A DNA stretch of 64,000 nucleotides from a gamma proteobacterium HTCC2207 (GTDB taxonomy: Bacteria; Pseudomonadota; Gammaproteobacteria; Pseudomonadales; Porticoccaceae), in the NCBI GenBank assembly GCA_000153445.1, contig CH672399.1, forward strand, positions 175,580-239,579, written 5' to 3'. Under the pieces are notes generated by a model. It had not been told where the DNA came from. It did no database searches and was given only the letters and a program-made list of their open reading frames with translations. The position numbers and the translations under genes are program-made. Below, in pieces: positions 1-64,000 of the stretch (its first letter is position 1; every line of letters starts with the position of its first letter).

Positions 1-2356
1 CAGTACCTATCACTACAACAGTGGCGGCGAGCCAGCGGATATTCCGGACCTGACCTACGATCAATTTAAAGCGTTTTATAAAACTCACTATCACCCGAGC
101 AATGCGATTTTTGTGACCTTTGGTGATATAGACGCCGCCGAGCATCAGGCGACTTTTGAAACCAACGCCCTCAGTCGCTTTGAAAAACTCGACTGTCATA
201 TTGCCGTCACTGACGAACAGCGCTACACCACACCACAGTATTTTGAAGAGACCTACGCCGCTGATGATCAAGCACCTTTAGACGATCACACCCATATTGT
301 TGTGTCCTGGCTGCTGGGTGACTCGACTAATTTAGAAGCTACTATGCAGGCCCGCCTACTGGCCAGTGTACTGCTGGATAACAGCGGCTCACCGTTACTC
401 AAAGCATTGGAAACCACCGATCTGGGTACGTCGCCCTCACCCATGTGCGGCCTTGAAGACTCGCAGAAAGAGCTGTGTTTTGCCTGTGGTATCGAGGGCT
501 CTAATCCTGAGCAGGCGGATGCCGTTGAAAAACTGATTCTCGATGTGTTGCAGGACGTTGCTGACAATGGACTACCCCTAGAACAGGTGGCTGCCAGTCT
601 CCATCAGTTGGAGCTGTCTCAGCGGGAAGTGTCCGGTGGCGGCTACCCTTATGGTCTCAATTTAATTCTTACCTCATTGACCAGCGCCACTCATCGGGGT
701 GATCCGGTGGATCTGTTAAATCTGGATCCGGTACTGGAAAAGCTCCAGCAGCAGATCCAAGATCCGCAGTTTATACGGTCCCTCGCCAAGGATCTGCTAA
801 TCAATAATCAGCACCGCATTCGCTTGGTGATGAAACCCGATCACCAGCTCGCCAACACCAGAGATCAGGCTGAGAAAAATCAGCTAGCAGCGATTCAGGT
901 CAAGCTCAACGACAGTGAGAAACAGGCCATAGTAGACAACGCCGCGGCGCTTAAAGAGCGTCAGGAAATGGAAGAGAATCTGGATATCCTACCCAAGGTT
1001 GGCATTGAAGATGTACCCGCCGATATTGCCTATGCCGAGCGCCACAGTGTCGATAGCACGCCTCTGCCCCTAACCAGCTACAGCGCCGGCACCAATGGCC
1101 TGGCCTACCAGCAGATCATTATGCCAATGCCCGCGCTAACCCAGCAGCAAATGGACCTTCTGCCACTCTACAGCACCTGTGTAACGGAAATGGGAGTCGG
1201 CGACAGAGACTATCAGGCTACACAGCTTTGGCACTCGAGTGTGGTGGGTGCCTACTCGGCCTCTGCATCTGTGCGCAGTGACAAAGATCGCCTGGATCAA
1301 CTCCACGGCAATATTAGCTTCTCGGCAAAAGGTCTGGCGCGCAACCAAAGCGCCATGAGTGATCTGATGCATGAGTCTATGCAAAACAACCGCTTTAACG
1401 AGCTCTCGCGACTGCGCGAACTGGTATCTCAAATCCGCACTCACCGTGAATCGTCCATCGTTGGCAACGGCCATGTGCTGGCGATGACCGCAGCGGCCAG
1501 TGGCCTCTCGGCTAATGCCTATTTAAACCAGCGTTGGGGCGGTATGAGCGGATTGGCCCAGATCAAAGCCTTGGACCAGAGCCTCGAGTCCCAAGCCGGT
1601 CTAGAATCCTTAGCTGCCCAGCTAGAGGAGATACATCAGTTGGTACTGCAGCAACCGCGACAGTATTTACTGGTCGCTGAAGAGCACCGCCTGGATGGCT
1701 TTAAGCAGAGCATTAATAACACCTTTGGCGCTGATCAGCAGGTCGCAGCCCTGCCAACCAACCTGATCGACTACCAGCCCAATCTACAATCGGTCAATCA
1801 CTGCTGGACCGCTAATACTCAGGTGAGTTTCTGCGCTAAAGCCTATGCCACAGTGCCTTCAAGCCATGCAGATTCAGCGGCCCTCACAGTACTCGGCGGC
1901 GTATTGCGCAATGGCTATCTACACCGCACTATTCGCGAACAGGGCGGCGCCTACGGTGGTGGCGCGTCGCAGGATAATCAATCCGGTGCATTCCGCTTTT
2001 TCTCCTATCGCGATCCGCGCATCGAAGGCACACTTTCCGACTTCGATAACTCGATTAAATGGCTGATGGACAAACCGCTGGGCGACGACAGCATTGAAGA
2101 GGCGATCTTGGGCGTTATTGGCGGCATGGATAAACCCGCCTCTCCCGCAGGTGAAGCCATGCAAGCATTTCACGGTGAGCTCAATGGTCGCAGCAAAGCC
2201 TCAATCAGCGAGTTTCGCAATCGCGTGTTAGCAGTGACCGATGCCGATCTGAAGCGCGTTGCCACTGAGTATCTGCGCCCCGAAGTGGCTCAGACCGCGG
2301 TGATTACCAACAGCGATCTGGCGGCAAAAACTGGCCTGGATATTATTGCGGTCTAA
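1..2356 (+). CDS. Peptidase M16 family (presequence-protease/PreP-like), 5' end outside window
   Basis: The reading frame is open from the first bases of the window, so the ATG at 113 is internal and about 784 C-terminal residues are visible. Family M16 metallopeptidases degrade peptides inside a closed chamber made of two halves; the zinc-binding HxxEH motif lies in the N-terminal half, which is off the window. The visible part has the C-terminal-half signature LHRTIREQGGAYGGG, the Arg/Tyr motif that binds substrate in this family. The length is that of the single-chain PreP/Cym1 type (about 970-1000 residues in full), not of the short two-subunit type. cmoA follows after 5 bp, so the two may be co-transcribed. 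The family is clear; the natural substrate is not. Confidence 0.88.
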   Translation, partial: STYHYNSGGEPADIPDLTYDQFKAFYKTHYHPSNAIFVTFGDIDAAEHQATFETNALSRFEKLDCHIAVTDEQRYTTPQYFEETYAADDQAPLDDHTHIVVSWLLGDSTNLEATMQARLLASVLLDNSGSPLLKALETTDLGTSPSPMCGLEDSQKELCFACGIEGSNPEQADAVEKLILDVLQDVADNGLPLEQVAASLHQLELSQREVSGGGYPYGLNLILTSLTSATHRGDPVDLLNLDPVLEKLQQQIQDPQFIRSLAKDLLINNQHRIRLVMKPDHQLANTRDQAEKNQLAAIQVKLNDSEKQAIVDNAAALKERQEMEENLDILPKVGIEDVPADIAYAERHSVDSTPLPLTSYSAGTNGLAYQQIIMPMPALTQQQMDLLPLYSTCVTEMGVGDRDYQATQLWHSSVVGAYSASASVRSDKDRLDQLHGNISFSAKGLARNQSAMSDLMHESMQNNRFNELSRLRELVSQIRTHRESSIVGNGHVLAMTAAASGLSANAYLNQRWGGMSGLAQIKALDQSLESQAGLESLAAQLEEIHQLVLQQPRQYLLVAEEHRLDGFKQSINNTFGADQQVAALPTNLIDYQPNLQSVNHCWTANTQVSFCAKAYATVPSSHADSAALTVLGGVLRNGYLHRTIREQGGAYGGGASQDNQSGAFRFFSYRDPRIEGTLSDFDNSIKWLMDKPLGDDSIEEAILGVIGGMDKPASPAGEAMQAFHGELNGRSKASISEFRNRVLAVTDADLKRVATEYLRPEVAQTAVITNSDLAAKTGLDIIAV

Positions 2357-2361
2357 GCCCT

Positions 2362-3099
2362 ATGAGCGACACGCCCAAACAGGACAATTTATTTGCCAGC
2401 CCATTGGGCAATGTACCCCGCTTCGCGTTTGACGAGGCGGTAGTGGATGTATTTCCGGATATGATTCAGCGCTCGGTGCCCGGATATCAGACGATTATTA
2501 ATCTCTGCGGCGAACTGGCCGCACGCTATGTGCAGCCTAATAGTAACTGCTATGACCTGGGTTGTTCGCTGGGCGCCTCGTCTCTGGCTATTGCTCAACA
2601 AGTCAATCAGCCCGGTGTCAGTATAGTGGCGGTGGATAACTCTGCGGCGATGCTATCGCGCTGTGCTTCGGTGCTAGAACAAGGCCAAACCACAGCTAAA
2701 ATCGAGCTAGTGGAAGCAGATATCTGTGATATCGAAATCAGTAACGCATCCTTGGTGGTGATGAATTTTACCCTGCAGTTTATTGCTATTGAAAAGCGTC
2801 AGGCGCTGGTAGAAAAAATTTATGCGGGACTCAATCCCGGCGGCTGTCTGGTGATTTCAGAGAAGTTATTGTTTGAACCGGAATCCCTAAACCAACTGCT
2901 CTCGGAACTGCATCATCAGTTTAAAAGCGCTCAGGGTTACAGTGATTTGGAGATTAGTCAGAAGCGTGATTCTCTGGAAAATTTTCTGCTTCCAGAAACC
3001 CTTGAGACCCATATCAATAGAATAAAGGCCTGCGGATTTAACTCCGCAAGCCCTTGGTTTCAATGTTTTAACTTTGCGTCCTTAGTCGCGATTAAGTAG
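2362..3099 (+). CDS. cmoA: Carboxy-S-adenosyl-L-methionine synthase CmoA
   Basis: CmoA converts SAM and prephenate to carboxy-SAM, the donor that CmoB uses to make 5-oxyacetyluridine at the wobble position of certain tRNAs. The 245-residue length is normal. The N-terminus (DNLFASPLGNVPRFAFDEAV) is typical of CmoA, and the SAM-binding loop YDLGCSLGASS lies at about residues 64-74. The usual partner cmoB starts 1.9 kb downstream on the same strand, but an aldehyde dehydrogenase and slyX on the opposite strand lie between them, so the usual cmoAB pair is split. Confidence 0.95.
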   Translation: MSDTPKQDNLFASPLGNVPRFAFDEAVVDVFPDMIQRSVPGYQTIINLCGELAARYVQPNSNCYDLGCSLGASSLAIAQQVNQPGVSIVAVDNSAAMLSRCASVLEQGQTTAKIELVEADICDIEISNASLVVMNFTLQFIAIEKRQALVEKIYAGLNPGGCLVISEKLLFEPESLNQLLSELHHQFKSAQGYSDLEISQKRDSLENFLLPETLETHINRIKACGFNSASPWFQCFNFASLVAIK

Positions 3100-3132
3100 T
3101 TCTTCGCAAGCAAAAAGCTTTTAGATAAGTGA

Positions 3133-4566
3133 CTAGCGACTCACCAATCCCGTAATGGTTTTAATCAACTTGCGCACCTTCGGTGTATAGGGTGGGTGCA
3201 TCATATGACCGCTGGCAAACTTGTCCTGTAACACACTGCGTTCATGGGAAAATGCCTTGTAACCCCACTCGCCACCGGACTTGCCAATACCACTATTGTT
3301 AACCCCACCAAAGGGTAAATTGGGATGCACAAAGTGCATCACCACCTGATTGATACAGGTATCGCCGGCACTGGTTTCTTCCATCACCTTATTAATCGCA
3401 GCCTTGTCGCGACCGAAAAAGTAAAGCGCCAGAGGCTTTGGTTTGTCATTGATAAAACCAATCACTTCGTCGAGATCGGTAAAGGTCATAATCGGCAGTA
3501 CTGGACCAAAAATTTCTTCATTCATAATCCGGGAATCAGCCGTCATGCCCTGGAGCAGCGTCGGCGCAATAAAGCGCTCAGCATCGTCAATCTGACCACC
3601 AGTGATCAACTCAGCACCACCGGCTAACGCATCGGATAACAGTCCCGAAATACGACCGTGATGGCCAGAATTAACCACCTGACAGTAATCGCAGTTGGCT
3701 TGAGCATCGCTGCCCTCGCCATACTGACGCGCCATGCTGGCCTTTAACTCAACTATCAGTTCGTCTTTAATGCTCTCATGAACAAACAGATAATCCGGCG
3801 CAATACAGGTCTGACCATTATTATTGAACTTGCCCCAGGAAACACTGCGCGCGGTTTTCATCAGATCCGCACTCTTGTCGACAATCACCGGGCTCTTGCC
3901 TCCCAGCTCCAGAGTCACTGAAGTAAGATTTTTTGCCGCCGCAGCCATAACATGCTTGCCCACCGCTGGGCTGCCGGTAAAGAAGATATGGTCAAATGGC
4001 AGGCTGGTTAGATAGCTGGAAACATCGGCCTCTCCCTGAAACAGGCTGACCTCTTCCGGACGAAATGCCTCTTCGACAATCTCTGCAATTACCTTAGACA
4101 TGTGGGGTGTCATTTCCGAAGGCTTTATCATCACAGTGCAGCCAGCGGCAATCGCTGAGATCATTGGCCCGAAGGTCAAATTAAACGGATAGTTCCAAGG
4201 CGAGATCACCAGACTGGTGCCCTTCGGCTCGGTAACAATTTTGGAGGAAGTACCGAGCATGGTCATGGATGCACGCACAGATACCGGCTTCATCCACTTT
4301 TTCAATTTCTTGCGCGTATGAGCTAACTCAGACAACACAATCATAATCTCAGCTATATCCACTTCCGCGCCCGGCTTGCCAAAATCTGCCATGGCTGAGG
4401 CATAAATTTTATCGTAGGAATTTTTAAACACTTTTTCAAAGCGCGCCAGCACCTCAAGGCGTTGAGCACAGGTGGATTTGCGGAGCTTAAGTGCATAGGC
4501 TTTGTGCGCCTCAAATGAAGCATCAATGGCAGTTTTGTCTTCTGCACTTAATTGTGGATTAGTCAT
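3133..4566 (-). CDS. Aldehyde dehydrogenase (class-3 / coniferyl-aldehyde-dehydrogenase-like)
   Basis: This 477-residue NAD(P)-dependent aldehyde dehydrogenase has the catalytic glutamate in TLELGGKSP (E220), the catalytic cysteine in NNGQTCIAPD (C254) and the Rossmann motif FTGSPAVGK (197-204). The C-terminal FPFGG-type motif appears as LPFGGVNNSGIGKSGG. The short class-3 architecture without an N-terminal extension matches the enzymes annotated as coniferyl aldehyde dehydrogenase in gammaproteobacteria, but the substrate cannot be read from sequence. It converges with cmoA and reads away from slyX. Confidence 0.88.
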   Translation of the reverse strand: MTNPQLSAEDKTAIDASFEAHKAYALKLRKSTCAQRLEVLARFEKVFKNSYDKIYASAMADFGKPGAEVDIAEIMIVLSELAHTRKKLKKWMKPVSVRASMTMLGTSSKIVTEPKGTSLVISPWNYPFNLTFGPMISAIAAGCTVMIKPSEMTPHMSKVIAEIVEEAFRPEEVSLFQGEADVSSYLTSLPFDHIFFTGSPAVGKHVMAAAAKNLTSVTLELGGKSPVIVDKSADLMKTARSVSWGKFNNNGQTCIAPDYLFVHESIKDELIVELKASMARQYGEGSDAQANCDYCQVVNSGHHGRISGLLSDALAGGAELITGGQIDDAERFIAPTLLQGMTADSRIMNEEIFGPVLPIMTFTDLDEVIGFINDKPKPLALYFFGRDKAAINKVMEETSAGDTCINQVVMHFVHPNLPFGGVNNSGIGKSGGEWGYKAFSHERSVLQDKFASGHMMHPPYTPKVRKLIKTITGLVSR

Positions 4567-4726
4567 GGCATTCCCCTAACAAGTAGATTAACTAACTTTT
4601 TTATTATTATGGCCTTCTATTAGGACCTTATATTTTCTCGGCTATCACGTCTAAAACCTAGCTCGCAGACTACAGCATAACCACGGTTAAATTTGACGAG
4701 TTGCGACTGAGTGGTACTAGATACCT

Positions 4727-4948
4727 CTAATAATGCGGCGGCTTTTCATTCTGAGAGCCATCGCCCTCAGCCGCCACATCCTGCAATGCCTCAAGACGCT
4801 GCACCATTGATTGATGGGCCAGGGTCAATGTATCGATCTCTTTTTGCTGACGGAAAATTTCTTCACTCAGCTCGGCATTAGTCATTTCCTGGTATGCCAG
4901 CTTCTCTTCCAGCTGTTCAAATCGTTGCTCTATGGTATCGCTATTCAT
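4727..4948 (-). CDS. slyX: SlyX family protein
   Basis: This small protein of 73 residues is predicted to be almost entirely coiled coil (RFEQLEEKLAYQEMTNAEL followed by heptads) and ends in PPHY, the usual SlyX ending. The start chosen is the ATG at 4948, giving MNSDTIEQRF, because SlyX proteins begin this way; an upstream in-frame ATG at 4990 would add 14 unrelated residues. The function of SlyX is not established; it is often found near slyD or as an isolated gene. It sits divergent from cmoB. Confidence 0.85.
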   Translation of the reverse strand: MNSDTIEQRFEQLEEKLAYQEMTNAELSEEIFRQQKEIDTLTLAHQSMVQRLEALQDVAAEGDGSQNEKPPHY

Positions 4949-5040
4949 TGATTTTAAAACTCTAGTTACTATTTGTTTTCTAGGCGTCAAACCATAGCGG
5001 AAATACCTTATAATTTGCTACTAAAATTTTAGGTACCCGC

Positions 5041-6030
5041 ATGATCCCAACATCACTCGATTATGGCCCCCTGTTCTCTTGGCTCGAAGAGTCCGAACTC
5101 CATCAGTGGGGCCAAGACCTGCCCGAGCTGGTGGCCAAACAACTGCGCCGCGAGCGCTGGGGCGATATGCCCGAGTGGGAAGAGACAATGAGGCGCCTGC
5201 CGGAAATCGACCCTCTGTTTACCGACTTTAGCAATGGCGTGAAAATTGGTGATATCAGCCTGATGGACAAAGGTCGACGTCTGGCCCTGCAAGCTACTCT
5301 GATGGGCCTGCACCCCTGGCGCAAAGGACCGTATAATTTATTTGGTATGCATCTGGACACCGAGTGGCGCTCAGATTGGAAGTGGGATCGCGTACTGCCC
5401 CATCTGGCCCCGCTAAAAGGTCGCACCATCCTCGATGTTGGCTGCGGCAATGGCTACCACTGCTGGCGCATGCTCGGCGCTGACGCCGAGCGTGTTATCG
5501 GCATAGACCCCTCAGCAAAATTTGTCTTTCAGTTTTATGCGATCAAGCGCTTTGCGGGCAATCGGCTGCCTATCGATGTATTGCCCCTGGGCATTGAACA
5601 TATGCCAGAGAAAATGGCCGCCTTTGATACGGTATTTTCCATGGGCATTCTCTATCACCGTCGCTCGCCCATGGATCATCTGCGCGAACTGCGCCAGCTA
5701 TTAAAGCCCGGCGGCCAACTGGTTCTCGAAACCCTAGTGATCGAGGGCGCAGAAGACCAGCTACTAGTGCCGCAGGATCGCTATGCGAAAATGCCCAATG
5801 TCTGGTTTATCCCCTCTCCGGATATGTTGATTAGCTGGATGAGCAAAAATGGCCTAAAGAATCCCCGCATGGTGGATATCAGCACCACCAGTATTGAAGA
5901 ACAGCGCACTACGGATTGGATGAAGTTTGAATCACTGACTGACTTCTTGGACCCAAATGATCCGAGTAAAACTGTCGAAGGTCATCCGGCGCCAGTGCGA
6001 GCTGTCTTTGTCGCTGAGGCACCTTACTAA
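5041..6030 (+). CDS. cmoB: tRNA U34 carboxymethyltransferase CmoB
   Basis: CmoB transfers the carboxymethyl group of carboxy-SAM to 5-hydroxyuridine at tRNA position 34. At 329 residues it is the usual length. The SAM-binding loop LDVGCGNGYH is at 131-140, preceded by the CmoB-specific DTEWRSDWKWDRVLPHL, and followed by the family motif SMGILYHRRSPMDHL. The gene starts 92 bp from divergent slyX. The ATG at 5041 is preceded by TTTTAGGTACCCGC, which gives only a weak ribosome-binding site. Confidence 0.95.
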   Translation: MIPTSLDYGPLFSWLEESELHQWGQDLPELVAKQLRRERWGDMPEWEETMRRLPEIDPLFTDFSNGVKIGDISLMDKGRRLALQATLMGLHPWRKGPYNLFGMHLDTEWRSDWKWDRVLPHLAPLKGRTILDVGCGNGYHCWRMLGADAERVIGIDPSAKFVFQFYAIKRFAGNRLPIDVLPLGIEHMPEKMAAFDTVFSMGILYHRRSPMDHLRELRQLLKPGGQLVLETLVIEGAEDQLLVPQDRYAKMPNVWFIPSPDMLISWMSKNGLKNPRMVDISTTSIEEQRTTDWMKFESLTDFLDPNDPSKTVEGHPAPVRAVFVAEAPY

Positions 6031-6106
6031 TTTGGTGCTACATTTAGTGGAGGCTCTTTCATTAAGAAAAGTCCATTTAGAGTCGGGCACACTAAAAGGA
6101 ATTACC

Positions 6107-6682
6107 ATGCACAAACTCAAATTTAATCTTAGTATAAGCATTAGTATTATTGCGCTGATATTCGTCAGCGCCTGCAGCAACAACCCAACCAAAACCCCCA
6201 TCGAAAAACGCCAGATCATTATTGATATGCGCAATCAGGTACTCCAGGACCTGTATAAAATCAAACCCGACGTCAAAGCTCAGATTGGCAGCGCAGCGGG
6301 CTATGCGGTATTTAGCAACGCCAATATTAACCTTATCTTTACCAGCGTCGGTGCCGGCCACGGTGTAGTCCGCGATAATAAAAGCGGTAAAAACACCTTT
6401 ATGAAAATGGGTGAAGCCGGTGTTGGCTTGGGTATAGGGTTAAAAGATTTTCGCGCCCTGTTTGTCTTTCACAGCCGCGATGCACTGAGTCAATTTATTG
6501 ACGATGGCTGGGCCTTTGGCGTCAATGCCGACGCAGCAGCCAAGGCCAGTGAGAAAGGTGCAGCCGTAGGTGGCGAGGCCACATTTGATAATATCACCGT
6601 GTACCAACTCACCGAATCTGGCTTAGCGCTACAGGCTACTGTAAAAGGCACCAAATTCTGGCAGGATAGCGAGCTTAATTAG
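6107..6682 (+). CDS. Lipoprotein with lipid-binding SYLF (Ysc84-like) domain
   Basis: The start is set at the ATG at 6107 because AAAAGGA lies 7 bases upstream and the next residues form a lipoprotein signal (IIALIFVSAC, with cysteine as the lipidation site); the longer open frame from 5957 would put non-signal sequence in front. The mature part (191 residues in total) carries the SYLF hallmarks: AAGYAVFSNANINLIFTSVG, then GVVRDNKSGKNTFMKMGEAGVGLG and a Gly/Ala-rich end. Bacterial SYLF lipoproteins are outer-membrane-associated and of unknown function. cmoB ends 76 bp upstream. Confidence 0.85.
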   Translation: MHKLKFNLSISISIIALIFVSACSNNPTKTPIEKRQIIIDMRNQVLQDLYKIKPDVKAQIGSAAGYAVFSNANINLIFTSVGAGHGVVRDNKSGKNTFMKMGEAGVGLGIGLKDFRALFVFHSRDALSQFIDDGWAFGVNADAAAKASEKGAAVGGEATFDNITVYQLTESGLALQATVKGTKFWQDSELN

Positions 6683-6715
6683 TTCTATTACTGCACCCTT
6701 TTCAGAGAGTCCGCT

Positions 6716-7420
6716 ATGTTTACCACTTCAATTGCCAAGCGCTACTGCGGACCACCACAATCAGGCAATGGAGGCTACAGCTGCGGTCTGCTCGGCAAAC
6801 AGATCGAGGGCCCGAGTAAGGTTCGACTGCATATGCCACCGCCACTCGACACCCAGCTAAGCATTAAACAGGACGCAAATAGTTGGTTATTAAAGCAGGA
6901 TAAGAAACTGATAGGCACTGCTATGGCAGCGCAGTTGGATATGCAGCCTCCTCAACCCCCGAGCCTGGAACAGGCTCGAGCAGCGAGAAACAACTACAGT
7001 GGTTTTAGCGAACACAGCTTTCCCCATTGCTTTGTCTGCGGCACCGGTCGCGAGCAAGGTGATGGCCTAAGATTGTTTACCGGCGCTATTAACGGCCAAG
7101 AAATGGTCGCCTGTGACTGGGAACCCTCTGCGGACTTAATCGATACCAATGGCCAGGTTAAAGCAGAATTTATCTGGTCAGCACTGGACTGCCCCGGCTA
7201 CTTCGCTTTAGATGTGCCAGCAAATGCCGATTTTATCTGCCTACTTGGCGAAATGACCGCCAGCATCGACAAGCCGGTACCTGGTGATCAACCCCTAATA
7301 GTCTATGCTTGGAAGCGCTATATAGAAGGCCGCAAACATTATTCTGCCGCAGCCCTCTGTACAGAGGAAGGTGAGGTACTGGCTAGAGCCGAGCACCTGT
7401 GGATCAGGCTCAATAAATAA
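6716..7420 (+). CDS. Hotdog-fold thioesterase-like protein, function unknown
   Basis: The protein has 234 residues. The centre carries HCFVCGTGREQGDGLRLF, the cysteine-glycine start of a PaaI-like hotdog domain, and a second half with AEFIWSALDCPGYFAL and a C-terminal RAEHLWIRL strand, consistent with a double or extended hotdog fold that binds acyl-CoA or a similar thioester. No catalytic residue can be assigned with certainty. The N-terminal third (GPPQSGNGGYSCGLLGKQ) resembles the substrate-loop segment of proteins that pair an acyl-binding half with a hotdog half. It converges with ald. Confidence 0.6.
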   Translation: MFTTSIAKRYCGPPQSGNGGYSCGLLGKQIEGPSKVRLHMPPPLDTQLSIKQDANSWLLKQDKKLIGTAMAAQLDMQPPQPPSLEQARAARNNYSGFSEHSFPHCFVCGTGREQGDGLRLFTGAINGQEMVACDWEPSADLIDTNGQVKAEFIWSALDCPGYFALDVPANADFICLLGEMTASIDKPVPGDQPLIVYAWKRYIEGRKHYSAAALCTEEGEVLARAEHLWIRLNK

Positions 7421-7439
7421 GAGCGTTTCAACATTAAGC

Positions 7440-8555
7440 TCAGACCTTCAGCGCCTCATCGGCAGGCACATAGCTATAACCCAATGCATCTGCCACCGCC
7501 TTGTAAGTCACATGGCCTTTGTGCACATTGAGACCATTCTGCAAATGCTTATCTCGAAACAGTGCATTGACAGGATCATCCGCTAGCGCCAGTGCATAGG
7601 GCAAGGTCGCGTTGTTTAGCGCCATAGTCGCCGTCCGCGCCACACCACCGGGCATATTGGCAACACAGTAATGGACTACATCATCGACCATATAGGTCGG
7701 CTGCTGATGAGTCGTCGCACGAGACGTCTCAAAACAACCGCCCTGATCAATGGCCACATCCACCACCACCGAACCCTTCTTCATGCGACTGATAATATCG
7801 CGGCTCAATAACTTCGGCGCCGCTGCGCCGGGAATCAAGACCGCACCAATTACCAGATCCGCATCAAGGGCATACTCCTCGATAGTCGCCATGGTGGAAT
7901 AGACACAGTGGGCGCGCCCCTCGTATTTCGCGTCCAACTCACGCAGGCGGGCAATAGAACGATCGAGAATAGTCACATCAGCCCCCATACCCACGGCAAT
8001 GGCCGCCGCATTGTCACCGACCACACCACCACCAATAACCAACACCTTCGCCGGTGCCACGCCGGGAACGCCGCCCAGCAACACACTACGACCGCCCTGA
8101 GCTTTCTCCAAATGGTAAGCTCCCGCCTGCACCGACATGCGCCCAGCCACCTCAGACATGGGTGCCAGCAGAGGCAAGCCACCCTGATTATCCGTCACCG
8201 TTTCATAGGCGACACAGGTGGCGCCGGACTCAACTAATAATTTGGTCTGCTGAGGATCTGGGGCTAAATGCAAATAGGTATAAAGAATCTGACCATCGCG
8301 TAACATTTCACATTCCCGAGGCTGCGGTTCCTTCACCTTAATGATCATATCCGCCGCTGCAAAAACGTCCGCCGCGCTGGCCACCATCTCAGCCCCCGCC
8401 GCACGATACTCCTCGTCACTAAAGTCGATTCCCGCACCGGCATTTACTTCTACCATAACTTTGTGGCCACGGGCGACTAACTCGACAACCGAAGATGGCG
8501 TCAGACCCACACGATATTCATTATTTTTAATCTCTTTCGGAACACCTACCAACAT
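7440..8555 (-). CDS. ald: Alanine dehydrogenase
   Basis: Ald interconverts L-alanine and pyruvate plus ammonia with NAD. The protein has 371 residues, the standard length. The N-terminal substrate-binding motif [16 protein letters not shown] includes R15; the NAD-binding loop [12 protein letters not shown] lies at about 171-182, and the C-terminal [20 protein letters not shown] is diagnostic. A divergent Lrp-family regulator sits 172 bp upstream, the usual arrangement for an alanine-responsive ald control circuit, so regulation by that protein is likely but inferred. Confidence 0.95.
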
Positions 8556-8727
8556 AGTTCAATCCCTCTAATCTATAGAAACAACCCAAATAAACCGCGT
8601 AAACTCCTACCCAGCTTTATGATTTATTCCTGATATTTTAGTTTTAAATAAAAATATTTATTACTTTTATAGGGATTAATATAGAATATTTTCCTTAATA
8701 GTTATTTTAAACAGGAAATAATAAAAC

Positions 8728-9222
8728 ATGGCTAGCAACGAAAACGGGACGTCAAAGAAGCTCAGCAAAATAGATCGCAATATACTGCGCATCCTGCAGC
8801 GCGACGGTCGCATCAGCTACACCGACCTTTCCCGGGAAGTCGGCCTTTCCGTTACTCCCTGCATAGAACGCGTCAAACGGCTAGAGCGCAACGGTTATAT
8901 CGAAGGCTACACCGCCAAACTCAATCCCGAACTATTGAACGCTGGACTGGTGGTATTTGTGCAAATACGCCTCAACCACACCTCGCAGAAAAACTTCGAA
9001 GAATTCCACCGTTCAGTAATGGATCTTGAAGATGTTCAGAGCTGCTATCTGGTTTCAGGCAATTACGACTATCTACTCAAAGCTCGAGTTGCCGATATGA
9101 GCGCCTACAGAGAGCTACTCGGCAGCCGGATCCTTAAACTGCCAGCCGTACAAGAATCAACAAGCTATGTGGTAATGGAAGAACTTAAAGAAACCCTGCA
9201 GTTAGCAATTCCACAGAGCTAA
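8728..9222 (+). CDS. lrp: Leucine-responsive regulator Lrp
   Basis: At 164 residues this is very similar to the global regulator Lrp across its whole length: KIDRNILRILQRDGRIS, the helix-turn-helix with SVTPCIERVKRLERNGYIEG, and the C-terminal RAM domain with VSGNYDYLLKARVADMSAYR and YVVMEELKE. Lrp binds DNA as octamers and senses leucine or alanine. It is divergent from ald with a 172-bp AT-rich gap, a natural place for Lrp binding. Whether it is a global Lrp or a local ald regulator cannot be told from this window alone. Confidence 0.9.
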   Translation: MASNENGTSKKLSKIDRNILRILQRDGRISYTDLSREVGLSVTPCIERVKRLERNGYIEGYTAKLNPELLNAGLVVFVQIRLNHTSQKNFEEFHRSVMDLEDVQSCYLVSGNYDYLLKARVADMSAYRELLGSRILKLPAVQESTSYVVMEELKETLQLAIPQS

Positions 9223-9319
9223 TAAAAGGCACAAAAAAACCCTCTAAAAGCCGCGTAGGATTGTTGACACAACCGCCCTGCCCCCCTATAGTACGCGGCC
9301 TCTGAGAGGAGACAGTAAA

Positions 9320-9396
9320 GCACTCGTAGCTCAGCTGGATAGAGTACCCGGCTACGAACCGGGCGGTCGGTGGTTCGAATCCACCCGAGTGCACCA
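9320..9396 (+). tRNA. tRNA-Arg (ACG)
   Basis: The 77-nt cloverleaf has acceptor stem GCACTCG/CGAGTGC, anticodon stem CCCGG/CCGGG around the loop CTACGAA (anticodon ACG), T-loop GGTTCGAATCC and an encoded CCA end. No integrase is adjacent to this copy. A strong hairpin terminator follows 6 bases downstream. Confidence 0.97.
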
Positions 9397-9402
9397 TATA
9401 CG

Positions 9403-9432
9403 AAAAACCCCACTGCATGCAGTGGGGTTTTT
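9403..9432 (+). terminator. Rho-independent terminator after tRNA-Arg(ACG)
   Basis: The palindrome AAAAACCCCACTGCA / TGCAGTGGGGTTTTT forms a near-perfect hairpin with a T run, directly downstream of the tRNA. Because it is symmetrical it could also work on the minus strand. Confidence 0.85.
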
Positions 9433-9643
9433 TCATATACGGCCCACGACGAAGCCTGAGAACCTCTCAGACTCGCCAAGTTTGCTCCAGCAAGCTTGGA
9501 CCGAACTGCAACGCGGTGAGCCCGCAGATTAGAAATACCCCCCCTACCAGAGCAGATAAAACCAAACTAACAACACTATGGAAATACCTCAGGATGACAG
9601 CCTGTAGAGTAATCAAAAGCTAGAAATTGAGGCGAAATCTAAA

Positions 9644-10930
9644 TCACAGGTCAGCGGAAACACTCACAGCCAACCCATTCATAAACAACTGAAAATAAGC
9701 CGCAGACAACAGCTTACTGTCCACATCCACAACCTTATTTACCAGATCCGGGCTGGCTTCAACAGCACCAGAGAGCATATATTGCGCGACGCTTGAATCC
9801 GTATCTCGCAGTGTCTTATCTTCCAAACCTTGCCTAATATAAGCCCCCAGCTGCTCACTATTGGCACTGGTTGCTTTAAGAATTTTTTTGCGGTGTTGCT
9901 GATCGAGAGATGGCAGTGCACGGTAACGGATCAGGGGCCCCTCCTCAGAAAACTGCACATTAAATAAATAGCGCAGCGCCAACTCAAGCTTTTCAACGCC
10001 GCTACCCTGAACACTACCTGCCTTGGCCAATAGTAATCGCTCAACATCCAAAGTACGGTTAAAGCACTGATAGAGCAGCTCTTCTTTATTTTTAATATGG
10101 TAGTAAAAAGCACCTTTGGTCACTTCCAGAGAACTAGCAATTTCATCAAGAGATGTGCCCTTGTAACCTTTCTGGTTAAAAAAGATCGAACCCACTCGGT
10201 AAAATGCCTCGCGCTTCATACGATTTTGTACATCGCGATCAAAACTATCCAACGCTAAATAGCTTAAGTCGGGAAAATCGATTGCGGCAAACTGGTGGCG
10301 CTCGGCGGCGAGACCATTGAGTAGAACATCTAGTACGCCATCAATTACGGGCTCGGGATTGGCCGCATGAGTGCGGTTAAGCCATACAGGAAACCATTGA
10401 ATAATAGAGAAAATTGCTGAACTCACAATTGCCGAATCCTGCTTTTCAATCAGCCCCTGAGCCATACCTTGATCGACCATATCGCAGCACAGCTGAAAGA
10501 TTTCGTCCCAGCGTTGGGCTATATCGTCGGCATGGTCTGTATTGAGGGAAGTGACTTCGGTCAGCATCGCGAAGTGCGGCGCCTTGCCATTGAGGGTCTC
10601 TATATATTGGTTAAAGTGCTCACGCACCATCTGGACAATTTTTTCGACACCACTTGCATCCAAGCTATTAGCCTGCCGAGCCTTATCTAGCCACATATCG
10701 CAGCTTGAGACATAACATTGGTAGACCAGATCTTCTTTGGTTTTTACGTAGTAATAGACACAGGTTTTAGTCAGCTTCAGACTGCCGGCAATATCCACTA
10801 GCGTGGTAGCTCGGGAGCCCTGCCAATTGAACAACTGCGCCGCTTCAGACAGAATCGACTGAAATTTACGCTGGTGCTGATGGCCTTTGGAGAAAGGCGA
10901 AGCTATTTTTTTGTCTACAAGTGAATTCAT
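9644..10930 (-). CDS. Double TetR-family regulator (two complete TetR units in one chain)
   Basis: The 428-residue chain contains two full TetR/AcrR units in tandem. The first helix-turn-helix (TTLVDIAGSLKLTKTCVYYY) is at about residues 42-61 and the second (TSLDEIASSLEVTKGAFYYH) at about 260-280. Each is followed by roughly 150 residues of helical ligand-binding domain, and the second begins with KREAFYRVGSIFFNQKGYKG, a normal TetR N-terminus. Ordinary TetR proteins have about 200 residues and dimerise; here one polypeptide could act as a pseudo-dimer. The frame is uninterrupted across the join. No target gene is obvious; a dispersed repeat lies upstream. Confidence 0.85.
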   Translation of the reverse strand: MNSLVDKKIASPFSKGHQHQRKFQSILSEAAQLFNWQGSRATTLVDIAGSLKLTKTCVYYYVKTKEDLVYQCYVSSCDMWLDKARQANSLDASGVEKIVQMVREHFNQYIETLNGKAPHFAMLTEVTSLNTDHADDIAQRWDEIFQLCCDMVDQGMAQGLIEKQDSAIVSSAIFSIIQWFPVWLNRTHAANPEPVIDGVLDVLLNGLAAERHQFAAIDFPDLSYLALDSFDRDVQNRMKREAFYRVGSIFFNQKGYKGTSLDEIASSLEVTKGAFYYHIKNKEELLYQCFNRTLDVERLLLAKAGSVQGSGVEKLELALRYLFNVQFSEEGPLIRYRALPSLDQQHRKKILKATSANSEQLGAYIRQGLEDKTLRDTDSSVAQYMLSGAVEASPDLVNKVVDVDSKLLSAAYFQLFMNGLAVSVSADL

Positions 10931-10960
10931 TAGTTTCCAGGTAATGGTGTGTCTGTTCCA

Positions 10961-11115
10961 TGAGATCTCTCACATGCGTTCGAGATGACGGAGTATTTTT
11001 ATGTCATCTCAACAGAGCCCTCCCAGCTGTCATCCCGACAGAGCCGCCCTATTTGTCATCCCGACAGAACCCCCTAATTGTCATCCCGACAGAGCGAAGC
11101 GACGAGGGATCTCAT
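10961..11115. repeat. Dispersed inverted-repeat element, copy 1
   Basis: The left arm GAGATCTCTCACATGCGTTC and the right arm ending CGACGAGGGATCTCAT are imperfect inverted copies of each other. Between them GTCATC(C/T)C(G/A)ACAGA recurs four times, at about 11002, 11029, 11055 and 11080. A second element with the same arms and a different interior lies at 19292-19460. It occupies most of the gap between the TetR gene and the TauE gene. Such GTCATCCCGA...GGGATCTC units are found as dispersed intergenic repeats in many bacteria; no ORF is present. Confidence 0.75.
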
Positions 11116-11212
11116 ACCAACCCAGGGTGAATAATCATACTATCCAGAAGAATAACATACTCAACTACTAGTTCCATACCAAATCAGAATCTAACCGAGC
11201 TTACAGGAAAGC

Positions 11213-11971
11213 TTAAAAGGCGCTGAAGATCATCTTGCCTGCGGCAATGATCAGTACGCCCGCAAGCAATTTACGCAGGACATTAGAACTGGCGCGATGG
11301 GATGCCAGCTCGGCCCCAAGCAAACAGCCAACAAATGCAGCGAGCATTAACCAACCGGTTCCAAGAGGCCAGGGTTGTTCACTGACGACATAACCGGCAA
11401 GCCCCGCAATCGAGTTAAGTAGAATAAAGCCTGCGGCAACGGCAGTGCTCTGACGGATGCTGCACCAGCCAAAAATTAACAGTATCGGACTTAAAAACAC
11501 CCCGCCACCAATACCGGTTAAGCCGGCCGAGAAGCCCAATAGCGCGCCAACCGTCAAAACTAACCAAAGCGCCGGCAACTGAATTTGCTGATTAGCTTTA
11601 TGACTCATCAGCATACGAATCGCAGCCAAGCCAAGTAGTAAGCCCACCAGCAAGCGATAACTGAGCACATCGATCACCCATAGACCGCCTATAAACGCTG
11701 CAGGTGTGGACGCCATTACCAGAGGCCAAAACAGGCTATGAGGCATCAACTTATAGGGTTGGAATCGGTACAGCAGCCAGCAGGTAACCACAATATTCAT
11801 CACCAGAGCGGCGGGACGCATCTCTTGGGGAGCCAACCCCCAGAGTGCCATTGCGGCCAGGTAACCAGAGGCACCACCATGACCCACAGAGGAATAGAGC
11901 ACTGCCATTAAGGCTATAGCGGCTAATAGCCAGAAAGAGTATTGAAAAACAAAAAAGGACTCTAGAACCAT
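11213..11971 (-). CDS. TauE/SafE family sulfite/anion exporter
   Basis: This 252-residue integral membrane protein has about eight hydrophobic segments and the family's repeated glycine motifs: SSVGHGGASGYLA near the N-terminus and SAGLTGIGGGVFLSPILL in the second half. TauE/SafE proteins export sulfite, sulfoacetate or other anions. The gene begins 5 bp after moaA ends, so it is the last gene of the molybdenum-cofactor operon. A role in anion or sulfur balance linked to cofactor synthesis is inference from position. Confidence 0.85.
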   Translation of the reverse strand: MVLESFFVFQYSFWLLAAIALMAVLYSSVGHGGASGYLAAMALWGLAPQEMRPAALVMNIVVTCWLLYRFQPYKLMPHSLFWPLVMASTPAAFIGGLWVIDVLSYRLLVGLLLGLAAIRMLMSHKANQQIQLPALWLVLTVGALLGFSAGLTGIGGGVFLSPILLIFGWCSIRQSTAVAAGFILLNSIAGLAGYVVSEQPWPLGTGWLMLAAFVGCLLGAELASHRASSNVLRKLLAGVLIIAAGKMIFSAF

Positions 11972-11976
11972 CGACC

Positions 11977-12987
11977 TCAGCCACCGGTCATATTCATAAA
12001 GCGCACTATATCCACCTGCTCAGGGTCAAAGTGATGACGCTCGGGCTTGTTGCCAATGGCTTGCACAATTTTATGTTTTAACAGTTCGGCGTCGCCGGGA
12101 TGGCTGCGCAAGATCTCGCGCAGATCTAAACTATCTTGGTTGCCCAGACAGAGTAACAAGCGCCCCTCTGCGGTCATACGCACGCGGTTGCAGGACTCGC
12201 AAAAGTTATTCGACATCGGCGAGATAAACCCAACTTTACTGTCGCTGTTAGCAACTCGCATATACCGCGATGGACCCCCAGTAGTCTCGGCGCTATCCAC
12301 CATGGTGAATTGTGCAGCTAACTGCTCATGGATCTGAGCACTAGTAATCTGGGTATTAACTCTTTTATGGGAGGATATCTCCCCCAATGGCATCTCCTCA
12401 ATAAAGGAAATATCCATGCCGTTATCCACCGCAAAGCGCGCAAGATCTATTACTTCATCGTCATTAAAGCCAGCCAAAATAACTGCATTGAGTTTGATTT
12501 TGCCAAACCCCACTGCATTGGCGGCGTGAATGCCTTCCAACACCTGGCTCAGATCACCCACGCGGGTCAGTTGTTTAAAGCGCTCAGCTTTTAAGCTGTC
12601 GACACTGATATTTAATCTTGAGATACCGGCATCTTTTAATGGCTGCGCCATAGTTGGCAACAACAGGCCATTGGTGGTCATGGTCAGCTCGTCTAGCCCA
12701 GGCAGGGCTGATAGGGAACTGACTAGTTTAAGAATATCCCGGCGAATAAGGGGTTCACCGCCAGTGAGACGAATCTTGCGAATACCCAACTCAACAAAGG
12801 CAGTTGCCGCATCGCGCAGCTCTTCTAGCGAGAGAATCTGCTGCTTTGGCAAAAAGGTCATCTCTTCGGCCATGCAATAGGTACAGCGCAGATTACAGCG
12901 ATCCGTCACCGATAGACGCAGGTAATCTACCGATCGACCGAAGGGATCAATTAATGACGTGGGCTGAGTCAAAGCAGTGGCTTCCAT
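11977..12987 (-). CDS. moaA: GTP 3',8-cyclase MoaA
   Basis: MoaA is the radical-SAM enzyme that starts molybdopterin synthesis from GTP. The SAM cluster is CNLRCTYC (C31, C35, C38), and the second, substrate-binding cluster is given by FCESCNRVR and the later LLLCLG. The C-terminus ends in NMTGG; the terminal double glycine is conserved in MoaA and needed for activity. The length of 336 residues is normal. It follows moeA by 9 bp. Confidence 0.96.
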   Translation of the reverse strand: MEATALTQPTSLIDPFGRSVDYLRLSVTDRCNLRCTYCMAEEMTFLPKQQILSLEELRDAATAFVELGIRKIRLTGGEPLIRRDILKLVSSLSALPGLDELTMTTNGLLLPTMAQPLKDAGISRLNISVDSLKAERFKQLTRVGDLSQVLEGIHAANAVGFGKIKLNAVILAGFNDDEVIDLARFAVDNGMDISFIEEMPLGEISSHKRVNTQITSAQIHEQLAAQFTMVDSAETTGGPSRYMRVANSDSKVGFISPMSNNFCESCNRVRMTAEGRLLLCLGNQDSLDLREILRSHPGDAELLKHKIVQAIGNKPERHHFDPEQVDIVRFMNMTGG

Positions 12988-12996
12988 AACATTGTC

Positions 12997-14175
12997 TTAT
13001 TGGGCGTAGGGTAACACATCGACTAGATCCCCCACTTCAATAGACTGACCGCTAACTTGCCTAACAAAGACATCCCCCCAGCAGGCCGAGGCAAGCACTC
13101 CGCTGCTCTGATTGGGATAGATTTCAACCACGCCATCTTGCAGCCGCGCGCGCAGATAGACTTCGCGAGCCTCGCCACTCTTGGCGAACTGAGCCTGTGC
13201 TTTTAAGAATTTTGGCGCAGTATCGGCTGCGCCCTGACTGGCAAGCAAAAAGGGTCGCGCCAGAATCATAAAAGTGACAAACACCGAGGCCGGATTGCCG
13301 GGCAGACCCATAAAGGGCTTATTGCCGACCTGCCCAAAGGCCAGCGGCTTGCCGGGCTTAATTGCGACTTTCCAGAAATTGAGTTCACCGGCTTTGGCCA
13401 CGGCATCTTTAACATAGTCTTCTTCACCAACGGAAACGCCGCCGGCACTGATAATAATATCGCCTATCTCAGCCGCTTTGATTAATACGGCATTAGTAGC
13501 CTCTGGGCTATCTGCCACTGTGCCTAAATCCACCGGAATCATACCCAATGATTGAATCAAACCGATTAGGGTGGCGCGATTGGAATTGTAGATCTGACCC
13601 GGCTGAAGCGCCATACCGGGCTCCACCAGTTCATCACCAGTGGAAAAAATGGCCACTCGCAGAGGTTTGTATACCTCAACTACTGCAATGCCGATGGAAG
13701 AGAGCAAACCCATTTCCTGCGCGCGCACTCTGGTGCCTGCAGTCAAAATAGTCTGGCCTGCCTGAATATCTTGGCCTCGCGGCCTGACATTAGCGCTGGC
13801 CTTAACTCCCTCATCTACTTCAACAAGTCCATTTTGTTCGCTGCAGTTTTCCTGCATGGCCACTGTATCGGCTCCAGGGGGAATCTCTGCACCGGTAAAA
13901 ATTCGCGCCACGGTAGTGGCAGCCAGGACTTGTGGCGCTGTTCCAGCGGCGATGCGCTGACTGAGTGGTAACTTAAAGTTGTTTGCCACAGCATCGGCAT
14001 AGCAAAAGGCATAGCCATCCATTGCGCTGTTATCGGCAGGCGGCACAGCGACTGCGGCGCAAATATCCGCCGCTAGAATTCGTCCGAGGCTGTCTAGCAC
14101 GGCCAGGGACTCGATTGCAGCGGTCTTGTCGGCGGTGGCAACAAGCTGGTTAATGGCCTCTGGGACGCTATACAT
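12997..14175 (-). CDS. moeA: Molybdopterin molybdenumtransferase MoeA
   Basis: MoeA inserts molybdate into adenylated molybdopterin. The 392-residue protein shows DNSAMDGYAF (about 45-54), GAEIPPGADTVAMQE, the cofactor-domain motif SAGGVSVGEEDYVK and the conserved GLPGNPASVFVTF. Its start codon overlaps the stop codon of moaB by one base (TAATG), so the two are translationally linked. Confidence 0.96.
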   Translation of the reverse strand: MYSVPEAINQLVATADKTAAIESLAVLDSLGRILAADICAAVAVPPADNSAMDGYAFCYADAVANNFKLPLSQRIAAGTAPQVLAATTVARIFTGAEIPPGADTVAMQENCSEQNGLVEVDEGVKASANVRPRGQDIQAGQTILTAGTRVRAQEMGLLSSIGIAVVEVYKPLRVAIFSTGDELVEPGMALQPGQIYNSNRATLIGLIQSLGMIPVDLGTVADSPEATNAVLIKAAEIGDIIISAGGVSVGEEDYVKDAVAKAGELNFWKVAIKPGKPLAFGQVGNKPFMGLPGNPASVFVTFMILARPFLLASQGAADTAPKFLKAQAQFAKSGEAREVYLRARLQDGVVEIYPNQSSGVLASACWGDVFVRQVSGQSIEVGDLVDVLPYAQ

Positions 14176-14699
14176 TAGAGTGATTTCTTACGTACATGCT
14201 GAACAAAGTTGCAGGGCTGAAAGGTGCTATCCAACTGCTGTTTAATAATGCCATTCCACCCGGTTTTACAGGCTCCTGTAGATCCTGGCACACAGAAAAT
14301 AGCAGTATTATTAGACAGCCCAGCCAAACAGCGCGACTGTACAGTAGAGGTGCCAATCTCATCGTAGGAGAGCTGGCGAAACAGTTCACCAAAGCCTTCA
14401 ATATGCTTGTCAAATAGTGGCGACAGGGCCTCAGGAGTACTGTCACGGCCAGTAAATCCTGTACCGCCAGTGGTGATAATCACCTCGACTTCAGGGTCGG
14501 CAATCCAATGGGAAACCACGGCGCGCATTTGGTAAATATCATCGATCACCAGCTTGCGATCAGCCAGGTGATGGCCCTCTTCTTCCAGCGCCTGCTGGAG
14601 GAATGAACCGCTGGTATCGGTGTCCAGACTACGGGTATCGGACACCGTGAGTATGGCGATTTTAACAAAACGTCTTGGGGCTGATGCATCGTGAGCCAC
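14175..14699 (-). CDS. moaB: Molybdenum cofactor biosynthesis protein MoaB
   Basis: MoaB/MogA-type proteins adenylate molybdopterin before metal insertion. The 174 residues contain the family signature [17 protein letters not shown] (about 95-111) and the C-terminal [14 protein letters not shown]. The single-domain length fits MoaB. Upstream there is a 96-bp gap to moeB, which may hold a promoter for the moaB-moeA-moaA-tauE part. Confidence 0.94.
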
Positions 14700-14795
14700 G
14701 TGTATTACTCCTGTTGTTAATGTTTAATTTGTCAGCCTACTGTCTTACTTTGTAATCCTGCGCATTTCATATTGTCATCCTGAATACGTCGCCTC

Positions 14796-15545
14796 TTATC
14801 GAGTCTCACCACAAACTACACAATCAGGCCTCGCACTGGCAGTCAACGCCATCCAGCGCCCAGCTTTACCATCATAGCGTTGCATCTCACCATGCTGCTG
14901 AAAATAGCCCAGCAACATTCTTATCACCGTGGTCGCCTGCAAACTGCCCATAGCGCCCAGTACCGGACCCACTACTCCAGAGTTCGAGCAATTCTGCATC
15001 GGCTCTGGAGAATCCTTATCAATAATACAGTTGAGACAGACGCTGTCATAAGCCGCAAAATCAAACGCCATCAACTGCCCTTCCCAGCCCAGCGCAGAGG
15101 CGCTAACAAAGCCAATTTTATTCTTATAGCAGGCACTATTGATCAACTGCCGAGCCGCGAGGTTATCAGTGCAGTCGACAACAATATCCTGGTTGCCAAT
15201 CAATTTATCGGTAATCTCAACAGCGTAACCACTGACGCTGATAGGAGGATTTAAAGCCTTCAACTCGCGCTCTGCGCATTCCACCTTATACCGATCACAG
15301 TCGCTCTCGCGGTAGAGAATCTGTCGCTGCAAGTTACTCAGTTCAACTACATCTGGATCGCAGAGGGATAGATGCCCAACTCCGGCCGCAGCCAAGTAGA
15401 GCGCAACCGGACAACCCAAGCCACCCAGCCCCACAATTAATACACGCGCCTGTGACAGTTTTTGCTGCCCTGCCTCACCAATATCGTCCATCAGCAGATG
15501 ACGGCTATAGCGCATAAATTGCTCATGACTGAGTTCAGGGCTCAC
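14796..15545 (-). CDS. moeB: Molybdopterin-synthase adenylyltransferase MoeB
   Basis: MoeB adenylates the C-terminal Gly-Gly of MoaD so that it can be thiocarboxylated. The 249-residue ThiF/HesA-type protein has the nucleotide loop GLGGLGCPVALYLAAAGVG (about 38-56), the DPDVVELSNLQRQ motif and two CxxC pairs (CLNC and CVVC) that bind zinc. It could equally be called ThiF, since the families overlap, but its position within the mo operon favours MoeB. Its ATG overlaps the mobA stop by 4 bases. Confidence 0.92.
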   Translation of the reverse strand: MSPELSHEQFMRYSRHLLMDDIGEAGQQKLSQARVLIVGLGGLGCPVALYLAAAGVGHLSLCDPDVVELSNLQRQILYRESDCDRYKVECAERELKALNPPISVSGYAVEITDKLIGNQDIVVDCTDNLAARQLINSACYKNKIGFVSASALGWEGQLMAFDFAAYDSVCLNCIIDKDSPEPMQNCSNSGVVGPVLGAMGSLQATTVIRMLLGYFQQHGEMQRYDGKAGRWMALTASARPDCVVCGETR

Positions 15546-16135
15546 GCTAAAAGTCGCTCCGCTTCGGCTAAATCTGCAGGTGTATTTATATTAAAAAACG
15601 GGTTTAGCGGCTGCTCTGGCCAGTCGAAATAGACCGTATTTAGCTCCTTTAAAAGCGGTTTAAAGCCGCCCTGCTTTTTGACTAAAAGGGTCTTTTCAAC
15701 CGCTGGCAATACCCGTTTGTGCCACAGAGAAAAGGTCGGCTGGGCAAATCCTTGATAGCGGACGCAGGCAATATCAGCATCATTTGCAATGATCAGTTGA
15801 TACAGCTCAGACACTAAGTTACACGGGATAAAAGGCCCATCACAGGGGGCAATCATAAGGTAATTGGCCGTGCTCAACTGGTCACTTTTTAGCGCACTCC
15901 AGAGACCGGTTAAGGGACCTAGAAACCCCTCGATATGATCGTTAATTAGGGTTAGAGACTGGCCTTCCAAGAGCACTGGATCGGCATTGATAAACAGCTC
16001 TTTCACCTGAGGTTTGAGCCGTTCAACCACAATCTCAAGAAGTGCTTTACCAGCTAGAATTGACTTTAATTTATTTTCACAACCCATTCTTTTTGAACGG
16101 CCTGCTGCCAGTATAAGACCATCTATATTACTCAT
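15542..16135 (-). CDS. mobA: Molybdenum cofactor guanylyltransferase MobA
   Basis: This 197-residue nucleotidyltransferase has the N-terminal GTP-binding loop LILAAGRSKRMGCENK (residues 7-22) and the metal-binding aspartate segment MIAPCDGPFIP. MobA adds GMP to molybdopterin to make the guanine dinucleotide form used by formate dehydrogenases such as the one downstream. The loop reads LAAG rather than the more usual LAGG, which also occurs in MocA-type cytidylyltransferases, so that is the main alternative. It overlaps moaE by 8 bases and moeB by 4. Confidence 0.85.
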   Translation of the reverse strand: MSNIDGLILAAGRSKRMGCENKLKSILAGKALLEIVVERLKPQVKELFINADPVLLEGQSLTLINDHIEGFLGPLTGLWSALKSDQLSTANYLMIAPCDGPFIPCNLVSELYQLIIANDADIACVRYQGFAQPTFSLWHKRVLPAVEKTLLVKKQGGFKPLLKELNTVYFDWPEQPLNPFFNINTPADLAEAERLLA

Positions 16136-16634
16136 CTTTCGATCTACTCCAACGCTCTGCAGCCTGTTTGTCGGACGCTTTGCTGTGGATCCACTGCTGC
16201 TGGTTATCGCGTCTTATTGACTTCCAAAAGGTCGCCTGAGTCTTGAGATAGTCCATCAAAAACTGCGCCGCCTCAAAGGCCTCAGCGCGGTGCTGACTGG
16301 CGACGCCAACCAGAACAATTTGCTCTCTAGGTGCTAGATCCCCGACCCGATGGATCACCGTAGTGGCGATCAGATTCCAGCGCGTATTAGCTTGCTCAAC
16401 TATAGCTTCAAGCAACTTCTCGGTCATACCAGGGTAGTGCTGCAAACTCAGAGAATCGATGGATTTCTTGGCACAGGTCACGTCCTCAACACCAACATCA
16501 GCCTCAACTTCAAAGTCACGCACCAGCCCCGAAAAAGTCACCACCGCGCCAACGGCAGAATCGGTCTGGCGGAGCAGTTCATACTCTTCGGCCAAATCAA
16601 AATCCTGCTGCTGAATCCGGATGCGACTCGTCAT
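16128..16634 (-). CDS. moaE: Molybdopterin synthase large subunit MoaE
   Basis: MoaE binds precursor Z (cyclic pyranopterin phosphate) and, with MoaD, adds the dithiolene sulfurs. The 168 residues include GAVVTFSGLVRDFEVE, HYPGMTEK and HRVGDLAPREQIVLVGVASQ, all typical. The gene starts 2 bp after moaD ends and overlaps mobA by 8 bp. Confidence 0.95.
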   Translation of the reverse strand: MTSRIRIQQQDFDLAEEYELLRQTDSAVGAVVTFSGLVRDFEVEADVGVEDVTCAKKSIDSLSLQHYPGMTEKLLEAIVEQANTRWNLIATTVIHRVGDLAPREQIVLVGVASQHRAEAFEAAQFLMDYLKTQATFWKSIRRDNQQQWIHSKASDKQAAERWSRSKDE

Positions 16635-16636
16635 TT

Positions 16637-16876
16637 TTAACCCCCAGTAACCGGCGGCAAGAACGCCACTTCACTGCCCTCAAACAGGGGCTGATCCCAG
16701 GGCACAATCATCTTGTTAACCGAGACCAATACCTGAGGCTCATAGAGCTCTCGCCCAAGATCGGGAAAATCTGCTGCCAATAGTTCACGGGCCTCTGCTG
16801 GGGTTGATGCCTCCAGAGTCGATGGCACCGCTTTGGCAAAGTCGCCTAGGCGACCAAAAAACAGTAAATTAATCAT
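16637..16876 (-). CDS. moaD: Molybdopterin synthase sulfur carrier MoaD
   Basis: MoaD is the small ubiquitin-fold sulfur carrier. The start is set at the ATG at 16876 ([13 protein letters not shown]), giving 79 residues; a longer open frame to 16933 runs inside moaC and is not needed. The protein ends in LPPVTGG, the Gly-Gly tail that MoeB activates, with nothing after it. Its start overlaps the moaC stop by 8 bases. Confidence 0.93.
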
Positions 16877-17351
16877 TGGCCATCCAATCTCCAGATTTGC
16901 CACCGGTCTTTTCCAGTAGCTTTGTTTCACCAATAATCATGCCCTTATCCAAACCTTTGCACATATCGTAAACCGTCAGGGCTGCAACCGATACGGCGGT
17001 AAGAGCTTCCATCTCAACGCCCGTCTTGCCAGTGGTTTTACACAGAGCGCTGATCACTAGACTATTTGCTTGCAGCTCAATATCCACAGTAATCTTCGAC
17101 AGCGGTAATGGATGACAAAGGGGAATCAAATCACTGCATTTTTTCGCCGCCTGAATACCAGCAATGCGCACCGTGGCAAACAGGTCGCCTTTCGGCAGGC
17201 TGTTATCGGTTATTGCTGACACTATGGCGGGCGTCAGTTCCACCCGAGACTGCGCTATGGCAGTGCGCTCAGTATCTGCTTTAGCCGATACATCGACCAT
17301 ATGGGCTTCACCATTGGCATTTAAGTGGGTTAGCGGGGTTGAGTGCGACAT
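16869..17351 (-). CDS. moaC: Cyclic pyranopterin monophosphate synthase MoaC
   Basis: MoaC converts the MoaA product to cyclic pyranopterin monophosphate. The 160-residue protein shows [20 protein letters not shown] at the N-terminus, the [10 protein letters not shown] substrate motif (about 80-89) and [20 protein letters not shown]. It is the first gene of the tight moaC-moaD-moaE-mobA-moeB run. A tandem repeat lies just upstream. Confidence 0.96.
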
Positions 17352-17375
17352 AAGGGTTCCATCAACTTATCGGAT

Positions 17376-17425
17376 GCTAATTATTAGCGGCTAACTATTA
17401 GCGACTAACTATTAGCGGCTAACGA
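17376..17425. repeat. Intergenic tandem repeat, 14-nt unit
   Basis: The unit GCTAACTATTAGCG (with small changes) is present three times in a row from 17376 to 17417, followed by a partial fourth copy. It lies 25 bp upstream of the moaC start, between moaC and the nitroreductase gene. Confidence 0.85.
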
Positions 17426-17491
17426 TCAAGTATTTAGTCCGTCCATTATGGCAAAGTCTGGCAGGCATAGACACGCTTTAAGCGTACCTAA

Positions 17492-18163
17492 TCACTTTGA
17501 GAAGGTGGCTATCTCTCTTAAGGGTAAGCGCTGAATATTTGGGACTAGACTGTCTTCGGCAGGATAGCCCGTTACTAAGAGCAAGAACGGCCGCTCATGA
17601 CTCGGACGCTGGAGAATCTCAGTGAGAAACCTCATTGGGCTTGGGGTATGGGTCAAGGTGGCCAGCCCGGCTTGGTGCAAGGCGGTAATCAACATACCCG
17701 TGGCAATCCCGACCGACTCCGAGGTGTAATAATTTTTATGTTTGTTGCCATCGGCATCAATGGTTACCTTCTTGAGAAAAATTGCGATCAGTGCCGGCGC
17801 GGTTTCCAGAAAAGGTTTATTGGCATCAGTCCCCAGGGGAGCCAGAGCATCGAGCCATTCATCAGAGGCCCGATTGTCATAGAGCTCACGCTCCTCTTTT
17901 TCAGCGGCCTGACGAATCTGTGCTTTAAGCTCTGGGCTCTGGACCACCACAAAGTGCCAGGGCTGCATATTTGCCCCACTGGGGGCGGTGCCTGCGGCCA
18001 AAATGGCATGCTCAAGCACAGCGTCGGGAATCGGCTTGTCTGAAAAGTCGCGCACCGAACGGCGAGTGGCCATTTGTTGGTAAAATGATTGCGCCGACTG
18101 TTGCATGTCTTGCGGTTCCTGAACAGTGAAGTTCAGCGGAATAAAACCGTTGGATTCAGTCAT
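17492..18163 (-). CDS. Nitroreductase-fold flavoprotein, iodotyrosine-deiodinase-like
   Basis: This 223-residue FMN enzyme has the flavin-binding RRSVRDFSD (about 34-42) and the segment AGTAPSGANMQPWHFVVVQ, followed by YYTSESVGIATGMLITALHQ and AGLATLTHTPSPMRFL. These match the iodotyrosine deiodinase (IYD) branch of the nitroreductase superfamily, including the Glu-Tyr-Lys lid region (KEERELYDNR), better than nitroreductases or BluB. Bacterial IYD homologues can remove halogen from halotyrosines. The real substrate here is unknown. It sits alone between moaC and a diguanylate cyclase. Confidence 0.8.
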   Translation of the reverse strand: MTESNGFIPLNFTVQEPQDMQQSAQSFYQQMATRRSVRDFSDKPIPDAVLEHAILAAGTAPSGANMQPWHFVVVQSPELKAQIRQAAEKEERELYDNRASDEWLDALAPLGTDANKPFLETAPALIAIFLKKVTIDADGNKHKNYYTSESVGIATGMLITALHQAGLATLTHTPSPMRFLTEILQRPSHERPFLLLVTGYPAEDSLVPNIQRLPLREIATFSK

Positions 18164-18225
18164 CGAAATACTCTCAACACAGTCTCAAAACGAAACTGTA
18201 GTCTATGAGATTTTCGCCGCCGGTG

Positions 18226-19185
18226 TTAACCCTTTCTTTGTTTACACTCATACATCAGTGCATCGCCATCGGCGAGTAAAGCTTCAACATTGGCGTGCAC
18301 CTTGGGATCGAAATCGACCACTCCAAAGGAAAAGTCGATTTGATAATCATGGGGCGACTTATCATTGTAGACATCCAATCTCGCCTGCAGCCTAAGGATC
18401 ACATCAAGTGCCGAGGCTTTTGGCGTATCCAAAAGCAATGCGGCGAACTCATCGCCCCCAATACGCGCGACCAAATCAGACTCGCGTAGAGTTTTATGCA
18501 AGATTTTTGCGAAGGTCACCAGAGCCCGGTCGCCCTCACTATGGCCATAGGTATCGTTGATTAACTTAAATTTATCAAGATCGAAAAACACTAGAGAGGC
18601 AGATATCTTTTGCCGCACGCACATGCAAATTGCATAGCCGACCAATGTCATAAATCCTCGCCGATTAGATATTTCTGTCAGCTCATCGAGCACTGCCAAC
18701 TGCAGAGCCGCCAGCTCCTGCTCAGCCATAGCCGCGAGGTCGGTCAGTGCACTGAGATCAGCTTCGCTAAAGTCCCGAGGCTTGTCATCAATAATGCACA
18801 GCGTACCTATCTGAGTTCCATTCAGCGCACGCAAGGGGCAGCCGGCATAGAAGCGAATATTGGGCTTATCAATCACTAGAGGATTGTCTTGAAACCGTTC
18901 ATCAGAAGAGGCGTCGGGGATAATAAAAACCTCCTCTCCAAGAATGCTATGGCCGCAAAATGAAATATCTCTTGGGGTTTCGGATACCGGTAAGCCAATA
19001 CGGGATTTAAACCACTGACGGTCCTTATCCACGAGGCTAACAAGCGCTATGGGCACATCAAATAGTCGTCGTGCCATGCGGGTTAAACGATCGAAGCGCT
19101 CTTCTTGAGGGGTATCCAATATATCGAATGATCTGAGGGTCTGAAGCCTTGCTACCTCATTTGGAGGAATTTCTGGCGTCTTCAT
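18226..19185 (-). CDS. GAF-domain diguanylate cyclase
   Basis: The 319-residue cytoplasmic protein has an N-terminal GAF sensor domain (about 15-160, beginning LQTLRSFDILDTPQEERFDR) and a C-terminal GGDEF domain with the intact catalytic motif RIGGDEFAAL. The product-inhibition I-site RESD stands exactly five residues before GGDEF, so c-di-GMP feedback is expected. No transmembrane segment or EAL domain is present. The signal sensed by the GAF domain is unknown. A copy of the dispersed repeat lies upstream. Confidence 0.92.
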   Translation of the reverse strand: MKTPEIPPNEVARLQTLRSFDILDTPQEERFDRLTRMARRLFDVPIALVSLVDKDRQWFKSRIGLPVSETPRDISFCGHSILGEEVFIIPDASSDERFQDNPLVIDKPNIRFYAGCPLRALNGTQIGTLCIIDDKPRDFSEADLSALTDLAAMAEQELAALQLAVLDELTEISNRRGFMTLVGYAICMCVRQKISASLVFFDLDKFKLINDTYGHSEGDRALVTFAKILHKTLRESDLVARIGGDEFAALLLDTPKASALDVILRLQARLDVYNDKSPHDYQIDFSFGVVDFDPKVHANVEALLADGDALMYECKQRKG

Positions 19186-19291
19186 ACTGAGTCTCCGTTC
19201 TAAACTGCTGTATCCGCTGGTATTTTATGAGTCTAGTACAGGATACTAAGTGGAGAGCTTTTCTTGGCTTTCTATTGGTCACATCAGCATC

Positions 19292-19460
19292 GAGATCTCT
19301 CACATTCGTTCGAGATGACAGTTGGGAGGATTGGAGAGGACAGTTTGGGAGGATTAGAGAGAACAGCTTGAGAGGGTTAGAGAACACAGCAGGATACTTT
19401 CGGGATAACAAAATTAATCAGAACGGTCATCCCGACGGAGCAACGCGACGAGGGATCTCA
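19292..19460. repeat. Dispersed inverted-repeat element, copy 2
   Basis: The left arm GAGATCTCTCACATTCGTTC (19292) and right arm ending CGACGAGGGATCTCA (19460) are almost identical to those of copy 1 at 10961-11115. The interior differs: it has three or four units resembling GGGAGGATTAGAGAGAACAG. It fills the gap between the diguanylate cyclase gene and the 3' end of prlC. Confidence 0.75.
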
Positions 19461-19507
19461 AAACCTCCCGCCACAGTCAACGCTATCGCTCACACCCAAG
19501 CCTACAA

Positions 19508-21541
19508 CTAAGCAATACCTCTGTGCCTTAACAGCGCCTCATTAGAAGGCTCGCGCCCCCGAAACTGCACAAACAGATTCATCGCATCGTCAGACCCACC
19601 TTTCTCAAGAATCGCAGCGCGAAATTTATCCCCTGTGGTCTGGTCAAAAATACCCTGTTCTTCAAATAGCGAAAAGGCATCGGCCGACAGTACTTCAGCC
19701 CAGAGATAACTGTAATAACCAGCTGAATACCCGCCAGCAAAAATATGTCCAAAGCCATTTTGGAAGCGATTGTAATCTGGCGCTTTAATAACAGCGATTT
19801 GCTCCCGCACCTGATTAATTAACGCTTGGGGACTGTCAGGATTAACGGGGTTGTACTCTAAGTGAAGACGAAAATCGAAGGTAGCAAATTCCAGTTGGCG
19901 CGCCAGTGCCATACCGGACTGAAAGTTCTTCGCTGCCAATAATTTGTCGAGCATGATTTTGGGTAGCGCTTCACCGCTTTCAAAATGGCCTGATATCAAT
20001 GCAATACTCTCTTCCTGCCAGCACCAGTTCTCTAAAAACTGACTCGGCAACTCTACCGCATCCCAGGCGACACCGTTGATACCTGAGACTTCAAGGACCT
20101 CAACCTGTGTCAGCATATGATGCAGGCCATGCCCAAACTCATGAAATAAGGTGGTGACTTCGTCATGGGTTAGCAGTGCAGTTTTACCGGTTACAGGCGG
20201 GGTAAAGTTGCAGGTGAGATAGGCCACCGGAAGCTGGATACTGTCAGCCACCTTGCGTCTTGAGCGACAGACATCCATCCAGGCCCCGCCCTGCTTTCTC
20301 TCTCGAGCATATAAATCCAGATAAAAACTGGCGATCGCCCGACCGTTACGCGAGATACGATAGAACCTGGCATCCTTATGCCACAGGTCGACACTGGAGT
20401 CTTCTTCAATACTGATATCGAACAAACGGCCGGCAATACTGAAGAGGCCATTTAATACTCGCTCGACGGGAAACCAAGGACGCAAAGCTTCAACACTGAT
20501 GGCATAGCGTTGTGTGCGCAGTTTCTCTGATACATAGGCAATATCCCACGCCTTGAGGTCATCGATCTGCAACTCTGCCTTGGCAAAGGCTGAAAGCTCG
20601 GCAAATTCTTTTTCGGCTTGAGGCTTAACCTGTCGGGTTAGATCACTTAAGAATGCCATCACCTGATCCGTTGAGCTAGCCATCTTAGGCGCCAGTGAAA
20701 CCTCGGCGGCATTACCTAGGCCTAGTATCTGTGCCGCTTCATGGCGCAGCTTTAAGATCTCATCAATAATTGCACTATTGTCCCACTGCCCTGCCTGAGG
20801 ACCCTGATCAGAAGCGCGGGTGGTAAACGCCTGGTAGAGTTTTTCACGCAGTGAACGACTGTCGGCATAGGTCATAATGGCAATAAAGCAGGGCTGATCT
20901 AGAGTCAGTAAATAGCCCTCTTGATTTTTTTCTGCAGCGGCCTGGTTAAAAAGGGCCAACGAACTGTCGGTGACACCGGCAAGTTCCTCGACATCGGTAA
21001 TCAGCAGACTCCAAGCCTGGGTAGCATCCATCACATTATCGCCAAACGTGCTGCTAAGTTCGGCTAATCGTTGCTTTAATCTAGAAAAAGACTGCTTTTT
21101 ATCTTTTGGCAATGAAACGCCCGAAAGGTCAAAGCTCTGCAGGGCAAGCTTAATACTGTGGCGCTGAGCCTGGGTTAATTCGGCGAATTCCTCACTCTCT
21201 GAGAGTGCTTTGTAGGCCTGAAAAAGCGCCTCATTTTGTCCCACTTCAGTTCCCCACTGAGCTAATTTCCCGACACAGTTATTGTAGGCTTCGCGCAGGG
21301 CGTCGGAATTCACTACGCTATTTAAATGGCTTACCGGTGACCAGGCTTGATTAAGTATTTCATTGCGCGCATCGATTGGCTCAATTAACGAATCCCAGGT
21401 CACTGTCTCAAGCTCGGCAAGCTGTGCTTCAAGAGCAACGCGATTTTGCTCGATTAACGTTTCGATTGCTGGCTCAACATGTTCGGCACAAATTGCGCTG
21501 AATGGAGGCAGAGTATGGAATTCTAAAAGAGGGTTGGTCAC
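19508..21541 (-). CDS. prlC: Oligopeptidase A (PrlC), M3 family
   Basis: This cytosolic zinc peptidase degrades short peptides, including cleaved signal peptides. The HEXXH motif is in LFHEFGHGLHHML. The start chosen is GTG at 21541 (giving VTNPLLEFHTLPPFS, 677 residues), because AAAGGAC lies about 7 bases upstream and PrlC orthologues begin with TNPLL and have about 680 residues; an in-frame ATG at 21604 would add an unrelated lysine-rich tail. It lies between the formate dehydrogenase operon and the signalling gene. Confidence 0.93.
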   Translation of the reverse strand: MTNPLLEFHTLPPFSAICAEHVEPAIETLIEQNRVALEAQLAELETVTWDSLIEPIDARNEILNQAWSPVSHLNSVVNSDALREAYNNCVGKLAQWGTEVGQNEALFQAYKALSESEEFAELTQAQRHSIKLALQSFDLSGVSLPKDKKQSFSRLKQRLAELSSTFGDNVMDATQAWSLLITDVEELAGVTDSSLALFNQAAAEKNQEGYLLTLDQPCFIAIMTYADSRSLREKLYQAFTTRASDQGPQAGQWDNSAIIDEILKLRHEAAQILGLGNAAEVSLAPKMASSTDQVMAFLSDLTRQVKPQAEKEFAELSAFAKAELQIDDLKAWDIAYVSEKLRTQRYAISVEALRPWFPVERVLNGLFSIAGRLFDISIEEDSSVDLWHKDARFYRISRNGRAIASFYLDLYARERKQGGAWMDVCRSRRKVADSIQLPVAYLTCNFTPPVTGKTALLTHDEVTTLFHEFGHGLHHMLTQVEVLEVSGINGVAWDAVELPSQFLENWCWQEESIALISGHFESGEALPKIMLDKLLAAKNFQSGMALARQLEFATFDFRLHLEYNPVNPDSPQALINQVREQIAVIKAPDYNRFQNGFGHIFAGGYSAGYYSYLWAEVLSADAFSLFEEQGIFDQTTGDKFRAAILEKGGSDDAMNLFVQFRGREPSNEALLRHRGIA

Positions 21542-21676
21542 AGCAAAAGTCCTTTTTGTTTTTTTGGGGGCGGGGCGAGAGTTACTTGATGCGGCAAAAC
21601 ACAACGAATTTTCGGGCGCAAAATATCTAGATCGACTTTAAAAGATTAAGGCTCTCATTGCCATCATTACCAGGGT

Positions 21677-21919
21677 TCAGTCTAGCTTGGCCTGCTGAAT
21701 TTTGAGTAAACTCTGAACCGCTATTTGCGCTATAGGCGTCAAACCAATATCAACCCCCAATGGCTGTTGCGTAATAAGTGCCTTCATCGGTGGAGCCCAA
21801 AATTTCTCAAGGTGCTGAGCCACCTGATCAGCAACCATTTGCTCGCCGCCATTGGCACTCATATTGAGGGCAATTTGATTGATCATATCGACAAGACGCT
21901 GGAGCTTTGATTCTGACAT
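21677..21919 (-). CDS. fdsD: Formate dehydrogenase delta subunit FdsD
   Basis: FdsD is a small accessory subunit of the soluble NAD-dependent formate dehydrogenase. The start is the ATG at 21919 (MSESKLQRLVDMINQIA), giving 80 residues. The family features are an N-terminal helix, the HLEKFWAPPMKALI segment (the conserved FWxPxM core) and the LTPIAQIAVQSL helix. It is the last gene of fdsGBA-fdhD-fdsD, starting 10 bp after fdhD ends. Confidence 0.88.
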   Translation of the reverse strand: MSESKLQRLVDMINQIALNMSANGGEQMVADQVAQHLEKFWAPPMKALITQQPLGVDIGLTPIAQIAVQSLLKIQQAKLD

Positions 21920-21929
21920 GGCGGTTCTC

Positions 21930-22733
21930 TTAGTGAATTCTCTGGCCATTGGCATAAACCACATGGCGACCGGTTCTGGTAAAGCCGACTAATGTTAAGC
22001 CGCTTTTCTCGGCTAGTTCTATCGCTAATGATGTAGGAGCGGACACTGCGGCCAATAATGGGATATTGGCACTGGTGGCTTTTGCAACCATCTCATAGCT
22101 TGCTCTACTGGTCACTAATACAAAGCCTGGCTCTTTATCTTTAGCCTGTTCTTTTTTCGCCAGCGCACCTAAAAGTTTATCCAAGGCATTGTGGCGACCA
22201 ACATCTTCGCGCACTAATATTAGGTCGCCCTGCTGATTGCAGTAAGCCGCGCCATGCACTGCGCCAGTTTGTTGCTGCAGCTTTTGCTCTGCGGCTAGGG
22301 CACTGGAGGCTTTTTGAATAGCTCGGTGACTTATCGCTAACTCAGTGGCCACCATCGCTGGCTCTGCAATGGCCTGCTCTAAGGACTCAGCACCACAGAG
22401 ACCGCAACCGGTCCTACCGACTAAATTGCGGCGTTTCTGTTTTAATTGGGCGAAGGGTTCAGCAGTAATCGTCAGGGCTAACTCTATGCCTTTGTCCGTC
22501 TCTATTATCTCAGTGTCCAGCAGTTGTTTGGCACTTTGCAAGATACCTTCGCTAAGACTAAAGCCCAGCGCAAAGTCTTCTAAGTCCTCAGGGGTAGCCA
22601 TCATCACCACATGGGAGATGCCGTTATAAACCATCGCCACAGCGGTTTCTCTGGCAACCCAGTCTGCACCCTCGGCGGTTTCTCCGGCTTTCCAGATAAC
22701 CCGAGTAACTTTATCTGAACTCTCGCTGACCAC
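21930..22733 (-). CDS. fdhD: Formate dehydrogenase accessory sulfurtransferase FdhD
   Basis: FdhD passes sulfur to the molybdenum cofactor before it is inserted into formate dehydrogenase. The 267-residue protein has the catalytic cysteine loop VGRTGCGLCGAES (about 124-136) with the conserved CxxC, and the substrate segment EDVGRHNALDKLLG. Its start lies 2 bp from the fdsA stop, so the genes are translationally close. Confidence 0.94.
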   Translation of the reverse strand: MVSESSDKVTRVIWKAGETAEGADWVARETAVAMVYNGISHVVMMATPEDLEDFALGFSLSEGILQSAKQLLDTEIIETDKGIELALTITAEPFAQLKQKRRNLVGRTGCGLCGAESLEQAIAEPAMVATELAISHRAIQKASSALAAEQKLQQQTGAVHGAAYCNQQGDLILVREDVGRHNALDKLLGALAKKEQAKDKEPGFVLVTSRASYEMVAKATSANIPLLAAVSAPTSLAIELAEKSGLTLVGFTRTGRHVVYANGQRIH

Positions 22734-22735
22734 GC

Positions 22736-25582
22736 TTAGTGACGCGCGTCTTTTAATAAGCCTTGCTGCTGCTTATCGAAAGATTTTTGTCGCGCCTGCC
22801 AGTTTGAGGGCTGAGTAACCTTGCTAAGCTGCACGGCGGTGACCTTGTACTCTGGGCAGTTAGTGGCCCAGTCACTATTGTCTGTGGTGATTACATTGGC
22901 ACCGGAAACTGGATGGTGGAATGTAGTGTAGACAACGCCGGGTTTTACTCTATCGGTCACATCGGCACGCAATACAGTGTCTCCCACTCGACTATTGATA
23001 CCCACCCAATCACCATGATTAATACCGCGTTCTTCGGCATCATGGGGATGAATTTCGATTAGGTCTTCGCCGTGCCACTCGCTGTTGTCAGTGCGTCGGG
23101 TTTGGGCACCTACATTGTATTGAGAGAGTATCCGCCCGGTCGTAAGCAGCAGTGGGAACTTGCGATTAGCACGCTCGGTAGTGGCCACATATTCGGTCAT
23201 GGCAAAAAAGCCTTTGCCGCGGACAAACTGGTCCACATGCATAATTGGCGTACCCTCTGGAGTGCTGTCATTGCACGGCCACTGAATGCTGCCCAGCTGC
23301 TCTAACCGATCGTAAGAGACGCCGTTAAAAGTAGGGGTTAGGCGAGCAATCTCATCCATAATATCTGACGGATGGCTGTACTCCATTTTGCAGCCGAGAG
23401 CGTTGGCCAGGGCCATGGTGCCCTCCCAGTCAGCTTTGCCACTGAGTGGCGGCATCACTTTTCGCACTCTTGAGATTCTGCGCTCGGCATTGGTAAAGGT
23501 GCCGTCTTTTTCTAAGAATGACGCGCCGGGCAAAAACACATGGGCAAATTTGGCGGTCTCATTAAGAAAGATATCCTGAACAACCAAGCATTCAATCGAT
23601 CGCAGTGCAGCTTCTACATGTTGGGTGTTGGGATCGGATTGGGCTATATCTTCACCCTGACAATAGAGACCTTTAAACTCGCCATCTAGGGCTGCGTCAA
23701 ACATATTGGGAATACGCAAGCCGGGCTCTGAATCCAGAGTGACGCCCCACTCCCCTTCAAATAGGTCGCGAGTGGCTTTGTCAGAGATATGACGATAGCC
23801 GGGCAACTCATGGGGGAATGACCCCATATCGCAGGAGCCCTGAACATTGTTTTGTCCACGCAGTGGGTTGACACCTACGCCGTCGCGACCAATATTGCCG
23901 GTGAGCATGGCGAGATTAGCAATACCCATTACTGCGGTTGAGCCCTGACTGTGTTCGGTGACACCCAAGCCGTAGAAAATAGCGCCATTGCCACCAGTGG
24001 CATAGAGTCTTGCGGCGGCTCTTAGATCAGCTGCCGAAACACCGGTGATAGTTTCGGTATTTTCCGGTGAATGACGCTCGTCACCAATAAAGGCCACCCA
24101 CTTTTCAAATTCAGCCACGTCACAGCGATCGGCAATATACTCGCGAGCTTCAAGACCTTCGTTGACCACTACATGGGCCAAGGCATTAAGCAGCGTCACA
24201 TTGGTACCAGGACGCACAGGCAGATGGTAGTCGGCGGTAATATGCGGCGAGCTGACCAATTCAATCTTGCGAGGGTCTATAACAATCAGTTTGGCGCCTT
24301 CACGGAGGCGGCGTTTTAGACGCGAACCAAATACCGGATGAGCTTCGGTTGGGTTGGCACCCATCACAATCACCACATCGGCATCGGCAACTGAGGCAAA
24401 GGTTTGAGTACCAGCAGACTCACCGAGGGTGGTTTTCAAACCAAAACCGGTGGGTGAATGGCAGACCCGCGCACAGGTATCCACATTATTATTGCCAAAG
24501 CCCGCACGAACCATTTTTTGCACTAAGTAAACTTCTTCATTGGTGCAACGGCTTGATGAGATAGCGCCAATGCTGGTGCGACCATATTGTGCCTGAATAG
24601 CTTTAAACCTTTTTGCGGTATAGGTTACCGCCTCTTCCCAAGACACTTCGCGCCAGGGATCATCGATGCTATCGCGAATCATAGGTACCGTTATACGGTC
24701 TTTGTGAGTCGCATAACCAAAGGCAAAGCGGCCTTTAACGCAGGCATGACCTTCATTGGCCTTGCCGTCTTTGTAAGGGGTCATACGTACCACTTGGCTG
24801 CCTTTCATCTCCGCCTTAAAGGAGCAACCAACTCCGCAGTAGGCACAGGTGGTAGTCACTGAATGCTCGGGCTTACCCGCTTCAATAATACTTTTTTCGG
24901 TCAGGGTTGCAGTGGGGCAGGCATTGACGCAGGCACCGCAGGACACACATTCAGAATCCATAAAGTCTTCCGCCTGACTAGCGCTGACTTTGGATTCAAA
25001 ACCACGACCATCAATAGTCAGGGCAAAAGTGCCCTGCACTTCCTCACAGGCGCGTACGCAGCGTGAGCAGACGATGCACTTGGAGGGGTCGAAGGTAAAA
25101 TAGGGGTTGGACTCGTCTTTCTCGGCAACCAAATGGTTTTCACCTTCAAAACCATAACGCACCGAACGCAGGCCCAGCTCGCCGGCAGTATCTTGCAGTT
25201 CGCAGTCGCCGTTAGTGGGGCACGTTAAACAGTCGAGGGGATGATCGGAGATATACAGCTCCATCACATTGCGGCGCAGTTTGCCGATTTCATCTGACTG
25301 GGTTTTGACTTCCATACCCGCTTCCACATTAGTGGTACAGGATACAGGGAATCCTCGACGGCCCTCAATCTCTACAAGGCAAACGCGGCAAGAGCCAAAG
25401 GATTTAAGTTGGTCAGTGGCACAGAGGCGGGGAATTTTTACGCCGCTCTCGGCGGCAGCGCGCATCACCGAGGTGCCCTCTGGGACTGTCACCTCAACGC
25501 CATCAATACTCAGGGTCACCATATTGGTGCTAGTGCTTTTGGGGGTGCCGTAATCTGCCTGGGGTTCGTAGAATTCCAACAT
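22736..25582 (-). CDS. fdsA: NAD-dependent formate dehydrogenase alpha subunit FdsA
   Basis: This catalytic subunit oxidises formate to CO2 at a molybdenum bis-MGD centre. The start is the ATG at 25582 (MLEFYEPQADYG, 948 residues), one base after the fdsB stop; the longer frame to 25654 lies in fdsB. From the N-terminus it carries a [2Fe-2S] domain (CATDQLKSFGSCRVC), a His-Cys3 [4Fe-4S] site (HPLDCLTCPTNGDC), two ferredoxin-type clusters (CIVCSRCVRAC and CVSCGACVNAC), one more in CAYCGVGC, then the molybdopterin domain. The catalytic residue is cysteine in VDTCARVCHSP, not selenocysteine, as no in-frame TGA occurs. Confidence 0.95.
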   Translation of the reverse strand: MLEFYEPQADYGTPKSTSTNMVTLSIDGVEVTVPEGTSVMRAAAESGVKIPRLCATDQLKSFGSCRVCLVEIEGRRGFPVSCTTNVEAGMEVKTQSDEIGKLRRNVMELYISDHPLDCLTCPTNGDCELQDTAGELGLRSVRYGFEGENHLVAEKDESNPYFTFDPSKCIVCSRCVRACEEVQGTFALTIDGRGFESKVSASQAEDFMDSECVSCGACVNACPTATLTEKSIIEAGKPEHSVTTTCAYCGVGCSFKAEMKGSQVVRMTPYKDGKANEGHACVKGRFAFGYATHKDRITVPMIRDSIDDPWREVSWEEAVTYTAKRFKAIQAQYGRTSIGAISSSRCTNEEVYLVQKMVRAGFGNNNVDTCARVCHSPTGFGLKTTLGESAGTQTFASVADADVVIVMGANPTEAHPVFGSRLKRRLREGAKLIVIDPRKIELVSSPHITADYHLPVRPGTNVTLLNALAHVVVNEGLEAREYIADRCDVAEFEKWVAFIGDERHSPENTETITGVSAADLRAAARLYATGGNGAIFYGLGVTEHSQGSTAVMGIANLAMLTGNIGRDGVGVNPLRGQNNVQGSCDMGSFPHELPGYRHISDKATRDLFEGEWGVTLDSEPGLRIPNMFDAALDGEFKGLYCQGEDIAQSDPNTQHVEAALRSIECLVVQDIFLNETAKFAHVFLPGASFLEKDGTFTNAERRISRVRKVMPPLSGKADWEGTMALANALGCKMEYSHPSDIMDEIARLTPTFNGVSYDRLEQLGSIQWPCNDSTPEGTPIMHVDQFVRGKGFFAMTEYVATTERANRKFPLLLTTGRILSQYNVGAQTRRTDNSEWHGEDLIEIHPHDAEERGINHGDWVGINSRVGDTVLRADVTDRVKPGVVYTTFHHPVSGANVITTDNSDWATNCPEYKVTAVQLSKVTQPSNWQARQKSFDKQQQGLLKDARH

Positions 25583-25583
25583 G

Positions 25584-27131
25584 TTAATGTTCTCCCTGAG
25601 CAGCGCCAGCGGCGTCCCGTAATAAAAAGTCATTAGGAAAATGGGCAAGTGCACTGCGCACCGGATAGGGCGTCATACCCCCCATCGCACAGAGCGAGCC
25701 AAACTCCATAGTGTCGCAAAGTTCATGCAGCAGAATTAAATTATTGTCGCGGTTCTCATTGGCAACAATGCGGTCAATCACTTCAACACCGCGCACCGAA
25801 CCAATTCGACAAGGTGTGCATTTACCGCAAGATTCCACCACACAAAACTCCATGGCGAATCTAGCCTGAGCAGCCATATCTGCAGTGTCGTCAAAGACCA
25901 CAATACCGCCATGGCCAATCATAGCTTTGATGGCAGCAAAGGCTTCGTAGTCCATAGGCGTATCCCATTGAGACTCGGGTAAAAATGCGCCCAGTGGCCC
26001 GCCCACCTGAATAGCCCGGATCGGCCGGCCGCTATAAGTGCCCTGCCCGTAGTCTTCCACTACTTCGCGCAATGTCACACCAAAGGCCAATTCAATTAGA
26101 CCACCGCGTTTAATATTGCCCGCAAGCTGAATGGCTAATGTGCCTCTTGAGCGGCCCATACCAAAGTTCTGATAGCTGTCTGCGCCCTGCTCCAAGATAG
26201 TTGAAATCGCCGCTAGGGTGAGTACATTGTTCACCACGGTTGGCATACCGAATAAGCCTTCAATGGCGGGCAGTGGTGGCTTGGCGCGAACCATTCCACG
26301 CTTGCCCTCAAGACTCTCTAGCAATGAGGTTTCTTCACCGCAGATATAGGCACCAGCACCCAAGCGCACTTCGAGATAGAAGGTTTTGCCCGAACCTTGG
26401 ATATTCTCACCGAGAAAGTTCGCTGCGATAGCTCGGTCGATGGCGATATTTAATAATTTATGAGCCACAGGATATTCCGAACGCAGGTAGATATAGCCTT
26501 GGGTCGCACCCACTGCTAGCCCGGCGACAATCATGCCTTCAATTAGCTGATAGGGATCTGCCTCCATCACTAAACGGTCGGCAAAGGTTCCCGAGTCACC
26601 TTCATCAGCATTACAAACTATGTATTTTTGACAGCCATCCTTGCCAGCATCATGCACTGTTTGCCACTTAATGCCTGCGGGAAATGCTGCACCCCCGCGA
26701 CCACGCAGACCTGAGTCTTTAACCTGATCAACAATCTGCTGACCGGTCATTTTCAGGGCGTTGTTAAGACCTTTAAAGCCGTTTAAAGCCTGATAGTTAT
26801 CCAGACAAACCGGATCACCCAAACCAGCACGACTATAGGTCAGGCGCTGCTGGGATTTAAAATAGGGAATGTCTGCCACTTCACCCTGATACAGGGTATG
26901 TCTAGCTGGATCTGATTCCAGCGCGTCGACAATACTGGGGATATCCTTGGCGGTTACCGGGCCAAAGCCTATACGACCCTTATTAGTTTCGACTTCCAAT
27001 AACGGCTCTAGCCAAAACATGCCGCGGGAGCCACTGCGCACCGGCTCTATGCCGACACTTTGCAATGCACTGGCTACAGCGTCAGCGCCCAGGGCTAATG
27101 CAGTGGTATCCTGTGGAATATAAAATGTCAT
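25584..27131 (-). CDS. fdsB: Formate dehydrogenase beta subunit FdsB (NuoF-like, NAD and FMN binding)
   Basis: FdsB passes electrons from formate to NAD. The 515-residue protein has an N-terminal thioredoxin-like segment, as in FdsB/HoxF, then GLRGRGGAAFPAGIKW (NADH/FMN site), GAGAYICGEETSLLESLEG (FMN) and the C-terminal cluster motif ESCGKCTPCRIG. It overlaps fdsG by 4 bases and fdsA follows after 1 base. Confidence 0.95.
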   Translation of the reverse strand: MTFYIPQDTTALALGADAVASALQSVGIEPVRSGSRGMFWLEPLLEVETNKGRIGFGPVTAKDIPSIVDALESDPARHTLYQGEVADIPYFKSQQRLTYSRAGLGDPVCLDNYQALNGFKGLNNALKMTGQQIVDQVKDSGLRGRGGAAFPAGIKWQTVHDAGKDGCQKYIVCNADEGDSGTFADRLVMEADPYQLIEGMIVAGLAVGATQGYIYLRSEYPVAHKLLNIAIDRAIAANFLGENIQGSGKTFYLEVRLGAGAYICGEETSLLESLEGKRGMVRAKPPLPAIEGLFGMPTVVNNVLTLAAISTILEQGADSYQNFGMGRSRGTLAIQLAGNIKRGGLIELAFGVTLREVVEDYGQGTYSGRPIRAIQVGGPLGAFLPESQWDTPMDYEAFAAIKAMIGHGGIVVFDDTADMAAQARFAMEFCVVESCGKCTPCRIGSVRGVEVIDRIVANENRDNNLILLHELCDTMEFGSLCAMGGMTPYPVRSALAHFPNDFLLRDAAGAAQGEH

Positions 27132-27616
27132 TTGGATGCCCCCTCTTCCGTTAAGAGTCCGGACATTAGGTCATCAAAAAGATCTGTATCGACTCGCGCA
27201 TAAATAGCATCATCTATTCGCACTGAAGGCGAACAGGCGCAGTTGCCCAAGCAGTAAACAGGCTCGAGCGTAACAGCCCCATCGGCAGTCGTTTCACCAT
27301 AGTCTATACCCAGGGCCTGCTTGGCATGAGCTTCCAATTGACGGGAGCCCATAGACTGGCAAGCTTCTGCGCGACAAACTTGGACGGTGTGACGGCCTAC
27401 TGGGGTGGTTTTAAAATCATGATAAAAGCTGATGACACCATGCACTTCGGCACGGGAGAGATTCAGACCTTTGGCAATAATCGGCACAGCTGAATCAGGC
27501 ACATAGCCTAAGTCCGACTGAATGGCATGTAACAGAGGCAATAACGCGCCGGGCAACTGCGTATATTGGCCGACTAAAGCACTGATCGATTGCTGCTCAT
27601 TTTGGCTGATACCCAA
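27128..27616 (-). CDS. fdsG: Formate dehydrogenase gamma subunit FdsG (NuoE-like)
   Basis: This 162-residue [2Fe-2S] thioredoxin-fold subunit has the four cluster cysteines in CRAEACQSMG and CLGNCACSPS and the NuoE-type helix YVPDSAVPIIAKGLNLSRAEV. It is the first gene of the fds operon, 204 bp downstream of the fghA stop, so a separate promoter in that gap is possible. Confidence 0.94.
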   Translation of the reverse strand: MGISQNEQQSISALVGQYTQLPGALLPLLHAIQSDLGYVPDSAVPIIAKGLNLSRAEVHGVISFYHDFKTTPVGRHTVQVCRAEACQSMGSRQLEAHAKQALGIDYGETTADGAVTLEPVYCLGNCACSPSVRIDDAIYARVDTDLFDDLMSGLLTEEGASK

Positions 27617-27780
27617 CTCAACTACTCCTGTGGTTATATCTGGCGTCTAGTCTATTGAAGCCCCGCTAGGCCCCGCAGTCTAGCACTATCACTACCCAGT
27701 TCTGCCTTACCCAAGCGACTCTTATTTACCTAATAAGGACTGCTTATTAACTCACGATTAGCGCTGATTTTAAGCAGTTC

Positions 27781-27820
27781 TTTAAAGCACTCCTTTAAAG
27801 CACTTCTTTAAAGTACTCCT
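27781..27820. repeat. Intergenic tandem repeat, 13-nt unit
   Basis: TTTAAAGCACTCC is repeated three times (27781, 27794, 27807) with one or two changes, and a partial copy starts at 27820. It abuts the fghA stop codon, lying just downstream of that gene. Confidence 0.85.
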
Positions 27821-28672
27821 TTACAGCAAAGCCCGAGCATGAAACTTAATATGCTCTGCAATAAACGTAGCGATAAAAAAGTAGCTGTGATCATAATCTG
27901 GCTGCATTCTAATTTGTATGGGGAAATCAGCCACTTGACCTGCACTAACAAGTAACTCCGTCTTTAGCTGCTCGGTTAAGAAATTGTCTGCAGTGCCCTG
28001 ATCAACTAACACCGGCAAATGCTGTTGGGCCTGCTTTATCAGCTCAACCGCGTCATAGTATTTCCATGTATGCCGATCATCACCCAAGTAATTACTCAAC
28101 ACCTTGTCGCCCCAGGGGCAATTTAATGGCGAACAGATGGGTGCAAAAGCCGACACTGATTTAAACCGCTGCGGATTTTTCAGGGCAATGGTCAAGGCCC
28201 CATGGCCACCCATGGAATGCCCTGAGATCGAGATTCGCTCGCCATCCACCGGAAATTCTTTATTAATCAATTGCGGCAGCTCATCTAAAATATAGCTGTA
28301 CATCTGATAGTGCTCCGCCCAAGGCTGCTGCGTGGCATTGACGTAGAAGCCCGCACCCAAACCCATATCGTAAGCGCCATCAGGGTCATCAGCTACGCCA
28401 TCGCCTCTGGGGCTAGTATCCGGGCAAACTATGGCAATACCCTGCTCCGCAGCATGCTGTTGAGCGCCGGCTTTGTGGACAAAATTCTCATCGTTGCAGG
28501 TTAAGCCTGACAGCCAATATAAAACCGGCACCGGTCCCTTTTGGGCCTGGGGCGGCAAGTAAATGCTAAAGGTCATTTCACAGTTTAAAACGGCAGACTG
28601 ATGTTTGTAACGCAGCTGCTGACCGCCAAAGCTTTGGTTTGTGCCAATCTGTTCTGGAGTTTGAGATACCAT
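27821..28672 (-). CDS. fghA: S-formylglutathione hydrolase
   Basis: This 283-residue esterase-D-type enzyme splits S-formylglutathione into formate and glutathione. The nucleophile serine is in SGHSMGGHGALT; the oxyanion region is LYWLSGLTCNDENFVHKAGAQ; the histidine is in DYDHSYFFIATF. The ATG at 28672 has GGAG 9 bases upstream. It follows adhC by 14 bp, the usual two-gene formaldehyde oxidation unit. Confidence 0.95.
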   Translation of the reverse strand: MVSQTPEQIGTNQSFGGQQLRYKHQSAVLNCEMTFSIYLPPQAQKGPVPVLYWLSGLTCNDENFVHKAGAQQHAAEQGIAIVCPDTSPRGDGVADDPDGAYDMGLGAGFYVNATQQPWAEHYQMYSYILDELPQLINKEFPVDGERISISGHSMGGHGALTIALKNPQRFKSVSAFAPICSPLNCPWGDKVLSNYLGDDRHTWKYYDAVELIKQAQQHLPVLVDQGTADNFLTEQLKTELLVSAGQVADFPIQIRMQPDYDHSYFFIATFIAEHIKFHARALL

Positions 28673-28686
28673 TTATAACTCCGGAG

Positions 28687-29793
28687 CTAAAACTCAACGA
28701 CGGAGCGAATACTCTCGCCGGCATGCATCAAATCAAAGGCCTTATTAATATCGTCGAGAGGCATTTTATGGGTGATCAAATCATCAATATTGATTTTGCC
28801 CTCCATATACCAGTCGACAATACGCGGTACATCAGTACGGCCCCTGGCACCCCCAAAGGCAGTTCCACGCCATGAGCGACCGGTCACTAGCTGGAACGGA
28901 CGAGTGGTGATCTGCTTGCCGGCACCGGCGACGCCGACTATGCAGCTTTCGCCCCAGCCTTTGTGACAGCACTCAAGGGCTTGGCGCATCACGTCGACAT
29001 TGCCTATACATTCAAAACTGTAATCAACACCGCCGCCGGTCATCTGAATAATATGGTCGACGACATTCTCGACGTCTTTCGGATTGATAAAATCAGTCAT
29101 GCCAAACTGCTTACCTAAAGCCGCTCTGGCCGGATTTAAATCTATACCGATAATCCGCGTGGCACCCACCATTTTGGCGCCTTGAATCACATTCAAACCA
29201 ATGCCGCCCAAACCAAACACCGCCACAGTGGAACCAGCCTCAACCTTCATGGTAAACGCCACAGCACCTATACCAGTGGTCACGCCACAGCCGATATAAC
29301 AGATCTTGTCGAAGGGAGCGTCTTCACGCACCTTGGCCAGGGATATCTCTGGCAGCACAGTGTAGTTAGAAAAAGTCGAGCAACCCATGTAGTGCAAAAT
29401 AGGTTTGCCCTCAAAAGAGAAGCGGCTAGTGCCATCGGGCATTAGGCCCTGACCCTGCGTCGAGCGTACGGCCTGACAGAGATTGGTTTTGGGGTTTAGA
29501 CAGTACTCACATTCGCGGCACTCAGCGGTATACAGCGGAATCACATGGTCACCAGGCTTGAGGTTCTTTACCTCTGGGCCAACCTCAACCACCACACCCG
29601 CACCTTCATGACCCAAAATCGCCGGAAAGGCGCCCTCAGGATCATCACCAGACAGTGTAAAGGCATCCGTATGACAGACCCCTGTGGCTTTCACCTCAAC
29701 TAAGACTTCGCCGGCTCGCGGACCATCGAGATCCACTTCGACAATGTCCAAAGGTTTACCTGCTCCAAATGCCACTGCTGCTCTGGTTTTCAT
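28687..29793 (-). CDS. adhC: S-(hydroxymethyl)glutathione dehydrogenase (class III alcohol dehydrogenase)
   Basis: This 368-residue zinc enzyme oxidises the spontaneous formaldehyde-glutathione adduct to S-formylglutathione with NAD. Catalytic-zinc ligands are in [13 protein letters not shown] and GHEGAGVV; the structural zinc cysteines are in [15 protein letters not shown]; the NAD loop is [14 protein letters not shown]. It heads the minus-strand C1 block and is divergent from the amidohydrolase gene across 155 bp, where its promoter should lie. Confidence 0.96.
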
Positions 29794-29948
29794 ACTGTTG
29801 ACCCTCTAGGAAACACTTATAGTTTTAATTTATTTGCTGCACCTATGACCCGATAGGTGGCAGGATAGATTTCCATCTTAGGCGAAAACCGGTTATTTTG
29901 CCTATCAGATTAGGTTCCTATAAGAATGAATAATAGCTAGGGAATATC

Positions 29949-31694
29949 ATGAAACGCATAACAACTGCTTGTTTATGGCTACTAAGCCTTACCCTTACGT
30001 CTACTGCGGTATCCAGCACTCAGAGCCTAGATAGCAATAGTGTTAATGGCGAATTGGTTATCTATACCGCGCAAAAAATCATCACCATGGAAGCGGCACT
30101 GCCCGAGGCCAGCGCAGTGGCCGTAGCCGATGGACGTATTGTTGCCGTAGGTTCATTGAAATCTCTCAGCAGTTGGAGCGATCAAAAAGAGGTGCGTATA
30201 GATCGGCGCTTTGAGAACAAGGTAATTATGCCGGGCTTTATTGATCCCCATGTGCACCCCTCTCTACCAGCGGTACTGACACAGTTCCCCTTTATCGCCC
30301 CGGATGACTGGTCCTTGCCTACTGGAGAATTTCCCGGTGCCAAAACGCCCAAAGCCTATCTCAAACGCCTTACCCAGCTGGTTTCTGAGCACAGTAACCA
30401 AGACATTCCCTTTATTGCCTGGGGCTACCACCCACTGTGGCACGGATATTTGTTTCGCCAGCAGCTGACCGCTCTGTTTCCCGATCAGCCCGTTATGCTT
30501 TGGCATCGATCATTCCACGAAATAGTAGCCAATGATGCGGCACTTAGTATACTCGATATCAAACAAGCGGATCTTGCAGGCAATCCATTAACCGACTGGT
30601 CAAAAGGTCATTTCTTCGAGAATGGACTGTATGCCCTGATTCCAAAAATGGCGTTTCTTTTTGACCCCATTCGCTTTGGCAAAGGCATGGAAAACTTTAT
30701 TCAAATGGTCCATCAGGGCGGTGTGACCACAGCCCTGGATATGGGCACCGGTGTATTTGGTAATCCAGATGCAGAAATAAGCCTTATTCGCCATACAGTG
30801 GAAACCGCCCAAGCACCAGCCAGATTAATTCTGACGCCCATTATTACCGATTTTATTGGCCGCGGAGTCTCCATTGAAGAGGCCCTTCTGCAAGTGGATA
30901 AGTGGCGCGCACAAAACAGTCACCGAGTGATGTTTGACCGGCGCTTTAAACTGATGATTGATGGTGCGATCTATAGCGGGCTGGCCCAGTTTAAATTCCC
31001 CGGCTATATCGACGGGCACAAAGGCGTGTGGATGGTGCCCCCAATAGTGTCTCAGCAGTGGGCTCAAGCATTCTGGGATGCGGGCTATCAGATTCATGCC
31101 CATACCAACGGTGATGCCAGCGCCGAGGTATTAATTAATCTGTTAAAAACCCTGCAACAAAATACCCCGAAAACCGATCACCGTTTGACTCTGGAACATT
31201 TTGCCTACACCACAGAAGATCAGAATCGACAGCTTGCAGAGCTCGGTGCAGTGGTCTCGGCCAATCCCTACTACCACTATATGCTCAGCGATATGTACAG
31301 TGATCAGTGGCTCGGTGCCGATCGCGGCAGTCAGATGGTACGTCTGGGTTCACTAGAGCGACTGGGCATGCCCTTCGCCTTTCATTCCGATAGCCCCATG
31401 GCGCCTCTGGAGCCGCTAACTCTGGTTTCAGCGGCGGTTAACCGAGTCACCATTAATGGCAATCTCACTGGTGCCAATGAGCGAGTCAGTCTGGACGCAG
31501 GTCTGCGCGCGATCACCATTGATGCAGCTTGGGTCATGGGTTGGGAAGATCAGATTGGATCGATTCGCGCCGGTAAAAAAGCCGACTTTACAATACTTGA
31601 AGCCGACCCCTATGAGGTCGGGCCCAGCGGGTTAAAAGATATCAAAATTTGGGGCACAGTGTTTGAAGGGCTGCCAGCACCCTTAGAACCTTAG
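29949..31694 (+). CDS. Secreted amidohydrolase (YtcJ-like, amidohydrolase family 3)
   Basis: The 581-residue protein begins with a signal peptide (LLSLTLTSTAVSS, cleavage near residue 23). The metal ligands of an amidohydrolase TIM barrel are visible: DPHVHP near residue 97, then QIHAHTNGDASAEV, LEHFAYT and FHSDSPMAPLEPL. The C-terminal GSIRAGKKADFTILEADPYE is the usual composite-domain ending. YtcJ-type enzymes act on unknown amides or esters; no substrate is suggested by neighbours, which are other secreted hydrolases. Confidence 0.88.
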   Translation: MKRITTACLWLLSLTLTSTAVSSTQSLDSNSVNGELVIYTAQKIITMEAALPEASAVAVADGRIVAVGSLKSLSSWSDQKEVRIDRRFENKVIMPGFIDPHVHPSLPAVLTQFPFIAPDDWSLPTGEFPGAKTPKAYLKRLTQLVSEHSNQDIPFIAWGYHPLWHGYLFRQQLTALFPDQPVMLWHRSFHEIVANDAALSILDIKQADLAGNPLTDWSKGHFFENGLYALIPKMAFLFDPIRFGKGMENFIQMVHQGGVTTALDMGTGVFGNPDAEISLIRHTVETAQAPARLILTPIITDFIGRGVSIEEALLQVDKWRAQNSHRVMFDRRFKLMIDGAIYSGLAQFKFPGYIDGHKGVWMVPPIVSQQWAQAFWDAGYQIHAHTNGDASAEVLINLLKTLQQNTPKTDHRLTLEHFAYTTEDQNRQLAELGAVVSANPYYHYMLSDMYSDQWLGADRGSQMVRLGSLERLGMPFAFHSDSPMAPLEPLTLVSAAVNRVTINGNLTGANERVSLDAGLRAITIDAAWVMGWEDQIGSIRAGKKADFTILEADPYEVGPSGLKDIKIWGTVFEGLPAPLEP

Positions 31695-31704
31695 AATTTC
31701 AAAA

Positions 31705-31752
31705 CCGTAAAATCTTAGAACCGTAAAATCTTAGAACCGTAAAATTTTAAAA
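31705..31752. repeat. Intergenic tandem repeat, 16-nt unit
   Basis: CCGTAAAATCTTAGAA occurs at 31705 and 31721 exactly and at 31737 with two changes. It lies directly after the amidohydrolase stop codon, and related CTTAGAACC fragments overlap the gene's last codons. Confidence 0.85.
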
Positions 31753-31859
31753 GCCAAGTCTCGCCGGTCATAGGAGGGAGTTTCGCTGACAGGTTTTTGA
31801 CGTTACTATCGCTTGACTTAAAAATATAAAAATAATAATAAGTAGAGGAGACATGCAAA

Positions 31860-33269
31860 ATGTTTAAAACTCTCATCAGGTCACTATTTTTAATATTCTT
31901 TTTAACCCTACTGGCCTCTTGCGGCGGCGGTTCAGGTTCATCTGCGCCAGCAAACCCACCAGCATCTCCGGATACAGAGACAGAAGAAACCCCAGAGGTC
32001 GTTGAATCCGTAGTTTGGCAAGAGGCCACGCCTGAGTCAGTCGGCATGGATTCAGGCGCATTAGAACAGGCCTTCGACCAAGCCTTTATCGATGGTAGTT
32101 TCACTCAGGCCGCTCTGGTGATCAAAGACGATAAACTCGTTTATGAGCGCTACAGAGGCATTCTGCCAACAGAGGCCGCCAGTGTTTCCGCAGGCAGTAC
32201 TCTCGACAGCCAAGCAACCTATGGCACTCGTGACAAGGATAGTCTTGCAACCTCCTGGTCGACGGCGAAATCCTTTACCAGTGTGATGATCGCCATTGCC
32301 ATCGAACAGGGTTTTATCGAATCCCTCTCGGAACCCGCCGCAACCTATATAGATGAGTGGCAAGGGGATGACAGAGCGACAATCACCATCCGTAATCTGT
32401 TGGATATGCGCTCTGGACTACCCGTAGCCTGTTATGACTTTGTTGAACAGGCTTTGAGTACCTGCACCAGTGCTGCCGGTTCCGGTGGTGGTTTGGTCTT
32501 CTCTGAGGATCAGATGTCTGGCTGCATTAACCGCCAACTGGCAGAGACCAACGTGAGTCAGCCCTGGTATACATACGGGCCAACCTGGCAGTCTGGTTAC
32601 TGGCTTTATTCAAATTGCGACACCATGGTGCTGGGAGAAATTCTCTACCGAGCTACGGGTCAGGATCTTCAAACCTATGCTGACCTGCATCTATTTTCTA
32701 AGATAGGCATGCAGGCCCAATGGTGGCGTGATAACCAAGGCACCAGCCAGGTGGATGGAAACTATTTGGCCTACTGCTGCCTAGATGCAACTCCTCGTGA
32801 TTTTGCACGATTTGGGCAGTTACTGCTAAATAACGGCGTATGGGATAATGAGCAGGTGATTCCCAGTGCTTATATCGACAGTATCAAAAACATTACAGTC
32901 GACTCTGTAGTAACCGAAATCGCTGGTGGAGTATTCAGCTACGGCCTGAAGTTTTGGACTATAAGCGCTGCACCTCAGGAAGACGGCTCAGTATATCCGC
33001 CGCAAAATACGCTGATCTCAACCGTAGGGTTTGATGGTCAGTACATCACCATAGACTTTGATAATAATATTGTGGTGGTTCGCAATGGCCTTTACAGTCC
33101 CATTTTAGCTGTATCCGATGAACGGAAGATGACCATTTCGGCCAGTGATCCGAGCCAATCCAACTTAGTTGGTTCACTGCCCGCCGGCATAGCCTTGACG
33201 GCCCCACTCAATTATTCACACCAGAGACTGCTGTATGGCGTAAAAAACGCTCTTAACCCAGCACAATAA
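31860..33269 (+). CDS. Serine hydrolase lipoprotein, beta-lactamase (class C) family
   Basis: The 469-residue protein has a lipoprotein signal (FLTLLASC, cysteine 21), then a low-complexity linker and a beta-lactamase/esterase domain. The catalytic SxxK is STAK (S134-K137) and the YxN motif is in YWLYSN. Such proteins are D-aminopeptidase, esterase or PBP-like hydrolases, rarely true beta-lactamases. The ATG at 31860 has AGAGGAGA upstream. It lies 165 bp after the amidohydrolase gene and 51 bp before the MAPEG gene. Confidence 0.87.
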   Translation: MFKTLIRSLFLIFFLTLLASCGGGSGSSAPANPPASPDTETEETPEVVESVVWQEATPESVGMDSGALEQAFDQAFIDGSFTQAALVIKDDKLVYERYRGILPTEAASVSAGSTLDSQATYGTRDKDSLATSWSTAKSFTSVMIAIAIEQGFIESLSEPAATYIDEWQGDDRATITIRNLLDMRSGLPVACYDFVEQALSTCTSAAGSGGGLVFSEDQMSGCINRQLAETNVSQPWYTYGPTWQSGYWLYSNCDTMVLGEILYRATGQDLQTYADLHLFSKIGMQAQWWRDNQGTSQVDGNYLAYCCLDATPRDFARFGQLLLNNGVWDNEQVIPSAYIDSIKNITVDSVVTEIAGGVFSYGLKFWTISAAPQEDGSVYPPQNTLISTVGFDGQYITIDFDNNIVVVRNGLYSPILAVSDERKMTISASDPSQSNLVGSLPAGIALTAPLNYSHQRLLYGVKNALNPAQ

Positions 33270-33320
33270 CCCGAGGAAAATTAATCCTCACAACAAATAA
33301 CACTCTAAAAAGGAAAAATC

Positions 33321-33686
33321 ATGAGCGATATAATTCTCTACGCCCTAGCACTGACATTATTTCAAATCTGGTTGCTGCCGATGGCCGTCAATTTAAAAAA
33401 TAGCGGCTACCTGCTAGGTAACCGCGACGAGGAAGTCGAGACTTCAATAACCTATCAGCGTATCGCCCGCGCCGCGGCCAATCTTCAAGAGACGCTGCCA
33501 ATTTTTCTGACTTTGGCACTCCTATCAATGATGATGGATATAGACAACACTCAGGCTGCAAGCGCTTGGCTGGCATTGCGCCTTATTCATCTGGCCTGTT
33601 ATACCTTTGGCCTGGCGACATTGCGCAGCCTTAGTTGGGTCAGCGCATTGATTGCACTGATCTACATGGCGATGCAGCTACTTTAA
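33321..33686 (+). CDS. MAPEG-family membrane protein
   Basis: The 121-residue protein has four hydrophobic helices. The family segment RIARAAANLQETLPIFLTLALL, split around an N and a glutamate, fits the glutathione-binding helix 2 of MAPEG proteins (microsomal glutathione transferase-like). Bacterial members are mostly uncharacterised. A clear AAAAAGGA ribosome site precedes the ATG at 33321. Confidence 0.8.
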   Translation: MSDIILYALALTLFQIWLLPMAVNLKNSGYLLGNRDEEVETSITYQRIARAAANLQETLPIFLTLALLSMMMDIDNTQAASAWLALRLIHLACYTFGLATLRSLSWVSALIALIYMAMQLL

Positions 33687-33763
33687 ACAACTCTTTAACG
33701 TCAACACCAACAAGGATCAGCCGCGCCTCTTTAGGCAGCGGCTCATACCGAACAGGAAATATT

Positions 33764-35719
33764 ATGCGAAGCCAACTCTTTTTAGCACTTGGAATAGTAT
33801 TGCTCAGCGCCTGCAGTGGATCAGATAATTCGACCGCCCCCAATGTTCAGCAGTCAATATCCACTGACACCGCCGCGGTTGAAGCCGGCGGCTGTGATAA
33901 TTTCAATACCGATGGCACTGCACTGTTTGGCGATCTCCATGTGCATACCAGCTACTCATTTGATGCCGCGGCCAACAGCGTCGGCACCACACCTACGGAT
34001 GCCCACCGCTATGCCCGCGGTGAGGCGATTCCATTCTTCCCCGTGGACAAACAGGGTATTCCCCTTGGCTCAGTAAAGATCGATCGGCCACTGGATTTTC
34101 TGGCGGTTACTGATCACGGGGAGTTCCTCGGTGAGCGAGCACTGTGCCGCACCGAAGGCTCACCGGCCTACAACACCACTTTTTGTAACAACTATCGGGT
34201 TAATGAACGTCAGGGTATGTTGATGTTGGGCTCGGTAATCACCACCGAAACACCAGAGCGCATTAAGGAAATTTGCGGCAGCGATGGCAGCCAGTGCAGC
34301 ACCTATGCCGAATCACCCTGGCAAGATATTCAACTGGCGGCCAACAGGGCCAATACTCCCTGCGAATTCACCAGCTTTGTCGCCTATGAGTACACCGGCA
34401 CACCTGGCACATCGAATTACCATCGCAATGTTATCTTTCGCGATAACAATGTTCCGGCCAAACCTGTCAGCTATATAGATGCATCCATCGACAGCAAGCT
34501 CTGGTCAGCACTGGATGCGGTCTGCGATATAGCCGAGGGCTGTGACTATCTTACTATCCCCCACAACTCCAACTTGGCTAATGGCCGAATGGCGCCCTAT
34601 ATGCAGCTTGAAGACACCACTGCAGCCAAGCGCGCCTATGCCACTGCACGATTGAAGCGCGAGCCGATTATGGAGATCTTCCAGCACAAAGGAAGCTCTG
34701 AATGTATCAATGGTTTGAGCAGTGTCTTTGGTGCCCCGGACGAGCTCTGTGAAGTTGAAGCCGTCAGGCGCATGGGCGAGAATAAGACCTATGTCACCCG
34801 CAGCTTAAATCAGGGCGACCTAACAATGGGTCAGGCATCAGAGGTCACCGCAGAATGTGAACCCGGTGAGACCGGCAGCAATGGCATGCTCGGTGCCGGC
34901 TGCGTCCACCCTACTGACTTTCAGCGCTCTGGCCTACTGGTCGGCCTACTCGAGGAACAATCAATTGGTTTGAATCCGGTTAAGCTGGGCACAATTGCGG
35001 CCACAGATACCCATTCGAGCACCCCAGGTGCCGTGATTGAATCCGCATGGACTGGTGCTGTCACTGGCGAATCAACTCCGGCGGAAAGACTTAAACCCGG
35101 ACTGCTAACCAGTGGTATTGATGGCAATCCCGGCGGTCTAGCCGGTGTTTGGGCGAAGGAAAATACTCGCGATGCCATCTTTGACGCCATGCTGCGCAAA
35201 GAAGTATTTGGCACCTCGGGCCCACGCATTCGACCGCGCCTATTTGCTGGCTGGGACCTCAGCGAAGGGCTCTGTGATGCGCCTGATATGGTGGCTGTGG
35301 CCTATGCCTCCGGCGTTCCCATGGGTTCTGATTTAGTCGCTTCGGGAGACAGTACTAAGACCCCTAGCCTACTTGCCTATGCGTCTAAGGATCCAGATGG
35401 CAAACCGCTGGTAGCCCTGCATCTAATCAAGGGCTGGATCGACGGTGACGGCAAAATGCGCAATGAGGTGATAACAGTTGCCGAAGCGGAAACCGGCGCT
35501 GATAGCCTCTGCGTGGTGTATAGCGATAAAGAGTTTAATGCTAGCCAGTCAGCTTATTACTATCTGCGCGCCGTAGAACCTGAGACTGCCCGCTGGCACA
35601 CCTATGACTGTGCCGCATTGGCTGAGGCTGATCGACCTGAGGTTTGTACTAACGGAGCTTATCCTGAGACAGTTCGAGAGATGGCTTGGACATCACCGAT
35701 TTGGTATCAGGGGGAATGA
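33764..35719 (+). CDS. DUF3604 lipoprotein (PHP-like predicted metal hydrolase)
   Basis: The start is the ATG at 33764, with AGGAA before it and a lipoprotein signal (GIVLLSAC, C17) after it; the longer frame from 33635 overlaps the MAPEG gene. The 651-residue protein begins its domain with FGDLHVHTSYSFDA (about 56-69), the PHP-type metal-binding HxHT motif, and later shows DFLAVTDHGEFLGE and TDTHSSTPGAV. DUF3604 proteins are secreted and common in marine gammaproteobacteria; their substrate is unknown. Confidence 0.85.
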   Translation: MRSQLFLALGIVLLSACSGSDNSTAPNVQQSISTDTAAVEAGGCDNFNTDGTALFGDLHVHTSYSFDAAANSVGTTPTDAHRYARGEAIPFFPVDKQGIPLGSVKIDRPLDFLAVTDHGEFLGERALCRTEGSPAYNTTFCNNYRVNERQGMLMLGSVITTETPERIKEICGSDGSQCSTYAESPWQDIQLAANRANTPCEFTSFVAYEYTGTPGTSNYHRNVIFRDNNVPAKPVSYIDASIDSKLWSALDAVCDIAEGCDYLTIPHNSNLANGRMAPYMQLEDTTAAKRAYATARLKREPIMEIFQHKGSSECINGLSSVFGAPDELCEVEAVRRMGENKTYVTRSLNQGDLTMGQASEVTAECEPGETGSNGMLGAGCVHPTDFQRSGLLVGLLEEQSIGLNPVKLGTIAATDTHSSTPGAVIESAWTGAVTGESTPAERLKPGLLTSGIDGNPGGLAGVWAKENTRDAIFDAMLRKEVFGTSGPRIRPRLFAGWDLSEGLCDAPDMVAVAYASGVPMGSDLVASGDSTKTPSLLAYASKDPDGKPLVALHLIKGWIDGDGKMRNEVITVAEAETGADSLCVVYSDKEFNASQSAYYYLRAVEPETARWHTYDCAALAEADRPEVCTNGAYPETVREMAWTSPIWYQGE

Positions 35720-35803
35720 GTTAGCCCGAGTTAATAATGATGTTTTTTTAGATTAAAGACTTTAGGAAATCTGTAATACAAGAGCCTTCGCGTTTGGGAT
35801 AGT

Positions 35804-36226
35804 TTGGCGTTCTTAATAGGAGGGCTCTGGGTCATTCCAGCCAGACGGATGAAAGGGGGAAAGCAACATTCGACACCTCTATCAAAAGATAGTGATTTCA
35901 AAATCAATAGACTGAGCAACCTGAGGACAAGCGAATACGTATTCCCTAATCTCTCAAACGGACAGCATCTATTAAAATCAGGTATGTCCTCAGTATTGAA
36001 ACCTATGAATAAGACCCATGAATGGCAGGGTAAAGGAGGACCCAACATTTCAGTGCACGGGTTCAGGTCTACTTTTGGTGATTACATAGCGGACAACACC
36101 ACTTTTGACGGTGCAGTGGCTGAGCACGCCCTCGCCCAAAAGACCCCTGGTACTGCTGTGGCCTCCTATCAACGACAGCACCGCGGTGGAGAAGTGTCTT
36201 TAAAAGATATGCTGTTGATTACATAG
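35804..36226 (+). pseudogene. Relic of a P4-type tyrosine recombinase (C-terminal part only)
   Basis: The 140-residue frame corresponds only to the catalytic half of a DUF4102-type phage integrase: the RMKGGKQHSTPLS strand (normally the lysine hairpin), then VHGFRSTFGDYIAD (HxxR box), EHALAQKTPGTAVASYQR (active-site tyrosine Y170-type position). The N-terminal DNA-binding domains and the first catalytic arginine are missing, and the sequence in front (35720-35803) is full of stops. No tRNA or att repeat is adjacent. It marks an old, decayed insertion at the edge of an AT-rich gene-poor region. Confidence 0.75.
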
Positions 36227-36349
36227 ATATTTTATTTTACTGACAGCCATTTTTTATAGACTCAAGAAATTCTTACCCCTCACCTGATTTGACTAGATGA
36301 GCTATTCATACAGGGTTAATTAAGTTCATCACCAATAGTTTTGTTATTA

Positions 36350-36646
36350 TTAATTACAAAATACCTCAAAATTCTTTGCCGAATTTGCAGATAGCTCAGA
36401 AAAAAACAATGCTGCTGAATATGACTTTTCAGATTTTTCCTCGCTTCCTGCTTTTCTTTCTTTGTCTGCGGTTTTTAATAATTCTCCAGACGTGTATAAG
36501 AAAAATCCTGCTGCCTCACTGACGTTTCTACAGTCTTCACTCTTCCATAATCCTGCATCACCTTCTTCAGACTTCACAAGTACTGAGATGCAAAGAAACA
36601 AAAATAACACACAGAAAATCGAGGTAAATTTATTAATAATGTTCAT
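36350..36646 (-). CDS. Small secreted protein, function unknown
   Basis: The 98-residue frame begins with a clear signal peptide (FTSIFCVLFLFLCISVLVKS) and has two cysteines in the mature part (CRNVSEAAGFF and the terminal FCN), which could form a disulfide. The middle is charged and helical. AAGG lies about 12 bases before the ATG. It is AT-rich and next to an integrase relic, so it may be a leftover cargo gene. No family is recognised. Confidence 0.45.
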   Translation of the reverse strand: MNIINKFTSIFCVLFLFLCISVLVKSEEGDAGLWKSEDCRNVSEAAGFFLYTSGELLKTADKERKAGSEEKSEKSYSAALFFSELSANSAKNFEVFCN

Positions 36647-37353
36647 ATCTCATCCAACCTTATCTACATGGGTGACTTAGAGTCTATACTGAATAGATTA
36701 ACTTATGAAGGGAGTAGGCATTTTTTAGAGAGCCTCAGGCAGGCACTTAGTTAAAACAATCTGCATAAGTGGAATCTCTCTCAAAAGCGCCAGTCGGTTC
36801 TAGCCCCAGCTCACTTGATCTCTAACCTTTAGAGAGTAAATCATTGCCGTGACATTACCCTGAGAAACCTTTTCAAAAAGAGCATTAAAGAACTGACATA
36901 AGCACTGAGAGTGCTGCTTTTTTATAGACTCGTAAACTCTGTTTGTCGTATAGGCTAATTCAGAAATACCTGAGTAATCCGATATCTGAAGGACCACTAA
37001 AGACTCGCCAACGTGGCCAATACTCAACAACCTTATTCGTTCTGGACGACCCCTGCTACGGCGACTAACTGAGTGTCCGCCAATGTCGTTGGCATAGATA
37101 AGAGCCAGAGGCGCCCAGATGCGACCTGCAAGGCCATAGATTATTATCAAGCATCAGATAGCGTAGAATCTCGATGATAGGTCGTGGCTGAGCTGGTATG
37201 TTATCGCAATTATGTAGCAAGAGGGCGGCCAACGAAGAATGACCAAAGTTAATCCCTCCGCCCCTTACCGATAATAGCTTGCCAAATTGGAAACAATCGG
37301 TATTATCCGCACCCTACCAAAAGGTTTAAATTGACCGGGCGTTTTAAACTTCA
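36647..37353. other. Gene-poor AT-rich stretch, no supported gene
   Basis: This 707-bp stretch lies between the small secreted ORF and the HSHDDH-containing ORF. One open frame (36800-37150, minus) starts only at TTG without a ribosome site and has no recognisable domain, so I do not call it. The last 100 bp must hold the promoter for the two genes that follow. I see no RNA gene or clear repeat. Confidence 0.5.
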
Positions 37354-37623
37354 ATGAATCGGTTCCACACACTATATAGCATCGTTCTAGCCTTAATAAT
37401 CGGGTTGGGCTCGGTGACGGCTGTTGCCCACAGCCATGATGATCACCAGGATACCAGTTGCTCGGTCTCTGTCTTACAGAAATCCTCAGCAGCGGTGGCG
37501 AGTCAAAGTAGTACGATTTTTGTCACTAACGCCACAACCCCCTATACCATCCGCATTAGCAAGGCTAAAAGCAGCCGTATCAGAAGTTGCCAGCTAGCCC
37601 GAGCACCGCCACTTAACCTCTAA
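37354..37623 (+). CDS. Small secreted His-containing protein upstream of TonB receptor
   Basis: The 89-residue protein has a signal peptide (SIVLALIIGLGSVTAVA) followed at once by HSHDDHQDTSC, a putative metal-binding cluster at the mature N-terminus. The rest is Ser/Thr-rich and ends in basic residues. It is 81 bp upstream of the His-rich TonB receptor and probably transcribed with it; small periplasmic proteins of this kind often accompany metal uptake genes. The role is inference from the cluster and position. Confidence 0.6.
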   Translation: MNRFHTLYSIVLALIIGLGSVTAVAHSHDDHQDTSCSVSVLQKSSAAVASQSSTIFVTNATTPYTIRISKAKSSRIRSCQLARAPPLNL

Positions 37624-37704
37624 TCTAAATAGTTTGTATTCCCTTATTGGGACGAATTCGTGCCGGTCATTCGGCGCGTATGTTATTTTTTAGAGGAACG
37701 TGTT

Positions 37705-40008
37705 ATGAAAAAGCTAGTTACTGTTAAGTTGCCCCTAGCAGCTTGCCTTATAGGTTTGTCCTGCAGTGCTTTCACGCAGGAAATGCAAGAAGTTATTGTT
37801 ACATCATCGTTGATTGATGCCTCGTCAGACGAAATCTCAAACCCGCTGCATGTTATCAGTGGTGAATCTATTGCTACCGATGCCAGCCAAAGCATCGGTG
37901 CGAGCATTGATGGTTTGGTGGGTATATCCTCCAGTGATTATGGTGCCGCCGTTGGCCAACCCATTATTAGAGGTATGTCCGGTAGCCGGGTGAAGCTCCT
38001 CAATAACGGCAGAGTGGTCAGAGATATTTCAGGTCTAGGACCGGATCATGGCAATGATGTTGATCTAAACAATATCGAGCAAATCGAAATTATCAGAGGG
38101 CCATCCTCTTTGCTTTATTCCGGCGGAACGATCGGAGGAATAATTAATGTCGTTGATAACACTATTGCTAGGAAAGACTTTGAAGAGTCAATATTTAAGC
38201 TAGGTTTGGAGACTCAGTCTGTCAATGATGGAGACTCCCATGATTTCTCGTACCAAAATAATCTTGGCGGCTTGAATATCAGCCTTGCCTACAAAGACTC
38301 CGAATTTGGTAACTTTGAAATTCCAAATGGTGCGGTGATTCATTCTGAGGAAGAGCACGAAGGCGAAGACCATGACGAAGAGCTCCACGGTGATGAAGAT
38401 CACGAAGACGAAGGCCACGAGGAAGATCTAGGTTATTTGCCAAATTCTGATGTTGGATCTACCTCTCAGAGGTTAGGTCTCTCCAAGACCGGAGATTGGG
38501 GATATATTGGGCTATCTGTGATCGATACCGAAAGTCTATACGGCATTCCTTTTCATGGAGATAGTCACGAAGAGCATGGCGATGAGGATGAAGATCACCA
38601 TGCCGATGAAGATCACCATGCCGATGAAGCTGACCATGATGACCATGAAGGCGAAAATGAGCACGAAGGTGAACGAATCTTCTCCAAAACTGAATCTAAC
38701 GTCGTTAATCTAGAGGGTTCCTTCGTTGTAAATAATGGTTGGTTAACAAAAATTGATTACCAGTTCAGAGATTCCGATTACTCATTGACTGAGCAACATG
38801 CCGAAGAGGAAGGGCATGATGATGAAGAGCATGGAGATGAAGAGCATGACGACGAACATCACGAGGAAGGGCCAACAACCTTTAGCAATAATGCCAGAGA
38901 ATATGGTGCAATTTTTGATTTGACCAATGACTCCCTGTCACAAAAAGTTGCCATAAATTTTGTTGACGAGAATATTTCTGTAATGGGCGATGAGGCCTTT
39001 ATAAATCCAACGGAAACCAAAGAATTCACCCTTGGTTACTATCTGAGCAAAGACTTTGACTTATTTCATCTCGACTTTGGTGTTAGGCATGACCAAATTT
39101 CCAAGAAGGGTTCTGTCAGTCATGAAGAAGAGCACGAGGAGGATGAAGATCACGAAGAGGATCACGCAGATGAGCATGACGAGCATGAAGCGGAACTAGA
39201 GTATTTTGATCGAGATATTAACAATACTAGCTATGCCCTGACTTTAAGCAGAGATATTAATGATTCAGTAGCGGTAAGTTTAGGACTGTCTTCTGTCGAA
39301 AGAGCGCCTTCAGCGGTAGAGCTGTTAATGAACGGCCCTCATCTGGCAACAGGTAGACTAGAAGTTGGCAATATCAACCTGAAGTCTGAACAGTCAAACA
39401 ATATCGACCTGTCCTTCAATTATAGTAACGCAGGATTTTATGCTGGCTTGACCTTCTTCCAAAATAATGTGGATAACTATATCTACCTTATGGATGAGAC
39501 TGAAGACGAGCATGATGATCATGGCGACGAAGAGCACCATGAAGGTTTGATTCTTGCCAATTACCTTCAGCAGGATGCCGAGTTTGACGGTTATGAAATG
39601 GAAATCGGCAAGACGTTTGAACTGACTCGTGGCGCTCTAACTCTTTCATTAGGAAGAGATTCTGTTTCAGGACAGTTTACAAACGGGGACAATATCCCAC
39701 GCATAACCCCAGATAGAGATATCTATAAGGTTACCTATGTGGAAGATCAGCTTAGGTTTGTGTTGTCGCTCAAGGATGTATCAGCTCAGACTGACACGGC
39801 TGAAAATGAAACTGCCACCGACGGATTCCAAATGTTAAATCTGAATCTATCAAAAACAATTGAGACCAGCCCAGGACACGAGTTTACACTTTCAGTATTC
39901 GGTAAAAACTTGCTTGATGAAGTGGCTAGAAATCACAGCTCATTTGTTAAGAACGAGGTGCCAATGTCCGGTAGAAACTTGGGTATTCGGGCTAGTTACT
40001 CTTTCTAG
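37705..40008 (+). CDS. TonB-dependent outer-membrane receptor with His/Asp/Glu-rich loops (ZnuD-like, probably zinc)
   Basis: The start is ATG 37705 (AGAGGAA upstream), giving 767 residues. A signal peptide is followed by a TonB box (MQEVIVTSS), a plug domain (about 45-160, including QPIIRGMSGSRVKLLNNG) and a 22-strand barrel that ends in aromatic RASYSF. At least five loops are dense in His, Asp and Glu, at about 220-240, 275-310, 365-385, 475-500 and 600-615. Such loops are the hallmark of ZnuD-type zinc receptors, where they capture metal outside the cell. The metal is inferred; copper or another divalent ion is the alternative. Confidence 0.85.
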   Translation: MKKLVTVKLPLAACLIGLSCSAFTQEMQEVIVTSSLIDASSDEISNPLHVISGESIATDASQSIGASIDGLVGISSSDYGAAVGQPIIRGMSGSRVKLLNNGRVVRDISGLGPDHGNDVDLNNIEQIEIIRGPSSLLYSGGTIGGIINVVDNTIARKDFEESIFKLGLETQSVNDGDSHDFSYQNNLGGLNISLAYKDSEFGNFEIPNGAVIHSEEEHEGEDHDEELHGDEDHEDEGHEEDLGYLPNSDVGSTSQRLGLSKTGDWGYIGLSVIDTESLYGIPFHGDSHEEHGDEDEDHHADEDHHADEADHDDHEGENEHEGERIFSKTESNVVNLEGSFVVNNGWLTKIDYQFRDSDYSLTEQHAEEEGHDDEEHGDEEHDDEHHEEGPTTFSNNAREYGAIFDLTNDSLSQKVAINFVDENISVMGDEAFINPTETKEFTLGYYLSKDFDLFHLDFGVRHDQISKKGSVSHEEEHEEDEDHEEDHADEHDEHEAELEYFDRDINNTSYALTLSRDINDSVAVSLGLSSVERAPSAVELLMNGPHLATGRLEVGNINLKSEQSNNIDLSFNYSNAGFYAGLTFFQNNVDNYIYLMDETEDEHDDHGDEEHHEGLILANYLQQDAEFDGYEMEIGKTFELTRGALTLSLGRDSVSGQFTNGDNIPRITPDRDIYKVTYVEDQLRFVLSLKDVSAQTDTAENETATDGFQMLNLNLSKTIETSPGHEFTLSVFGKNLLDEVARNHSSFVKNEVPMSGRNLGIRASYSF

Positions 40009-40110
40009 AGAACTAGTCTTTCACCAATGCTCAGGGGTTGTACTTTTTGATCTGATATTAGGTCAACAAAGTCAACTCTTGACCCATTTGTGATTCTGAG
40101 GAGTTTATTA

Positions 40111-40152
40111 CCTACAAAAAAAGGGACTTTTAACGAGTCCCTTTTTTGTAGG
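40111..40152 (+). terminator. Rho-independent terminator of the TonB receptor gene
   Basis: CCTACAAAAAAAGGGACT and AGTCCCTTTTTTGTAGG form a long near-perfect hairpin with a seven-base loop, 100 bp after the receptor stop codon. The A and T tracts let it work on either strand. Confidence 0.88.
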
Positions 40153-40543
40153 CAATAACACCGACCTTACACTCATTTTTAGGTGCGGCTGCGCTCGACC
40201 AAAGGCATCATAAATTTTCTCAAACTGGTTTTGAGCATTGACACTGCAGAGACTATTAATATGCAGTGAAAGCAGCACTTAGTTTACAAAATCCTCGAAG
40301 AATTCCCTCACCAGATGCTTTGATGCTGTCAGTTCTCGGCTGATGGCAACCTAGTCAGATAAGGTTTAGACTCTAAAAATAGAGAATAAACCAATTCTAT
40401 CAAATCAGTACCTTGTAACCTCTTCAACCCTAACTTATTGGTTGTAAATCGCGATTATTTCTCCTTAAACTTTTTTGTGAGGCACTATTTGTGGCTTAAC
40501 TGTTAACCCTTCTTGGTAGTGGCGGCTGCCTCTTACCTTTAGT

Positions 40544-40582
40544 GGGTAGCTCTATTGGGTAGCTCTATTGAGTAGCTTTCGT
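40544..40582. repeat. Intergenic tandem repeat, 13-nt unit
   Basis: GGGTAGCTCTATT is repeated twice exactly (40544-40569), followed by GAGTAGCTTTCGT, a degenerate third copy. Confidence 0.8.
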
Positions 40583-40933
40583 CATGCCCTGCAAAACATC
40601 CATTTAAGCCCTACCCTAAGCCTATTAGCTAGCTCCCTTAACAACAGCTATACCCTATCCCGACTTAGCCCCAGAATGCCCCCTAAGGATAGCTTTATTG
40701 GCCCGCAAAGATATCTTACCTATGAGGTTAGGTATAACGGAACTGTGTTATCTCTTAACTGGTGGTTTGAGTGGCCGACGGGCTTAGCTGGAGCATACTA
40801 TAGCGGGCTGGCTTTGAGATAAGCTTTGATGACTGGGCATCGGTTGCGCCCGCGAATACTCACGAGGTCGACACCAAAGGGAGCCGAGCACCCAGCCATT
40901 TTGTACCTATTAACGGTAGATATACCAGAAACG

Positions 40934-40960
40934 AAAAAACCCCAGCGTTAGCAGGGGTTT
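40934..40960 (-). terminator. Terminator of tRNA-Ser
   Basis: On the minus strand AACCCC and GGGGTT pair around a short loop and a T run follows (AAACCCCTGC ... TGGGGTTTTTT). It lies 13 bp after the tRNA-Ser 3' end. Confidence 0.8.
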
Positions 40961-40973
40961 AATCGGTAGCACT

Positions 40974-41064
40974 TGGCGGAGAAGGAGGGATTCGAACCCT
41001 CGATACGCTATTAACGTATACACCCTTAGCAGGGGCGCGCCTTCAGCCACTCGGCCACTTCTCC
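40974..41064 (-). tRNA. tRNA-Ser (GCT)
   Basis: This 91-nt type-II tRNA has acceptor stem GGAGAAG/CTTCTCC, anticodon loop CTGCTAA (anticodon GCT), a long variable arm (GTATACGTTAATAGCGTAT region), T-loop GGTTCGAATCC and encoded GCCA end. It lies downstream of csrA on the same strand, a conserved arrangement in gammaproteobacteria. Confidence 0.96.
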
Positions 41065-41109
41065 ATAAACTTTTATCCACCCGTTTCACTTAGAGATGTA
41101 AATACCATC

Positions 41110-41222
41110 TCAAGTCACGCCCGGGGCGCGCGTTGATTCGTAGCTACGCTACTCAGGGTTTCACCCCGCCTTCGGCGTCCAAAATGCCTTCGCATTTAGT
41201 CAGCCATTCGGCCACTTCTGTA
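41110..41222 (-). pseudogene. Decayed tRNA-Ser fragment followed by small hairpins
   Basis: On the minus strand, AGAAGTGGCCGAATGGCTGA (from about 41219 down to 41200) matches the 5' arm and D-arm of the functional tRNA-Ser, except for one or two changes, and even the base run before it (ATAAAC) is shared. After that the sequence departs from a tRNA and forms short hairpins with GAAG loops (ATGC-GAAG-GCAT and CGCC-GAAG-GCGG). It is probably a broken tandem copy of tRNA-Ser. Confidence 0.55.
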
Positions 41223-41310
41223 TAAACTGTTATTCGGTAATCAGCCTGCCTCAGAAACAACTATGCCGCCCTGAATTCAGCGGCGGCATAATAGCACATT
41301 GAGGCGAAAA

Positions 41311-41526
41311 TCAAAGACTGTTATCAGAAGAATCTTCACTAGGAGCTGAATCAGCACCACCTTTTTCCATTTGAATTCTCTGGTAGATCTCTTCACGGTG
41401 AACGGCCACTTCTTTTGGCGCATTTACCCCCAGGCGAACCTGGTTTCCTCGAACTCCTAAAACTGTTACGGTGACGTCGTCGCCGATAACCAGAGTCTCG
41501 CCGACTCTTCTAGTAAGTATTAACAT
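41311..41526 (-). CDS. csrA: Carbon storage regulator CsrA (RsmA)
   Basis: CsrA is a dimeric RNA-binding protein that controls translation by binding GGA motifs. The N-terminus [20 protein letters not shown] and the RNA-contact segment [20 protein letters not shown] are intact. The 71 residues include a short acidic tail (EDSSDNSL). It lies downstream of lysC and upstream of tRNA-Ser, the usual context. Confidence 0.97.
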
Positions 41527-41722
41527 ATACAGCTCCTACACTACTGTTCACCATTCATTGGTGAAAACTATTTCCCTAATCCGCCATACTCACTACAACA
41601 CGTTTAGTGCACACGGCCAATCCCCCTATTGAACGCTACCTGCTTACTTTCCTATCTCAACAGGCAGCGCAGAACTTATCAGTTTTTACGTAACAAGTCC
41701 AAGATCCGACTGCTCACAAGTA

Positions 41723-42940
41723 CTATTGCTCGAGACCAAAGGCCGAATGAAGCGATCTTACTGCCAATTCTAAGTACCGCTCCTCAATTACCACCGTTAT
41801 TTTAATTTCTGAGGTAGTAATTAATTGGATATTGATGCCCTCTGCAGCCAGTGCTTCAAACATAGTTGCCGCTACACCAGCATGTGAACGCATGCCAACA
41901 CCAACAATAGACACTTTGACGATACGGTCATCTGAGGCAACTTCTTCAGCGCCAAGATCTGCTGCAATTTGCTCAAGTAGTTTCGAAGCCCGCGCCAAAT
42001 CATTGCGGTGAACAGTAAAGGTAATAGTCGCCGAGTTGTCTTTAGCGACATTCTGCACAATCACATCGATTTCAATATTGGCTTCACTGATCGCACCTAA
42101 AACCTTGTAGGCAACGCCGGGCTGGTCTGGAATACCGCGGATAGTGAGTTTAGCTTCGTCGCGATTAAACGCGATACCTGAGACTACTGGCTTTTCCATT
42201 TGGTCATCATCCTCAAGAGAGATCAGCGTGCCTGGACCATCTTCAAAACTGGACATTACACGCAGTGGTACATTGTATTTTCCGGCAAACTCGACTGAGC
42301 GAATCTGCAGTATTTTTGAGCCTTGGCTGGCCATTTCTAGCATTTCTTCAAAGGTAATCTTGTCTAGACGGCGGGCATCAGCCACAACCCGAGGATCAGT
42401 GGTGTAAACACCATCTACATCAGTATAAATCTGACACTCATCGGCCTTAAGAGCTGCTGCCAACGCCACCGCAGTGGTATCTGAACCACCGCGACCCAGG
42501 GTTGTAATATTGCCGGCATCGTCCGCGCCTTGGAAGCCCGCGACAACCACTACTCTGCCAGCATCGAGATCGCTGTGAATGCGATGGCTATCGATTTCTT
42601 TGATCCGCGCTTTGCCATGGGCATCGTCAGTAAGAATGCGTACCTGACTACCTGTGTAGGAGCGGGCCGAGACACCGGCGGCCTCCAGCGCCATGCAGAG
42701 TAGCGCAATGGTTACCTGTTCGCCGGTGGAAACCAGTACGTCCATTTCACGCAGATTGGGTTCCTCGTGAATAGCCTTTGCCAGACCAATCAAGCGGTTG
42801 GTCTCGCCACTCATTGCTGAGACGGCAACCACGATTTTGTCACCCGCCCGGTGCTTAGCTACAATTTTCTCTGCGACTGCTTTTATGCGCTCAACGCTGC
42901 CAACAGAGGTGCCACCATATTTATGTACAATTAAACTCAT
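41723..42940 (-). CDS. lysC: Aspartate kinase
   Basis: LysC phosphorylates aspartate at the start of the lysine, threonine and methionine pathway. The 405-residue monofunctional enzyme begins MSLIVHKYGGTSVGSVERI, has the FQGADDAGNITTLGRGGSDT nucleotide segment and two C-terminal ACT domains (about 265-405) for feedback control. The usual gamma-proteobacterial order alaS-lysC-csrA is kept. The 83-bp gap to alaS shows no lysine riboswitch. Confidence 0.96.
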   Translation of the reverse strand: MSLIVHKYGGTSVGSVERIKAVAEKIVAKHRAGDKIVVAVSAMSGETNRLIGLAKAIHEEPNLREMDVLVSTGEQVTIALLCMALEAAGVSARSYTGSQVRILTDDAHGKARIKEIDSHRIHSDLDAGRVVVVAGFQGADDAGNITTLGRGGSDTTAVALAAALKADECQIYTDVDGVYTTDPRVVADARRLDKITFEEMLEMASQGSKILQIRSVEFAGKYNVPLRVMSSFEDGPGTLISLEDDDQMEKPVVSGIAFNRDEAKLTIRGIPDQPGVAYKVLGAISEANIEIDVIVQNVAKDNSATITFTVHRNDLARASKLLEQIAADLGAEEVASDDRIVKVSIVGVGMRSHAGVAATMFEALAAEGINIQLITTSEIKITVVIEERYLELAVRSLHSAFGLEQ

Positions 42941-43023
42941 CGAAACACTATCACCTTGGATTAATAAGGGCGCAGATTAAACAGCAATCTCGCGCAAATG
43001 TTAAGTAACTAGGGTCAAACGCC

Positions 43024-45621
43024 CTAAGATGCATCACTTACCCAATCATACACAGAGTCGAGCGCAGCGGCTAAGTTCACTGTGCTACCTGCGGCTCCCT
43101 GAGCCATATCTGCCCGACCACCGCCTTTACCATCAACCTGAGCGGTGACATATTTGAGCAAGTCCCCGGCTTTCAACTTATCGGTTAAATCTTGCGTCAC
43201 ACCTGCCACTAGCGCGGCTTTGTCGCCATCCACTGCGGCGAGCATAAAGACACCAGATTGGAGCTTAGATCTGACCTGATCGGCAACACCGCGCAAGCTC
43301 TTTGCATCAGCGCCTTCGACTACCGTGGAGAGAACGCTAAAACCATTGATTTCCCGCAGGCCAGCCATTAGGTCATTACCTGAAGCATTGGCGAGTTTGC
43401 TCTTTAGTGCATCAATCTCTTTCTGCAGTTTGCGGTTATCTTCAACCACCTGACGCGCTTTGTCCGCGACACTGTGTCGCGCAGCGCGCAGCACATTGGC
43501 CATCTCGCTAACGGTATCTTGTAACGCGTCACAGTAAGCTATAGCCGCCTCTCCGGTTACAGCTTCGATTCGTCTTACGCCAGCCGAGACACTGGATTCA
43601 GCGCTGATTTTCAATAGGCCAATATCGCCAGTGCGATTAGCATGGGTGCCACCGCACAGTTCGACGGAGAAGTCTCCACCCATGCTGAGCACGCGTACTT
43701 CGGAGCCATACTTTTCTCCAAAGAGTGCCATGGCGCCCTTCTCAACTGCCTCATCCATGCTCATTACGTCAGTTTGCACTGGCGTATTACGCAGAATTTC
43801 ACGGTTAACCCTATGTTCAATGTCACGAATCTGTTGCGCGCTGATGGACTCTCCATGGGAGAAGTCAAAGCGCAGGCGCTGGCTATCGACCAATGAGCCC
43901 TTCTGATTTACATGCTCACCCAGTATTTGCTGCAGTGCCGAATGCAATAGATGAGTTGCAGAGTGATTCAAGGCTGTTGCGGTACGCACAGAGCAGTCCA
44001 CAGTAGCGGTTACCGCGTCACCAACATTCAGCTCACCGGACAACACCTTGCCAATATGCAGGTGATGCTCGCCGGCTTTGCGGCAGTCGGTTACTTCAAT
44101 TTTCGCCGAGGCGGTCTGCAAATAACCACTGTCTCCGACCTGGCCGCCAGATTCTGCATAAAACGGTGTACTGCCAAGAATCACTGCGACCTCTGCATCC
44201 ATTCCGGCTGCAGAAACCTCTTCGCCAGCGGAATAGAGGGCAACCACATCAGCGCTATGTTCAAGGCTGTTATAGCCAACAAATTCGGTGCTGCCCTCAA
44301 CGCGAATGCTCTCACTGTAATCCAGCCCAAACTGACTGGCCGAGCGAGCACGAGCGCGCTGAGCTTCCATACACTCCTCATAACCTTCCATATCCATGCT
44401 GTAACCACGCTCGCGCGCTATGTCATTGGTCAGGTCAGTGGGGAATCCAAAGGTGTCATAGAGCTGAAAAATCAATTCTCCTGGAAGTTGCTCCGCTGTC
44501 AGATTCTCCAGCGCCGCTTCCAATACACCCATACCTTTATCCAAGGTGCGGGCAAATTGCTCTTCTTCTTTTTTGATCGTTACAATAATCTCCTGCTGCA
44601 TGCTCAGCAATTCGGGATAGGCCTCACCCATCACTTCACCAAGAGACACCACCAACTTGTGGAAGAAACTACCACTGGCACCTAAATTATGTCCGTGGCG
44701 CAATGCACGACGAATAATACGGCGCAACACATAGCCGCGACCTTCATTAGAAGGCACCACGCCATCAACCACTAAAAAGGCGCAGGAGCGAATATGATCG
44801 GCAACTACTTTTAAGGAATTTTCCGCTAGGTCAGTGACGCCAATAATCTTTGCTGCAGCTTTAATCAGATGTTGGAACAGGTCAATATCGTAATTGTTAT
44901 GCACACCCTGCATAACCGCCGCGACGCGCTCAAGACCCATTCCGGTATCGATTGAGGGCTTTGGCAGTGGTGTCATCTTGCCAGTGCTATCGCGTTCGAA
45001 CTGCATAAACACCAGATTCCAAATTTCGATATAGCGGTCTAGATCATCATCTGGGCTCCCCGGAGGGCCCCCGGGAATGTCCTCGCCATGGTCCCAAAAA
45101 ATCTCCGTGCTCGGTCCACAGGGTCCGGTATCGCCCATCTGCCAAAAGTTGTCCTCGTCCAGACGCGACAGACGATTCGGATCTATACCAATTTCATTGA
45201 CCCAGATATCAGCGGCTTCATCATCACTGATATGCACGGTAATCCAGAGACGTTCTTTAGGTAATTTGAGTACTTCAGTAAGAAACTCCCAGGCAAAACC
45301 AATTGCTTCGCGCTTAAAATAATCGCCGAAACTAAAGTTGCCGAGCATTTCAAAAAAGGTGTGATGTCTGGCGGTGTAGCCAACATTTTCCAGATCGTTG
45401 TGTTTGCCACCGGCGCGCACACAGCGCTGGGACGAAACCGCACGATTGTAATCACGTTTTTCGGCACCGAGAAAAACATCTTTAAACTGCACCATGCCAG
45501 CATTAGTGAACAGCAGTGTAGGATCATTTCCCGGCACTAGGCTACTGCTTGGCACAATACTGTGCTGCTTGCTGGCGTAGTAATTTAAGAATGCGTCACG
45601 AATGTCGGCGCTTTTCATCAT
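43024..45621 (-). CDS. alaS: Alanyl-tRNA synthetase
   Basis: The 865-residue enzyme has all AlaS parts: class-II catalytic core ([30 protein letters not shown]), editing domain with zinc motif [11 protein letters not shown] and [10 protein letters not shown], and the C-terminal C-Ala region ending [16 protein letters not shown]. Two adjacent ATG codons (45621 and 45618) are both plausible starts; the second gives the more usual [11 protein letters not shown]. Confidence 0.97.
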
Positions 45622-45732
45622 TGTTTAGTTCCAGTTATTAGCATGGCCTGGGTGACCAGCGCTTTTTAAAATTTTAGGTGCCCAAAATGGAGGCTTTCAG
45701 CTAATCAGGTCTGAGACATTGGGCTCTCAGCT

Positions 45733-45770
45733 AGCAGACTCACAGATAGCAGACTCACAGATAGCAGACT
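45733..45770. repeat. Intergenic tandem repeat, 15-nt unit
   Basis: AGCAGACTCACAGAT is repeated at 45733 and 45748, with a partial third copy ending at 45770. It lies immediately downstream of the HIT-family gene, before alaS. Confidence 0.8.
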
Positions 45771-45771
45771 A

Positions 45772-46134
45772 TTAAATCGTAGACTCTGAAAAATCTTGAC
45801 TACCAGAGGGGTCAGCTAAAACATGCAGATGCAAATGGAATACTGTCTGACCAGCTGCCCGCCCGTTATTCACCACTAGACGAAAGGCCTCTTCTACCCC
45901 GGCCTGCCTTGCTACTTCACCGGCCACCCACATCAAGTGCCCAAGCAGTGCTTTATCAGCTTCAATGGCATCAGCCAGTTTAGCGATAGGCTGACGTGGA
46001 ATCACCAGCATATGGATAGGCGCCTGAGGAGAGATATCGTTAATCACAATACACTTATCATCCTCATAGAGAATCTCCGCAGGAATTTCTCGGTTGATAA
46101 TACGTGTAAAGAGAGTGGGCGTTGAATCGACCAT
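45772..46134 (-). CDS. HIT-family nucleotide-binding protein (HinT-like)
   Basis: The 120-residue protein carries the histidine triad in VFHLHLHVLAD and the upstream HMLVIPRQPIAKLAD that binds the nucleotide. HinT-type proteins hydrolyse adenosine phosphoramidates. It begins with a typical TLFTRIINREIPAEILYEDD. It lies between the Trm112-like gene and alaS. Confidence 0.92.
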   Translation of the reverse strand: MVDSTPTLFTRIINREIPAEILYEDDKCIVINDISPQAPIHMLVIPRQPIAKLADAIEADKALLGHLMWVAGEVARQAGVEEAFRLVVNNGRAAGQTVFHLHLHVLADPSGSQDFSESTI

Positions 46135-46163
46135 CAGGAATACCTCAGTCTAGTGCAGTCTTT

Positions 46164-46373
46164 TTATTTGCCCGAGTCATGAAGCTTTTCATCGGCAGTC
46201 AGTTTACGTGCTTCAGATTCCAACATTACCGGGATGCCTTCGCTTATGGGATAGGCCAAACCACTGGCACGGCAAACCAACTCCTGCTTGGCTTTATCAT
46301 ATTCAAGTGGCGCCTTGCTGACAGGGCAAACCAATATACTGAGAAGCTTTTTGTCCACGATAAAATCGTCCAT
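46164..46373 (-). CDS. Trm112 family protein (YcaR-like)
   Basis: This 69-residue protein starts [17 protein letters not shown], followed by [29 protein letters not shown], the zinc-ribbon-like pattern of the UPF0434/Trm112 family. In bacteria its partner is not established. It starts 114 bp after the M23 peptidase and 30 bp before the HIT gene. Confidence 0.9.
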
Positions 46374-46487
46374 TTGAAAATCGCGTTAGTTTACGCAAAA
46401 TGATGCTCAACTGCCATTATCTGAGGTAAATAACCTGTAAGCCATAGCCTTACAAGAGTCAGTCATACCGCGGTCTAGTTGCGAAAA

Positions 46488-47339
46488 CTATTGCACGGGG
46501 AAGGATTCCAGAACAAGCGCCGGATCTACCCGTTGATTGAGCCAGTTCATTCGCCAATCCAGATGTGCACCAGTGGCTCGCCCGGTGGAACCCACTCGCG
46601 CTATGGGCTCTCCGCGCTGCACACGACCGCCCTTTTCAACGAGCATTTCACTGAGATGTAAAAAACTAGACGATAGGCCATGGCCATGGTCAATAATTAG
46701 TGTGCCACCAGAATAGAACAGATCATCATGCGCCATACGCACAACCCCCGCCGCTGGCGCCACAACAATAGTGCCAGTGGGTGCTGCGTAATCAAGACCA
46801 TAGTGAGGACTTTTAGGCACACCATTGTAAAACCGCTGACTGCCATAGACTCCCGTTATCGGCCCCTCTAATGGCTTGATAAAGCCAGATAAGAAATCAG
46901 TTTCATCGGTCACCAGACGGCGCGCCTCGCGAACAAGAGCGGAGTCAGATCGAATGCGCTGCAACTGTCCGGCCGGAGGTTCAACCGTGCGCTGGGGAAC
47001 TCCCTCAACTCTCTGAATATTGTAACTGCGAGCAGCAACCTCAAATAAGACCTCAGTGGCAACCCCCGCTTTATCGGTTACCAAAAAGGTAGAGACCGCC
47101 GCTGCATTGCGACCCAGACCAAACAAAAAGTGGCCATCGATGGTAGTTTTGATGAGCTCGCCGTTATGGCTAAGCGTTGTGCCAGATTGCACCTGCCCCA
47201 ACAGCAAACCACCCTGCTGCCAACTGCCACGCCATTTAATCAACGGATTGGTATCGGCATAAGACGCACAGGTCAATATCAGGCTGACCAAAAAAGCAGC
47301 TACCTGAGAGAAGTTCTGGGAGAAGTACTGAGATTGCAT
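46488..47339 (-). CDS. Secreted M23-family peptidase
   Basis: The 283-residue protein has a signal peptide (VAAFLVSLILTCASYA, first 28 residues), a bacterial SH3/Ig-like N-terminal half and an M23 (LytM) domain with zinc ligands in SPHYGLDYAAPTGT, the IIDHGHGLSSSFLHLSE loop and AHLDWRMNW. M23 enzymes cut peptidoglycan cross-links. All catalytic histidines are present, so it is probably an active endopeptidase. Confidence 0.9.
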   Translation of the reverse strand: MQSQYFSQNFSQVAAFLVSLILTCASYADTNPLIKWRGSWQQGGLLLGQVQSGTTLSHNGELIKTTIDGHFLFGLGRNAAAVSTFLVTDKAGVATEVLFEVAARSYNIQRVEGVPQRTVEPPAGQLQRIRSDSALVREARRLVTDETDFLSGFIKPLEGPITGVYGSQRFYNGVPKSPHYGLDYAAPTGTIVVAPAAGVVRMAHDDLFYSGGTLIIDHGHGLSSSFLHLSEMLVEKGGRVQRGEPIARVGSTGRATGAHLDWRMNWLNQRVDPALVLESFPVQ

Positions 47340-47384
47340 TTACAGAGCCCTAGACAAATCCACCAGAGCCAGCGGCATTGTCAG

Positions 47385-47939
47385 TTAATCGAAGTCTTTT
47401 TCCAGTACTGGCTCTTCAAGCGCGACAAAGTGCTCAATACTGGCGATACGACAACTATAGCCTGAACCACCCATCACGGAAAGTCGATCGAACCGAGCGC
47501 AAAGCCTACTATTACTGCGATAACTCACATACCCTGAACGCTTAATACCAGGGCACTCTGTCTGCAAACGCAAGATTGCGGTTTTTTTGCCAAACAGGGT
47601 TATCAGGGCAGTTTTGTCATCGACAAATTTAATCCGTTTAATTCGATTCGCTGGTAGGCAACCATTGCGAACCTTCCAGCCGCTAGAGCCCGCCTCTTTG
47701 TCAATGGCTGAAAGTTTGTCAGATAATGACTCTTTAGCCCCTGCATCAGAAGGGTCAGAAGAATCAGAAGTATTTGCAGTCTCCTCCGAGTAACTAGCGG
47801 GAGAGCCTCTAGCAGAAGAGTCTCTAGCAGAAGAGTCACTAGTAGAAGAGTAGCCAGCAGAAGAGTAACTAACAGAGCTGATTAAAACTAAACCAAACAA
47901 GAGATATACTAGGGATAAAGGGTAATTTATTGCTTTCAT
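47385..47939 (-). CDS. Secreted DUF6491-like protein with Ser-rich pentapeptide repeats
   Basis: The start is ATG 47939 (MKAINYPLSLVYLLFGLVL), with AAGGAGG 7 bases upstream, giving 184 residues and a signal peptide. The mature N-terminus has five 5-residue units (SYSSA, GYSST, SDSSA, RDSSA, RGSPA) from a 15-nt tandem DNA repeat at 47803-47877, so its length may vary between strains. The C-terminal 80 residues (GCLPANRIKRIKFVDDKTALI, then four cysteines) look like the DUF6491 fold. Function unknown. Confidence 0.8.
   Translation of the reverse strand: MKAINYPLSLVYLLFGLVLISSVSYSSAGYSSTSDSSARDSSARGSPASYSEETANTSDSSDPSDAGAKESLSDKLSAIDKEAGSSGWKVRNGCLPANRIKRIKFVDDKTALITLFGKKTAILRLQTECPGIKRSGYVSYRSNSRLCARFDRLSVMGGSGYSCRIASIEHFVALEEPVLEKDFD
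47803..47877. repeat. In-frame 15-nt tandem repeat inside the DUF6491-like gene
   Basis: Five units of GAGTCTCTAGCAGAA and variants follow each other without a gap. Because 15 is a multiple of three, changes in copy number keep the frame. Confidence 0.85.
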
Positions 47940-48051
47940 CAAGACCTCCTTGGTGAGATGAAGAAAGGCCAACTCAATAGAACCATTGACGGCCCATCTC
48001 TAGAGGCACTAAAGTCCTCCTATTAACCAAAAAAACACTACACACTTATAT

Positions 48052-49026
48052 ATGACTCAGAACAGCCGCTTTACCCCACCTTCGATGTTAAAAAACCCTC
48101 ATATACAGAGTATTTTAAACAGCCTAGGGCCACGAAAAATTCGCGCCAAGCGACTGGCCAACAAGTTAGACAGCGAAATTTTAACCCTTACTGCAAAAGA
48201 TGGGACGCGTTTACTGGCTGAGTATGATCGCAGTAAAACACCGAACAATAGCCTAATCGTATTGCTTCACGGGTGGGAGGGTTCCAGTCAATCGGCCTAT
48301 CAGGTTACTACCGCAAACTATCTGTTAAAGCAGGGCTTTGATGTACTGCGACTGAATCTTCGCGACCATGGCGACAGTCATAATCTTAACTTTGAACTAT
48401 TTAACTCGACCATGACCAATGAGGTAGCAGAAGCTATCGCCTGCTTCTTTGAAACCCATGCCTACGAAAAACGCTTTCTAGCAGGGTTCTCCCTGGGTGG
48501 GAATTTTACTCTGCGCATTGCGGCCGATCATGGCAGTAGCTTAAAACTCACGGCTGCGGTGGCTATTTGCCCACCGGTTGACCCCACCAATGCCATGACA
48601 GCACTGGATAACACCTTATTTATTTATGAGCGCTATTTCTTTTATCGCTGGTCGAAGTCTCTGCGTAAAAAAATTGCTCACTTCCCCGAGCATGGCTTTG
48701 AGCATGTTTTAAATAGCGCTCGAACCATTGAGGATATGAATAGTTTCTTTATCGATAAACATACGCCTTTCGATAGCGCAGAGAGTTATTTCCAAGCCTA
48801 TTCCCTAATCGGAGACCGTTTGCAGGCACTTGAGATACCGGCCCATCTGATTGCCTCAGAGGATGATCCGATTATTCCAGCAGAAGATTTGCAGCAGATT
48901 AACTGTCCCGAAAAGCTCAGTATTGAATTACAAGAATATGGCGGCCACTGCGGCTTTATTAAAAACCTATCGGCACATAGCTGGGTGGAGAATCGTCTTG
49001 TGGACCTATTTCGCGGCTACCTGTAG
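48052..49026 (+). CDS. Alpha/beta hydrolase (YheT-like)
   Basis: The 324-residue protein has the alpha/beta hydrolase oxyanion motif LHGWEGSSQSAY (about 73-84), the nucleophile elbow AGFSLGGNF and a C-terminal catalytic histidine in YGGHCGFI. The arrangement matches YheT-family esterases. It is divergent from the DUF6491-like gene and converges with recX. Confidence 0.88.
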   Translation: MTQNSRFTPPSMLKNPHIQSILNSLGPRKIRAKRLANKLDSEILTLTAKDGTRLLAEYDRSKTPNNSLIVLLHGWEGSSQSAYQVTTANYLLKQGFDVLRLNLRDHGDSHNLNFELFNSTMTNEVAEAIACFFETHAYEKRFLAGFSLGGNFTLRIAADHGSSLKLTAAVAICPPVDPTNAMTALDNTLFIYERYFFYRWSKSLRKKIAHFPEHGFEHVLNSARTIEDMNSFFIDKHTPFDSAESYFQAYSLIGDRLQALEIPAHLIASEDDPIIPAEDLQQINCPEKLSIELQEYGGHCGFIKNLSAHSWVENRLVDLFRGYL

Positions 49027-49047
49027 CCGTGACTGCCGACTATTGAG

Positions 49048-49545
49048 TCAGTCTATAAAGCCAAGATCATTTACTGGATCATCTGAACAACCCTGAAGAG
49101 CATATTTAATTTGGTCGTAATTGAAACCACGGTATTGCAGAAAGCGCATGCGCTTGGCGGTCTCGCGTTGGTCAGCCGCTTGCCGTTGTCCAAATTTTCG
49201 CTGAGCAACCTCTCGGGCTAGATCCATCCAATCCACGTCTGCCGCATCCAATGTCTGCCCCACCAATTCATCGGCAATGCCCTTCTGGCGAATATCCTGA
49301 CGAATACGCGTCAAGCCATGACCACGAAGAATTCTAGAACGCACAAAAGCCTCGGCAAACCGCTCATCAGATTGCAGGCCTTCATCTGCTAAACGCTGCA
49401 AAACCTCATCAATAGCACTGTGATTATCGAAACGTTTGTTGAGCTTAGTCGCCAGTTCTGCTCGCGAGTAATCCCGGCCCGTAAGCAGACCCATAGCGTA
49501 ATTGCGTGCTTTGGCTGGGGTAGCATCTGCAGGAGCTTCTAACAT
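49048..49545 (-). CDS. recX: RecA regulator RecX
   Basis: RecX inhibits RecA filament growth. The 165-residue protein contains the repeated three-helix modules (YSRAELATKLNKRF, DEVLQRLADEGLQSDERFAEAFVRSR, GLTRIRQDIRQKGI), typical of RecX. It follows recA by 116 bp, with a terminator between them, so it is expressed from read-through or its own promoter. Confidence 0.92.
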   Translation of the reverse strand: MLEAPADATPAKARNYAMGLLTGRDYSRAELATKLNKRFDNHSAIDEVLQRLADEGLQSDERFAEAFVRSRILRGHGLTRIRQDIRQKGIADELVGQTLDAADVDWMDLAREVAQRKFGQRQAADQRETAKRMRFLQYRGFNYDQIKYALQGCSDDPVNDLGFID

Positions 49546-49585
49546 AGCAGCGTATTTAACCTTTTTTATCTACGGGCTAATTACA

Positions 49586-49611
49586 CAAAAAGCGCCAATT
49601 GGCGCTTTTTG
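49586..49611 (-). terminator. Terminator between recA and recX
   Basis: CAAAAAGCGCCAA and TTGGCGCTTTTTG form a perfect hairpin with A and T tails. It lies 50 bp after recA and would attenuate transcription into recX. Confidence 0.88.
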
Positions 49612-49661
49612 CTTGGCAATCACCGAAGAGACTTTTTACTCTGTCAACGAAAGCCTGAAAA

Positions 49662-50684
49662 TTACTTCTCGACAGACTCTTTAGCAACAGGCGCTGGGCC
49701 ACCCATCTCTTTCTCACGGATCATGGCTTCAATCTCAGCCGCAATCTCAGGGTTTTCAGTGAGGTAAATACCTACATTGGCTTTACCTTGACCAATCTTG
49801 CTGCCCTTATAGGCATACCAGGCACCGGATTTATCGATCAAACCATTTTTAACACCTAGATCAACCAGCTCACCGTTGCGGTTGATGCCGCGGCCATAGA
49901 GAATCTGAAATTCGGTCTGCTTAAACGGCGGCGCCACTTTATTTTTAACCACCTTAACGCGAGTTTCATTGCCGACAATCTCGTCGCCATCTTTAACCGC
50001 ACCAATACGGCGGATATCCAGACGCACTGAGGAGTAAAACTTCAGCGCGTTGCCGCCAGTCGTTGTTTCAGGGTTGCCAAACATCACACCAATCTTCATA
50101 CGAATCTGGTTGATAAAGATAACCAGGCAGTTGGCATTTTTAATATTACCGGTCAACTTACGCAGCGCCTGAGACATCAGTCGGGCTTGCAGACCAACGT
50201 GGTGGTCGCCCATATCGCCTTCAATTTCTGCCCTTGGGGTCAATGCCGCAACCGAATCCACTACCAGTACATCACAGGCACCAGAGCGGACTAACATATC
50301 GGTAACTTCCAGTGCTTGCTCGCCGGTATCCGGCTGCGAAACAATCAAGTCGTCAACACTGACACCCAACTTCTCTGCATAAACCGGATCCAGTGCATGC
50401 TCCGCATCGATAAAGGCACAGGTTCCGCCTGCTTTTTGCGCTTCGGCAATCACTTGCAGGGTCAAAGTGGTTTTACCCGACGACTCGGGACCATAGATTT
50501 CAACAATACGGCCTTTTGGCAAGCCGCCAATGCCAAGCGCGATATCCAGTCCCAGAGAACCAGTAGAAATAGCCGGAATGGCTTGGCGAGTACCCTCACC
50601 CATGCGCATGACGGTTCCTTTACCAAACTGGCGTTCGATTTGCCCCAGTGCGGCTTCTAGTGCTTTTGACTTGTTCGCGTCCAT
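49662..50684 (-). CDS. recA: Recombinase RecA
   Basis: The 340-residue protein has the Walker A loop GPESSGKTT (about 66-74), the DNA-binding loop L2 ([22 protein letters not shown], given here in part), and the C-terminal acidic region. It performs strand exchange and cleaves LexA. Its promoter region carries an SOS box that overlaps the end of pncC. Confidence 0.98.
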
Positions 50685-50745
50685 TGTTGTGACCTCGAGA
50701 TAAATTCAATTGGATTAAGTTGGCAGACATAAATTAGACTATCAA

Positions 50746-50761
50746 CTGTATGGTTATACAG
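50746..50761. promoter_or_regulatory. LexA (SOS) box upstream of recA
   Basis: CTGTATGGTTATACAG is a perfect match to the consensus CTGT-N8-ACAG. It lies 62 bp before the recA start and overlaps the stop codon of pncC (50754-50756), so pncC-recA read-through and SOS control share this site. Confidence 0.88.
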
Positions 50762-51251
50762 TATTACATCCAGTAACCTGATGCAACAGTTCTTGCAGAG
50801 AAATTTCGATAGCCTGCTCGCGAACCGCAGCGCGATCCCCAGCCAGTAAATACTTTTTTGCCTTTACGCCAGCCGGGCTGTGCCAGGCGAACCAGACCGT
50901 ACCCACAGGTTTATCTTCGGTACCTCCACCGGGACCAGCGATACCACTAATCGCCACAGCATAATCAGCATCGGCAGCGACTGCCGCACCAGCAACCATT
51001 GATCGTACCACCGCTTCGCTCACCGCACCCTGACTGGCCAGCATTTCCTGGGGAACACCAAGCATCGCCTGCTTGGCACTGTTGGCATAGGTAACAAAAC
51101 CGCAGTCGAACCATTTTGAACTGCCTGCGACACCAGTAATGGCATGGGCCACACCGCCGCCGGTGCAGGACTCAGCTGCAGTGACTTTGGCGTCACACTG
51201 AGACAGTGCATTACCGAGTGTTTCGGCTAGGGAATTGATCGTTTTGCTCAT
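50754..51251 (-). CDS. pncC: Nicotinamide-nucleotide amidohydrolase PncC (CinA C-terminal domain)
   Basis: PncC deamidates NMN to nicotinate mononucleotide. The 165-residue single-domain form has AESCTGGGVAHAITGVAGSS and ISGIAGPGGGTEDKPVGTVW, the CinA active site motifs, and lacks the N-terminal COG1058 domain. The pncC-recA pairing is conserved in many gammaproteobacteria. Confidence 0.93.
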   Translation of the reverse strand: MSKTINSLAETLGNALSQCDAKVTAAESCTGGGVAHAITGVAGSSKWFDCGFVTYANSAKQAMLGVPQEMLASQGAVSEAVVRSMVAGAAVAADADYAVAISGIAGPGGGTEDKPVGTVWFAWHSPAGVKAKKYLLAGDRAAVREQAIEISLQELLHQVTGCNTV

Positions 51252-51512
51252 AGAGGAAGTGTATCTCGCTTTGATTTACTCAGATAGTAATTTTGGTCTG
51301 ATTAGGACTTAATATGGCGTAGATTAAATATTGAAATGCAGCCTCAGACAGCCTTGTCAGGACTGCATAAATTGCACCTTAGGGACTATACTGTCTCGAG
51401 GTTGTGGTCAGATCAGATTGTGGTTAGCAGATTGTATGCAACAGAACCTGTGAAGAGTTGCGACAGCAGAGTGTTCGATATAAATCTTTAGACTTAAAAC
51501 AAGGACTCAACA

Positions 51513-54095
51513 TTGGCCCATCAAGAACAGTACACCCCGATGATGCAGCAATTTTTGCGTCTCAAGGCAGACCACCCCAATGATATTCTGTTCTATCGTA
51601 TGGGTGACTTTTATGAACTGTTTTTTGACGATGCCAAACGAGCCAGTGAAATTCTAGATATCACACTCACCGCCAGAGGAAAAACTAACGGCAACCCAAT
51701 CCCTATGTGTGGCGTGCCCTATCATGCCGCCGAAGGCTACCTGGCCAAGCTAGTAAAGCAGGGTCACTCAGTTGCCATCTGTGAGCAGGTCGGCGACCCT
51801 GAAACCAGCAAGGGGCCAGTGGAACGCAAAGTCATGCGCGTCCTGACTCCTGGCACTATTAGTGACGAAGCGCTTCTCGATGCCCGTCGTGACAATCTTT
51901 TAGTCGCCATTACTCACCTTGACCAAACCACAGGACTGGCGTCACTGGATATGAGCAGCGGCCGTTTTCAGCTGCTAGAGTTGGGTTCAGAAGAAGAGCT
52001 TATCAGTGAATTGCAGCGGCTAAATCCGGTTGAAATTCTGCTCTCCGAGGCTCTGCCTGAGTTTGAATTTTTTAGCGCCCGGAAAGGCATAAAGCGACGC
52101 CCAATATGGGAGTTCGATTTAGACAGCGCCCTGCGATTACTCAACAAACAGTTTGGCACTCGCGACTTAAGTGGCTTTGGCTGTGACCATTTACCGGTGG
52201 CCATCAGTGCCGCAGGCTGCCTGCTACAGTATGCAAAAGATACCCAGCGTGGCGATCTACCCCATATCCGCAGCTTAGTTGCCGAGAACAATACCGAAAG
52301 CGTCTCGCTGGATGCGTCAAGCCGGCGCAATCTCGAACTCGATAACAATATGACTGGGGGCTCGGAAAACACCTTATTTGAGGTGCTAGATACCAGCGCC
52401 ACCACCATGGCCAGCCGTCTGTTGCGCCGCTGGCTCAATCGCCCGCTGCAGCATTTACCAACGCTGCAGGCACGCCAGCAAAGTATTGCCGCTCTGCACC
52501 ACAACTATCTCTATGAAGTACTTCACGGACATCTAAAGCAAATCGGTGATATGGAGCGCATTCTCACCCGAGTGGCCCTGCGCTCAGCGCGGCCCCGAGA
52601 TCTTACTCGACTGCATCAATCTCTGGCCGTACTGCCGCAGCTGGCTACCGCCCTCGCCAACCCATCAACTGCACATCTGGGTGATCTGGCCACTGCCGCT
52701 GAACCTTTGCCGGAGCTGGTGCACCTGCTCGGCAGCGCAGTGCAAGAAAATCCTCCAGTGGTGATCCGTGAGGGTGGCGTTATAGCTGACGGCTATGATA
52801 GCCAGCTCGATGAACTGCGCGCACTCAACACCAATGCCGGCGAGTTTTTACTCGAACTGGAAGAGCGGGAAAAAGTTCGTAGCGGCATCAGCACCTTAAA
52901 AGTCGGTTACAACCGAGTTCATGGTTACTATATTGAGATCTCTCGCGGCCAGAGCGACAATGCCCCAGTGGATTACATCCGCAGGCAAACCTTAAAAAAT
53001 GCCGAGCGCTTTATCACCCCAGAGCTAAAAGAGTTTGAAGACAAAGCACTGAGCGCCAAAAGCCGCTCACTGGCCCGGGAAAAGTTTCTCTACGAACAAT
53101 TGCTCGAGCAACTCAACGACAGCCTAGCGGCGCTGCAAAACTGCGCCGCCGCCGTCTCCGAAATTGATGTGCTGGCGACCCTCGCCGAGCGCGCCCACAG
53201 CCTTAACTTTTGTCAGCCCAACCTCTCCTTAGAAGCAGGCATCTCGATTCAGGGCGGCAGACATCCAGTCGTGGAAAAAGTCTCCAATGACCCCTTTGTG
53301 GCCAATCATCTAGAAATGCACAGCGAGCGCAAAATGCTGGTGATTACCGGCCCCAATATGGGCGGTAAATCCACCTATATGCGCCAGGCAGCCCTTATAG
53401 TTCTGCTCGCTCAAATTGGTAGCTTTGTTCCCGCGGCCTCAGCAACCATAGGCTTAGTAGACCGAATCTTTACGCGCATAGGCTCCTCCGATGACCTCGC
53501 CGGTGGTCGCTCCACCTTTATGGTGGAGATGACTGAGACAGCCAATATCTTGCACAATGCCAGTGACCGTAGCCTAGTACTGATGGATGAGGTGGGTCGT
53601 GGGACAAGCACCTTCGACGGACTCTCACTGGCCTGGGCCTGCGCCTATCATCTGGCCGAAAAGGTCCGTGCCTTTACACTTTTCGCGACCCATTATTTTG
53701 AGCTGACCTCGCTGCCAGACAAAGTCTCCGGCGCCTGCAACATTCATCTAGGCGCTACCGAGTACAATGAAAACATCGTCTTCTTACATAGCATCGAAGA
53801 AGGCCCAGCAAATAAAAGTTACGGTATTCAAGTCGCCAAACTCGCCGGTCTTCCGGAAGAAGTGATCAGCCTCGCACGCCAAGAACTGGCCCTACTTGAA
53901 GCGGGCAGCCACGCAGTCATAACACCAGCAGCGGATAAAGCACAGCCAGCCGCGCCCTCACAGCCGAGCCAGAGCGAACTATTCTTGCCATCGATTAACC
54001 CGCAGCTGCAAAAGCGACTCGAGCAACTCAAGCCCGACGACCTATCGCCACGAGATGCATTAGAGCTGCTCTACGAACTAAAAAAACTACTCTAA
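51513..54095 (+). CDS. mutS: DNA mismatch repair protein MutS
   Basis: The 860-residue protein has the mismatch-binding motif [11 protein letters not shown] (about 24-34), the Walker A loop GPNMGGKST and the Walker B segment [11 protein letters not shown]. The start is TTG at 51513 ([14 protein letters not shown]), since AAGGA lies 7 bases upstream and no ATG is nearby upstream. fdxA follows after 114 bp. Confidence 0.97.
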
Positions 54096-54209
54096 TCCAA
54101 AAAGGTATAAGTTGACGCCAAAAAAGCGCCAGCGGCCATTCACAGGGCTGAAGTTGCTGTTATAATGCCGCCCGAATCGGCCCACCAATATTTACACGAG
54201 AGCGAGACC

Positions 54210-54533
54210 ATGACCTTTATCGTCGGCGACAACTGCATTAAGTGCAAACACACAGACTGTGTAGAAGTATGCCCTGTAGACTGTTTTTATGAAGGCCCTA
54301 ACTTTTTGGTAATCCATCCAGACGAGTGCATTGACTGCGCCCTCTGCGAGCCAGAATGTCCAGTAGGTGCTATCTTTGCAGAAGACGAAATCCCAGAAGG
54401 TCAGGAAGTATTCCTCGAGATCAACGCCGAACTGGCCGACGTCTGGCCCAATATTACTGAAATGAAAGACGCCCCCGCTGATGCTGCTGAATGGGATGGT
54501 GTTGAGAACAAACTGCAATATTTAGAACGTTAA
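54210..54533 (+). CDS. fdxA: Seven-iron ferredoxin FdxA
   Basis: The start is ATG 54210 ([20 protein letters not shown], 107 residues), the usual FdxA length; a longer frame from 54165 has no ribosome site. The cluster cysteines are in [17 protein letters not shown] and [12 protein letters not shown], giving one [3Fe-4S] and one [4Fe-4S] centre. The mutS-fdxA order is conserved in many gammaproteobacteria. Confidence 0.95.
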
Positions 54534-54592
54534 TTTCTTACACGTAAGAGTCAGCAAGAACAGAGTAAGATAAAAGTAATTCGCGTAATTAC

Positions 54593-54669
54593 GCACCCGT
54601 AGCTCAGCTGGATAGAGTAGGTGGCTTCGAACCACTTGGTCGGGGGTTCGAATCCCTCCGGGTGCACCA
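54593..54669 (+). tRNA. tRNA-Arg (TCG), insertion site of the mobile element
   Basis: The 77-nt cloverleaf has acceptor stem GCACCCG/CGGGTGC, anticodon loop CTTCGAA (anticodon TCG), T-loop GGTTCGAATCC and encoded CCA. The last 14 bases (from 54656) are also the start of the 80-bp inverted repeat around the recombinase gene, which shows that the element uses the tRNA 3' end as its attachment site. The tRNA itself stays intact. Confidence 0.97.
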
Positions 54670-54735
54670 TTTTTATTGGTAACCCATTGTTTTCCTTGTG
54701 TATTATTCCAATTACACAGGTAGGGTAGACAATGC
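54656..54735 (+). repeat. Inverted repeat A, left copy (contains attL and recombinase start)
   Basis: This 80-bp segment starts inside the tRNA 3' end (CTCCGGGTGCACCAT) and runs to one base past the ATG of the recombinase (ACAATGC). It is an exact reverse complement of 55887-55966 (80 of 80 bases). It contains the palindrome TGTGTA-N10-TACACA and one GGTAGAC motif. Confidence 0.95.
54697..54718. promoter_or_regulatory. Palindrome upstream of the recombinase (possible operator or arm site)
   Basis: TGTGTA and TACACA stand 10 bases apart, 13 bases before the recombinase ATG. The spacing and symmetry suit a dimeric repressor or an excision factor. GGTAGAC follows at 54724-54730, and the same heptamer occurs twice in repeat B (60932 and 60944), suggesting recombinase arm-binding sites. 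Confidence 0.5.
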
Positions 54736-55883
54736 GGTATACACAAAAGCATCCCCAACACACTTACATCAAACGTGATGTGTATTACTTTTCAAGGGTA
54801 ATACCTAGTGATTTAAAGCATCACTACAGCAAATCTCGCATCATTCAGAGTCTCAAGACCAAGTCAGCGCGCAGAGCTACTGTTGCATCCAAGATGCTTT
54901 CAGCAAAGCTGGATGATTATTGGTTAGGCTTAAGACTCAAACAAGTAGATGTTCCTGCATCTCATTTGCTGGTCAGTGGCGCTACTGTAAACCTTGAATC
55001 AAACCTCCCAACTATTGATGAAGCACTAGAAACATATCTACGTATTAAAGGACGTGGTAAGTCTGACCTGTTCTTTAGTCACACCAAACGCTCAATTAAA
55101 TACCTTACAGATTGTTTAGGCTCTCGCTCTTTAGACCAATACACTTCAGCTGATGCTGCACAATTAAGAGACTGGTTTGTCTTACGAGGTTTAGCCATTG
55201 CATCGATAAAACGTAACTTTGGCTCTATTAAAGCGGTGGTTAACTTTGTCATCCTTGAGCAAGGACTAACATGTAGTAACCCATTTAATGGCGTTTATCT
55301 TCATTCAGATAACTCATCTAAAAAACGTAGGCCTATTGCCACCAATAACCTAAAAGCTATCCAAGCTAAATGCTTGGAATTAGATGATGACTTAAGGCAT
55401 CTTGTATCGTTAATTAGTGATACTGGCATGAGATTGTCAGAAGCAACAGGCTTAATGAAGTCAGACATTAACCTTGATTGTGATTATCCGCATATTGTCA
55501 TTACGCCCTACCCTCACAGGTCGTTAAAAACACTATCCAGCGAGCGTATTGTTCCATTAGTTGGACAGTCTCTTTGGGCAGCTAAACGGATTATAGGAAC
55601 TTCAACATCTGTCTATTCCTTCCCTCGCTACACATCTAGCTCGAGATGTAATGCTAACTCTGCTAGTGCAGCTATTAATAAATGGATTAAGACAGTAGCT
55701 GACTCTGATGCGGTTATACATGGTTTGCGTCATAGCTTTAGAGACAGGCTAAGAGCAGTAGAAGCACCATCAGAAGTAATTGACCAGCTAGGTGGTTGGA
55801 GCTTAAAGACTGTAGGACAAGGATATGGAGATGGTTACAGCGTAGAGATTCTTAGTAAGTGGCTAGAGAAGATTGTCATCTAA
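54732..55883 (+). CDS. Tyrosine recombinase (integrase) of the element
   Basis: The 383-residue protein has an N-terminal arm-binding region of the DUF6538 type (YIKRDVYYFSRVIPSDLKHH), a core-binding SAM-like domain and a catalytic domain with all expected residues: arginine in DTGMRLSEATG, lysine in SLKTLSSERIVPL, HGLRHSFRDRL, GGWSL and the nucleophile tyrosine in GQGYGDGY. Its ATG (54732-54734) lies within repeat A; the stop codon (55881-55883) is only 3 bases before the inverted copy. So the gene sits exactly between the repeats, and either orientation would keep an ATG and the same upstream sequence. Confidence 0.92.
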   Translation: MRYTQKHPQHTYIKRDVYYFSRVIPSDLKHHYSKSRIIQSLKTKSARRATVASKMLSAKLDDYWLGLRLKQVDVPASHLLVSGATVNLESNLPTIDEALETYLRIKGRGKSDLFFSHTKRSIKYLTDCLGSRSLDQYTSADAAQLRDWFVLRGLAIASIKRNFGSIKAVVNFVILEQGLTCSNPFNGVYLHSDNSSKKRRPIATNNLKAIQAKCLELDDDLRHLVSLISDTGMRLSEATGLMKSDINLDCDYPHIVITPYPHRSLKTLSSERIVPLVGQSLWAAKRIIGTSTSVYSFPRYTSSSRCNANSASAAINKWIKTVADSDAVIHGLRHSFRDRLRAVEAPSEVIDQLGGWSLKTVGQGYGDGYSVEILSKWLEKIVI

Positions 55884-55886
55884 CGG

Positions 55887-55966
55887 GCATTGTCTACCCT
55901 ACCTGTGTAATTGGAATAATACACAAGGAAAACAATGGGTTACCAATAAAAATGGTGCACCCGGAG
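55887..55966 (-). repeat. Inverted repeat A, right copy
   Basis: This is the exact reverse complement of 54656-54735, including a 14-base piece of the tRNA-Arg end (ending GGTGCACCCGGAG). It begins 3 bases after the recombinase stop codon. Ten bases (TGCCGATTAG) separate it from repeat B. Confidence 0.95.
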
Positions 55967-55976
55967 TGCCGATTAG

Positions 55977-56198
55977 TGCCTTAGATAGGCACCTACAACA
56001 CCCTTGAGCCTTGTGTTTACTGATGTTGACAGCCCTTCAGTTCATTGTCAAAGGCACACCCACGTCTACCATTTTGTCTACCATCAGACTGACACAAAGC
56101 GCCCCTTGAGTAATTGTGTGCCTGATAATCCTTTAGAGGGGCGGGAGGGGCTACGGTGACATGGGATTGTTACTGTACCTGCGTGGATACTTTAAAAG
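55977..56198 (+). repeat. Inverted repeat B, left copy
   Basis: This 222-bp segment (starting TGCCTTAGATAGGCACC and ending GGATACTTTAAAAG) is the exact reverse complement of 60816-61037, checked base by base. It contains two GTCTACC heptamers, the complement of GGTAGAC. No open frame of note lies in it. Confidence 0.95.
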
Positions 56199-56638
56199 TG
56201 AATTTACTTGCTGGCTAGAATAAGAATAACTACATATTTTAGAGTTTCACTTTAGCGGCATTTGGAACATAATGCCGTTCGCTATGTCCAATCATTAAAT
56301 ATTAACTACTAAACAAATTTCTGTGCCTATGCACGGTATGCTTAGCTCGCTATGCCAGCATATCTGGTAGTGTAATTACTTTTGAAAAGGTCAAATAAAG
56401 CTTCACCTAAACGGCCGTAGGTCGTGCTTTGACGCTCTAGCGCAGCATTGATAAAGATGGCTTAGCAGGCTATATCGCCTTCTGCTGAGGCTTGTAGTGC
56501 AAGGGCAACAGTGACTGTAAAAATCCGGTGAATTTTGGTTCCGCGGATAGACGGTTGTTGTTAAAAAATAGGTAGGTTCATAGCCGTTTTAGTTTGCCAA
56601 ACAGTAGTTCAAGCCTTATATAATTTAGGATGTATGCC
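56199..56638. other. Non-coding stretch at the left end of the cargo
   Basis: This 440-bp region has no convincing frame. It holds a hairpin (CGGCATT / AATGCCG, around 56254-56276) and several GC-rich short palindromes such as GGCCGTAGGTCG, which stand out in AT-rich DNA. It may hold the promoter of the membrane-protein gene or a structured RNA; neither is shown by sequence alone. Confidence 0.4.
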
Positions 56639-57106
56639 ATGAACAATCTCTCAGAAGAAGAGATGGACGCTCTTTTATCCTTTGAGGAGGTAAACACTTC
56701 CGACTGGATAAGACTAAAGCGCAAAATATTTTTTCGCCTATGGGTGGCTTTCGTACTTACGTGTATAAGAGTTGCGTATATGATTTACAGCCCTCAAACC
56801 TATAGCATGATAGTCTACCAAAACGCAGATTCCGGTACTGATGATTTAGTGACTTTGGCTTATGGCCGGCTTTTCTTAGGTTTTCTGTTCTTTTTCGTAT
56901 CCTTGTATGCCTTAAAAAATAATCTTTATCTTAGGTCCATATCTATGGCTGGCGTGGTGATAGTTTTCGCGCTCTTTTGGTCAGACTTGCAAGTTTATAT
57001 TATCGGCGGGTTTTCACAGTTTACGGCTGAAGCGCTCACTTTTTTGATTCTGCGCCTGTGGATGATTTACCTTATTACTGCAAACTATTTTGATATCAGA
57101 CGTTGA
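56639..57106 (+). CDS. Small membrane protein of the element, function unknown
   Basis: The start is ATG 56639 (MNNLSEEEMDALLSFEEVN), 8 bases after AGGA; an ATG 9 bases earlier is overlapped by that site. The 155-residue protein has an acidic soluble N-terminus (about 25 residues), then four hydrophobic helices with short loops (WVAFVLTCIRVAYMIY, LFLGFLFFFVSLYAL, ISMAGVVIVFALFW, LTFLILRLWMIYLI). No family is recognised. Confidence 0.65.
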   Translation: MNNLSEEEMDALLSFEEVNTSDWIRLKRKIFFRLWVAFVLTCIRVAYMIYSPQTYSMIVYQNADSGTDDLVTLAYGRLFLGFLFFFVSLYALKNNLYLRSISMAGVVIVFALFWSDLQVYIIGGFSQFTAEALTFLILRLWMIYLITANYFDIRR

Positions 57107-57843
57107 TTGGCATAAACCACCTAATTATTATCTTGTTTCTCAAGACTTTGGGTTCCGTCAGTCTCGTGCGCTCCATACCTTAAAAAAGTAAATGTCTCTC
57201 TAAATAACAAAAAAAAGATACGCTTATCCATTTGATAAGCCAGTCGTTTTTAAATTTTGCTATACGGCATTATTTTGGCAATGCGACTTAATGATTTAAC
57301 TTAGCATTGACTGCCACATGGGGCTTTAGGAGACACTTAAAGAGGCCAAAATATACTTACATGCTCGAGTGTGAGTATCCAGAATGGTGCCTATTTAAGG
57401 CCTATTTACACCCACTTCTACACCTGTTTATTCAGGCCTTCCTGAGCCCTCACAGAAAGCTACACAAGGGCGTTAACCCTCTGTTCTGCATGCATACTAG
57501 GCTGTTTTTAATGCCCTTTAGAAGCCTCTTGAGCTGCCTTCTGAGCGACCTGCGCCAGCCCCTTTTATTTACCTTATCGCCGCATGGTAGTCTTATGCGA
57601 TAATGAATTATAATTACAGCGATGTTGATTAAAACTAAGAGTTATCACTGAATAATATCCTTAAAGGTATAACTACTAAGTAACAGAGATAGGTAGTCTC
57701 TGGGCATAGCTAGGTAGGCTCTAAGCCCTATGCATACCAAAGTTAAGTAACTAATGGTTATCAATAATGATGGTCTTTAAAAGGTACAGCAATTAAGTAA
57801 CAACCATAACTAGCCTACAGAGGCAGCAGGTACCGTAAGCCCT
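57107..57843. other. Non-coding stretch with a duplicated leader before the polymerase-like gene
   Basis: This 737-bp region lacks a convincing gene; a frame at 57307-57603 begins only at TTG and is low-complexity. Its right third is an imperfect direct repeat of about 110 bp (57657 onwards and 57775 onwards) that includes the start of the next gene. Confidence 0.55.
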
Positions 57844-57860
57844 ATGCATACCAAAGTTAA
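57657..57860 (+). repeat. Direct repeat spanning the start of the polymerase-like gene
   Basis: TAAGCCCTATGCATACCAAA and the next five bases occur identically at 57722-57746 and 57836-57860, 114 bp apart, in longer imperfect copies. The first copy has its own ATG at 57730 and codes MHTKVK followed by a stop; the second is the true gene start (MHTKVNQS). Confidence 0.8.
57730..57750 (+). CDS. Possible six-codon leader ORF (duplicated N-terminus)
   Basis: ATG at 57730 codes MHTKVK and a TAA stop, a truncated copy of the polymerase-like gene's start. It may be a passive result of the repeat or a leader peptide; no evidence for translation is visible. Confidence 0.2.
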   Translation: MHTKVK

Positions 57861-59091
57861 CCAATCTACAGCCAAACTGTGGGACTTACTTGATAGTTTA
57901 AAGCTGCCTGATGATGATTACTCCAATCACACCTTCTTTAGGCCATTGGTAGTCCATAAAAGTAGCCCTAAATATGACTATGCTAATGAGCTTATTGAAA
58001 GCTTTGTAGCTAGGTCAAATACAAAGCAGAGAGGCGCCAAACAGCTAGCTGAGTTCAAAAGGCATTGGCAGTATATGCTGATGAACCTATGCTCCGTATC
58101 GTTTCAAAGACGCTGGTTATTAGTCTCTCTTGATAAGAATGAATACTCCAATGACCATTGGTTAAAGCTACAAGGCCTTTCCTATGGCCTTACAAAAGAA
58201 ATAGTAAGCTATCTCGTCACTACGGGAATGATTGAGCTAAAACTAGGTAAGCGTTACGAGAACAATCCTGCAAGAACTAGGCTTTTCCCTACTCCGAAAT
58301 TAGCTAACGTTCTCTACAGTCTTTTTTTCTTCATTGAGGAGGATATTAAGCCTCCTTACTTAAGAATTAATGAAGGAGAGGGTAACTGGACAAGCACTAT
58401 TTTGTCATTGCCGGATGACCACCCTGAAGTAATAGAGATGACAACCATCAATGAGTTCCTTAAAGGTCATTCTTGGGCTTGTAAGGCGCCTGTGCGTCTT
58501 GTCTACAAGAGTAATGCTTTTAATGGAGGAAGGTTATCCACGCCTTTCCAGAACCTACCTGATAGAAACGTGAGGATCAGGATAAACACTTTGATTGATG
58601 AACAGCCCATTTGTGAAGTTGATTTTAATGCTAATCACCTTAGGCTTAATTTAGCTTTTAGGTCTAAAGAGAGCGCAGGTGACACTCCCTATGAAGACAT
58701 TGGTGAAATAGCAGGAGTAAATAATCGAGACCAAATAAAAAGAATCATTACGGTTGCTATGGGTGCTTCTGATGAGGCCGGTGGGTACGGTTCTTTGTAT
58801 ACCGAAGGCTTTAATAAAGCTTATGTTCGAAGAATCCATGATGCAGCATTAAAGCGTTTCCCTAAGCTTCAGTTGTTTAAAGGTTGGGGAGTCTATGCTC
58901 AGAACTTTGAAGGACAAATACTCAAAGATGTAATGCTTCAGGGTGTAAAGAAAGACATAGTCTGCTTACCAGTACATGACGCAGTAGCTGTGCAACAGCA
59001 ACATCAAGCGTGGGCTAAGGAAGTCATGCTAGACACTTGGCAGCGGTATATGGATGGTGTGAAGACTAGGGTTAAGGTGGATATGCCTTAG
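57844..59091 (+). CDS. Small family-A-polymerase-like protein (TV-Pol type), possible replication protein of the element
   Basis: The 415-residue protein has an N-terminal 200-residue region of no recognised fold and a C-terminal half that resembles the palm and fingers of family A DNA polymerases: GGRLSTPFQNLP (228-239), motif A EVDFNANHLRLNL (258-270, D260), the NRDQIKR segment (294-300, with the fingers lysine), YAQNFEGQILKDVML and motif C LPVHDAVAV (HD at 378-379, where most polymerases have HDE). It lacks exonuclease and 5'-nuclease domains. Similar compact family-A proteins (TV-Pol) have been described in mobile elements and are predicted to prime and copy DNA. That assignment is from motif reading only. 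Confidence 0.7.
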   Translation: MHTKVNQSTAKLWDLLDSLKLPDDDYSNHTFFRPLVVHKSSPKYDYANELIESFVARSNTKQRGAKQLAEFKRHWQYMLMNLCSVSFQRRWLLVSLDKNEYSNDHWLKLQGLSYGLTKEIVSYLVTTGMIELKLGKRYENNPARTRLFPTPKLANVLYSLFFFIEEDIKPPYLRINEGEGNWTSTILSLPDDHPEVIEMTTINEFLKGHSWACKAPVRLVYKSNAFNGGRLSTPFQNLPDRNVRIRINTLIDEQPICEVDFNANHLRLNLAFRSKESAGDTPYEDIGEIAGVNNRDQIKRIITVAMGASDEAGGYGSLYTEGFNKAYVRRIHDAALKRFPKLQLFKGWGVYAQNFEGQILKDVMLQGVKKDIVCLPVHDAVAVQQQHQAWAKEVMLDTWQRYMDGVKTRVKVDMP

Positions 59092-59212
59092 GCTGGTTAC
59101 CCTGCGAGGCTAGGTTATAAAGGTTACTTGTTGTTCTTCTAGAGGTTCTTTAGTTCCTCTATTACGGGAAACAGGTTCGTTTAATGTTTGGATCAAAAGG
59201 AAATAGAGAGTT

Positions 59213-59482
59213 ATGAGTAGAGATGAGCCTTTCGATATCATGCGTTTTCTTCATTGGGTGACTTTAGTGCTGCCACCCGCTTTGTACCTGTATTTCTCTG
59301 AAGCCCCTTTTTATTGGTGGTTCTTTTTATATGCGGCTTGGTTTACTGCTATGTGCATATATGTGGGTGTCGATTATAGTGTAGGAAAGCTAACCGATCT
59401 TAGCTACACAGTTAGTCAGTTAGAGGCTAAGTTAGAAAGCATGGAAGATACGCTCAATGACATTAGAAACAATCAGTCTTAA
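59213..59482 (+). CDS. Small membrane protein with coiled-coil tail
   Basis: The 89-residue protein has two hydrophobic helices (WVTLVLPPALYLYF and WWFFLYAAWFTAMCIYVGV) and a C-terminal coiled coil (VSQLEAKLESMEDTLNDIR). It resembles small anchor or holin-like proteins only in shape. It starts 121 bp after the polymerase-like gene and is transcribed in the same direction. Confidence 0.65.
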   Translation: MSRDEPFDIMRFLHWVTLVLPPALYLYFSEAPFYWWFFLYAAWFTAMCIYVGVDYSVGKLTDLSYTVSQLEAKLESMEDTLNDIRNNQS

Positions 59483-59567
59483 CGCTCATTGGCAGACCTC
59501 CCTAATCAGCAAAGCTAAATGGGCTTGTTAACATTAGGGCTAGTAGTAGTTTTTTCATTTAGTGTTG

Positions 59568-59732
59568 CTATGGTTGCTCATCGCTCTCTTCGTTTTCAGC
59601 AGGATTATCCTCCCTGAAAGCCTTTCTTCCTATCATTTCAGGGTCGATACCCTTATAGCCTAGGTACAAACTTAGTGTGATACCGAGAACCATCAGTGCC
59701 ATCAGTACCAGCATGGAATAGACTTCGCTCAT
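59568..59732 (-). CDS. Small membrane protein, 54 residues, downstream of the Sel1 gene
   Basis: This ORF codes one hydrophobic helix (SMLVLMALMVLGITLSLYLG) and an acidic, charged tail (EDNPAENEESDEQP). AAGG lies about 9 bases before the ATG at 59732, and the gene starts 11 bp after the Sel1 stop codon, so the two form a small operon. No family is recognised. It is short enough to be missed by common cut-offs. Confidence 0.6.
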   Translation of the reverse strand: MSEVYSMLVLMALMVLGITLSLYLGYKGIDPEMIGRKAFREDNPAENEESDEQP

Positions 59733-59743
59733 TTCGTTAAACC

Positions 59744-60712
59744 TTAATCACAATCTTTGTAGTTAGACTCATAGCACGTGGCTGCTAGGGCTTGGCCATC
59801 AGCTATCTGCTGCGGTGTCATGTCAGACTTGAGTATGTCGATGTTAGTTGCAGCGCCTGTGTCACCTTGTGTCTTTGCCATAGAAAACCAAACGTAAGCG
59901 CGAATACTGTTCTCTGGCACACCTTTGCCAGTGCCATACATAAAACCTAGCTTACTCTGAGCATCTGCGCGACCTTGAGCAGCAGCCTTTCTGAACCACT
60001 TAACAGCCTCAGCATCGTTCTCAGGAACACCTAAGCCATCGGCATACATATAACCTAGGTTGTACTGAGCATCTGCATCACCTTGCTCAGCAGCCTTTCT
60101 GTACCACTTAACAGCCTCAGCACCGTTCTCTGGAACACCGTCGCCATCGGCATACATAAGACCTAGATTGTACTGAGCCCTGACATCACCTTGGCCAGCA
60201 GCCTTTCTATACCACTTAACAGCCTCAGCAGCGCTCTCCGGAACACCTTCGCCAGTGCGATACATATTACCTAGGTTGTACTGAGCCGCTGCATAACCTT
60301 GGTCAGCAGCCTTTTTAAACCACTTAACAGCCTCAGTACCGCTCTCAGGAACACCTAAGCCATCGGCATACATATAACCTAGGGTGTACTGAGCATCTGC
60401 ATCACCTTGGTCAGCAGCCTTTTTAAACCACTTAACAGCCTCAGTACCGCTCTCAGGAACACCTAAGCCATCGGCATACATATAACCTAGGGTGTACTGA
60501 GCATCTGCATCACCTTGGTCAGCAGCCTTTTTAAACCACTTAACAGCCTCAGTACCGTTCTCTGGAACACCGTCGCCATCGGCATACATAACACCTAGGT
60601 TGTACTGAGCCGTAGCCACACCTTGCTCAGCAAGCGCCTTAGTCTCATCAAATTCAGACGCAGCAGCACTTTGAAAAGCCAGTAAAGCAGTAAGGATTAG
60701 AATTAGTCGCAT
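59744..60712 (-). CDS. Secreted Sel1-repeat protein
   Basis: The 322-residue protein has a signal peptide (LILILTALLAFQSAAAS) and seven Sel1-like repeats of 36 residues (pattern AQYNLGxMYADGxGVPENxxEAVKWFKKAADQG). Two adjacent units (60301-60408 and 60409-60516) are identical over all 108 bases, so the array expanded recently. Sel1 arrays bind proteins or peptides, often at the cell envelope. The C-terminal 45 residues are a non-repeat cap with two cysteines. Confidence 0.88.
   Translation of the reverse strand: MRLILILTALLAFQSAAASEFDETKALAEQGVATAQYNLGVMYADGDGVPENGTEAVKWFKKAADQGDADAQYTLGYMYADGLGVPESGTEAVKWFKKAADQGDADAQYTLGYMYADGLGVPESGTEAVKWFKKAADQGYAAAQYNLGNMYRTGEGVPESAAEAVKWYRKAAGQGDVRAQYNLGLMYADGDGVPENGAEAVKWYRKAAEQGDADAQYNLGYMYADGLGVPENDAEAVKWFRKAAAQGRADAQSKLGFMYGTGKGVPENSIRAYVWFSMAKTQGDTGAATNIDILKSDMTPQQIADGQALAATCYESNYKDCD
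60301..60516. repeat. Two identical 108-bp units inside the Sel1 gene
   Basis: Positions 60301-60408 and 60409-60516 are identical base for base. The other repeats in the gene differ at several bases per unit. Confidence 0.9.
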
Positions 60713-60815
60713 GGAGCATTAACCTTTGCTAATTAATGCATCAACTATATAGAACAGGCGGAGTTATTCAAGGATGACTAGGTGCTGTCGAATGAGCAGC
60801 TTTTTTTGAAATGGG

Positions 60816-61037
60816 CTTTTAAAGTATCCACGCAGGTACAGTAACAATCCCATGTCACCGTAGCCCCTCCCGCCCCTCTAAAGGATTATCAGGCACACAA
60901 TTACTCAAGGGGCGCTTTGTGTCAGTCTGATGGTAGACAAAATGGTAGACGTGGGTGTGCCTTTGACAATGAACTGAAGGGCTGTCAACATCAGTAAACA
61001 CAAGGCTCAAGGGTGTTGTAGGTGCCTATCTAAGGCA
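60816..61037 (-). repeat. Inverted repeat B, right copy
   Basis: This is the exact reverse complement of 55977-56198 over 222 bases. Reading in the plus direction it contains GGTAGAC at 60932 and 60944, the same heptamer found in repeat A next to the recombinase. Confidence 0.95.
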
Positions 61038-61060
61038 ATGATTGGTCTTCTGGGCACCAT
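61038..61060 (+). other. Probable diverged right attachment site (attR)
   Basis: Directly after repeat B, ATGATTGGTC followed by TTCTGGGCACCAT can be aligned with the spacer and tRNA end found at the inner junction (CTAATCGGCA, then CTCCGGGTGCACCAT). About 16 of 25 positions agree, with a two-base gap, and the ending GGGCACCAT is the closest match. It may be a decayed copy of the tRNA 3' end, the usual right boundary of a tRNA-integrated element. Confidence 0.45.
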
Positions 61061-61101
61061 AAGACTAAAGATAAACTTCGGCAGTTCCCTCTCTAAGCGC
61101 A

Positions 61102-61278
61102 CTAAATCCCAACCGGGACTTGAACCATTACGGGGTTCAAAAACACTGCCCACGGCAGAGTTTGGTCAATAACAGATTTTTTTCCTGCAAAAACTTTATA
61201 CATGCCATCTTTGACAATCAGCCTGTAGGTATAAGGATAAAGCGTGTAAACACCCCCAGGTGTTGCCCGCTCAGACAT
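61102..61278 (-). CDS. Small ORF of 58 residues after the sulfatase gene
   Basis: ATG at 61278 is preceded by AGGGAG at a normal distance and the frame runs 58 codons to TAG at 61102. It starts 18 bp after the sulfatase stop codon on the same strand. The product (MSERATPGGVYTLYPYTYRL at the start, PWAVFLNPVMVQVPVGI at the end) has a beta-strand-like pattern without a signal peptide. No family is recognised. Confidence 0.5.
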   Translation of the reverse strand: MSERATPGGVYTLYPYTYRLIVKDGMYKVFAGKKSVIDQTLPWAVFLNPVMVQVPVGI

Positions 61279-61296
61279 TAGACTCCCTGTAATAGA

Positions 61297-63552
61297 TTAA
61301 TTAAAACTCGGATCCATCTGCCCTTTCAGACAGCCCATAATGTAGGGATAACCATCGGTAATAAAATACCCATTCACGCCGTTCACCTGCATACCATTAC
61401 ATTCATCGAGGTCACCCAGATCCTCAATATATTCATAGTCATCTCTGTAGGTGCCGTCATAGTCCCCAATGGGTGTGGCGTAACCGGATACGGCCTGACG
61501 TGTGCCGCTCTTGATTCTATAGCTGGGCAGGGCTTTTCGCACAGTGCCATTATCATCAAACCAACTTCCAAAGATTGGAAAACCATCAGCAGCAAAGCCT
61601 ACCAGTGGCGACTCCACGGCGGTATCCGCGGCGAACATCGCGTTCGGCGTACCATGATAATGATAACTGCCATTGGGCTGGACATGAGCATTGTGGCTGT
61701 CGACTCTAAAACCATTAGCTGGGAACATAGGATCAAACCGCCATGGCTGTGACATATCGCCACAACCGGTTTTTTCATCGCCAACCGCAAAACAGGCCGC
61801 GGCGAGCAGATCGACTTTGACACCATTCAACATAAGTCCATTGTCACTGCCAATTGCCAGTGCGGTGCTGGAAGTGGCAAACACAGGGCTAGTAGTAACC
61901 TGATAGTTATAGTTTTGCTCACTGAGATTATTTGGAAAACTCTGCTGACCATCATTAAAATCATGATTGGGCACACCGTTTGACTGCAGCTGACATTTTC
62001 CTGCGCTGGCCGAAATGGTTAGATTTCCGGAAAATAGCACCGAGCGAAAAACATCCATAGCGGTCGACTGGTAGCTGGCAATATAGTCTTCACAGTTAGC
62101 GCTGCGTTGGGTGAATATCTCTCCGGTAATGTCAATCGCCACTGTCTCGCCATCTCCACCCCTGTCCGTATCGCGAATCATTGTAGCCACAGAGGCTAGC
62201 CCTTCGACAATGCTTGAGTAGTTGCTGGAGCCGTCCAGTAAATTGCTAGTCTCAAGCGGATCATCGACTAAATCGTAGAGTTGTTGCTGACCATCTAGGG
62301 TGGTAATCAACTTGTATTGACGGTCACGGATTGCCCAGCCAGACACCGAGTCACCCTCAAAATCACTGTAGACATAATCTCGTTGATCAGCATCGACGTT
62401 ACTCAGCAAGCCTTTAAAGCTCTGACTGTCCTCTACCGCAGTTACACCGCTCCCGGCCAAATTGGCGATGGTGGCGAAAAAATCACTGCTATTAATCAGC
62501 GCGCTTTCACGAACATTCTGTCGCGACACACCGGCCCCTGACACCACCATGGGCACCCGCAGCCCACCTTCCATCAAACTGCCTTTGCTACCACTCCCAT
62601 AGACTGAGCGATCGACCACCCGCCCCGGAGTTCCATTGTCGCCAATATAGAGAATAATCGTGTTGCTTAACTCGGCCTCGGTCATAGCCCCAAGCAAACG
62701 GCCAATCTCTGTGTCCATAGCTTCAATGGCTGCAAGGTAATAGGCTCGTGGATTGGCCGCAATATCAGCCTCAGTCCCAGCCAATGTCTGTGTATGAAGC
62801 CCTGCAGGCGGCAGATGAAAAGGACTGTGGGGTGCCACATAGGCGAGCCACATAAACCACGGCTGAGTCTGGTCATCAATCCAGTCAATCGCCAAGTCGG
62901 TTATGGCGCTGCTGTGATACTGAGTCGATACACTGGTCTCGCCATTAATGGTGAGATCCCATTCCGCGTAATCGCTAATTGCCCCGCGCAGATTACCGGC
63001 AAAGTAATCGACACCCACACTGGAAGGGTGATTCGCATCTGCTGGTATGCCGCTAAGGTGCCACTTGCCAATCACAGCAGATTGATAGTTGTCGGTATTT
63101 TCATCGCTAGAGAGAAACTGTTGCAGAGTCACGGCATCAGCGGGCAATTTATCACCCACATCAAGCACCCCAGAATTGATGCCATACTGGCCAGTAATCA
63201 TCGTGCTACGCGTTGTGGTACAGGCCGGTGTCGCCCAGGCATTATCAAAAACAATGCCGTTAGACGCTAGCTGATTAAGCGTCGGGGTCACAGGCAGATC
63301 TGAGCTAACAGCATATTGTGCAGAGGCATCGATGCCCTGATCGTCGGCAATAATCAATAGAATATTTGGCTGATCTGAGACTGAGCCATGGCTAGAGTTA
63401 TTACTGCTGTCATCCTCAACAACAGGGTCAGTAACATCAGGGTCAGAGTCAGTTATTTGATTCCCAGAAACACCGCCTCCACCACTTCCTCCACCACAAC
63501 CGAGCAACAAAAGTGACAATAGAAATACGCTTAACAGATCTGGCTTTAGCAT
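61297..63552 (-). CDS. Lipoprotein sulfatase fused to a C-terminal YHYH domain
   Basis: The 751-residue protein has a lipobox (LLLLGC, C19), a Gly/Ser/Asp-rich linker, a sulfatase domain of about 60-480 with metal-binding IADDQG (68-73), ACTTTRSTMITGQYG (candidate formylglycine cysteine C111), and YIGDNGTPG, and a C-terminal domain with GSYHYHGTPN (YHYH family). The sulfatase consensus is C-x-P/A-x-R; here the third position is threonine. The YHYH domain is often found in secreted proteins and may bind metal. The fusion suggests an outer-membrane enzyme acting on sulfated polysaccharide. Confidence 0.88.
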   Translation of the reverse strand: MLKPDLLSVFLLSLLLLGCGGGSGGGGVSGNQITDSDPDVTDPVVEDDSSNNSSHGSVSDQPNILLIIADDQGIDASAQYAVSSDLPVTPTLNQLASNGIVFDNAWATPACTTTRSTMITGQYGINSGVLDVGDKLPADAVTLQQFLSSDENTDNYQSAVIGKWHLSGIPADANHPSSVGVDYFAGNLRGAISDYAEWDLTINGETSVSTQYHSSAITDLAIDWIDDQTQPWFMWLAYVAPHSPFHLPPAGLHTQTLAGTEADIAANPRAYYLAAIEAMDTEIGRLLGAMTEAELSNTIILYIGDNGTPGRVVDRSVYGSGSKGSLMEGGLRVPMVVSGAGVSRQNVRESALINSSDFFATIANLAGSGVTAVEDSQSFKGLLSNVDADQRDYVYSDFEGDSVSGWAIRDRQYKLITTLDGQQQLYDLVDDPLETSNLLDGSSNYSSIVEGLASVATMIRDTDRGGDGETVAIDITGEIFTQRSANCEDYIASYQSTAMDVFRSVLFSGNLTISASAGKCQLQSNGVPNHDFNDGQQSFPNNLSEQNYNYQVTTSPVFATSSTALAIGSDNGLMLNGVKVDLLAAACFAVGDEKTGCGDMSQPWRFDPMFPANGFRVDSHNAHVQPNGSYHYHGTPNAMFAADTAVESPLVGFAADGFPIFGSWFDDNGTVRKALPSYRIKSGTRQAVSGYATPIGDYDGTYRDDYEYIEDLGDLDECNGMQVNGVNGYFITDGYPYIMGCLKGQMDPSFN

Positions 63553-63745
63553 GAATTATCCTTGCGATAAAAGGTGACTATTATTTTTTATTTAGCGAAT
63601 TAACGTCATGGCCCGTATTTGGTTGACCTACCAGCTAGATTAGAACCAATACAAATATCAGCCGGCAGAATTTCAAAAATTCAAGCGCAACGATGATGCG
63701 GGCCTGTTAATAGGCTCAGTAATTAGATGACTATTTAGAAGGATA

Positions 63746-64000
63746 TTAGTCGACTTGGATCGCCATTTTTGCGGCGCGCTGACGCAGTGCAAATTTCTGC
63801 ACCTTGCCTGTAGAGGTCTTGAGAATGGGTTCAAAAACATAGTGCCGTGGAACTTTAAAGCCGGCCATATGTTGTCGACACCAACGATCTAAATCTTCGC
63901 TACTGAGTTGTGCACCTTCAATAACCTCAATAAAAGCACAGGGCGTTTCTCCCCACTTTTTATCCGGCATGGCAACTACCGCGGCGAAACTTACAGCGGC
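63746..64000 (-). CDS. Acyl-CoA synthetase (AMP-binding family), C-terminal part, continues beyond window
   Basis: The frame is open to the last base of the window, giving about 84 C-terminal residues. AAVSFAAVVAMPDKKWGETP and the ending LKTSTGKVQKFALRQRA match the C-terminal lid domain of fatty-acyl/medium-chain acyl-CoA ligases, where the lysine of TGKVQK takes part in adenylation. The rest of the gene lies to the right. The substrate cannot be decided from this part. Confidence 0.85.
   Translation of the reverse strand, partial: AAVSFAAVVAMPDKKWGETPCAFIEVIEGAQLSSEDLDRWCRQHMAGFKVPRHYVFEPILKTSTGKVQKFALRQRAAKMAIQVD

What the first reader, a model, noticed from the sequence alone, without database searches (positions are those of the whole stretch)
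54656..61060. Mobile element made of two back-to-back perfect inverted-repeat modules
At the 3' end of tRNA-Arg(TCG), an 80-bp perfect inverted repeat encloses only the recombinase, and 10 bp later a 222-bp perfect inverted repeat encloses 4.6 kb of cargo. Ordinary tRNA-integrated islands have direct, not inverted, end repeats. Perfect identity means either recent formation or active upkeep by recombination. The layout suggests two independently invertible segments, recombinase and cargo, giving up to four arrangements. A technical cause (chimera from whole-genome amplification or misassembly) must also be excluded.
Basis: partly seen in the sequence, partly recalled or inferred. Interest (0 to 1): 0.92.

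Follow-up and report, generated by a model that had tools for sequence, protein, structure and literature searches.

The report
Mobile element with spare reversed attachment site
This stretch of a marine bacterium's chromosome is a mobile element lodged in a tRNA gene that carries, besides two ordinary end sites, what looks like a third complete attachment site in reverse orientation; many relatives share the layout, so it is a stable design rather than a sequencing accident.

Summary
Observation confirmed to the base: an 80-bp perfect inverted repeat encloses only the DUF6538 tyrosine integrase; 10 bp on, a 222-bp perfect inverted repeat encloses 4.6 kb of cargo. It is no artefact: of 36 related integrase loci examined, 31 have inverted arms of 90-100% identity around the integrase, including the complete Ruegeria TM1040 megaplasmid. 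In 5 of 6 elements with both repeats, the junction between the modules equals an intact attP: one flank as in attR, the other as in attL, with a shared core. The window keeps this at attL and the junction; its attR is of tRNA-Leu type because its genome exchanged flanks between two such elements. So the element reads attL-int-attP(inverted)-cargo-attR, and its excised circle should carry two inverted attP copies. Arms within an element are 97-100% identical, between elements 49-97%: upkeep, not recency. The integrase points away from the tRNA in 28 of 28, against free inversion; cargo occurs in both orientations in few comparisons. Excision, inversion and cargo exchange are inferred; no experiment was done.

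The parts
54593..54669 (+). tRNA-Arg(TCG), target gene; its last 14 nt (54656-54669) are part of the core and of IR1
   Evidence: ARAGORN; IR1 overlap
54656..54735 (+). attL: core plus P arm (IR1 left arm, 80 bp, runs to the integrase start codon; candidate integrase arm site GTAGAC at 54725 and GTATAC 12 bp on)
   Evidence: arm sites are inference
54732..55883 (+). tyrosine integrase, 383 aa, DUF6538 + Phage_integrase; R234, K266, H330, R333, W356, Y365 invariant in 9 relatives (catalytic roles recalled)
55887..55966 (-). IR1 right arm, perfect inverted copy of attL core and P arm
55887..56198 (-). site M: complete attP (P' arm - core - P arm when read on the minus strand) in inverted orientation inside the element
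   Evidence: three-site comparison
55977..56198 (+). IR2 left arm (P' arm), 222 bp exact; GTCTAC pair 12 bp apart at 56064 and 56076
56630..57106 (+). cargo ORF, 158 aa, looks membrane-bound, no family above cut-off
57844..59091 (+). cargo gene, 415 aa, PHROG 4756 (unknown function); possible family A polymerase-like fold, weak
   Evidence: no PDB sequence hit
59213..59482 (+). cargo ORF, 89 aa, no family above cut-off
59744..60712 (-). cargo gene, 322 aa, seven Sel1 repeats
60816..61037 (-). IR2 right arm (P' arm), exact inverted copy of 55977-56198
61038..61060 (+). attR core region, of tRNA-Leu(CAG) type, followed by DNA that in relatives lies downstream of tRNA-Leu(CAG)

Best explanation
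The region is an integrative mobile element of a family marked by a DUF6538 tyrosine integrase. Integrated it reads: tRNA - core - P arm (attL) - int - site M (P arm/core/P' arm in reverse: a complete attP) - cargo - P' arm - core (attR) - chromosome. Shown by sequence: the sites, their identity, their conservation. Inferred: the integrase excises the element at attL x attR; the circle then carries two identical attP copies in inverted orientation that part an integrase half from a cargo half, a layout like that of the yeast 2-micron plasmid. Integration uses the attP at the integrase's start, which in most elements has an extra candidate arm site, so the integrase always ends up pointing away from the tRNA and the second attP stays inside as M. 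Recombination between inverted copies, in the circle or between elements, flips or swaps cargo and keeps the arms identical. In this genome recombination between the tRNA-Arg and tRNA-Leu elements also exchanged their chromosome flanks, as an inversion would.
For: M equals attP in 5 of 6 complete elements. 31 of 36 loci have the inverted P arm, across integrases about 46% identical. Concerted arms: 97-100% within, 49-97% between six elements. int away from the tRNA in 28 of 28. A 12-bp-spaced pair of GTAGAC-like sites lies at L in 8 of 12 elements; M keeps one of the two in 6 of these 8, none in 1, both in 1. Same cargo (85% over 1279 aa) beside integrases 55-64% identical in G526. Cargo inverted between window and G044. 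Reciprocal flank exchange supported by synteny with three genomes. int DNA 97% identical between species whose mutS-ferredoxin region is 82.6%.
Against: No reads, no circle, no excision seen; no excisionase gene was recognised. 4 of 36 loci lack IR1 and one has only a 77% match. IR2 was not seen within 12-14 kb of M in L282, L297 and L301, so a cargo half with inverted P' arms is not universal. The opposite cargo orientations rest on comparisons sharing G044; the G526 pair has cargo in the same orientation. The arm sites are a motif inference; 4 of 12 elements lack the pair at L.
Confidence: 0.6

Rival explanations
1. Single-strand integration. The inverted attP copies let single-stranded element DNA fold on itself: int arms and cargo arms pair and rebuild a double-stranded attP at the foot of two loops, ready for the integrase before the second strand is made, as in phage CTXphi.
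For: CTXphi integrates as single strand through two inverted attP sites that pair (PMC5357621 passages). The arms stay complementary in element after element although their sequence drifts. M is continuous with both stems.
Against: No single-strand stage, relaxase or packaging gene was recognised. IR2 arms of 1148 and 3183 bp are far longer than a site needs. The two CTXphi sites are 90 nt apart, here over 1 kb. Complementarity follows from any upkeep of identity.
Confidence: 0.15
2. Ordinary tRNA island in which M is a non-functional by-product: a second attP copy captured once in an ancestor and kept identical only by host homologous recombination between nearby repeats.
For: attL and attR suffice for an ordinary cycle. 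int never lies reversed, 28 of 28. Gene conversion can keep short repeats alike.
Against: Conservation of the inverted arm in 31 of 36 loci over integrases about 46% identical, at tRNA-Arg, Leu, Ser, Phe and Thr genes, with the same end point near the integrase start and candidate arm sites, is unlikely for a useless copy.
Confidence: 0.14
3. Invertible switch: the element flips the integrase and cargo modules in place to change expression.
For: Geometry allows it. Cargo pieces lie in opposite orientation in window and G044, and a collagen-like gene in L013 and G044.
Against: Integrase module in one orientation in 28 of 28. IR1 contains the start codon and upstream region, so flipping int would change little in its expression.
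Confidence: 0.07
4. Technical artefact (amplification chimera or misassembly).
For: The genome is in 6 contigs and the repeat family could mislead an assembler; the flank exchange rests on this one assembly.
Against: The same layout with other arm sequences occurs in a complete megaplasmid, a single-contig genome (G526) and many independent assemblies. In 12 of the 36 loci the contig ends within about 130 bp beyond M, as real repeats cause in drafts. The two R junctions in G000 have distinct arms.
Confidence: 0.03

Closest known systems
tRNA-integrated genomic islands / integrative elements with a tyrosine integrase
   Same: integrase next to a tRNA gene, 3' end of the tRNA restored by the element, attL and attR as direct core repeats in 5 of 6 complete elements
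   Different: a third site, a complete attP, lies inside in reverse, so the integrase (and often the cargo) sits between inverted repeats
Yeast 2-micron plasmid (Flp/FRT)
   Same: the predicted circle has two inverted copies of the recombination site that part a recombinase half from the rest (2-micron layout recalled; PMC3147054 abstract seen)
   Different: integrates at tRNA genes; no autonomous replication, partition or amplification shown; the integrase is a phage-type protein
CTXphi-type elements (IMEX)
   Same: two inverted attP sites in one element (PMC5357621 passages)
   Different: own integrase rather than host Xer; tRNA rather than dif target; arms over 1 kb apart; no phage genes recognised
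pTN3-type archaeal integrases
   Same: tRNA-targeting integrase; chromosome inversions between tRNA loci; inversion between att sites in vitro (PMC5495485 abstract and section 12)
   Different: no internal inverted attP is described in what I read
Tycheposons
   Same: marine bacteria, tRNA border, tyrosine recombinase, cargo (PMC10872708 passages)
   Different: 'inverted repeat' does not occur in that paper; the primary paper was not read, so no detailed comparison
Engineered cassette exchange with inverted attP pairs (such as MiMIC)
   Same: cargo between inverted attP copies can be swapped (recalled; only listings seen)
   Different: man-made, serine integrase (recalled)

Membership tests
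tRNA-integrated element with tyrosine integrase | tyrosine integrase gene beside the tRNA | tested here: met
   Phage_integrase; tRNA-Arg 54593-54669
tRNA-integrated element with tyrosine integrase | direct core repeat at both ends (attL, attR) | tested here: inconclusive
   met in 5 of 6 complete elements; in the window R carries a tRNA-Leu-type core through flank exchange
tRNA-integrated element with tyrosine integrase | excises as a circle | not testable with these tools
   no reads
2-micron-like plasmid | two inverted recombination sites in the circular form | tested here: inconclusive
   follows from L, M and R in 5 of 6 elements, circle itself not seen
2-micron-like plasmid | autonomous replication and partition genes | tested here: inconclusive
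   none recognised; the 415-aa protein is at best weakly polymerase-like
CTXphi-type IMEX | uses host XerCD at dif | tested here: not met
   own integrase, tRNA target
CTXphi-type IMEX | single-strand integration through paired attP copies | not testable with these tools
   geometry allows it
Invertible switch (phase variation) | segment found in both orientations | tested here: inconclusive
   integrase half: no, 28 of 28 one way; cargo: yes in two comparisons sharing G044, no in G526
Tycheposon | defining features of the primary description | not tested
   primary paper not among those read

The most novel reading that the evidence does not exclude
A widespread, apparently undescribed family of bacterial integrative elements built from an integrase half and an exchangeable cargo half held between inverted attP copies. 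The double attP serves either as a natural cassette-exchange platform that swaps cargo such as restriction systems between tRNA loci and species, or lets single-stranded element DNA fold into a ready double-stranded attP.
Probability: 0.35. Interest if true: 0.93.

Novelty: new variant of a known kind. Interest (0 to 1): 0.84.

Why it matters
Integrated elements are usually delimited by two sites. Here a third, reversed attP is kept identical to the ends in Gammaproteobacteria and Alphaproteobacteria, which asks what it does. If it serves cargo exchange, it is a natural form of a trick that genetic engineers use; if it serves single-strand integration, it extends the CTXphi principle to tRNA islands. 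It also offers a concrete way in which chromosome arms are exchanged between tRNA genes, explains why draft assemblies break beside such integrases, and gives a search rule for cargo islands (type I restriction in TM1040; a kinase, phosphatase and VWA set in G302).

Tried and rejected
Artefact: rejected for the repeats (see rivals). Chance: rejected. Free inversion of the integrase module: rejected as a common event, 28 of 28 one way. Window R as a degenerate tRNA-Arg end: rejected; it is Leu type with a Leu flank. Restriction genes of TM1040 and L213 as proof of cargo inversion: dropped, the pair shows only short weak matches there among the rows printed (printed output partly cut). Searches that gave little: phages by DNA, where the 20 listed of 99 records match only in the tRNA region; polymerase-like protein in phages, none; integrase in plasmids, five records, one followed; TM1040 left half in plasmids, only its own record; polymerase-like profile in PDB sequences, none; its fold model is poor (mean pLDDT 58.5) and no Foldseek match reached E 0.001. 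PADLOC gave nothing useful on three window cargo proteins (one low-scoring Sel1/PtuA match).

Rows left out of the 36 loci: partial, frame-broken or contig-cut integrase rows, such as L035/L095, L036, L037, L039, L042, L043, L046, L212, L218, L273 and L274. The 36 are not independent (several share a genome). L218, frame-broken, shows a 17-nt exact inverted match at its contig start. Controls: nine loci of distant integrases screened for inverted repeats of at least 25 nt above 80%; none found, but one, L242, ends about 20 bp past the integrase and is not informative, so eight count. Tree: the 8 rows without repeats form one supported group (100/99), but the rows with repeats do not come out as one clade (4 changes), long branches are flagged and one row (L218) was badly translated; I use it for no more than that. 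In one search the DNA upstream of tRNA-Arg also had scattered weaker matches to the tRNA-Arg downstream regions (about 5 and 4 kb covered).

Papers: searches. No paper holds DUF6538. 'Inverted attP' gave 24 papers, 15 listed; by title mostly fly and insect work, none opened. That this layout is not in print rests on these searches of an open-access library alone. Seen: PMC5495485 abstract, outline and section 12; PMC5357621 passages; PMC3147054 abstract and outline; PMC10872708 passages; PMC13386836 passages; PMC12884075 one passage.
Full report
Observation. The two inverted repeats are as described, to the base. IR1 is 80 bp, 100% (54656-54735/55887-55966), and encloses a 383-aa tyrosine integrase with a DUF6538 domain. 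IR2 is 222 bp exact (55977-56198/60816-61037), starts 10 bp after IR1 and encloses 4617 bp. The longest exact inverted repeat in window 1-54000 is 15 nt. The last 14 nt of tRNA-Arg(TCG) lie in IR1.

Not an artefact, and not alone. The same genome holds a second element (contig C4, L013) with an integrase 59% identical and other arm sequences but the same plan: 82-bp IR1 at 100%, 262-bp IR2 at 99%, a collagen-like cargo gene. A third place (contig C3, L012) has IR2-like arms and cargo near tRNA-Leu(CAG) but no integrase; the genome holds two integrase copies only. In the genus, 12 of 50 genomes match the integrase profile at E <= 1e-40; in an even draw from the phylum 10 of 397, some of them distant kin; in the family of G346, 18 of 394 at E <= 1e-90. 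IR2-like arms occur in 20 of 94 relatives, all of the window's genus. The complete Ruegeria sp. TM1040 megaplasmid has tRNA-Phe, an 85-bp perfect IR1 around an integrase 46.5% identical, and a 1148-bp perfect IR2, with a BRO gene in each arm, around a type I restriction system. G526, a single-contig genome, has two copies with both repeats (IR2 686 and 729 bp), and G673 has an IR2 of 3183 bp at 100%.

Count. I examined 36 loci with flanks, not all independent. IR1 of 90% or more: 31. A 77% match: 1 (L285). None: 4 (L107 and L217, which end about 200 bp past int; L291, whose integrase holds a stop; L296). In several (for instance L282, L233, L301) IR1 encloses other genes besides int. A tRNA lay next to the integrase in 28; the integrase pointed away from it in 28 of 28. 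In 25 of the 27 with both a tRNA and IR1, 9-17 nt of the tRNA's 3' end lie in IR1. Both repeats in one locus: 6. Nine loci of more distant integrases had no such repeat; one of them (L242) is cut too close to be informative, so eight controls count.

What the repeats are. The three sites printed side by side for the six elements with both repeats show one rule in five: L = tRNA/core/P, R = P'/core/flank, and M, read in reverse, = P'/core/P. M is thus the attP that attL x attR recombination would make. (For L013 no tRNA was found at L.) The window keeps the rule at L and M, but its R has another core. That core and the flank behind it are those of tRNA-Leu(CAG) in other genomes, while the L012 element near tRNA-Leu has an R of tRNA-Arg type. 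Over tens of kilobases, DNA behind the window's R matches the tRNA-Leu downstream region of G041, G023 and G018 (about 24, 11 and 11 kb covered) and barely the tRNA-Arg region (1.0 and 1.3 kb, G023 and G018); DNA behind L012's R matches the tRNA-Arg region of G023 and G018 (15 and 12 kb) and barely the tRNA-Leu region (0 to 0.4 kb). Two elements of this kind have exchanged their chromosome flanks, as an inversion would; the places are on different contigs, so the inversion itself is inferred, and a misjoin in this one assembly is not formally excluded.

Upkeep rather than youth. In six elements L and M arms are 97-100% identical (2 differences in all, both in one element), while arms of different elements are 49-97%. 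Identity is therefore restored over time. At tRNA-Arg the integrase DNA of G000 and G044 is 97% identical against 82.6% for the mutS-ferredoxin region, so the integrase half probably moved recently between these species.

Modules. In G526 the same cargo (85% over 1279 aa, same orientation) sits beside integrases 55-64% identical in matched parts. Window and G044, both at tRNA-Arg, share cargo pieces in opposite orientation relative to M and R; a collagen-like gene is likewise inverted between L013 and G044. G044's cargo contig ends in the arm that I take for the M side, since its other end is the Arg-type R. Cargo thus appears to be exchanged and can lie either way, on few comparisons; the integrase half was never found reversed.

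Arm sites. GTAGAC/GTCTAC occurs as a pair 12 bp apart in the P' arm of six of ten elements looked at (window, L092, L093, L102, L215, L213), across integrases about 46% identical; L013 has one copy, L221 none, and in L090 and L233 the contig is cut in or before that arm. The window has 20 copies of the hexamer in all, and its only pairs at 12 bp are the two P' arms. At L, 8 of 12 elements have a pair at 12 bp with at most one mismatch per site; M keeps one of the two in 6 of these, none in 1, both in 1. I read these as integrase arm sites, and their partial loss at M as a possible reason for the fixed orientation; both are inference.

Mechanism. Shown: three att-like sites, M inverted, identity maintained, wide conservation, fixed int orientation, flank exchange in this assembly. 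Inferred: excision to a circle with two inverted attP copies, integration through the int-proximal copy, cargo flip or swap through M. The closest working likenesses are the 2-micron plasmid and engineered cassette exchange (both largely recalled; abstract, listings); CTXphi offers a single-strand alternative. An archaeal tRNA integrase that inverts DNA between att sites is known.

Cargo. The 415-aa protein belongs to PHROG 4756 and may have a family A polymerase-like fold: low-confidence model, best Foldseek matches POLRMT and Taq Pol I at E about 0.05, none below 0.001. Other cargo: type I restriction, an HNH-HIT fusion and Sel1 repeats in G044, kinase, PP2C and VWA genes in G302. Defence or stress functions are likely for some, unproven for the window.

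Limits. No reads and no experiment; unnamed relatives; IR2 is not universal (not seen within 12-14 kb beyond M in L282, L297 and L301); the literature check covers an open-access library only.

Noticed in passing
L009:7898-16558 (CACEBC010000003.1): A relative of the polymerase-like cargo protein (55%) sits behind tRNA-SeC between 27-bp direct repeats, so this cargo gene also rides an ordinary-looking island.
   Followed up: partly
window 62453-64000 versus L193 (G044:C5): 98.8% identity over 1548 bp between species whose mutS-ferredoxin region is 82.6% identical; G044 has a second, 82% similar copy on C40. Looks like recent transfer next to the element.
   Followed up: no
L233:428-4015: In G302 the integrase module itself holds a kinase-like, a PP2C-like and a VWA gene, all inside a 127-bp perfect inverted repeat beside tRNA-Arg.
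   Followed up: partly
L215:15231-16378 and 25527-26674: The TM1040 outer repeat carries the same BRO-family gene in both arms, identical over 1148 bp.
   Followed up: partly
L094 (G026:C7:2381-4981): Two attP-like sites in direct orientation about 2 kb apart, the second followed by a truncated integrase: a decayed or stacked array.
   Followed up: no
L012:4540-4644: A degenerate stretch like the inner end of a P' arm lies outside attR (43 nt, 79%), a hint of older modules behind the present one.
   Followed up: no
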